IMG/VR virus record: IMGVR_UViG_3300045739_000006
Coordinates: 1-28,179 of that record
Length of the DNA stretch: 28,179 bases
Source of the DNA: a virus
Direction: 5' to 3' (one strand)
In this document: piece after piece, positions 1 to 28,179 of the stretch
Layout: every line of letters begins with the position of its first letter
Numbering within the stretch: position 1 is the first letter of the stretch
The notes under the pieces: generated by a model
The model's database searches: none
What the model saw: the letters and a program-made list of their open reading frames with translations, nothing else
Told to the model about the DNA's origin: nothing
Program-made: the position numbers and the translations under genes

Positions 1-3000
1 TCTGAGAAGCGCGATGCCAGTGCTCTGACATCTGCGTTGTTCGTCGTAGCGGCCAGCGCGCGGAGCGCACCTTTGAGGTCGCCAGCGTTGAGCGCAGCCA
101 CCACCGAGTAGTGCAGCCCTTTGTCCAGTGCAACGAGCGGGTCATCGGCGGCCATATTGGCCGCTATTTCGGAGGGGCCATACCCGGACTCAGCGGCGGC
201 TTGCGCCCGCGCCGCCTTCGCGGCCTTACGCTTAGTGCGGTCCACTGCTACCCGGTCGATATTAGCGAGCTGGGTCTCTTGCGGGGCGTTATCATCGGCT
301 TGCTTTTTCAAGGCCAAGTCAATCTCGGCGTTGGTCTTTTCCGACAGGTTTGCTCGCACCCAGTTGAGTGCACGTTTTGCCACAGCAGAACCGGTGCCTT
401 CTGCCAGCAGAGTTTCCGTGTCGCCTACGCCGGGGATGTTTACAACGTCTTCCGCAACTTCGTAGATTTCGTAGTCGACCGTCAGATCGGCAAGCATCAT
501 CGCGATAGCGTCGACGGGGCGAACGGTCTTAGAGAAGTAGGTCTGTGCTGCGGCTTCATCGTCGGTAAGCCGCGGGCTGCCTTTCAGTTTGTATTTTGTA
601 CGCTCTGCGCGCGTCGGAATACCCAGCAGCCCCAGAACTTTCAGCTGGTCCGCGATAGGCATCCAGTCTGGGTTTGCTTCCCAGCTGCTCTTGTTGTTTA
701 TGCCCTTACGGCCCCCGGTGTACGACTGGTATGCCGCGGTCGTGCGGTTCAAGTAGCTGCGCGCCAGCCGACGGAGGACCGACTCTCTAGCCGTAACCTC
801 GGCAACGGCTTTCGGCGCTGCAGAAGGTGCGATGGGCTTGGTCGTAAAGCCTCGCTGGTAGGTTGTAAACGCGCCGGGGATAACCGGCTCACGCAGATTC
901 GTAGGTAGGGGGGCTTTTGCCTCCGCCACCTGTTGTGCACGAGCGGATTCTACCTGCTGACGCAGGACGTCAGCGCGGCGCAAAGCTTTGATGTAGTTGG
1001 TATACGCGACTGCGGCCTTTCCGGTAGCTCGGGTTTTCGGCTGTGCCCCACGCTGCAGGCTTGCCACGAGCTCTGCGGTGCTCAGTGCCTCTTGGGCTAC
1101 AGCCAGCTGCCGACGGGTGTCAGTCAGCTTAGCAAGCGCATCTTCGTAGGCTTTCAGCCGACCATCCCGGGTCGCACCGGGCACCTTGGTGCGTTCAAAC
1201 CTAGCCTTGGCGCTCTCCACGGTCTTCTCTTGCCGTGCCAGCACGTTCTGCAGGTTGGCCACAGTCTTTGCCAGCTTCGGATCAACAGCGCCACCGACGA
1301 GCTCGCGCTCCATGACCCCGGCAGGAACTTTTTTACGCAGGGCGGCGGCTTCGTCACGGGCCGCGGCCAGCTGCTCTTCGAGTTCGCTCAGTGTAGCTGG
1401 CTGTTTTCCCTCTGCAGCTGCAGGACCCACAGCGTCCGGCACACCGTCTCCCAGTCCGACGCGTTCAGGTGTTTCAGTCCCGGCGGTGCCTCCAGTGTCG
1501 TCAGCGGCCCGTCCGCTTCCTTCCACGCCTTGTCCACCACTCGGAGTGCCAGCTCCCACTTCTTCTGGCTGAGCCGCTGCAGTCTCGGGGACATTCGCAC
1601 CTCCCTGCGTAGCTTTTTTGACCGGCGTACCGCGCCCGACTGCGTACACATCAGCCAAGGAGGTGGCGCTTATCAGCTGCTCAGTACCTTTTGCGTAGAC
1701 AGAAGTATCGAGCCTTGGGCCCATATCTTGAACGTTACGTGCGACCAGAACCTGCCCCGGCTTCAAACGCGCCGCGCGCTTATCGAACTCAAATTTGTCA
1801 AAGTTACGATACTCCGTTCCGGTGAGGGGGTTACGGCGCGTTTCGACAGGGAACTCAAGCACTTCGGACGCGTCCACCTCAACAGGCACGACCTCGCCTT
1901 CTGCGCCACTATAGCTGGCCGCAACATCGGGGTTTGTCGTAGCAAACAGATTATATCCCTCACGCGGGGATACTTTTTCGTCTTCCGAAAGGTCTTTACG
2001 AGACACGCCCCTGTACAACACGGGGATGGATGGCTTGGAGGCGTCCGCACTTTCGGGAGCAGTGCGCGTTGCTGCGAGTGCTTCTGCACGGGCGTCAGCC
2101 TCTGCGGCGGCGTCGGCGAACTTCTTTACCTCTAGGGACGCCTTCGTAGAAGGTGCAGGTGCAGGGCCGCGCTCCGCGGCATACTTGGCTTCCGCCAGAT
2201 CAAAGGCTTCTCCCTCGGTCATTGCCGGGGTGCGGTCTTCGACCTTAGCAGCGGCAGGCTTTTCCGTGGCAAACAGGTCTTTCTGCACCGCCTCGCCGAA
2301 CTCTGCGGCATAGGCTTCGTCGGGGATATCGGGCGGCATGTTCCCATACTTGGGATTAGCAACCCGTGCCATGGTGGAACGGAACCGCGCGAGCCGCTGC
2401 TTTGTCTCCTCCTGCAGGCTATCGACGTAGTCTATCGTGGCCTGCGCCGCAACGCGGCGGGCTTCGTCCGGGTTAGCCCCACCTGCTTCCGCAGCGGCTA
2501 GACGCTCGTCATAGACGCTCCGTGCGTCGGCGAGCTCTTCGTCCGTGTAAGTACCAGCATTAGCTCGTGCGTCGGCAGCGTAGGCTTCGTCGGGGATAAC
2601 CTCGTAGTCTGCGCCCTGCTCGGCTTCGATTTCATCTTTGACCTGCACAGCGGTGTTTTTAGCGCCCTGCTCGGCCTTGTCCTGATTGTGCTGGTCAACT
2701 GCAGCAGCGATATCCGCCTCGGTGGCGTCACCGTCGAGCGTGAGCTCCGTGCCGTCGTCCAGAGTAACAACAGTATTTTGGCCCGGGCCAACCGTCGGAC
2801 CCTGCTGCGTTACACTCTGGATCGTAGCCGGGGCACCCGTAGCCGGGCCGCCAACCGCCGGAGGGGGCGTCGTAGTACCCGGAGGGGGAGCTTCTTTCTC
2901 CATGCCAAGGCCGAACCCTGCAGTGGTGGCACGGATGCCGCCGCCCATGACGCCACCGAGAATACCGGCGTCGATGTACTCGCTAATGGCCTCGTCGTCA

Positions 3001-3824
3001 TCCAGCGGCAGCCCTGCTTGGAAGCGCTCCATAATGCTCTGGGCGATCTCCGACGGTGCTTCTACGACAGCGCCCTCTGCCCCACCGGTAACGGTGCGCG
3101 TCAGCCACTTCTGGCCGGGCTTGGTTAGACCCAAGGCCAAGAACCTGTCGGCAATAGCGTTGATCGTCGACTGTCCCACAGCACTGACAACCGCGTCGGC
3201 CACATCAACTTCTTCTTTACGGCCCGCTGCGACTTCATCTTCCTGCCGCTGAATGTTGCCACCGAAGAAGGACGGGAACGCCACGACAGTACCCGTACCG
3301 ACGCCGATTATACCCCCGGTGATCGGGTTACCCGTTGCGGCGGTGCCCGCAATTGTACCGCCAATAGTAGCGGCAAGCGATGCGCCCGACTCGGGGATGC
3401 TCTGGCCAATGCCTTCACCAAGGTAAGTGAGCGCGCTGCCAATGCCGGTAACATCTTCCCGCCGCATGGGGGCGGGTTGCCGCAGGGACTCGAGAAACGC
3501 CTCGTAGTCCCCAGACTCGCGCATACCTCTGCCGAGGTTAACCAATGACTCGAGCCCAAGTCCAGAGCCGAGATATTCTGCTGCTGTGCCCAGACGGGAG
3601 TAGGCACCGGCCTTACCCATCTCAAAGCCACGCCCGAGGGCAGTGCCGTCATCTACGGCGAGAGGAGCGCCATACCGGGCTTCATAGTCCGCCGCAAAGG
3701 CGTTCTCTTTCTCATCTACAAAAGCGCGAATACGCTCCTGCTCGGTCGCCGACGGGGTGTCACCCTTGATCTTTAGGTTGTACGTTTTTCCGCTAATGCG
3801 GCCCGGAACCTGAAAGGTACCCAT
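1..3824 (-). CDS. Giant multidomain putative internal virion (ejection) protein, 3' end cut by window edge
   Basis: This open frame runs without a stop from ATG 3824 to the left edge, giving at least 1274 residues. The start is supported by an AGAGGAG ribosome site 7 bases upstream. The first 50 residues read like the conserved N-terminus of large podovirus structural proteins (FQVPGR, GDTPSATEQERI). Residues about 125-310 are glycine-rich and hydrophobic, suited to membrane insertion. A low-complexity Pro/Thr linker follows (312-335), then acidic helical sequence. Residues about 602-719 look like an ADP-ribosyltransferase fold (YRG, FATTNPDVAASY, RNVQDMG). A Gly/Thr/Pro linker and a long coiled-coil region (about 810-960) come next. 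Its place at the end of the virion-protein operon and its polyvalent build suggest a protein carried in the particle and delivered with the DNA. The missing C-terminus could hold a further enzyme domain. The gene is certain; the role is inferred. Confidence 0.85.
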   Translation of the reverse strand, partial: MGTFQVPGRISGKTYNLKIKGDTPSATEQERIRAFVDEKENAFAADYEARYGAPLAVDDGTALGRGFEMGKAGAYSRLGTAAEYLGSGLGLESLVNLGRGMRESGDYEAFLESLRQPAPMRREDVTGIGSALTYLGEGIGQSIPESGASLAATIGGTIAGTAATGNPITGGIIGVGTGTVVAFPSFFGGNIQRQEDEVAAGRKEEVDVADAVVSAVGQSTINAIADRFLALGLTKPGQKWLTRTVTGGAEGAVVEAPSEIAQSIMERFQAGLPLDDDEAISEYIDAGILGGVMGGGIRATTAGFGLGMEKEAPPPGTTTPPPAVGGPATGAPATIQSVTQQGPTVGPGQNTVVTLDDGTELTLDGDATEADIAAAVDQHNQDKAEQGAKNTAVQVKDEIEAEQGADYEVIPDEAYAADARANAGTYTDEELADARSVYDERLAAAEAGGANPDEARRVAAQATIDYVDSLQEETKQRLARFRSTMARVANPKYGNMPPDIPDEAYAAEFGEAVQKDLFATEKPAAAKVEDRTPAMTEGEAFDLAEAKYAAERGPAPAPSTKASLEVKKFADAAAEADARAEALAATRTAPESADASKPSIPVLYRGVSRKDLSEDEKVSPREGYNLFATTNPDVAASYSGAEGEVVPVEVDASEVLEFPVETRRNPLTGTEYRNFDKFEFDKRAARLKPGQVLVARNVQDMGPRLDTSVYAKGTEQLISATSLADVYAVGRGTPVKKATQGGANVPETAAAQPEEVGAGTPSGGQGVEGSGRAADDTGGTAGTETPERVGLGDGVPDAVGPAAAEGKQPATLSELEEQLAAARDEAAALRKKVPAGVMERELVGGAVDPKLAKTVANLQNVLARQEKTVESAKARFERTKVPGATRDGRLKAYEDALAKLTDTRRQLAVAQEALSTAELVASLQRGAQPKTRATGKAAVAYTNYIKALRRADVLRQQVESARAQQVAEAKAPLPTNLREPVIPGAFTTYQRGFTTKPIAPSAAPKAVAEVTARESVLRRLARSYLNRTTAAYQSYTGGRKGINNKSSWEANPDWMPIADQLKVLGLLGIPTRAERTKYKLKGSPRLTDDEAAAQTYFSKTVRPVDAIAMMLADLTVDYEIYEVAEDVVNIPGVGDTETLLAEGTGSAVAKRALNWVRANLSEKTNAEIDLALKKQADDNAPQETQLANIDRVAVDRTKRKAAKAARAQAAAESGYGPSEIAANMAADDPLVALDKGLHYSVVAALNAGDLKGALRALAATTNNADVRALASRFS
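1671..2020 (-). other. ADP-ribosyltransferase-like domain within the giant virion protein
   Basis: Residues about 602-719 of the giant protein contain, in order, VLYRGVS (R605, G606), NLFATTNPDVAASYSG (627-640), a strand of the type GEVVPVEVDASEVLEF, and near the end VARNVQDMGPRLDTSVYA followed by EQLISA. That order of YxG, FxT-x5-VAxxY and an R-N-V-x-D strand is the pattern I know from ADP-ribosyltransferase-type domains in phage polyvalent proteins. I cannot place the catalytic glutamate with certainty. A degenerate, inactive fold or a different alpha/beta fold remains possible. Confidence 0.5.
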
Positions 3825-3874
3825 GTGACAACTCCTCTGCTTGGGGGCAGTATACGCAAAGGGACCGCACTAGG

Positions 3875-5086
3875 CTAGTCAGATACATCCGCGTCGTATT
3901 CGCTCTCGGCACCGAAGTACGGCATGCCATGGGTGGCGTAACCATACCCTAGCGCGGCTTGGATAGCGGCACGTTGTTCTTCCAGCTGGGTACGCTCTGC
4001 TGCGTAGGGGTCATCAACCTCCCCACTCCACCAACCGGGTTCTGGCGGCGGCCCCAAACGGGCGAGCTGCTCGTCGATAGCAGCAAGCTGGTCGGCATAC
4101 TGCCCAATAATTGCAGTGCTAACCGGCTTTGCCCTAGCCCCGCCCGCAGCCTTTGCTGCAGCGGCAGCGCGTGCCATACGGGACTGTTCGAGCTCGCCAA
4201 GCAGCGAGAGACGGTCTTTATCGTACTGATCTCGTGCGGTTTGTGCAGCCTCGACGCCCTTGAGCCCTGCTTCGCCGAGGGCACCGCCAAGCGTCGGCTG
4301 CGTGGACGACATGAGGTTCAAGCCGACTTGGGCCAGTGCCAGCCACTTGTCCTGCTCAGCGGCCTTCTCGCGTTTCTGCATCATCGCTATGAGTTCTTGC
4401 TCGTAGGACGACATGCCACCGCTACCAGAACCACCGGCCTTCGGGGCGGCGGGGGCGGCGGGGGCGGCTTCTTCTGCGGGGTTGTTGGCGGCTTCCGCCT
4501 CTTTAGCGGCAGCTGCAGCTGCGGCAACTTCTTTTGCGTCTTTGAGGGACTGAGTGATCCCTGCCTCTTCACGCGCAGCGGCAACCTCGTTCGCAGATTC
4601 TTCGGCAGCTGCGAGCATCGGGTCTTCTACTAGAGTACCGATACCACCGCTACGATCCGGTGCAGGGGGGAGCCGCGTAAGGGTACCTACCCCACCCTCG
4701 GGGACCAGTGAGCCATCTGCCTGCTCAATGAACCGTAGCCCCTCTTTGATGACGATGTCGCCCTCAGCCATTTTCTTCACAGGGCCACCAGCATACATAG
4801 CCTGCACGCCCGTGTTCTCCACCATGTCAGTGCTCGGGGCCATAGCCCGGGCCATATCGGCGATGCCGCCCTGCGGGACGCCTGCAGCTGCGACAGCCTC
4901 TTGAGCCACCGTGCCCTGATCGCCCTTGGCTTGCTGTGCCGTGAAATCGTCCTGCATGCGCTTGCGGCGCATGATCTCTCCAAGGACGAGAAACTGCGGG
5001 GCGTTACCCGAGGGCATCTGCATCTCCCGCACGAGCTGGTCCTGCGAGAAGTTTTTCAGCTGGTCTTGGAGTTGGACGATGTTCAT
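3875..5086 (-). CDS. Putative internal virion protein, 403 residues
   Basis: ATG 5086 overlaps the previous stop as ATGA. The N-terminal part is helical and charged and holds a glycine/lysine patch (YAGGPVKKMAEGD, about residue 100). The centre is an alanine/glutamate-rich helix (about 165-205), followed by a low-complexity Pro/Ala/Gly linker. The second half carries WLALAQVGLNLMSSTQP and LGGALGEAGLKG, a segment that recurs in virion proteins of marine podoviruses. The stop is TAG, and a 50-base gap separates it from the giant gene, which is unusual in this tightly overlapping set. Position and composition suggest an ejection/internal-core protein, but there is no enzymatic motif and the function is unproven. 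Confidence 0.8.
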   Translation of the reverse strand: MNIVQLQDQLKNFSQDQLVREMQMPSGNAPQFLVLGEIMRRKRMQDDFTAQQAKGDQGTVAQEAVAAAGVPQGGIADMARAMAPSTDMVENTGVQAMYAGGPVKKMAEGDIVIKEGLRFIEQADGSLVPEGGVGTLTRLPPAPDRSGGIGTLVEDPMLAAAEESANEVAAAREEAGITQSLKDAKEVAAAAAAAKEAEAANNPAEEAAPAAPAAPKAGGSGSGGMSSYEQELIAMMQKREKAAEQDKWLALAQVGLNLMSSTQPTLGGALGEAGLKGVEAAQTARDQYDKDRLSLLGELEQSRMARAAAAAKAAGGARAKPVSTAIIGQYADQLAAIDEQLARLGPPPEPGWWSGEVDDPYAAERTQLEEQRAAIQAALGYGYATHGMPYFGAESEYDADVSD

Positions 5087-6126
5087 TGACCATACGCCTT
5101 ATAGAGGGACAGACCGGACAGCCCTGCGCCGAGCATCTGCTGGAGCGGGTTGTAATACTGGTAGCTCTGCTGAGTCTGCGAGCTCGCCGGAGCGACCGGC
5201 AGGCCCCGGAGGATATCCGAGTAGAACGCGAGCTGCTCCTGCGGATACCCCTGCTGACGCAGGTAATCTTGATAGCCGATATCGAGCCCAGCCTGTGCCT
5301 CACCCTGCTGCGCACGGCCAATGGCCTCGAGCATCTGCGCGTCCTGAATACTCGCGGAACGTCCCATCTGCCCGAGCTGCGCCAAGTTCATGGCTCCAAG
5401 GTTTGCTGCGTTCAATGCGGCAAGCCCCTGCCCTGCGCCGAACTGACGAGAAGCCTCTGTCCCTGTCTGTACGCGTCCAAGTTCAGCTGCACGAAGACGA
5501 TCCAGCTCCATTTTAGCGGCGCGGTCCATACCAAACTGTTGTGCAGCCTGTTCAAACGCCGCCTGCCTGCCTGTAGCCTCAAGCTCGGACAGCAACTGCA
5601 TCTGATCTGCCCCGGCCAGACCTTCTTGCACAGCTTGACGGCTACCACCGAAAGCCCCAGCTGCCGCGGCCTTTGTATTTCTGATCCCCGCTTGGCGAAG
5701 AAAATCCTTCTCCGCGCGGGCTTTTTGTACGTCCAGCACATTCTCGATATACGGAGACATGCGCTTCTGGACTTCTTCGCTGCTGAACTCGGTGATCGGT
5801 CCGAACTCATACTGCGAGAACTGCCCGGGGGCGTACTGCCCGAGCTCGCCAGCCTTAGCGATATTCTGCTGCATGGTATTCTGTGCGGAAGACAGACCTT
5901 CAATCGGCTTACCAGCGATGTTCCGGGTCATGTTCCACGCAGCGCCGATATCTCCAAACTGATCGGACGACGCGATCCGCGGACCGCTGTAACCCTGATA
6001 AGGCTGCAGAGACTGCTCTTCGACACGCCCCATGAGGCGTTCAAAGTACGGCATGAACTCCTTGGGGATGTTCGTCTGCGTAACTGTCTGGTTAGTCGGT
6101 GCGCTGCTGCTTCCGCCCATGCTCAT
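5083..6126 (-). CDS. Putative internal virion/tail protein, 347 residues
   Basis: The product opens with a Ser/Thr/Gln-rich segment, then FMPYFERLMGRVEEQ, and has a long Gln/Ala/Arg-rich helical body. The stretch MSPYIENVLDVQKARAEKDF followed by GAFGGSRQAVQEG is a signature I recognise from a conserved structural protein of many environmental podoviruses. The C-terminus is Tyr/Gln-rich (QQSYQYYNPLQQM) and then Gly/Leu-rich, possibly membrane-interacting. It is translationally coupled on both sides (ATGA at 6123-6126 and 5083-5086). A second ATG two codons downstream cannot be excluded as the start. The likely role is a DNA-ejection or core protein, by context only. Confidence 0.8.
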   Translation of the reverse strand: MSMGGSSSAPTNQTVTQTNIPKEFMPYFERLMGRVEEQSLQPYQGYSGPRIASSDQFGDIGAAWNMTRNIAGKPIEGLSSAQNTMQQNIAKAGELGQYAPGQFSQYEFGPITEFSSEEVQKRMSPYIENVLDVQKARAEKDFLRQAGIRNTKAAAAGAFGGSRQAVQEGLAGADQMQLLSELEATGRQAAFEQAAQQFGMDRAAKMELDRLRAAELGRVQTGTEASRQFGAGQGLAALNAANLGAMNLAQLGQMGRSASIQDAQMLEAIGRAQQGEAQAGLDIGYQDYLRQQGYPQEQLAFYSDILRGLPVAPASSQTQQSYQYYNPLQQMLGAGLSGLSLYKAYGQ

Positions 6127-6596
6127 GGGAGCATCTCCCTATATTGCTCAAGGGTTTCATGGTGGGTAAAAAACCCTCTAACTTCCATACTCACGGACTG
6201 CATGTAGTCGCGACCACGGCACAAGTATACACAGTATGCCATGATCTCGGCGTACCAGTCACGCAGTACGTAGGCGAAGACTCGGTCGTTCTGCGACCCC
6301 TTCTCCAGCTTATTAGCATCCAGCCAAGCGTTAATCCCCGTGACAATGATAGGGATGAGCTGGTGTTTGTACTTGTCAAAGAACGGATTCAGCGGCAGCT
6401 CTGTGAGAACCACAAACAGCACGCGCGCAATATCCGCATCCGTAACGGGCTTGTCCTTGTCGATAAGGTCGTCGAAGACTTCACACACGTCACCGAACTG
6501 ACGAATGAACCAGATGACGTTTATGTCTCCGGTCCACTCCATCATCTTTCGGTCGCGCAGCTCGCGCCACGCTTCGGTGTCGAACTCGGGCGTCAT
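6123..6596 (-). CDS. Conserved hypothetical phage protein, 157 residues
   Basis: ATG 6596 overlaps the preceding stop by four bases (ATGA), and the stop overlaps the next start in the same way. The protein is acidic at the N-terminus and mostly helical and hydrophobic later (IARVLFVVLTELPLNPFF, LIPIIVTGINAWLDANKL, WYAEIMAYCVYLCRG). It has no signal peptide or clear membrane-span arrangement and no catalytic motif. Its place among probable ejection proteins suggests a virion component or an assembly chaperone for them. I do not recognise a named family. Confidence 0.75.
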   Translation of the reverse strand: MTPEFDTEAWRELRDRKMMEWTGDINVIWFIRQFGDVCEVFDDLIDKDKPVTDADIARVLFVVLTELPLNPFFDKYKHQLIPIIVTGINAWLDANKLEKGSQNDRVFAYVLRDWYAEIMAYCVYLCRGRDYMQSVSMEVRGFFTHHETLEQYREMLP

Positions 6597-7699
6597 GCGG
6601 CTGCCTTCTTCTTGAGTACCTCGGGTGCCTTATCACCTGCGGAGTTAACCGCGGAGAGGAAGCCCCCACCAAACTTCTTCTCGAGTGCGTCGGTGGCATC
6701 CTTGCGGAGCACGAACTCGCCGTCGGCGAGGAGCACATCTTGCTCGCCATCAATCGTGGCGGGCACCTTGTCGTCTACGCCGGAGCCATCGCCGGGGCCA
6801 CGGACCATGCCGTTCTCGCCGTTGGCAAAGCGCTCGCGGGTGTCGTCGAACTCACCAGACTGCACGGAGTCCACCAGATCACGCAGGGCTTCCTCGCCAT
6901 ACTTGGCCAAGAACTTACCAAGTGCGATCTCGGGCTGCGGATGCTGACCCTTGATAGCTGCAATGGCATCGGTGATTTCGGTCTTCTCATTTCCGGCGAC
7001 CGGACGCTCAGTCTCGACCTTAAACTCGCCGGTCTCTTCGTCCATCTCGATCTCGCCGCCTTCGGCGTAGGGCAGCACGCCCTGATCTCGGTAGGCGAGA
7101 ATGTCCCCGTAGGAGTATGGCGTGCTTAGACCGTAGTTAAACTCCGGGTCGATGCCGGGGCGGTAGCCCGGCGGAGGAGTGAGCATCCGCCGCGGGATCG
7201 GTTTCATCTCTTTGTCAGCTTCGGTGGGTTTGTCTTCTTCGACCTTAACTGTCGGTGCAGGTGTGGCCAAGGCCGCGCCAATCTGAGAGCCGATACCTTG
7301 GGCCGAGCCCATAAAGTCCATACCGCTACGCAGTCCTTGACCGACTGCTCCGTTACCGAACAGACCCGCGATGCCCTTGGGTGCTACATTCGCCGGGTTA
7401 GGCATCGGACGGATAGATGTAGCGGGGGATACGCCGGGGGGAAGTGCCGCGCCCGTTGCAGCGTTAGCGGCTGCGCCGCCAGCTGTGCTGCCCATGAGTC
7501 CGCCGAGGAGTTTGCCGCCTACGAAAGAGCCGAGCCCGGCACGGAGTCCTGCACCGAGGTCCCGCTGCTCGATTGCGGTACCTACACCCTGCCCGATTGC
7601 ACCTGCGAGGAGCGGACTAGCGAGGGCGGCGATGCCGGTGGCACCGGCGATGGCCGGGGCGAAGGCGGACCCGAGAAAGCCCAAGATCATCGGAAGCAT
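6593..7699 (-). CDS. Putative virion protein with membrane-active N-terminus and tape-measure-like C-terminal motif
   Basis: The first 85 residues are a chain of Gly/Ala-rich hydrophobic segments (ILGFLGSAFAPAIAGATGIA and onward), of the kind that form glycine-zipper membrane helices. A Pro-rich middle (RRMLTPPPGYRPG) and the patch YAEGGEIEMDEE follow. The C-terminal third holds GMVRGPGDGSGVDDKVPATI and DVLLADGEFVLRKDA, then a GGGFLSAVN end. That order, GPG-x-G-x-DDxxPA then DGEFV then a G-x-L-x-x-[VL]-N tail, closely resembles the C-terminal motif of many tape-measure proteins. The start could be ATG 7699 or ATG 7690; GAGGAA lies upstream. An ejection protein that contacts the membrane is the best guess. 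Confidence 0.75.
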   Translation of the reverse strand: MLPMILGFLGSAFAPAIAGATGIAALASPLLAGAIGQGVGTAIEQRDLGAGLRAGLGSFVGGKLLGGLMGSTAGGAAANAATGAALPPGVSPATSIRPMPNPANVAPKGIAGLFGNGAVGQGLRSGMDFMGSAQGIGSQIGAALATPAPTVKVEEDKPTEADKEMKPIPRRMLTPPPGYRPGIDPEFNYGLSTPYSYGDILAYRDQGVLPYAEGGEIEMDEETGEFKVETERPVAGNEKTEITDAIAAIKGQHPQPEIALGKFLAKYGEEALRDLVDSVQSGEFDDTRERFANGENGMVRGPGDGSGVDDKVPATIDGEQDVLLADGEFVLRKDATDALEKKFGGGFLSAVNSAGDKAPEVLKKKAAA

Positions 7700-7743
7700 G
7701 GCAGTTCCTCTAGCGAGTTTGACACAACTTAGCAGATGCCGCG

Positions 7744-7995
7744 CTACACGACAATCCGAAGCTCACCGGCAGACGTCTTGTATATAGCATTGACCCGCAT
7801 ACCTCCGGCGATAGCTGCGGCGTTGTCGGCATACTCTGGGAGACTCAACAGGGTAAGTGCAGCCAGTACTCCCTCACCGGGGTTTCGCGTCTGCTCCATG
7901 AACACTTCTATCGCACGGTTCAGTTTAGCCATGTGCTCCGCGCTGTATTCCTTGGGAGGGTATGGCAGAACTGGGCTAGGGGTGTTCGTGGGCAC
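7744..7995 (-). CDS. Conserved hypothetical phage protein, 83 residues
   Basis: This is a small acidic-to-neutral protein starting at GTG 7995, with an AGGAAA ribosome site that overlaps the stop of the nozzle gene. The C-terminus NAAAIAGGMRVNAIYKT followed by a short strand ending in IVV is typical of small proteins placed directly after the nozzle/stabilisation gene in environmental podoviruses. The N-terminus is proline-rich (PSPVLPYPPKEY). No function is assignable; a minor tail or assembly component is possible. Confidence 0.7.
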   Translation of the reverse strand: MPTNTPSPVLPYPPKEYSAEHMAKLNRAIEVFMEQTRNPGEGVLAALTLLSLPEYADNAAAIAGGMRVNAIYKTSAGELRIVV

Positions 7996-7997
7996 GG

Positions 7998-9860
7998 TTA
8001 TTTCCTCCCATCAGTGCGAATATCGACACGTGGCTCGCCGAGTCTCCACGCTGTGTTAACCTCTGCCGAGGACAGGCGGAACGCCAAAGATCGCCCGCGC
8101 AGGCGGGTATAGACCTGCTGTGTAAACTGCTCCACAGGGTATGACGCAGTCTTTATCACAGACCTATCGTTCTCGGCGAAGTAAGTTCCCCCGGGGAAAT
8201 TACGAACCTGCAGCGTCATTGACACCGTAGAGTTGACGCTGGTTGAGTTTCGGAACGTGATGTCCGGTATCATACGGGTAACAAACCCGAACTGGTCGCC
8301 CTCGCCTATAGAGATAGCACTGGACTGCACATAGGCAGACAGTGGGGCTGGCGGGTTAGCGCTGCCATCGTTAAGGCCAAAGTCTTGGTAGTACAGGTAG
8401 CCGTCAGGGGATGCAGCCACAGGGTTTTCGATAACGCCCTTGTCGACCCACGTCGTTCTCGGCATAGCCCCGTAGTACCAGATGTTTTGCTCGTAGTTAA
8501 ACACGACGTAGCGGTTGTTCTCGAAGCTGTTTGCGGACGGGTAGAACCACCAAACCTCAGAGAACGCACCATTGTGCCCTGCCGTTACCTTCATAGTCTG
8601 CGAGTTGTTGAAGTCCGAGAACACGAACTCCTTTACGTCGCACGGCAGCTGTGACACCGCGCCGTTGTAAAGATAGAACGTTCCCTTCCCCATCCAGAAT
8701 ACCGCATCGCCCACAGGCACGGCTGCGTTCGGGGACATGACGGAGATCGAGGCCGACACTTCTTGGATACCATAGGTGTACGGCGCTCCAAGATACTGCA
8801 TTGCGTGCGCGGAGATGTCTGTCAGCACGAGAATCTGCTGTTTGGTCTGCACCGCGCAGACGATGACTGACCCAGAACTAATCCTGAGTTCACCGGCGGT
8901 CGTAAGGGGGGTAGAGGCCCACTCCGCGATGTTCTCTTGGTCGGAGAACCGAATAGTTAGCGGGTCTTGTTGCCCAGAAGCCCCCTCGGGGTCGCAGCCG
9001 AACGCGATAGCGTGGCGGTCTCTTTCCGAAACGAGAACAGAGCGTGCTATCGTTGGCACTGCACTGGCCCCAGAAAGCGAACTGAGCGGCACTGCACGGG
9101 TTCCGGTTCCGAGCGTGCGGTCCCAGTAGTAGATACCCCCGTCAAGTACGTTAAACAGCAGGTCTTCCCCGAAGTTGTCGTGCGACCACAGGCGCAACTG
9201 AGACACAGCGGTAGAGATTGTAGTACCTGAACCCCAAGTACCTCGAGACCAACCGCCTGCGCCCCAGCCGCCGCCCAGAACTGTAGTGTCTAGCCCGGTA
9301 TTAATCTGGTACGCGCCTACGACAGACGCCCCGCCGTTGCCGCTGTCTGAGGCGTTGGCAGTCACACTAAGAGTGATCTCGTAGCTGTTACTGTTCACGA
9401 TGCGAGTGATCTGGTGCTCGGTGTTCAATAGCGCAGCGGTGACGTTTCCGCCGAGACTGACCGCACCCGAGAAGGTCACAAAGTCGTTAAGCGTTGCGCC
9501 GTGCCCAGTGTCTGAGACGGTAATCACTGCCGATCCGTTTGTCGCCGCGAAAGTAACCGCGCCAGCGATAGTAGTTTCGCGGATTGGGGTGATGTCGTAA
9601 AGGCCGCCACCTTGAATAATGTAGTATTTCAGGTTGGTGCCCAAACCACTGAACGTTGCCCCATCCAGCGCGGTCCACGACAAAAGTGCACGCGCAGTGC
9701 CTGCAAACGGCGTCTGGGTATATTTCGTCCAGCCCCCGATAGTTTCGGGTTTTCCGGCCCGGAAACGCACAAGGTCGCAGTCCCACCAACCGCCCTCGTT
9801 AGAGTAGTCAGTAGTCTCGCGGTTGATACCGGGCCGGAATACGAGCTTCGTGAGTGCCAT
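7998..9860 (-). CDS. Tail nozzle / DNA-stabilisation-type protein
   Basis: The 620-residue product starts at ATG 9860 behind CAGGAGA. Its N-terminus (LVFRPGINRETTDYS, GGWWDCDLVRFRAGKPE, IGGW) is a hallmark of a widespread podovirus tail protein. The body is beta-rich with propeller-like blades: GLGTNLKYYI, LLFNVLDGGIYYWDR, IRFSDQENIAEW, VFWMGKGTFYLYNG, EVWWFYPSA, YVVFNYEQNIWYYG. I infer a role at the tip of the short tail, like P22 gp10-type stabilisation proteins or T7 gp12-type nozzles, closing the DNA channel below the adaptors. An inserted Ig-like or repeat region (about 100-175) is Ser/Thr/Gly-rich. The family match is good; the exact structural equivalent is uncertain. Confidence 0.8.
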   Translation of the reverse strand: MALTKLVFRPGINRETTDYSNEGGWWDCDLVRFRAGKPETIGGWTKYTQTPFAGTARALLSWTALDGATFSGLGTNLKYYIIQGGGLYDITPIRETTIAGAVTFAATNGSAVITVSDTGHGATLNDFVTFSGAVSLGGNVTAALLNTEHQITRIVNSNSYEITLSVTANASDSGNGGASVVGAYQINTGLDTTVLGGGWGAGGWSRGTWGSGTTISTAVSQLRLWSHDNFGEDLLFNVLDGGIYYWDRTLGTGTRAVPLSSLSGASAVPTIARSVLVSERDRHAIAFGCDPEGASGQQDPLTIRFSDQENIAEWASTPLTTAGELRISSGSVIVCAVQTKQQILVLTDISAHAMQYLGAPYTYGIQEVSASISVMSPNAAVPVGDAVFWMGKGTFYLYNGAVSQLPCDVKEFVFSDFNNSQTMKVTAGHNGAFSEVWWFYPSANSFENNRYVVFNYEQNIWYYGAMPRTTWVDKGVIENPVAASPDGYLYYQDFGLNDGSANPPAPLSAYVQSSAISIGEGDQFGFVTRMIPDITFRNSTSVNSTVSMTLQVRNFPGGTYFAENDRSVIKTASYPVEQFTQQVYTRLRGRSLAFRLSSAEVNTAWRLGEPRVDIRTDGRK

Positions 9861-9889
9861 GGCGGTCTCCTGTTGTGGGAGATACTACA

Positions 9890-10741
9890 TCACCCGAGAA
9901 GCTTAGCCAATGTCTTAGGGCCAGCTACGCCGTCGGCGGTCAGACCGTTTGCAGCCTGCCACTTCTTGAGCGCCGCCTCGGTGCCGGGACCAAAGTCACC
10001 ATCAGCCGCAAGACCAAGCTTTGCCTGCAGTTTCTTGACGCCCTCGCCCTTGGAGCCACGACGCAACGTACCGCCCGAGGGAGCAGCGGCAGCCGGTGCA
10101 GGAGCTGTGATCTTGCCGCCCAGTGCAGCCATGGCCTTGGCGTAACGCGCCTGACGGTCTGCGAGACCGATGTCGCCGCCGTTGATGATCTTGGTCAGGC
10201 GCACTACGTCGCCGGTGTCGGCAACTGCGTTCAGGTTCTTAGTGTTCCAGAACCAAAGAGCCGAGGCCAGCGCACCTTCCTTGGTCTCCAGCCACTCGGC
10301 GGCTTCTTCCGCCGTCATGTCGTAGTCTTTGGCGAAGCGGGTGTAGTTGTCCCGGCCAGTCAACTGCTTGAGGCCGCGCCCACGGAAGCGCCAGCCATCG
10401 CCCGGTTGAGTGTTGCCAAGCTTCGAGGTGCGGAACTCGTCCATGTAGACGTAGTTGGCGATCTTCTCCGGGTTGCGGGCGTATTCGGCAGCGTTGCGCT
10501 TGCCGGGGCCAAAGTAGCGCGAGAAGATTTTGTTCAGCGTCTCTTCGCGGTAGTTCAGGTTCTCGGACAGGGCGTTGAAGTCCATCGACTCGTGAGCGCA
10601 CTGCGAGATGAACCCGGCGATGCGCTGGTCAGTCGTGATGTCATACTTCGGCAGAGCCTTGTTGAGCTCTTCGCACCAAGCCTCGACCTCTTTGTTGGTC
10701 GGGATCATGACACGCAGTTGGTCTACAGTCAGCAGGGTCAT
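9890..10741 (-). CDS. Endolysin: GH19 chitinase-like domain plus peptidoglycan-binding domain
   Basis: Residues about 1-210 are a GH19-type lysozyme domain that cleaves peptidoglycan glycan strands. QCAHESMDF supplies the catalytic glutamate E51, followed by LNYREETL and the conserved substrate loop GWRFRGRGLKQLTGRDNY (about 116-135). An Ala/Pro linker leads to a C-terminal peptidoglycan-binding module (about 226-283: LRRGSKGEGVKKLQAKLGL, DGDFGPGTEAAL, DGVAGPKT). No signal sequence is visible, so it should be a canonical endolysin that needs a holin for release. It starts at ATG 10741 with AGGAGAA upstream. It is the last gene of the lysis cassette, directly after the secreted nuclease. Confidence 0.93.
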   Translation of the reverse strand: MTLLTVDQLRVMIPTNKEVEAWCEELNKALPKYDITTDQRIAGFISQCAHESMDFNALSENLNYREETLNKIFSRYFGPGKRNAAEYARNPEKIANYVYMDEFRTSKLGNTQPGDGWRFRGRGLKQLTGRDNYTRFAKDYDMTAEEAAEWLETKEGALASALWFWNTKNLNAVADTGDVVRLTKIINGGDIGLADRQARYAKAMAALGGKITAPAPAAAAPSGGTLRRGSKGEGVKKLQAKLGLAADGDFGPGTEAALKKWQAANGLTADGVAGPKTLAKLLG

Positions 10742-10751
10742 CTATGTTCTC

Positions 10752-11159
10752 CTATTCACACCAAGATTGCTTGGCGTCACCTTTGTAGTGCCGGGCCAGC
10801 CCAGCGGAGACAAGACTTTCGGCAAGGCTCTGGTGGTCCAGATAGACCTCACCCAAGACGCGGCCCCCGTATTTGTCCCACTTAAGGATCACGACATCGA
10901 CCTCGAGGGCGTTGGCTACAGCGTTCTTTGTGAACGCGCTGGCCTTCTTCGCCAAGGCAGCCTCGGCATCGCACTGGGCGCGCGGTGCCTTCTCGGGCGT
11001 GTCTATGCCCATTACCCGGATCGACAACTTCGGCGGCAGGGGCTCGGGCAGAAAGTCCACCGCAATCTCTACCGTATCGCCATCTATCACCCGGGTGATC
11101 TCATATGGAGCGGCCAGCGCAGGGCTGGCCGACAAGAGAAGGATGCCGAGCCACTTCAC
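10752..11159 (-). CDS. Secreted staphylococcal-nuclease-type (thermonuclease-like) endonuclease
   Basis: The gene starts at GTG 11159, which overlaps the preceding stop (GTGA). Residues 1-17 are a signal peptide (MKWLGILLLSASPALAA). The rest is a compact SNase fold: RVIDGDTVEI (D27), IRVMGIDTPE (R48, D53, T54, E56), KYGGRVLGEVYLD (R100) and AGLARHYKG. The residues matching Asp21, Arg35, Asp40, Thr41, Glu43 and Arg87 of S. aureus nuclease all appear present, so a Ca2+-dependent exported nuclease is likely. At 135 residues it has the usual size. It sits between membrane proteins and the endolysin, so it would act in the periplasm or after lysis, on leaked or incoming DNA. Confidence 0.9.
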   Translation of the reverse strand: MKWLGILLLSASPALAAPYEITRVIDGDTVEIAVDFLPEPLPPKLSIRVMGIDTPEKAPRAQCDAEAALAKKASAFTKNAVANALEVDVVILKWDKYGGRVLGEVYLDHQSLAESLVSAGLARHYKGDAKQSWCE

Positions 11160-11371
11160 TTTTTGGGCTTCTTCTTGGTTACACCGTCAAGAACGGCGTC
11201 CACGGCCATGTCTTTGCCCATGTTGCCCAGCAGGTCGCCCACGTTTCCAGTGACTGCAACCTTGATGGCACCCTCAACCGGGTCAGGCAGGTTCACCTTA
11301 TCCAGCACGGCGTCAACGGCCTTCTCTTTCAGCTTGCGGCCAACAAGCATCCCGACGATGCGTCCGATCAT
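11156..11371 (-). CDS. Small amphipathic basic protein, 71 residues
   Basis: ATG 11371 overlaps the preceding stop (ATGA). The N-terminus MIGRIVGMLVGRKLKEKA is an amphipathic helix, and the C-terminus is a lysine tail. A short internal duplication is visible (KAVDAVLDKV and MAVDAVLDGV). There is no clear full membrane span and no enzyme motif. Placed between a holin-like protein and the secreted nuclease, it may be a membrane-associated lysis accessory or a regulator. I do not recognise a family. Confidence 0.7.
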   Translation of the reverse strand: MIGRIVGMLVGRKLKEKAVDAVLDKVNLPDPVEGAIKVAVTGNVGDLLGNMGKDMAVDAVLDGVTKKKPKK

Positions 11372-11664
11372 TCTTTGTACTCCTCGACGGGGGCGACGTA
11401 CTGCTCGTCGTCATTTCCACCCTTGTTGCGATTGTTGCCTGCAGCCATCACGCCGCCGAGAGCGCCGACGATGAACGAGGCGATGGGGGTCAGCAGTTCG
11501 AAGAACTTACGGTCATTCTCGCTCGACTCGCCCAAGGGCTGGGTCACGAAGACCAACGAGTAGAGGATCACGAAGATCGTGCCGCCGAGGATCACGGTCA
11601 GTGCCACGCCGATGAAGTAGCGCAGCTTGGCTTCCATCACTTCTGGGTCGTCTTTACGGGACAT
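11368..11664 (-). CDS. Two-span membrane protein, holin candidate
   Basis: This is a 98-residue protein with a charged N-terminus, a first hydrophobic helix (about 14-38, YFIGVALTVILGGTIFVILY), a short polar loop (QPLGESSENDRKFF), a second helix (about 57-76, LTPIASFIVGALGGVMAAG) and a hydrophilic charged tail. Length, two spans and polar tail fit a class II holin, which would form the inner-membrane lesion that frees the cytoplasmic endolysin encoded three genes downstream. The TGATG start overlaps the preceding stop, and an AGGAGG ribosome site lies within the end of the preceding gene. A structural membrane protein unrelated to lysis is the alternative. Confidence 0.7.
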   Translation of the reverse strand: MSRKDDPEVMEAKLRYFIGVALTVILGGTIFVILYSLVFVTQPLGESSENDRKFFELLTPIASFIVGALGGVMAAGNNRNKGGNDDEQYVAPVEEYKE

Positions 11665-11846
11665 CAGTTACCTCCTGTCAGGGCGTCCGCACACATCCCG
11701 GTGCGGAGGCAAATGGGTGGGGTGCACTCCAAGTTCGACCAGTTGGCCGGGTCTTGGCAGGGATAGCGGTAGAACCCGTCGCCAGACAGGTAGAAGATCA
11801 CGCCAACTGCGGCGATAAAGCCCAGCCAGATCAGTTTCTCAATCAT
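11664..11846 (-). CDS. Small membrane protein with cysteine-rich exported tail, 60 residues
   Basis: The start ATG 11846 overlaps the previous stop (ATGA). One N-terminal span (about residues 4-22, LIWLGFIAAVGVIFYL) is followed by a short domain with four cysteines (C30, C41, C46, C52) in the pattern PCQDPANWSNLEC and PPICLRTGMC. This small protein type recurs in marine phage lysis regions as far as I recall. If the tail faces the periplasm, two disulfides are plausible. A lysis accessory such as an antiholin is a guess; function unknown. Confidence 0.7.
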   Translation of the reverse strand: MIEKLIWLGFIAAVGVIFYLSGDGFYRYPCQDPANWSNLECTPPICLRTGMCADALTGGN

Positions 11847-12274
11847 CGGATCGGGTTCCTCACTAGGTCGTCCATGGCCTTCCATAGGTCTTCGATTTCG
11901 GCGTCGTATTTCTCCAGCTTGCCTTGCAGCCCGCTGGTCACGCTGTCCGATTTCTCGACCATGGAACGAAGGTTCATCAGGTCTTTCTGTTGCTCAAGGA
12001 TCGTCCCCATCTGGGTCGAGATTGCCGACAGCTTCGATGCAAGCCCGCGCACGTCGTTATCTTGGATCGCCTGTTCCAGAGTTTGCACCCGGCTCTCGAC
12101 ACCCAAGACCCCATCCACGCTCTCCTCTACATCCCAGAAACGGTTCACCACGTCGTAGGCATAGTAAATCGTGCCGCTGATACCGGACAAGACGGGCAGG
12201 GCGGCAGCAAGCCACCACCCCTTTACGTCAAAGCCTGCGATCCGCAGGCCGTTGGTTTCAGCCTCTTCGCTCAC
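11843..12274 (-). CDS. Single-span membrane protein with long coiled coil, 143 residues
   Basis: It starts at GTG 12274, overlapping the preceding stop (GTGA). A hydrophobic span at about residues 20-40 (WLAAALPVLSGISGTIYYAY) is followed by about 95 residues of heptad-like helix (VESRVQTLEQAI, LSAISTQMGTILEQQKDLM, LQGKLEKYDAEIEDLW). The layout resembles inner-membrane spanins or other phage anchor proteins. As a spanin-like pair is also encoded at 13570-14024, this could be a second copy or a different membrane factor. No family is recognised with confidence. Confidence 0.7.
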   Translation of the reverse strand: MSEEAETNGLRIAGFDVKGWWLAAALPVLSGISGTIYYAYDVVNRFWDVEESVDGVLGVESRVQTLEQAIQDNDVRGLASKLSAISTQMGTILEQQKDLMNLRSMVEKSDSVTSGLQGKLEKYDAEIEDLWKAMDDLVRNPIR

Positions 12275-13020
12275 GAGCCATACCCTGCGGCGTAGACCTC
12301 CGACAGCGTCACAACATTGCTGGACAGGAAGCCTTGGAATCCGATGCCGAAGGCCCCGGCAGCGGTGACGTTCAGGATGTCAGCCGTAGCGCTGTAGGTC
12401 ACTGTTGCCCCGTAGAGGCTGGCCCCGCTGTTGGCTGCGTAGGAATCCACAGTGCTGGTCATGCTGGCATTGCGAGAGGCTGCCAAGAAGGCACCAGCAT
12501 CGCGGGCATAAGTCTGCACCGCGCCGAGGGCAGTGTTATAGTTGCTCACGTCGGCTGCGCTGATCGACATGTCGTTGTTGGTCAGGACGGCTTGGAAGGC
12601 CAACTGCTCTTGGACGGTGTCGGCGTTGGCAGCCATGTTAGCGATGACCTGCACCTCCATCAGAACTGCAGTTGCGGCAACGAGGTTATCGACAGCCGTA
12701 TCGAGATTTGCCATTGCTGCTTCGTGCTGATCCTGAAACAGAATCTCCGCGTTGTAATAGGTCGCGTCGATCACCCCCTGAATGTCGGAGTTGTAGTCCA
12801 GCCGCATCTGTTCGGTAATCGCAGCGTCCTGCATGACGCCCGGCGCGAGGATATCGCCTTGACCCGCACTGTAGACAGCGCCCACAGTTAGGTCTTGAGA
12901 CGCTGCCAGCTGGTCAAGGATTGCTTGGGCTGACCCCTGCAGGTTCGTTATCGTCGGATCGGCGTGAGCGGCGGAAGCGCTCAGACAGAAGAGGGCCAGT
13001 GTTTTCTTGAGGTAGGACAT
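12271..13020 (-). CDS. Secreted helical Ala-rich protein, 249 residues
   Basis: The start ATG 13020 has a GAGGAG ribosome site nearby and lies 107 bases inside the preceding gene in another frame. Residues 1-20 are a typical signal peptide (KKTLALFCLSASAAHA, cleavage before DPT). The mature part is Ala/Asn/Asp-rich and mainly helical, with no cysteines and no obvious catalytic motif. It is translationally coupled to the next membrane protein (GTGA). A periplasmic or surface role during late infection is likely from the signal peptide. The function is unknown to me. Confidence 0.75.
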   Translation of the reverse strand: MSYLKKTLALFCLSASAAHADPTITNLQGSAQAILDQLAASQDLTVGAVYSAGQGDILAPGVMQDAAITEQMRLDYNSDIQGVIDATYYNAEILFQDQHEAAMANLDTAVDNLVAATAVLMEVQVIANMAANADTVQEQLAFQAVLTNNDMSISAADVSNYNTALGAVQTYARDAGAFLAASRNASMTSTVDSYAANSGASLYGATVTYSATADILNVTAAGAFGIGFQGFLSSNVVTLSEVYAAGYGS

Positions 13021-13621
13021 CGGGTAGCTCCTCGTTCATGAGCAGGAAGGCGTCCCAGAAAGCCCGGTCGCTGGAGTATCCTACCACATAAATATGGGGT
13101 TCGTCACGCATTGCGAGATAGCCTTCACGGCCCACTAGCAGTTTGCCTGTCTCAATGGAGTAGATCGGGCAGGGAGTGCTTGCTAGTGCCATCGCCTTGA
13201 AGATCGCCGGACTCTCGCACATGACTGAAATACCTGAAACCTGCAGGCCGAGGCCGCCAGCTTCCTGCGGAGTGCCGAGCAGCCTTGCATCCTTCCGACG
13301 GTTGCACTCTGGGTCCTGTTCCATCTTGCCCTCGGCCCTGCCGAAGATGCTGATCTGGAAAGCCTGTTGGTAGGGAATGAGGCAGCTATCGTTGCCACCG
13401 CCACCCATCACTGTCGGCGCGGCGGCAGTCGGAACAGGTGTGGAGAACGGTGCAGAACCGGCACCATTGTAGTTGGTGGTGCTATCGTTGTTGTTCGAGC
13501 CGATGGTCGAGTTGGTGTTTCCGCTGTTGGTGTTTAAGTCGCCCGTGACTTGGGCGTCGGCCACCGCTGTCAGTAGACAGAGCAGAGCGCCCCCATAACA
13601 TCCCGCGTATCGCCGGAGCAT
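12914..13621 (-). CDS. Secreted Asn/Ser/Gly-rich then Cys-containing protein, 235 residues
   Basis: I choose ATG 13621, which sits just inside the preceding gene and begins a signal peptide (GALLCLLTAVADA, mature QVTGDLNT). The mature N-terminus is low-complexity Asn/Thr/Ser/Gly (SGNTNSTIGSNNNDSTTNYN). A conserved-looking domain follows with CLIPYQQAF, DPECNRRKDARLLG, SVMCESPAIFKAMALASTPCP, a pattern I recall from hypothetical exported proteins of marine phages. The end is Arg/Asp-rich and overlaps the next gene by 107 bases. Its overlap with the lipoprotein gene (52 bases) suggests coupled expression. Function unknown. Confidence 0.7.
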   Translation of the reverse strand: MLRRYAGCYGGALLCLLTAVADAQVTGDLNTNSGNTNSTIGSNNNDSTTNYNGAGSAPFSTPVPTAAAPTVMGGGGNDSCLIPYQQAFQISIFGRAEGKMEQDPECNRRKDARLLGTPQEAGGLGLQVSGISVMCESPAIFKAMALASTPCPIYSIETGKLLVGREGYLAMRDEPHIYVVGYSSDRAFWDAFLLMNEELPDVLPQENTGPLLSERFRRSRRSDDNEPAGVSPSNP

Positions 13622-13785
13622 AGAAGTGCATTGGCGGCGTCTGGCATCGACATGTAGTATAGCGTTTCCGCGTTCTGTCTGATCTCGCACTGGCGGTCAC
13701 CTTTCGGGCAGGCCGTCGTGTAGGCCACTGACGACACAGTAACAGGGCCGCAGCCAGCGACCAAGAGAAGGATTACCAGCCTCAT
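13570..13785 (-). CDS. Small lipoprotein, outer-spanin candidate, 71 residues
   Basis: The N-terminus MRLVILLLVAGCG carries a lipobox (LVAGC, C12), so the mature chain would be a lipoprotein of about 60 residues. It starts at ATGA overlapping the stop of a small membrane/coiled-coil gene, the usual genetic arrangement of an inner/outer spanin pair. Additional cysteines (ACPKGDRQC, LLCSG, ALCSV) are less usual for outer spanins, which tend to be proline-rich. A structural lipoprotein with another role is possible. The start, lipobox and export are well supported; the spanin role is inferred. Confidence 0.7.
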   Translation of the reverse strand: MRLVILLLVAGCGPVTVSSVAYTTACPKGDRQCEIRQNAETLYYMSMPDAANALLCSGDTRDVMGALCSVY

Positions 13786-14024
13786 TTGTTCATCCCCTGC
13801 AAAATGCGGTCGATCTTGGCGTCGAGATTGTCGATTCGCGCGATGACTCGGTTGATGTCTGCGTGGACTTCTGCCTTGGTGACATACTCTTTCGCCATCT
13901 CCTCGCGGGTGCGATTGAGCAAAATTTGCAGGCGCTGCACCTCGTCGGTATGGTTTTTCAGCACCCAGCCGATCAGGGCCATGACGGCGGAAAGGGCGGC
14001 GCTCCAGAGCATTTCAGGGGTCAT
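13782..14024 (-). CDS. Small membrane-anchored coiled-coil protein, inner-spanin candidate, 80 residues
   Basis: One N-terminal span (about residues 5-22, MLWSAALSAVMALIGWVLK) leads into a charged continuous helix with coiled-coil character (VQRLQILLNRTREEMAKEYV, INRVIARIDNLDAKIDRILQ). GAGG precedes ATG 14024. Its stop overlaps the lipoprotein start (ATGA). Span plus periplasmic coil followed by a lipoprotein is the build of two-component spanins that fuse the inner and outer membranes at the end of lysis. A holin-type or unrelated anchor role is the alternative. Confidence 0.7.
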   Translation of the reverse strand: MTPEMLWSAALSAVMALIGWVLKNHTDEVQRLQILLNRTREEMAKEYVTKAEVHADINRVIARIDNLDAKIDRILQGMNK

Positions 14025-14031
14025 GTCTACC

Positions 14032-14925
14032 TCACGACGATCTCAGAACGGTGCCGCCGGAACCGACGACGAGGATGACGCCACTATATCCCGCTGCGCC
14101 ATAAAGGGCTGAGGAAGTCCCGCTCGTTCTGGACGTCCAGTTAATGCCATCGGGGGACGTGTAAATCTGCCCGGAAGACCCTACGGCGACAAACTGAGTT
14201 TCGCACCACGAGACGCCATACATGTTTGTAGCGGACTGCCGCAGGGTCCATGTGATGAGGTCAGTCGATGAGTAAATCCCGCTGGGGCCGGTGACCACAC
14301 CGATAGAGTTCCCCCAAGCGACATCGGTGACACGACCAGAAAGGCCCGTCGGAGTGCCGGTCCATGCCGTGGCTGACGTCGGCACCGCGTTGACGTACTT
14401 GTACTGCGACCCCCCAGCGAAGGTGCGGTTCAAGGAGCTGACATAGATGCCGCAGGTGGCGGAGTTTGCGCCGACCGCGCCGTTGGAGCCGTATGTCCAA
14501 GACGTACCGTCCGCTGAGGCGTATAGGTAGCCGTCGCCCCCATTTGTCCCAGAGCCAACAACGAAATAGCCGTCGTTGTAGCTGGCCCTGTGGTTGTCTC
14601 GCCCGGCGCTCACCCGCAGTGTCCAAGAAGACCCGTCCGGCGAAGAGTAGATGCCGTTTCCAGCGAAGTCCGTGATGACGAACAGGCCGTTACCAAAGGC
14701 CGAACCCTCGGAGTAGTCTGCCGATCCGGTTGAAACAGCAGACCACGTGGTTCCATAGTCTGCAGAGCGACGAATTGTGCCAATCGTGCTGCTGTCCGCT
14801 GCGACCCAAACTCCACTCGGGCTGACAGACAGCTGCTGGAGGTTAGAAGACAGCGAGCCCACGGGCTCCCAGACGACGCCCGGGTTTGACGTAGGCTGGA
14901 CCAGCGGCATCAGAGGAAAGCTCAT
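14032..14925 (-). CDS. Beta-propeller-like (BNR-type repeat) tail-associated protein, 297 residues
   Basis: I start at ATG 14925, which overlaps the fibre stop (ATGA); a longer in-frame upstream extension (MQRVHPRKCGG) would lie inside the fibre gene and is unlikely. The chain carries at least five Asp-box-like repeats: SADYGTTWSAV, SPDGSSWTLR, SADGTSWTYG, SSTDLITWTLR and SPDGINWTSR, each followed by a blade with YxxGxFV or similar. This fits a sialidase/BNR-like propeller. In this place behind two fibres it probably binds a surface glycan or receptor, or caps a fibre. No sialidase catalytic triad could be picked out. Confidence 0.8.
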   Translation of the reverse strand: MSFPLMPLVQPTSNPGVVWEPVGSLSSNLQQLSVSPSGVWVAADSSTIGTIRRSADYGTTWSAVSTGSADYSEGSAFGNGLFVITDFAGNGIYSSPDGSSWTLRVSAGRDNHRASYNDGYFVVGSGTNGGDGYLYASADGTSWTYGSNGAVGANSATCGIYVSSLNRTFAGGSQYKYVNAVPTSATAWTGTPTGLSGRVTDVAWGNSIGVVTGPSGIYSSTDLITWTLRQSATNMYGVSWCETQFVAVGSSGQIYTSPDGINWTSRTSGTSSALYGAAGYSGVILVVGSGGTVLRSS

Positions 14926-16538
14926 TGCAGGGCCACCACATTTGCGAGGGTGAACCCGTTGCACTTCGTGATGTAGACGAAGAAGTCATGGCCGTTCGTC
15001 GTGGTGAACGGGTTTCCTGTCGTCTTGGTAAAGCCGGACAAAGTGATCGCCCCCGCTGATGCGTTGTTGGTGATCTGAATGACAAGCGTATAGTCGCCAG
15101 AGGCCGTCGGCTCGGCGAGAGTAAAGGCACCGCCGTTGACGATGCGCTTCATGTTGCCCCCGACAGGCGTGGGCGTGTAGGTGCCGCTTGAGATAGTACC
15201 ATCATTGTCGGCGGTCGTGGTAACTCCCTCGGTGACAGTGACGGCCCCCGTAAGGTTAGTCGCAGCCAGCGTGCTTGTGCCAACAACCTGCAGGGCGGTC
15301 GTGGGGCTCGTCGTCCCAATACCAACAAAGCCATCGCTCGTGATCGTCATACGCACGGCGCTCGAACCCGCCTGCGTCGTATAAAAGTGCAGCCGCCCGT
15401 CTTCGGTAAGCTCGGTTATATCCTCGGCCTGCGCAACAATTTGCGCGTAGCTAACATCCCCATTGATGCTATTTCGGCCTTGAAAATCGACACTCGCCAA
15501 GAAGTCGTTATCCGCAGGGCTCGCGCTTGTACGGCGCAAGACAACATCTGGGGCCGCAGTGGCCCCGGCTTCGGTGCTTTCGACGATGAGGACAGACCCT
15601 GCAGTGGAGTCCTTAACGTGCAGCCGGGCGGCTGGGGTTGTTTCGCCGACGCCGAGGTTTCCCGCGCTAGTAACCGTCGCACGCGTAGCGTTGTTGACCA
15701 CGACTGCCATAGAATCGGTGGCGTGGCGGTAATCAAGTCCGCCGATGTAGGTATCTGCGGTGTCCCCAAAAGCGAGGATCGACGATCCATCGGTATTTCC
15801 CACCTGCACTCGGAGAACAGTGTCCGCCGCGGCAGTCGTGCTGCCAACCATGTGCAGCAGTGCGGTGGGGGCGTTAGTCCCGATCCCGACTTCGCCAGAG
15901 TTTTCCACACGCAGTCGTTCAGCGCCACCCGTCTCCACCGTCACCGTATCAGCGGCAGGAAAGCGAATGGTGGTGTTCGGATCACCCGAATGGACGATCC
16001 TATCTGCAATCGTCACGTCCCCAGAGAATGTCCCTGTAGTGCCCGAGATTGCAGCCGCGGTAGTCCCACCAATAGCCGTACCGTCGATAGTGCCTCCCGT
16101 GATATTCACCGAGCTCATGGCAAAGTGGTCAGTCAAGTTGGCAACCGCGGACCCCGCACCGACGCCATTGGCGTAGATAATCGCAGAATCGCCCGAGGCT
16201 ATGGTGGTGTTGCCCCCAGAACCTTGAGTGAACACAACACTCTGAGCCGTAGTGTTACGGACGTAGTAAATCTTGTCCGCAGTGTTCGGCACGATGGTGA
16301 CCGTATGTGTAGCGGCCAAAGTGCCAGTCAACACGAGCAGCTTAAACTGCCCGTCCGACAAGACGCCGTCCGTGGTCGTTAGGTTAGACGCCGTGCCTGT
16401 AAGCGCAAGACTAAGAACACCATTAACCCCGCGGTCGATGATGTTCATGTTGTCGTTTACGGTACCACCCCAGATACCGTCCTGTTCACCATCTGCGGGC
16501 TTCTCAAGCCCGAGGTTCGAAGTGTAGCTACTGGGCAT
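14922..16538 (-). CDS. Tail fibre protein 2, 538 residues
   Basis: The N-terminus (SSYTSNLGLEKPADGEQDGI, WGGTVNDNMNIID) is a conserved virion-attachment type seen in many phage fibres. The middle contains three copies of the fibre repeat of type RxxxSxGxVGIGTxxPxxxLxVxG (about 208, 288 and 395), which builds elongated beta-structured shafts. The C-terminal 100 residues are Thr/Gly-rich and end in a compact strand-rich tip (TKTTGNPFTTTNGHDFFVYI). Residues about 178-221 are closely similar to a segment of fibre 1. It lies between the 22-residue-repeat protein and the propeller protein, with GAGG upstream. It is a likely receptor-binding fibre. Confidence 0.88.
   Translation of the reverse strand: MPSSYTSNLGLEKPADGEQDGIWGGTVNDNMNIIDRGVNGVLSLALTGTASNLTTTDGVLSDGQFKLLVLTGTLAATHTVTIVPNTADKIYYVRNTTAQSVVFTQGSGGNTTIASGDSAIIYANGVGAGSAVANLTDHFAMSSVNITGGTIDGTAIGGTTAAAISGTTGTFSGDVTIADRIVHSGDPNTTIRFPAADTVTVETGGAERLRVENSGEVGIGTNAPTALLHMVGSTTAAADTVLRVQVGNTDGSSILAFGDTADTYIGGLDYRHATDSMAVVVNNATRATVTSAGNLGVGETTPAARLHVKDSTAGSVLIVESTEAGATAAPDVVLRRTSASPADNDFLASVDFQGRNSINGDVSYAQIVAQAEDITELTEDGRLHFYTTQAGSSAVRMTITSDGFVGIGTTSPTTALQVVGTSTLAATNLTGAVTVTEGVTTTADNDGTISSGTYTPTPVGGNMKRIVNGGAFTLAEPTASGDYTLVIQITNNASAGAITLSGFTKTTGNPFTTTNGHDFFVYITKCNGFTLANVVALQ
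15906..16007 (-). repeat. Module shared with fibre 1 (copy in fibre 2)
   Basis: This stretch encodes ADRIVHSGDPNTTIRFPAAD and TVTVETGGAERLR. The matching stretch in fibre 1 (19153-19254) encodes the same motif with few changes. By hand I count about 14 mismatches in roughly 90 aligned bases, so the similarity holds at the DNA level and indicates fairly recent duplication or exchange. Confidence 0.85.
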
Positions 16539-16547
16539 AGATCATCC

Positions 16548-17312
16548 TCACGCCGCGATGGTTGTCCATATGGTCGCCGGGGTCGGCTCCACCTCTGTCC
16601 ACGGATTTATAGCATCTGGATCGACCTCAGTCCACGCCGAACCGGGCGAGGGAGAGATCGCACTCCAAGACGTAGGAGGCACCGGGTTGAGCGGGTCCCA
16701 ATTGGTGCCCGGAGCCGGGCTAATTTGGCTCCAAACAAGCGCGGTCCCGACGTGTCCGGCAGCGGAAACACCAAGGACGAAAACGTCCGCACCAGCAAAA
16801 ATTACGACGCTGCCGACCTGCCCCGTTGCGGAAACTCCAGTCACTGACACAGTGGTAGTGACTTCTACGGCAACGTCGCCAACAAATCCCGTGGAGGAGA
16901 CCCCTGCGGGGGTAACAAGCGCAGAGCCGGTAGCTACGGCAGTGTCGACCTGCCCGGAGGCAAAAACCCCGGTGACTGGGACAACTGCGCCTGCAGCGGC
17001 TACTGCGGTGCCAACCTCGCCTGTAGCGGTTACGCCCGTGAGATCAACAATGGCAGTGCCAGTAACAGCGACACTCCCGAGCGCAGTGGTAGCTTCGAGG
17101 CCGGTCAGGGCTGCATCCGCCCCAGTCTCTGCTACAACGCTGCCAAGCTCCGTAGTAGCGGATACCCCAGTAGGGAAGACAAGAATATCGGTGAAGGCGA
17201 CGACGTTGCCAACCGCAGTGGTCGCGGAGACCCCAGTAACGCTGACATCTACATCTGGACTAAACCCGGTCGTTGAAAACGGTACGGTCGAGAAGGGGCT
17301 AAAGCCAAACAT
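16548..17312 (-). CDS. Repeat-built structural protein: 8 x 22-residue repeats and 5 x 11-residue Trp repeats, 254 residues
   Basis: After a 21-residue leader (FGFSPFSTVPFSTTG) come eight head-to-tail repeats of exactly 22 residues with the core VTGVSATGxVGxV (residues 22-197). These are followed by five repeats of about 11 residues of the type P-x5-W-x4 (TNWDPLNP, TSWSAISP, SAWTEVDP, NPWTEVEP, TIWTTIA). The protein is Val/Ala/Thr/Gly-rich and acidic, with no cysteine or signal sequence. A beta-solenoid or Ig-like rod in the tail is likely. A similar repeat-built protein with W-rich end is common in phage structural regions in my memory, but its function is not established. GGAGGG precedes ATG 17312. 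Confidence 0.82.
   Translation of the reverse strand: MFGFSPFSTVPFSTTGFSPDVDVSVTGVSATTAVGNVVAFTDILVFPTGVSATTELGSVVAETGADAALTGLEATTALGSVAVTGTAIVDLTGVTATGEVGTAVAAAGAVVPVTGVFASGQVDTAVATGSALVTPAGVSSTGFVGDVAVEVTTTVSVTGVSATGQVGSVVIFAGADVFVLGVSAAGHVGTALVWSQISPAPGTNWDPLNPVPPTSWSAISPSPGSAWTEVDPDAINPWTEVEPTPATIWTTIAA
16551..16721 (-). repeat. Five tandem 11-residue Trp-containing repeats
   Basis: Units read GTNWDPLN, PTSWSAIS, GSAWTEVD, INPWTEVE and ATIWTTIA, each with a Pro start and a Trp near the middle. They occupy residues 198-254 at the C-terminus of the repeat protein and probably pack as a small beta array. Confidence 0.8.
16722..17249 (-). repeat. Eight tandem 66-bp units encoding 22-residue repeats
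   Basis: All eight units are exactly 66 bp with no insertion or deletion. Conserved positions are G6, A9, T/S10 and G14 of each unit, while the outer residues vary. Third positions diverge, so the array is old or has diversified. Confidence 0.9.
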
Positions 17313-17365
17313 GATGTCCCTCCTCTCTTGTGTTCAGGGTAGTGTACCAGAAAAGCCGGGCGTCG

Positions 17366-17674
17366 TCACGTCTCGGTCGGGTAGGGATAACGGGCTTTGA
17401 TCTCGGCGATTTTAGCAAGCCATTCATCCATAGCGGCCTCACCTCGCTGCGCCATAAAAAAGAGCGGATCGGCTTCGGCTACATACGCCGCTTTGCGCGC
17501 AGCTTCCTGCTCTGCCTTTGGAGGAACATAGGCGAGCCATGCGCCATTGCGCCAAAGTTGAGCTGCGTGATCTGGCGCGGTCAAAACCTCAATAGCCCCG
17601 GCTGGTGGCTCTGCGCCGTCACCAAAGCCGCCGATGTATACCCCTTCCGGGGTGACGTAGTGTTTCGTCGTCAT
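17366..17674 (-). CDS. Small fibre-associated protein, assembly-chaperone-like, 102 residues
   Basis: The start ATG 17674 overlaps the fibre 1 stop (ATGA); a longer upstream extension lies inside the fibre gene and is unlikely. The N-terminal half ([39 protein letters not shown]) is beta-rich and resembles segments of tail-fibre assembly proteins. The C-terminal half is helical and ends [20 protein letters not shown] and IKARYPYP, a tail I recognise from small phage proteins coded right behind fibres. The likely role is a chaperone or a tip protein for fibre 1. Confidence 0.75.
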
Positions 17675-19587
17675 GCGAAAGCCCTCACTCGCAGTCTCCA
17701 GCTTGCGTTGGTCAATGGAGCAGCAGCGCCTGTCGTCGCGTTTGCAACAGCGAAGCAAGTCGCGTTGTTACTATACCGAACGTAAATATTGGTGGCGTCA
17801 TAATAGATAGAATTAAAACGGTTAACCCCGTTCGTCGTGCTGTTTGCGTGAGCCAAAACTACATCGTTAACCGCATATCCAGCTTCTGCTGTGACGCAGA
17901 CAAGCTCTAGATAGAAGCTCTCCGGGGCGATGCCAAGACCATGCGCCAAAGTCAGAAACCCACCAGTCGTGATGGTCTGGTTTGAGCTGACATATTGAAC
18001 GGAAAAGATAGGCGTAGCCCAGCTCGGAGCCGCAGAAGCCCCACCAGAGGTCAGCACTTGGCCGGACGTGCCGTAGTTCGCACCGCCGATACCGATCTGT
18101 CCTGCGGAGGCGATCCTCATGCGTTCTGCGGCATTGACTCCGACAGCAAGGTAGTCAGATGCGTGGTCATACGAAATGTATCCAGCATCAGCGTCGGCTG
18201 AGTCTCCAAACTGGATTATAGTGTTGGCAGTCGTTCCTGCGAGCTGCAAACGGATGAGGGCGTCGTCAGAACTTGTAGTTCCTGTTGCTCGCACCCTGAT
18301 GCTCGGATCAGTGGCCCCTTGAACATCCAGTTCGTAGCCGGGGCTACTCGTCCCAATACCCACGTTGCCCGAGGAGTCGATCCTCATGCGTTCTGTGTTG
18401 CCAATACGCCATTCATGCGTCAGAGCGCCAGATGCGTTTGTGGTTATCCGGTAGTCGTTGGACACAAAGGTGCCGCCGTTGCGGGTCTGGATGCCGAAGA
18501 CGTCCGCGTCACGGACGAGGGTCGTGTTGTCAAAACCTGCGGAGCCACCAGTCTCAAGGAAGTCGAGGCGAGGCGCTAAGCCACCAATGGTTAGGTTGCC
18601 AGTGGGAGAAGTCGTCCCAATCCCCACGTTACCAGCAGAGGTGATCCTCATGCGCTCGTTGGCGTCCGACCCGCCGGGAGCATTATCGCGGGTACCGAAA
18701 ACCAGAGCAGTGTCGGGCGAAGTGCTTTCCCCGACAGCCGCAATATACGCACCTACGCCCGCGCCCGGGACGGAAGCATCAGAGCCAAAGAACTCGATGG
18801 TACCAGAGGGTTGGGTGCCGAGAGCGGCTGCGTCCGTATCGGAAATCCTTATTTTCGCGGCAGTTCCCGAGCCGCAGTAAAGGGTGGCAGAAGATACGGT
18901 TTGGAAGACGCTGACAGTATAAGTGCCAGTCCCACCAGTCCCAGTTCCCAGTGCGGTGATCTTAGTGATCGGAGACACGCCCAAACCATAGACGGCATCA
19001 CCAACCGCAAGGGTTCCAGAGGTGACCGCAGTAACATCCATCGTGGTGCCGGTGATGGAGGCGGTGAAGGTAGCCGTGTTGTTCGTGGTGCCCGCGACAT
19101 GTAGCTGAGCAGCGGGGCTTGTAGTGCCGATACCGACGTCGCCCGCAGAGGTGATCCTCATGCGCTCAGCCCCACTCGTCTCCACAGTCACCGTATCAGC
19201 GGCAGGGAAGCGAATGGCGGTGTTCGTGTCACCCGTGTGAACAATCTTATCCGCGACAGGGAGGTCACCGGTCTCATCCAGATATACGGCCCGCTCAGCC
19301 GCGTAAGACAGGAAGATTTTCTTGGTTCCGGCGCTCCAGCTGACGGCAGCGTTGCTGTTACTGGACGACAGGATCGTCGTGCGGGCCAAGGTCGGGCCCG
19401 TGGTGGAATACGTCCCGATGCCGACTTCCCAGTCAACGTCATCGGTGATCGCATAGTAGGTCGTGTCCGCGTTGGACATCACGTCGCCAAACGACTGGAA
19501 CCCCGGCTCCGCACCCAGAAGAGTGTAGGACGAGGTCCCCGTCGTGGAGGTGGTCTCCTGTACGCGGTCTGCTACTACGAGAACCAT
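17671..19587 (-). CDS. Tail fibre protein 1, 638 residues
   Basis: Residues 1-105 form a conserved N-terminal domain for attachment to the particle ([55 protein letters not shown]). Four copies of the shaft repeat of type ERMRIxSxGxVGIGTxSP lie near residues 141, 311, 399 and 488, spaced 89-170 residues apart. The last 130 residues are a different, Tyr/Asn-rich globular tip ([30 protein letters not shown]), a good candidate receptor-binding domain. AAGGAG precedes ATG 19587. It shares a module with fibre 2 (residues about 112-155). Confidence 0.9.
19153..19254 (-). repeat. Module shared with fibre 2 (copy in fibre 1)
   Basis: This encodes [20 protein letters not shown] and [13 protein letters not shown] in fibre 1, matching 15906-16007 in fibre 2. 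Confidence 0.85.
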
Positions 19588-19596
19588 GACGGCTCC

Positions 19597-20040
19597 TTAG
19601 GCAATACGGATGATAGCGTTCGAAGCGTCAGCCGCGGGAAACTGAATGGTGAACGTACCAGACGTCGAGATTTTGTCGCTTCCAAAGTCCAACACGACCA
19701 CCGCGGGGTTGGTGTAGGTGTGCGTCGGGGTCGTATTATAGATCAGAGCGCCGCGGGCGTTGATCGTAGCCGACGTAAACGAGATGTCAGCAAAGTCGGT
19801 GAACGCCGTGGTACCCGACGTCGCCGGAGAAACGTTGGTCAGGGTACCGCCGCCAGCCGAGTAGGTGCCAGAATTGGCGACCTCGTTAGCAGACGAGTAC
19901 GTCGTTGTCGCCGCGCTGAGGGTCGCGGCGCTCGAGTAGAGGGCGAGTTTGAAAGTATCACCGCCCGAGGAGCGGAAGTCATGCACGGCCTCAAGGAGCT
20001 GGTCCTTGAACGAGGTGCACATTGCTTGTGTAATCGGCAA
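19597..20040 (-). CDS. Conserved virion/tail structural protein, 147 residues
   Basis: The N-terminal residues PITQAMCTSFKDQLLEAVHDF and the middle TFKLALYSSAATL, SGTTAFTDF, ARGALIYNT and end FTIQFPAADASNAIIRIA are characteristic of a small beta-rich protein common in environmental phages, found just before the fibre gene. The start is TTG at 20040, five bases after a strong AGGAGG; the next ATG (codon 7) would cut the conserved start. A role in the tail or its fibre attachment is likely from position only. Confidence 0.8.
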   Translation of the reverse strand: MPITQAMCTSFKDQLLEAVHDFRSSGGDTFKLALYSSAATLSAATTTYSSANEVANSGTYSAGGGTLTNVSPATSGTTAFTDFADISFTSATINARGALIYNTTPTHTYTNPAVVVLDFGSDKISTSGTFTIQFPAADASNAIIRIA

Positions 20041-20049
20041 AGGAGCCTC

Positions 20050-20343
20050 CTATAGCTTGCGAATGACGTCAGCCAGTTGCGGGTGGCCAGCGTCTACCAG
20101 CGCATTGTACACGGTAACGCGGTCGTTGGTAACTGCCTCTTTCATGTAGCGCGTGACCACGCTGACAATTGCGGCACGAAAGGCTATAGCCTGATCCCGG
20201 ATGGCCGGGTGGGCGTCGTCGGAAACGCTGATAAGCTTGTTGGCGCAGAGTTCGGCAAGCTCCTCGGGTGTGTGCCCGCGGCCCTCGGTAGTCGATACCG
20301 ATACGATAGGCGTCAGCGGCAGACTCATGGAGGCTTGGAACAT
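20050..20343 (-). CDS. Conserved hypothetical phage protein, 97 residues
   Basis: ATG 20343 overlaps the adaptor stop (TAATG); ATG 20328 (SLPLTPIVSV) is an equally possible start. The rest is helical and carries GRGHTPEELAELCANKLISV, AFRAAIVSVVTRYMKEAV and VDAGHPQLADVIRKL. I recognise the GHTPEE and VIRKL signature from small conserved proteins placed between adaptor and fibre genes in environmental podoviruses. No enzyme motif; probably a virion or assembly component. Confidence 0.75.
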   Translation of the reverse strand: MFQASMSLPLTPIVSVSTTEGRGHTPEELAELCANKLISVSDDAHPAIRDQAIAFRAAIVSVVTRYMKEAVTNDRVTVYNALVDAGHPQLADVIRKL

Positions 20344-20996
20344 TAGCGCATCCCCCCGCCGGACATCTGGCCGTTGCGGTAGTCATCACGCTTTGCTCGC
20401 AGGTCGATACCAAAGAGCTGGAGCATGGCCTCGTTGTAGCGGTTCGTGTAGAGCTGCAGCATATCGGCGTCCCCCTTGAGGTAGGTATACGCTTCGACGA
20501 GCGAGCCGTACAAGAGGGCGGTCTCGGCGTTGGTGCCAAGCCACGAAGTGCCGGTATCTACGATGGACGGTGGGTCGTAGTAATAGTGCAGCTCGACCGT
20601 GTAGTTCGAGTTGGGGGTAGGCCCAAGGATAAAGTTACCCTCGGTGCCGGTCTGGTCACCGTCAAACTGCGCGTAGTACTTTGGCAGCCCCTGCGTCGAC
20701 GGGCCCGGATATGCTTCACGGATGAAGTTTACATCCTTGTCGTAGAGGTAGCTGTAGTTCCCGGAGCCGTCGACAACAGCCAGAGAGAACACGGAAAGGA
20801 AGTCAGATGGACGGGCAAGGTATTGATTGCCCGCCGTTGTGGAAGCGGTGGCGTTCTTACGCAGCTCGGGAATCTGCACCGAGCGATAGATGCGCTCCTC
20901 AGCCTGCCGAACAAACGTAGGGATGTTGGAGACAAAACTCGTTTCCGAGGTCTCGAGATAATCCTGCAGTGCGGCAGTGAGCTGCGTATAGTTCAT
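20343..20996 (-). CDS. Head-tail adaptor protein (SU10-type adaptor family)
   Basis: The N-terminus (NYTQLTAALQDYLETSETSF, FVRQAEERIYRSVQIPELRK) and the following segments (YLARPSDFLSVFSLAVVD, NFIREAYPGP, YYYDPPSIVD, ALLYGSLVEAYTYLKGD) match the adaptor proteins best known from podovirus SU10. These form a ring below the portal and connect it to the tail nozzle. Length (217) fits the family. The protein ends in MSGGGMR. Together with the second adaptor-like gene at 21603-22289 it would make the neck of a short-tailed phage. Confidence 0.85.
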   Translation of the reverse strand: MNYTQLTAALQDYLETSETSFVSNIPTFVRQAEERIYRSVQIPELRKNATASTTAGNQYLARPSDFLSVFSLAVVDGSGNYSYLYDKDVNFIREAYPGPSTQGLPKYYAQFDGDQTGTEGNFILGPTPNSNYTVELHYYYDPPSIVDTGTSWLGTNAETALLYGSLVEAYTYLKGDADMLQLYTNRYNEAMLQLFGIDLRAKRDDYRNGQMSGGGMR

Positions 20997-20999
20997 CGG

Positions 21000-21293
21000 T
21001 TAGCCCTTGTAGTTGCCGCCCTTTTTGGCAGCGCCCATGCCACGGCATTTGCCGCCCATGGCCATTTTACCGACGCCGTCAGCGGCGAACGCGGGGACTT
21101 TCTTGCCGCCCTTTTCGACCATCTTGAGCTTGCCGCCCTTGGCTTGGTACTTGACGCCCTGCTTGATCGAGTGGTCAGCCATATCGCTGATCTCTTTGTC
21201 AGTGCGGGTCATCGGGCGCTTGCTCGACTTGGGGGCCATCTTGCTCATGGGGCGAGCCTTTGGGCGGGGCGACTTTTCCATCTCATTCTCCAT
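21000..21293 (-). CDS. Small Lys/Gly/Met-rich protein with GGKCRGMG tail, 97 residues
   Basis: The product is strongly basic (KSPRPKARPMSKMAPKSSKR) and ends in KMAMGGKCRGMGAAKKGG. ATG 21293 overlaps the previous gene by 11 bases; ATG 21281, which follows GGAGA, is an alternative start. The tail resembles the C-terminal KGG/CRGMG tails of small proteins found near adaptor genes in marine phages. It lies between two neck genes, so it may be a minor virion protein. There is no known function. It shares Gly/Lys/Met tail character with the proteins at 22813-23225. Confidence 0.7.
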   Translation of the reverse strand: MENEMEKSPRPKARPMSKMAPKSSKRPMTRTDKEISDMADHSIKQGVKYQAKGGKLKMVEKGGKKVPAFAADGVGKMAMGGKCRGMGAAKKGGNYKG

Positions 21294-21603
21294 GCGTTGT
21301 GACCACGGTCACGGTTCCAACAGACCCTACCATATCCTGAATAGGGTTCCAAACGGGATTCCACCCGAAGAGTCCGTTGCCCGGCGCGTAGTCAGGGCGT
21401 GGGTTCATGAGCGCCTGCGGGTCGTTGATCTTCAAGCGACCCAAGAAGTTCTGAGGCTGGTCAGGGTCGGCAATGTCGCGACCAACGCGGAAGCCGGTCT
21501 TAACCCCGTTCTGGTACTCCCAGACAAGATCAGAGAGCTTGTAGCTGAAACCGCTGCGGTCACAGATACCGAGGGCCTTACTCCCCCGTGCGTATGCGGG
21601 CAT
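21283..21603 (-). CDS. Small neck/virion protein, apparent degenerate zinc-ribbon family, 106 residues
   Basis: The product begins ARGSKALGICDRSGFSYKL and then has DPDQPQNFLGRLKINDPQALMNPRPDYA. From memory, relatives have CDRCGF and a second C-x2-C pair before the DxPQ segment; here only C14 remains and the other positions read S, G and others. The conserved ligand pattern is therefore lost, though the fold may persist. The C-terminus is strand-rich (VGSVGTVTVVTT). The start overlaps the adaptor-like gene stop (TGATG). Probably a minor head-tail component. Confidence 0.7.
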   Translation of the reverse strand: MPAYARGSKALGICDRSGFSYKLSDLVWEYQNGVKTGFRVGRDIADPDQPQNFLGRLKINDPQALMNPRPDYAPGNGLFGWNPVWNPIQDMVGSVGTVTVVTTHGE

Positions 21604-22289
21604 CAGACACCCCCAATCATCATCGTGTTGAACGGCACGAACATCACCGAGGAGCGGTCGCGGTCTTCACCAGCCGCCAACTCGAACTGCTCGTCGTAAA
21701 TCTGTTTGAGCGGGATAACCCGATCCACGACCTGTGGCTTCTTCATGGCGATGTAGTAGGCCAGTCCGGCTACGAGCGCGGGCACGAACCGCGGAGGGAT
21801 GCTGGTGGTATCTGCACCGATACCCGAGGCCAACCCGTCGATGCCTTTCAGGCGGTAGTAGAACAGGGTGTAACTCTGCGAGTTGTCCGGCTTGGGCCAG
21901 AACGTCACAGTGGTGCTCGTCGGCAGGCGCTGCACAAACACTTGGGTCGGACGCCCGGTGATCTGCTTGTTGGTCTGCTGAGCGTAGGTCGAGACAGAGA
22001 TACGCTCGAGGGCGGTGTCTACCTGTGCGGTACCCGTGCCAGTGCGCAGCTGGTGCTCGATGATGTCGATAGTCCCTGCCGGGAGTGTGTAAGTCTCCGT
22101 CCCCGCCGTCAGCGCAAGCGTGCCAGACTCGATGGTGAACAAGTTAAGTCCACGGTTGGCCCACTCGAGCGTGAGCAGGTTCAGGGACCGGCGGGCCGTC
22201 TTGAGGTCGTAGCCCGAGCGCATCTCGAGGCCAGCCCGCTCAAAGGCTTCCTCAAAGAGTTCCGGCAGATCAGGTACGATGACGGCCAT
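21603..22289 (-). CDS. Head-tail connector / tail-tubular-type protein, 228 residues
   Basis: The protein opens with PDLPELFEEAFERAGLEMRS and has SLNLLTLEWANRGLNLFTIE, GTETYTLPAGTIDIIEHQLR, RPTQVFVQRLPTSTTVTFWP, YYRLKGIDG and PPRFVPALVAGLAYYIAMK. This arrangement is that of the podovirus adaptor/gatekeeper proteins (T7 gp11 or P22 gp4-like in role), which line the neck between portal and nozzle. It is encoded two small genes ahead of the SU10-type adaptor, so the neck probably uses both. It has no signal peptide or membrane span. Confidence 0.8.
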   Translation of the reverse strand: MAVIVPDLPELFEEAFERAGLEMRSGYDLKTARRSLNLLTLEWANRGLNLFTIESGTLALTAGTETYTLPAGTIDIIEHQLRTGTGTAQVDTALERISVSTYAQQTNKQITGRPTQVFVQRLPTSTTVTFWPKPDNSQSYTLFYYRLKGIDGLASGIGADTTSIPPRFVPALVAGLAYYIAMKKPQVVDRVIPLKQIYDEQFELAAGEDRDRSSVMFVPFNTMMIGGV

Positions 22290-22292
22290 GGT

Positions 22293-22667
22293 TTAGTCCC
22301 TGAATTTCGCGGTCTTCTTCGCGATACGTTTCGGCTGGGCCACGAACTGCTTGCCCTTGGCGGTGCCCTCGCGCTTGGCGCGGGTGGTTGCAGCATACTC
22401 CGCAGGGGTCAAGGCGTCACGAGCCTTTTTAGGCAAGTAACGCTCCCCGGTCTTACCCGACGGCTTGCCGCTCTTAGTGCCCCAGTCTTCCTTGGTCCAC
22501 TTGGAGAGGGACTTCTGGGCCGTGGTCTTCTCACCCGTGTACCCTCCGCCCTTCTCCTTGTAGATTTTACCAGCGAGCTGCATGGCCCGGGCGGAGTGTT
22601 TCCCGCCCATCTTGGCCTTGGCTTGCGCCTTGGCCTGTTCCCATAGCTTCTCGTTGGTGCGGCCCAT
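22293..22667 (-). CDS. Small basic conserved protein (DUF5872-like), 124 residues
   Basis: I start at ATG 22667; the longer frame begins inside the preceding small gene. The sequence is very Lys/Gly-rich: NEKLWEQAKAQAKAKMGGKH, KIYKEKGGGY, then SKWTKEDWGTKSGKPS, GERYLPKKARDALTPAEYAA and RAKREGTAKGKQFV. The WTKEDWGTKSGKPS-GERYLPKKA-EYAATTRAKR signature belongs to a widespread small domain of unknown function in phages and algal viruses that I remember as DUF5872; the number is from memory. The charge suggests nucleic-acid contact. Confidence 0.75.
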   Translation of the reverse strand: MGRTNEKLWEQAKAQAKAKMGGKHSARAMQLAGKIYKEKGGGYTGEKTTAQKSLSKWTKEDWGTKSGKPSGKTGERYLPKKARDALTPAEYAATTRAKREGTAKGKQFVAQPKRIAKKTAKFRD

Positions 22668-22669
22668 GG

Positions 22670-22813
22670 TTACTTGAAGCCCTTCCGGCACTTCGAGGCA
22701 CGGGCACAGTCACCCGGGTTGCCGCACTGATTGCACGGGGTGAACTCCGCGGCCTGCTCGACCGCAACGGTGTTCACCTGCGTCTCTACTTTCGGCGTGG
22801 TTTTCTTGGCCAT
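22670..22813 (-). CDS. Tiny four-cysteine protein, 47 residues
   Basis: ATG 22813 overlaps the preceding stop as TGATG, and the frame ends in TAA three bases before the next start. The product is MAKKTTPKVETQ, a short Val/Glu stretch, then PCNQCGNPGDCARASKCRKG and a short end. The four cysteines (27, 30, 36, 42) make a C-x2-C-x5-C-x5-C pattern that could bind one zinc as a knuckle. The coupling to both neighbours and clean ends support a real gene despite its size. Function unknown. Confidence 0.7.
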   Translation of the reverse strand: MAKKTTPKVETQVNTVAVEQAAEFTPCNQCGNPGDCARASKCRKGFK

Positions 22814-23031
22814 CAGCGCATCATCCCTTTGGTTTTGCCCTTCATGCAGCAGCCGTCACCACGGCCAACCTTGCCGCCTTTGGCCATGCCAGTCGGGACG
22901 CCTTCCATGGCTGCCTCGACCGGGTTTGCGGACTTCTTGGCTTTGGCCTTCGCGCGGTTACGCTCCATAATCATCTGCGGGATAACCCCAAGTGGGATTG
23001 CCATTCCGCTAAGTGGGTTCTTGAGTGCCAT
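22813..23031 (-). CDS. Small Lys/Gly-rich protein with GCCMKGxTKGMM tail (copy 2), 72 residues
   Basis: The N-terminal half (NPLSGMAIPLGVIPQMIMER) is hydrophobic with possible membrane affinity, followed by a basic run (NRAKAKAKK) and the tail GMAKGGKVGRGDGCCMKG then KTKGMMR. The last 15 residues nearly repeat the end of the neighbouring gene. It begins at ATG 23031 immediately at the neighbour's stop. The shared tail with different N-terminal parts looks like a tag or binding module. No known function. Confidence 0.7.
   Translation of the reverse strand: MALKNPLSGMAIPLGVIPQMIMERNRAKAKAKKSANPVEAAMEGVPTGMAKGGKVGRGDGCCMKGKTKGMMR
22819..22857 (-). repeat. 39-bp direct repeat, copy 2 (GCCMKGxTKGMM tail)
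   Basis: This encodes DGCCMKGKTKGMM. It matches the 39 bases at 23037-23075 at 36 positions by my alignment. Confidence 0.85.
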
Positions 23032-23225
23032 TACTTCATCATCCCTTTTGTGTGGCCCTTCATGCAGCAGCCGTCCATCTTCTTGGCTTTGCCACCTTTG
23101 GCGTAGCCTTTGACCATGCCGCCCTTTTTCATCGGGGTAGCCATCGCGTCGAGCTGCGTGACAACCGGGAGACGGCTTGCCGGGGCGTTGGCGATCTGCT
23201 TGCCCATGTTTCCGCGGCTCATCAT
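23031..23225 (-). CDS. Small Lys/Gly/Met-rich protein with GCCMKGxTKGMM tail (copy 1), 64 residues
   Basis: Two adjacent ATGs (23225 and 23222) precede SRGNMGKQIANAPASRLPVV; GGGGAAGAAG lies just upstream. The second half is KKGGMVKGYAKGGKAKKMDG followed by CCMKGHTKGMMK. It repeats the tail of the next gene. The product is strongly basic with a paired cysteine. The function is unknown, and context suggests a minor virion or DNA-associated protein. Confidence 0.7.
   Translation of the reverse strand: MMSRGNMGKQIANAPASRLPVVTQLDAMATPMKKGGMVKGYAKGGKAKKMDGCCMKGHTKGMMK
23037..23075 (-). repeat. 39-bp direct repeat, copy 1 (GCCMKGxTKGMM tail)
   Basis: This is the partner of 22819-22857; it encodes DGCCMKGHTKGMM. 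Confidence 0.85.
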
Positions 23226-23359
23226 TTCTTCTTCCCCTTTTTCACACCCTTGATGGTGCCCTTGTTCTCAGCAGCATAGAAGACGCGAGCACCGGCCTCC
23301 TTACCATACTGTTTGGCCATCGCGGCCTTGATCTTTTTACCTTTGGCGTTCAGTGGCAT
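23222..23359 (-). CDS. Very small Lys-rich protein, 45 residues
   Basis: ATG 23359 lies one base after the upstream stop. The product, PLNAKGKKIKAAMAKQYGKE then AGARVFYAAENKGTIKGVKK and a GKKK tail, is about one third lysine. Its VFYAxENKGTIKG motif recurs in small phage proteins as I recall. The ATG at this place, not the longer upstream frame, gives the characteristic MPLN start. It may help DNA condensation or be a virion peptide; no function is established. Confidence 0.7.
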   Translation of the reverse strand: MPLNAKGKKIKAAMAKQYGKEAGARVFYAAENKGTIKGVKKGKKK

Positions 23360-23360
23360 A

Positions 23361-23615
23361 TCAGCACTTCCATGCTCGCAGGCTCTTATTGATCCTGCTG
23401 TTGGGGTCATTGGCCGTCTTGGCCGACGTGAGCTTCTTCTTCATGCCCTTCATCCGGGCACAGAAGCTATCTCTGCGAGCGCCACCTTCGGGTTGCGGAG
23501 CCTTTAGCCCCGGCTTGCCCGGATTTGCGCGGTTATAGCTGGCGCGACCCTTGGCGTTCAGTCCGCCCTTTGGGTTCTTGCCTTCTTTGCGTTGCCATGC
23601 GGGAGTCTTAGCCAT
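23361..23615 (-). CDS. Small conserved basic protein (DUF6321-like), 84 residues
   Basis: I start at ATG 23615, which overlaps the preceding gene by eight bases; the longer frame is inside that gene. The sequence AKTPAWQRKEGKNPKGGLNA, KGRASYNRANPGKPGLKAPQ, RRDSFCARMKGMKKKL and SRINKSLRAWKC is the signature of a small basic family that I recall as DUF6321 (number from memory), with WQRKEGKN-GGLNxKGRxSY and RRxSFCARMxGM. Two cysteines near the end are conserved in relatives as I remember. Function unknown. Confidence 0.75.
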   Translation of the reverse strand: MAKTPAWQRKEGKNPKGGLNAKGRASYNRANPGKPGLKAPQPEGGARRDSFCARMKGMKKKLTSAKTANDPNSRINKSLRAWKC

Positions 23616-24384
23616 TTGACACCAAGAGCAGAATGAACATGGCCGAAGCCGAGTTGTTGTTCGAGCTGGATTGCGCAGTGGCCTCCAGCGTGGTCTTTTC
23701 AGGGATTCTGACGGGGTACTCGAAGACATAGTCTGCGGCACCGTTGTTGACCGTCGTGATCGCAATGGTGCGGCGGACGCCGTCAACCCCAACGGTCATG
23801 AGGCGACCACTGACCTGAGCCGACCCGCCGGGTTGACCCGCGGAGAACAGGCCCTGCGACAGGTAGGCCGTGAAGCCCGCTGGGATCGTGTAGCTCCCGG
23901 TGATGCGCTGGTTGTAGTCGAACTTGATGAGATCGTAGACCGTGGCCGGGACGCCAGCGGTGACGGTTCCATCCCCGAAGTAGATGTCGCCCTCGGCGGA
24001 GAGGCTCGAGCCAGCAGTTGCCACGTATGCTTGGTTGATGTGCAGGAACGACTGTACCGTCAGGACCGCCGTCTGGCCGTTCAGCGTGACGATCTCCTCG
24101 ATCTCGTTGTGATTGGCGTCCAAGCCCTCAACGTAGACAGTGCGGGCCCCGGTGCCGTTTGCTGTATCGTTGGCGCTCGAGGAGCTGACCTTCATCTGGA
24201 GTGCGGCAGCGGGCAGCGGTATGATTCCCGTGTAAGGCCAGACGGTCACGCGGGCGGTGTCCACGTCGGGGTTGTACCCGAATACGGTTACACTGCGGTG
24301 CCCCGTGATTTGCCCACGGGAAACTTGAAGTTCGAATGGCTCGGTGAGCCCGAACCGAGAGATGGATGATAGCTCCCGAGCCAT
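23608..24384 (-). CDS. Conserved virion structural protein, 258 residues
   Basis: This beta-rich protein starts with ARELSSISRFGLTEPFELQV, then GQITGHRSVTVFGYNPDVDT and VTVWPYTGIIPLPAAALQM, EGLDANHNEIEEIVTLNGQT and TIPAGFTAYLSQGLFSAGQP. A virion protein with WPYTGIIP and VEGLDANxxEIxEIVTLNG is a frequent member of environmental phage structural operons. GGAGAAACGA precedes ATG 24384. It could be a head or tail decoration protein; it contains no enzymatic motif. Confidence 0.8.
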   Translation of the reverse strand: MARELSSISRFGLTEPFELQVSRGQITGHRSVTVFGYNPDVDTARVTVWPYTGIIPLPAAALQMKVSSSSANDTANGTGARTVYVEGLDANHNEIEEIVTLNGQTAVLTVQSFLHINQAYVATAGSSLSAEGDIYFGDGTVTAGVPATVYDLIKFDYNQRITGSYTIPAGFTAYLSQGLFSAGQPGGSAQVSGRLMTVGVDGVRRTIAITTVNNGAADYVFEYPVRIPEKTTLEATAQSSSNNNSASAMFILLLVSNG

Positions 24385-24394
24385 TCGTTTCTCC

Positions 24395-24670
24395 TTACGA
24401 CCAGAACAAGGTCTGCGCGGTTACGTTGGTGGCGGTGGCCACGAACGGGTCAGACTCGAAAAGAACGCCCGTCCCCGGCATCATAATGTCGTATGTACCG
24501 GCAGCGCCAAAATCCATGTCGATCTTGGTGGCTCCGCCATTTCCACTCGTGAGAGTGATACGCCCAGCACCGCTGAGCGTAGCAACGACCATTCGGATGC
24601 GAACACGACCGATACCGGCAGCTCCGGTCGCGGTCAGTCGCTTGGAGCTAATATCATAGTTATCGGACAT
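24395..24670 (-). CDS. Small beta-rich structural protein, 91 residues
   Basis: The sequence SDNYDISSKRLTATGAAGIG, IRMVVATLSGAGRITLTSGN, GGATKIDMDFGAAGTYDIMM and PGTGVLFESD has the Gly/Thr-rich alternating pattern of a beta-sandwich virion protein. GGAGGAC precedes ATG 24670. It is flanked by other structural genes. I do not know a family name. A head fibre or decoration subunit is possible. Confidence 0.75.
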   Translation of the reverse strand: MSDNYDISSKRLTATGAAGIGRVRIRMVVATLSGAGRITLTSGNGGATKIDMDFGAAGTYDIMMPGTGVLFESDPFVATATNVTAQTLFWS

Positions 24671-24682
24671 GCCGTCCTCCTA

Positions 24683-24934
24683 TTAGCTGAGGGCTGCGCC
24701 AACAGCAGTGACCCAAGCAGAGCCGGTCGAGATGACGAGGCAGTACTCATTGTTACCAGCGCCATTGTCGTTGATGAGGCGAACCTGACCAGCGTTGCCA
24801 GCGGCAGCCGTCGGCAGAGACGCGGTCGCGATAGCGGTGAGCTGGAGGAAGGAGGTCACGGTGACGTTGCCCGAGACAGCGCCGATGAAGCCGTTCTCAG
24901 AGGTCACAGGACCCGAAAAGGTTGTGGAAGCCAT
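24683..24934 (-). CDS. Small Ser/Thr/Gly-rich structural protein, 83 residues
   Basis: I take ATG 24934 (ASTTFSGPVTSENGFIG) with AAGGGG upstream, not the longer frame, whose extra ten residues (AKPCARGTI) fall in the untranslated leader. The product continues AVSGNVTVTSFLQLTAIATA and AGQVRLINDNGAGNNEYCLV. The MAST-FSGPVTSxNGFxG start resembles phage fibre or decoration proteins. It is the first structural gene downstream of the homing endonuclease. Confidence 0.75.
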   Translation of the reverse strand: MASTTFSGPVTSENGFIGAVSGNVTVTSFLQLTAIATASLPTAAAGNAGQVRLINDNGAGNNEYCLVISTGSAWVTAVGAALS

Positions 24935-25015
24935 GATAGTACCCCTTGCACAAGGTTTTGCCACGCAGTCTGTGCAACGTCAGGTCGGGCGTCCTGTCTG
25001 CGCGGCTGATGATAC

Positions 25016-25027
25016 CCTGCGCGCAGG
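25016..25027. other. Perfect 12-base palindrome in a gene-free stretch
   Basis: CCTGCGCGCAGG lies in the 111-base gap between the endonuclease stop (25046) and the next gene (24934). There is no T-run, so it is not an intrinsic terminator. It could be a protein-binding or structural site. The rest of the gap shows no convincing promoter. Confidence 0.4.
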
Positions 25028-25045
25028 ATACACTAGGTTCGATGC

Positions 25046-25810
25046 TTAGTCGAGCCTGTTGGGATCGGCATAGCGAAAGTGCTTTCCGGCATTCTTGCCG
25101 CGGATAAGGGGGCGGTCTGCCGCTAAGGCTTTTGCGAGCATCCCGGGGGAAAGACCAAACACCGCTTTTACCTCCTTTAGGCTCTGAAAAACCTGACCCG
25201 ACGTGACCTCGACGATAGCTTTATTGTACTTCGCCGCGTGTTCGGAGCCCCGTTCTTTACCTTTGCGCATAGCGCTGAGCTTTGCACGTGTTTCGGCAGT
25301 TGCTCGTTTCCCGAGGTTAGCTTCTCGCAGCTTCGCCTTAGTATCCTCGGAGACGGCCTTACCCGACCTGTTGGCACGCATGAGTGCTTTGGACTCCTCT
25401 GAATGCGGTAGCCCAAGTCTTGGGTGGATATTTTCTTCGTAGTGCTGCTTTAGGGCCTCGGAAATGCGCTCTTTGTGCCTGTCGCTCCTGACAACACCTC
25501 GGCTTGAGTTGTCCGTGTACCGAGCCATGTTGTAGCACTGATTAGTGCCGTGGTGTTCGTTCAAGAACACTTGCTCAACGCTGTGTAGCTCAGCAGGGTC
25601 GTCGACCTCGGCAACGATACGGAAGACAAATGAAGCCGCCCCGTACTTGTTCCATGCGTTTTGCAGGGGCAAACAGTGGTGTGTCCCAGCAGCGAGCTTT
25701 CGACGATGCGTACGTACGCGCGTACGCCACGTTATGGTGCTGCCGACGTAAAACTTCGCGTTCGTAAGGTTGATGATCTTGTAGATGACAGGCTTTTCAG
25801 AGTGTTCCAT
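25046..25810 (-). CDS. GIY-YIG homing endonuclease with NUMOD3 repeats, 254 residues
   Basis: I start at ATG 25810 with GGAG six bases before it; a TTG four codons earlier is an alternative. The N-terminal domain (about 7-95) has VIYKIINLTNAKFYVGST, RTRVRTHRRK, LQNAWNKYG, and HSVEQVFLN with E79 as the metal-binding glutamate. Three NUMOD3-type DNA-binding repeats follow (HSEESKALMRANRSGK, SEDTKAKLREANLGK, TAETRAKLSAMRKGK). The C-terminus (EVTSGQVFQSLKEVKAVFG, RGKNAGKHFRYAD) is a helix-turn-helix NUMOD1/IENR1-like end. It is a free-standing mobile gene that would cut an unoccupied locus in a related phage. It interrupts the structural operon between capsid and minor structural genes. Confidence 0.93.
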   Translation of the reverse strand: MEHSEKPVIYKIINLTNAKFYVGSTITWRTRVRTHRRKLAAGTHHCLPLQNAWNKYGAASFVFRIVAEVDDPAELHSVEQVFLNEHHGTNQCYNMARYTDNSSRGVVRSDRHKERISEALKQHYEENIHPRLGLPHSEESKALMRANRSGKAVSEDTKAKLREANLGKRATAETRAKLSAMRKGKERGSEHAAKYNKAIVEVTSGQVFQSLKEVKAVFGLSPGMLAKALAADRPLIRGKNAGKHFRYADPNRLD

Positions 25811-25842
25811 GCTCGGCTCCAACGGTGACTTCTGTACCGAAA

Positions 25843-25871
25843 TAGATAGCTAGATGTCACAATTGCGTCAA
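25843..25871 (-). promoter_or_regulatory. Candidate sigma70-type promoter of the homing endonuclease
   Basis: On the minus strand TTGACG (25871-25866) matches a -35 box at five of six positions. After a 17-base spacer comes TATCTA (25848-25843), a weak -10 box. It lies just downstream of the capsid terminator and ahead of the endonuclease start. Confidence 0.45.
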
Positions 25872-25896
25872 GCGTTTTCTTGGAGTGTCTTTGGTT

Positions 25897-25927
25897 GGAA
25901 AAGAAAAGGCCCGCCGAAGCGGGCCTT
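25897..25927 (-). terminator. Intrinsic terminator behind the major capsid gene
   Basis: The minus strand reads AAGGCCCGC-TTCG-GCGGGCCTT followed by TTCTTTT. This is a nine-base-pair stem closed by a stable C(UUCG)G loop with a U-rich tail, 20 bases behind the capsid stop. Confidence 0.92.
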
Positions 25928-25947
25928 AACTACTTGGTTTTGTTGGC

Positions 25948-26853
25948 TTATGCGCCCGGCGAGGCGTACATGGCCAGCGGGTCGGAAACGCCGAAGCTGT
26001 AACGCTCTCTTGCTTTATACCTCACGTTCCCTGTGTCAAAATCACCATCCATTGACGTCGACATAGCGACACGGACGAAGTGCTTCATACCGTTCGGGAT
26101 GTCGGTGGTCAGGAACCACGCGTCATTGTCCGTCAGGTAGTGGTTAACGCGATAGCCTTCGGGGATCGACCCGTTGGTGTTGATCGCGTTGATGTCGTTG
26201 TCGGCGGTGCCGACGCGCAGCTCGGTCTGCAGCAGACGAGTCGCAACGAACATCAGGCTCGGCGGAACAATCAGCTTGCGCGGACGGGCAGCGATCAGCA
26301 GACCGCGTTCGTCTTTGTAAGCAGCGATGTCGATAACCGCTTGTTCCAGCGAGGTCTCGTTGAGGTCGGCGTCAACCGCGGGGCGGTTGGAGTTGGTGCC
26401 GCCAGCAACGGTCGGGTGCGCGGTGTTGAACAGGGTCACGCCGTCACCCGAGGTGAAGGTGGTGAAGCCCGTATTCAGCAGCGAAGCAGCCTTGACCTGC
26501 TTGGTGTACGCCATGGCGCGAGCGAGCGCCTTGGTGTAGCGAGCCGAGAGCGAGTCGTACAGGTTGTCTTCCATAGCTTCTTCGGTGATCGAGAAGCCCA
26601 TGGCCACCGTCTCGTGGTTGTAACGAGCGGTGAACGATTCCTGTGCGTTGTCGTAGGTGATCGCCGAACCTTCGGGTTTCACCGGAGCTGCGCCAAAACC
26701 GGACAACTTGACTTCTTCTTCGAACGAACGTTCGGAGTTTTCGGTCTCGTAGATTTCAGCGTGCTCGTTCTCGTACTTGGCGTACTCCAGACCGAAGAGG
26801 GCGTTCAGCCCCGGCAGGAGTTCTTTAAGGGCCTGTGCGCGTGAAATAGCCAT
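25948..26853 (-). CDS. Major capsid protein (HK97 fold, Mu gpT-like)
   Basis: The 301-residue product starts ISRAQALKELLPGLNALFGL then EYAKYENEHAEIYETENSER. It has the conserved core motifs of this capsid group: YNHETVAMGFSITEEAMEDN, ALARAMAYTKQVKAASLLN, GVTLFNTAHPTVAGGT, IAARPRKLIVPP and HYLTDNDAWFLTTDIPNGMK. It will form the icosahedral shell. AAGGAGG precedes ATG 26853. It follows the decoration-like protein with 13 bases between, and a strong terminator follows it. No separate protease-processed N-terminal delta domain is evident. Confidence 0.92.
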   Translation of the reverse strand: MAISRAQALKELLPGLNALFGLEYAKYENEHAEIYETENSERSFEEEVKLSGFGAAPVKPEGSAITYDNAQESFTARYNHETVAMGFSITEEAMEDNLYDSLSARYTKALARAMAYTKQVKAASLLNTGFTTFTSGDGVTLFNTAHPTVAGGTNSNRPAVDADLNETSLEQAVIDIAAYKDERGLLIAARPRKLIVPPSLMFVATRLLQTELRVGTADNDINAINTNGSIPEGYRVNHYLTDNDAWFLTTDIPNGMKHFVRVAMSTSMDGDFDTGNVRYKARERYSFGVSDPLAMYASPGA

Positions 26854-26866
26854 GTGTCAGCCCTCC

Positions 26867-27466
26867 TTACACGCCAACCGCAGCGGTCAGCTGCGTGTAG
26901 TTCAACTTCACGACCAGCAGCGGGAACGAGGTGCCAGCTTCGCCACCACGGGGGCCACCGACGTAGTCGATGATTCGCAGCGGGAGATTGGCATCGGTGC
27001 CGATGGTGGACGCATCGAGCGCAACGCGCGAGGCTTTGAACGTGGTGTTCACCGCACCCTGAACAATCGCGGCGTTCTTACCGTAGATGTCCAGCGAGTT
27101 GGTGATAGCCTCGTCAGCCTGCACAACGTACAGCGCCTGCGGGTCATCACAGACGAACGCCAGAGCGTCCGAAGCGACGGTGCCGGTCGGCCACATGTTG
27201 CTGAAAGTCAGCTGGCCGGTCGACGGGTCGGTGTACGAGCAGCCCATGAACACGCCGAGCATGGCGATGTCAGCCGAGGTATCACCGGTGGCGGTCTGCT
27301 TGGTGATCGTGGTCGAGGTGCCGTTGTCGGTCAGCATGACGACGTCACCAGCCGCGATGTTGGCAGCGTAGCCCGAAGCGATGGGGTACTGGCGGAAAAC
27401 CTCCAGCGAGCCATTGTCGAGACGGCCAGTCACACGCAGACCGAAGGGAGCATTAAGGGAACCCAT
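26867..27466 (-). CDS. Head decoration / capsid-associated protein, 199 residues
   Basis: The start GSLNAPFGLRVTGRLDNGSL is the signature NAPFGLRxxGxLxxxG of a beta-rich protein placed directly before the capsid gene in many environmental phages. The chain continues YPIASGYAANIAAGDVVML, GVFMGCSYTDPSTGQLTFSN, MWPTGTV, DDPQALYVVQADE and LPLRIIDYVGGP. It ends in NYTQLTAAVGV. AAGGAGAG precedes ATG 27466. A decoration or head-stabilisation role is probable; other capsid-linked functions cannot be excluded. Confidence 0.78.
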   Translation of the reverse strand: MGSLNAPFGLRVTGRLDNGSLEVFRQYPIASGYAANIAAGDVVMLTDNGTSTTITKQTATGDTSADIAMLGVFMGCSYTDPSTGQLTFSNMWPTGTVASDALAFVCDDPQALYVVQADEAITNSLDIYGKNAAIVQGAVNTTFKASRVALDASTIGTDANLPLRIIDYVGGPRGGEAGTSFPLLVVKLNYTQLTAAVGV

Positions 27467-27497
27467 GGGTTCTCTCCTTCATCTACAGTTTCGGTTC

Positions 27498-27517
27498 TCG
27501 GTAAGCTTACTTACCGA
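27498..27517 (-). other. Hairpin around the stop codon of the 148-residue gene
   Basis: TCGGTAAG and CTTACCGA form an eight-base-pair stem with a four-base loop that spans the stop codon. There is no T-run behind it, so it is not an intrinsic terminator. It might stabilise the mRNA between this gene and the decoration gene. Confidence 0.4.
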
Positions 27518-27953
27518 ACGAGGTCTTGGTCGAACGCTCGGGCCGAAGCACGGGCATCCGCGGGTCGGACTCGCGCATGAAGTTGCGGTCAACTGCGTCG
27601 ATCTGCTGTTGGGCGATCTCGAGTTGGCCCTCAACTCGCGCCTGTACGTCCTCTGCAGGAGCAGCACAGAGCAGGAGTCCGCCGACTTCGACATTGCCTT
27701 TGAAGCGGGAGTCGACGTCGGACATGATTTGCAGCTCAGGATAGTCAGCCGCCATTACAGGCGTGTAGCCTTCCCGGAACCGTGCGGAGACATTCGTCAT
27801 GTCTGCGTTACCCAGTGTGGAGGTGCGAATCCACCGGAACTTCAAGCCGTCCCGGGGCTCGGGGGTAGGCAGCATGGATTGCCGCTTCCACGTCTTTTTG
27901 CGCGGACTCGTGTGCTCACGAGTTTCGAGGGTACGTGGGGTCCGGTCAACCAT
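27507..27953 (-). CDS. Conserved structural protein ahead of the head genes, 148 residues
   Basis: The ATG overlaps the preceding stop (ATGGTTGA, an overlap of eight bases). The product has a basic N-terminus (TPRTLETREHTSPRKKTWKR), then LPTPEPRDGLKFRWIRTS, DMTNVSARFREGYTPVMAAD and VEVGGLLLCAAPAEDVQARV and a helical end. WVRTS-DxxNVSxRxREGY is a motif I recall from proteins of this place in environmental phage genomes. It may be a head assembly factor or a minor capsid protein. No enzymatic residues are evident. Confidence 0.75.
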   Translation of the reverse strand: MVDRTPRTLETREHTSPRKKTWKRQSMLPTPEPRDGLKFRWIRTSTLGNADMTNVSARFREGYTPVMAADYPELQIMSDVDSRFKGNVEVGGLLLCAAPAEDVQARVEGQLEIAQQQIDAVDRNFMRESDPRMPVLRPERSTKTSFGK

Positions 27954-28179
27954 TTTGCATATCCTTTAGCTTTTGCGCCGCGAATACCTTGAGAGGCACA
28001 CCAAGGCGCTTGGCGAGAGCGGCCTCGGAGGAGGTTAGCACAATCTTGCGCGGTGCTTTCGTGCTGCGAGCAGCCGGGGCGACCACGGTACCAGCCTGAC
28101 GTCGGGGTGCTTTTTCCTCAATCTGCCCGTCGTCAAACCTGTCTGGAAACGTGCGGCGAACCGCCTCGTCGATCTTAGA
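27946..28179 (-). CDS. C-terminal end of an upstream head gene (5' part outside window)
   Basis: This frame is open to the right edge and ends in TGA inside the next gene's start. The 77 visible residues include DEAVRRTFPDRFDDGQIEEK, APRRQAGTVVAPAARSTKAP and the end IVLTSSEAALAKRLGVPLKV then FAAQKLKDMQNG. Such a Pro/Ala/Arg-rich then LTxSExALAKRLGVPLxxFA end is familiar from proteins preceding the capsid in phage operons, possibly scaffolding. Too little is visible to name it. Confidence 0.65.
   Translation of the reverse strand, partial: SKIDEAVRRTFPDRFDDGQIEEKAPRRQAGTVVAPAARSTKAPRKIVLTSSEAALAKRLGVPLKVFAAQKLKDMQNG

Follow-up and report, generated by a model that had tools for sequence, protein, structure and literature searches.

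A giant open reading frame at the end of a viral contig raises the question of whether its product holds an ADP-ribosyltransferase (ART) domain, to which clade of ARTs such a domain would belong, and whether it could be delivered into the host together with the viral DNA. The window analysed here, meaning the whole stretch of 28,179 bases, is one fragmentary virus record, and the giant protein encoded in it is likewise a fragment, its full-length relatives having about 2000–3000 aa. The features of the locus are collected in Table 1, including a GAGGAG sequence that is a plausible ribosome-binding site of the giant gene. The original prediction had placed YRG, FATTNPDVAASY, and RNVQDMG in this order within aa 602–719 of the protein. 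The coordinates agree with the claimed order and place, as LYRGV occupies aa 603–607 (window 2004–2018) and FATTNPDVAASY aa 627–638 (window 1911–1946). The start of the predicted range was also right, but its end was set too early; the domain continues to about aa 739 (window 1608), and the earlier range thus misses the acidic residue of strand 5.

Table 1. Positions of the giant gene, its ART-related domain, and other features of the window
Feature	Position	Strand	Remarks
Giant polyvalent-type protein	3..3824	(-)	1274 aa visible, 3' end lost at contig end
ART-PolyVal-related domain	1608..2021	(-)	aa 602-739 of the giant ORF, conserved among relatives
D725, strand-5 acidic position	1650..1652	(-)	In LADVYA, beyond the earlier range
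RNVQDMG	1719..1739	(-)	aa 696-702; corresponds to DGVIxxNVxD in histidine-type members
FDKFEFD box	1782..1802	(-)	Marks the arginine-type clade
Y638, second aromatic	1911..1913	(-)	Helix after strand 2
F627, strand-2 aromatic position	1944..1946	(-)	Y of H-Y-D
R605, strand-1 position	2010..2012	(-)	YRG where ART-PolyVal has YHG
GAGGAG, candidate ribosome-binding site	3832..3837	(-)	7 nt ahead of the ATG at 3824, by eye
403-aa protein, second slot of three-gene block	3875..5086	(-)	Start resembles the L022 same-slot protein, by eye
DNA ejection protein	5083..6126	(-)	phrog_4287, E 3.5e-10; two genes before the giant gene
Endolysin-like gene	9890-10741		With peptidoglycan-binding domain
Major capsid gene	25948-26853		Adjoins the GIY-YIG nuclease gene

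Taken alone, the window protein has no convincing match in Pfam, PHROG, or PDB, and its domain does not match PF18760 (ART-PolyVal), for which the Pfam cut-off is 31.2 bits. Iterated searches recovered 21 relative loci in other viral contigs, and an HMM built from relatives, with the window left out of the build, gives the window domain 143 bits (E 6e-43). With the same HMM, the highest score among 2000 shuffles is 8.7 bits, so that the window domain stands far above chance. Of 17 family members, 11 match PF18760 at E<0.1. Individual searches gave E-values of 5.7e-7 for L013, 4e-4 for L012, 3e-3 for L015, and 0.02 for L014; in whole-record searches, L013 (32.8 bits) and L022 (31.5 bits) exceed the cut-off. 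The lead WFGDSKVVD...PLVLYRG of ART-PolyVal domains is present in several relatives, and such linking sequences match PF18760. Moreover, hhalign against eight histidine-type phage domains gave a probability of 98.2 and, across 153 columns, an E-value of 3.2e-14; YRG falls opposite YHG, and an 11-row alignment gave a probability of 97.5. The window domain alone matches a histidine-type HMM weakly (E 0.003). The suggested profile search gave nothing convincing for the window sequence by itself and was positive for the family profile against the histidine-type members. Judged by sequence, the window domain is homologous to ART-PolyVal, as had been claimed for ARTs of polyvalent phage proteins.

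The predicted structure points in the same direction. An AlphaFold (AF2) model of the domain from 57 sequences has a pLDDT of 88 and a pTM of 0.83. Foldseek found no match at E 0.001 or better in PDB and BFVD; the best PDB folds are diphtheria toxin and KptA/Tpt1, below significance, and the top three in BFVD are ART-PolyVal-like proteins (probability 0.82–0.95, E 0.02–0.05). KptA-type enzymes and Chelona toxin were also picked, weakly, in a profile search. The nearest folds are thus ARTs, as anticipated, but the structure matches do not reach significance, so that the modelled domain is consistent with an ART fold without proving it. The cyanophage A4 pre-ejectosome (9k3a_B), with a Foldseek probability of 0.33–0.38, was set aside as being without sequence support. 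Residues 395–499 of the baseplate wedge protein gp7 (PDB 9f4a chain AY) match the combined ART profile at E 0.025, which may reflect chance or a degenerate ART-like domain. If the window held no ART, its motifs would be a chance resemblance in a low-complexity protein; such an explanation agrees with the missing direct library match of the window sequence and with the subsignificant structure matches. It is highly improbable, however, in view of the score against the shuffles, the match of the WFGDSKVVD-bearing linking sequences to PF18760, and the hhalign result (E 3e-14).

Polyvalent ARTs were described by Iyer et al. with H in strand 1, Y in strand 2, and D in strand 5 (PMC5512222). In the window family, R605, F627, Y638, and D725 are invariant (17/17 members). 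An R-S-E or H-Y-E triad had been expected; the signature found is R-F-Y-D, with no conserved Glu at strand 5 among the 17 aligned members and an invariant Asp instead, so that the catalytic Arg foreseen for the homologues is there and the Glu is not. Two residues past the Phe, the window has Thr and 16 of 17 members have Ser, in putative equivalence to the strand-2 Ser/Thr of the R-S-E clade. Y638 was considered as the strand-2 Tyr and rejected; judged by the distance to the NP motif and by the survey columns in the alignment, this place belongs to F627. An R-S-E (Alt-like) assignment was likewise discarded, there being no strand-5 Glu and the sequence links leading to ART-PolyVal.

An inactive domain is a serious rival reading, although we consider it unlikely. 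Here the ART fold would be kept while transfer activity was lost with the histidine, and the domain would serve the giant protein as a module for binding or packing. The first catalytic position does carry Arg in place of His, replacing the active-site histidine strongly cuts the activity of PARP1 and diphtheria toxin, and pseudo-ARTs are known (PMC7955679); furthermore, the FDKFEFD box points to a further surface that is conserved. However, the four pocket positions are invariant in relatives with 25–54% identity to the window, in stand-alone and giant proteins alike. Additionally, Arg is the usual strand-1 residue of the R-S-E clade, and some ART-PolyVal domains that are ordinary in other respects have it too.

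Among the features by which clades of the ART superfamily are told apart is the presence of His or Arg at strand 1. In 78 WF-type domains surveyed from the same viral collection, this position is H in 68, R in 9, and T in 1, and five of the nine Arg rows belong to the arginine-type clade. As strand 2 carries F in 43, Y in 19, and W in 13, any aromatic residue seems to be tolerated there; at strand 5, Asp is the commonest residue (29/78) amid much variation. In a maximum-likelihood tree, 22 arginine-type rows including the window form one clade with 100/100 support and a branch length of 1.35, and the remaining 73 rows have 68 H, 4 R, and 1 T at strand 1. The Arg rows outside the main clade are L052 and L069, which group together, L086, and L112. 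Four label changes are required by the tree, three of them forced by well-supported branches, with a bootstrap that did not converge and with the root and the direction of the H/R change not settled. On these alignments, Arg is a recurring variant in the ART-PolyVal lineage, because it is also seen elsewhere in the family outside the main clade, and it is fixed in the arginine-type clade. Having neither the histidine of ART-PolyVal nor the glutamate of R-S-E, the window domain is treated as a plain member of neither and is placed in a sister group that has diverged from ART-PolyVal.

Relatives of the domain occur in two kinds of protein. In L009, L010, L012, L017, L019, L021, L022, L023, and L026 it lies inside proteins of about 2000–3000 aa, most of which have HExxH motifs, and L012, L009, and L010 contain LPD38 or LPD39 regions. 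These motifs and regions come from the full-length relatives, the ART being the sole recognised domain in the visible part of the window protein. In L005, L014, L015, and L016 the domain is found in a protein of about 460–530 aa, and in L005 and L004/L016 (one contig) the stand-alone ART gene has the large terminase on one side and a portal-like gene on the other. The C-terminal region of the stand-alone proteins L004 1096–2469 and L015 6776–8149 matches Phage_L5_gp82 (PF25735), and that of L015 also matches phrog_586. The protein at L013 4634–6505, with its ART at 208, carries one more YRG motif at residue 153 and has a ParB-like C-terminal match (E 0.011). Two pattern scans of limited reach found no arginine-type relative in 84,980 bacterial and archaeal genomes, and the phages may be ones without a prophage lifestyle. 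Among annotated phages, neither the whole window protein nor the L002 domain has a match; for the L022 domain, the matches listed are mostly histidine-type ARTs.

Selection on the domain was estimated from pairs of relatives. The dN/dS of the domain is 0.07–0.20 in L002/L003, L009/L010, L017/L019, and L021/L022, a small set in which three of the four pairs have a dS close to or beyond saturation. In the stand-alone genes, the ART has a dN/dS of 0.80 for L005/L016 and 1.09 for L005/L015. A second estimate for L005/L016 (L005 675–2048, L016 1096–2466) gives about 0.75 for the ART part; the rest of the stand-alone protein has 0.20, the portal-like neighbour 0.04, and the terminase end 0.06. Because the differences are so few, faster evolution of the stand-alone ART genes is only a hint.

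The question of delivery turns on the gene neighbourhood. The giant gene is encoded with ejection-protein genes, downstream of a phrog_4287 gene, and relatives show this order as well. The support that this gives to an ejection-type protein is positional only, and it agrees with the context originally proposed. A phrog_4287 match lies two genes before the giant gene in L010, L012, L019, L021, and L022, and directly before it in L026 (2e-11 to 1e-3 over all six); L009 has no match at threshold two places before its giant gene. The product of 7998–9860 has a nozzle-like match (8zkk and 8zkm at E 0.008, 9nwi_Y at 3e-14), which fits a short-tailed phage. The giant protein probably enters the bacterial cell together with the phage DNA. 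If the ART were active but stayed uninjected, it would instead act late in the producing cell, for example in assembly or in defence against another phage, and some relatives are indeed stand-alone genes beside the terminase, outside giant proteins. We regard this as quite improbable, given that the window and its relatives share the gene order of an ejection block; moreover, ARTs encoded beside packaging genes have also been argued to be head-packaged (PMC9503650).

Several other genes of the window deserve mention. The gene at 25046–25822 (-) encodes a GIY-YIG nuclease with a NUMOD3 motif; it probably represents a homing endonuclease gene that has inserted itself between structural genes. 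A Staphylococcal-nuclease-type protein (PF00565) is encoded at 10752–11159 (-), adjoining the endolysin-like gene. Among the small genes between the endolysin-like and tail-fibre-like genes, 12914–13690 overlaps 13570–13785, and 11843–12274 overlaps 11664–11885 (-); these are possibly nested gene pairs.

Compared with known systems, the window clade is closest to ART-PolyVal (PF18760), i.e. the Tox-ART-HYD2 group, the prototype of which is in the vRNAP protein of Roseovarius Plymouth podovirus 1. Both share homology over the whole domain, the strand-5 Asp, a strand-2 aromatic, and a polyvalent-type host protein, whose relatives contain HExxH motifs and LPD38/39 regions. Unlike ART-PolyVal, the clade has Arg for His at strand 1 throughout, GEVLV for DGVI, and the FDKFEFD box, and the window sequence is without the WFGDSKVVD lead. 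T4 Alt (Alt/VIP2, R-S-E clade) shares the strand-1 Arg and the concept of a head-packaged, injected ART, which is putative here, but it belongs to another clade by sequence, and the window domain has Asp for its strand-5 Glu and is embedded in a polyvalent-type protein. The giant vRNAP ejection proteins of Schitovirus (N4), some of them ART-fused, resemble the window protein as giant proteins with partner ejection proteins (putative here), whereas no RNA polymerase domain was matched in its visible part.

From the computed homology, residue conservation, gene order, and low dN/dS in four pairs, we infer that the giant protein would be packaged in the virion and ejected together with the phage DNA, and that its ART domain would, at an early stage of infection, transfer ADP-ribose from NAD+ to a macromolecule of the host. 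In the pocket, the Arg would bind the NAD ribose, the Phe and Tyr would hold the nicotinamide, and the Asp may serve as the acidic catalytic residue. This reading, an ART of the ART-PolyVal lineage with a strand-1 Arg in an ejected protein, is given a probability of about 0.6. More tentatively, and somewhat doubtful in our judgement, the arginine-type clade could be a separate active ART group, also delivered by ejection, in which the change at the histidine position would have altered chemistry or target, such as another acceptor residue, a nucleic acid, or NAD+ cleavage.

The concept of an injected polyvalent ART is not new, since such ARTs are already published (PMC5512222, PMC9503650), the former having proposed them in 2017 with T4 Alt as the model. 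The putative R-F-Y-D pocket is not described in these two papers or in PMC7955679, the three that were compared. What is added to them is a well-supported arginine-type clade within the ART-PolyVal lineage. That many phages send ARTs into the cell along with their DNA is a proposal still awaiting proof, to which the window would add one more case. Furthermore, an Arg clade within a histidine lineage, along with scattered Arg cases, offers a natural series for testing the role of this residue.
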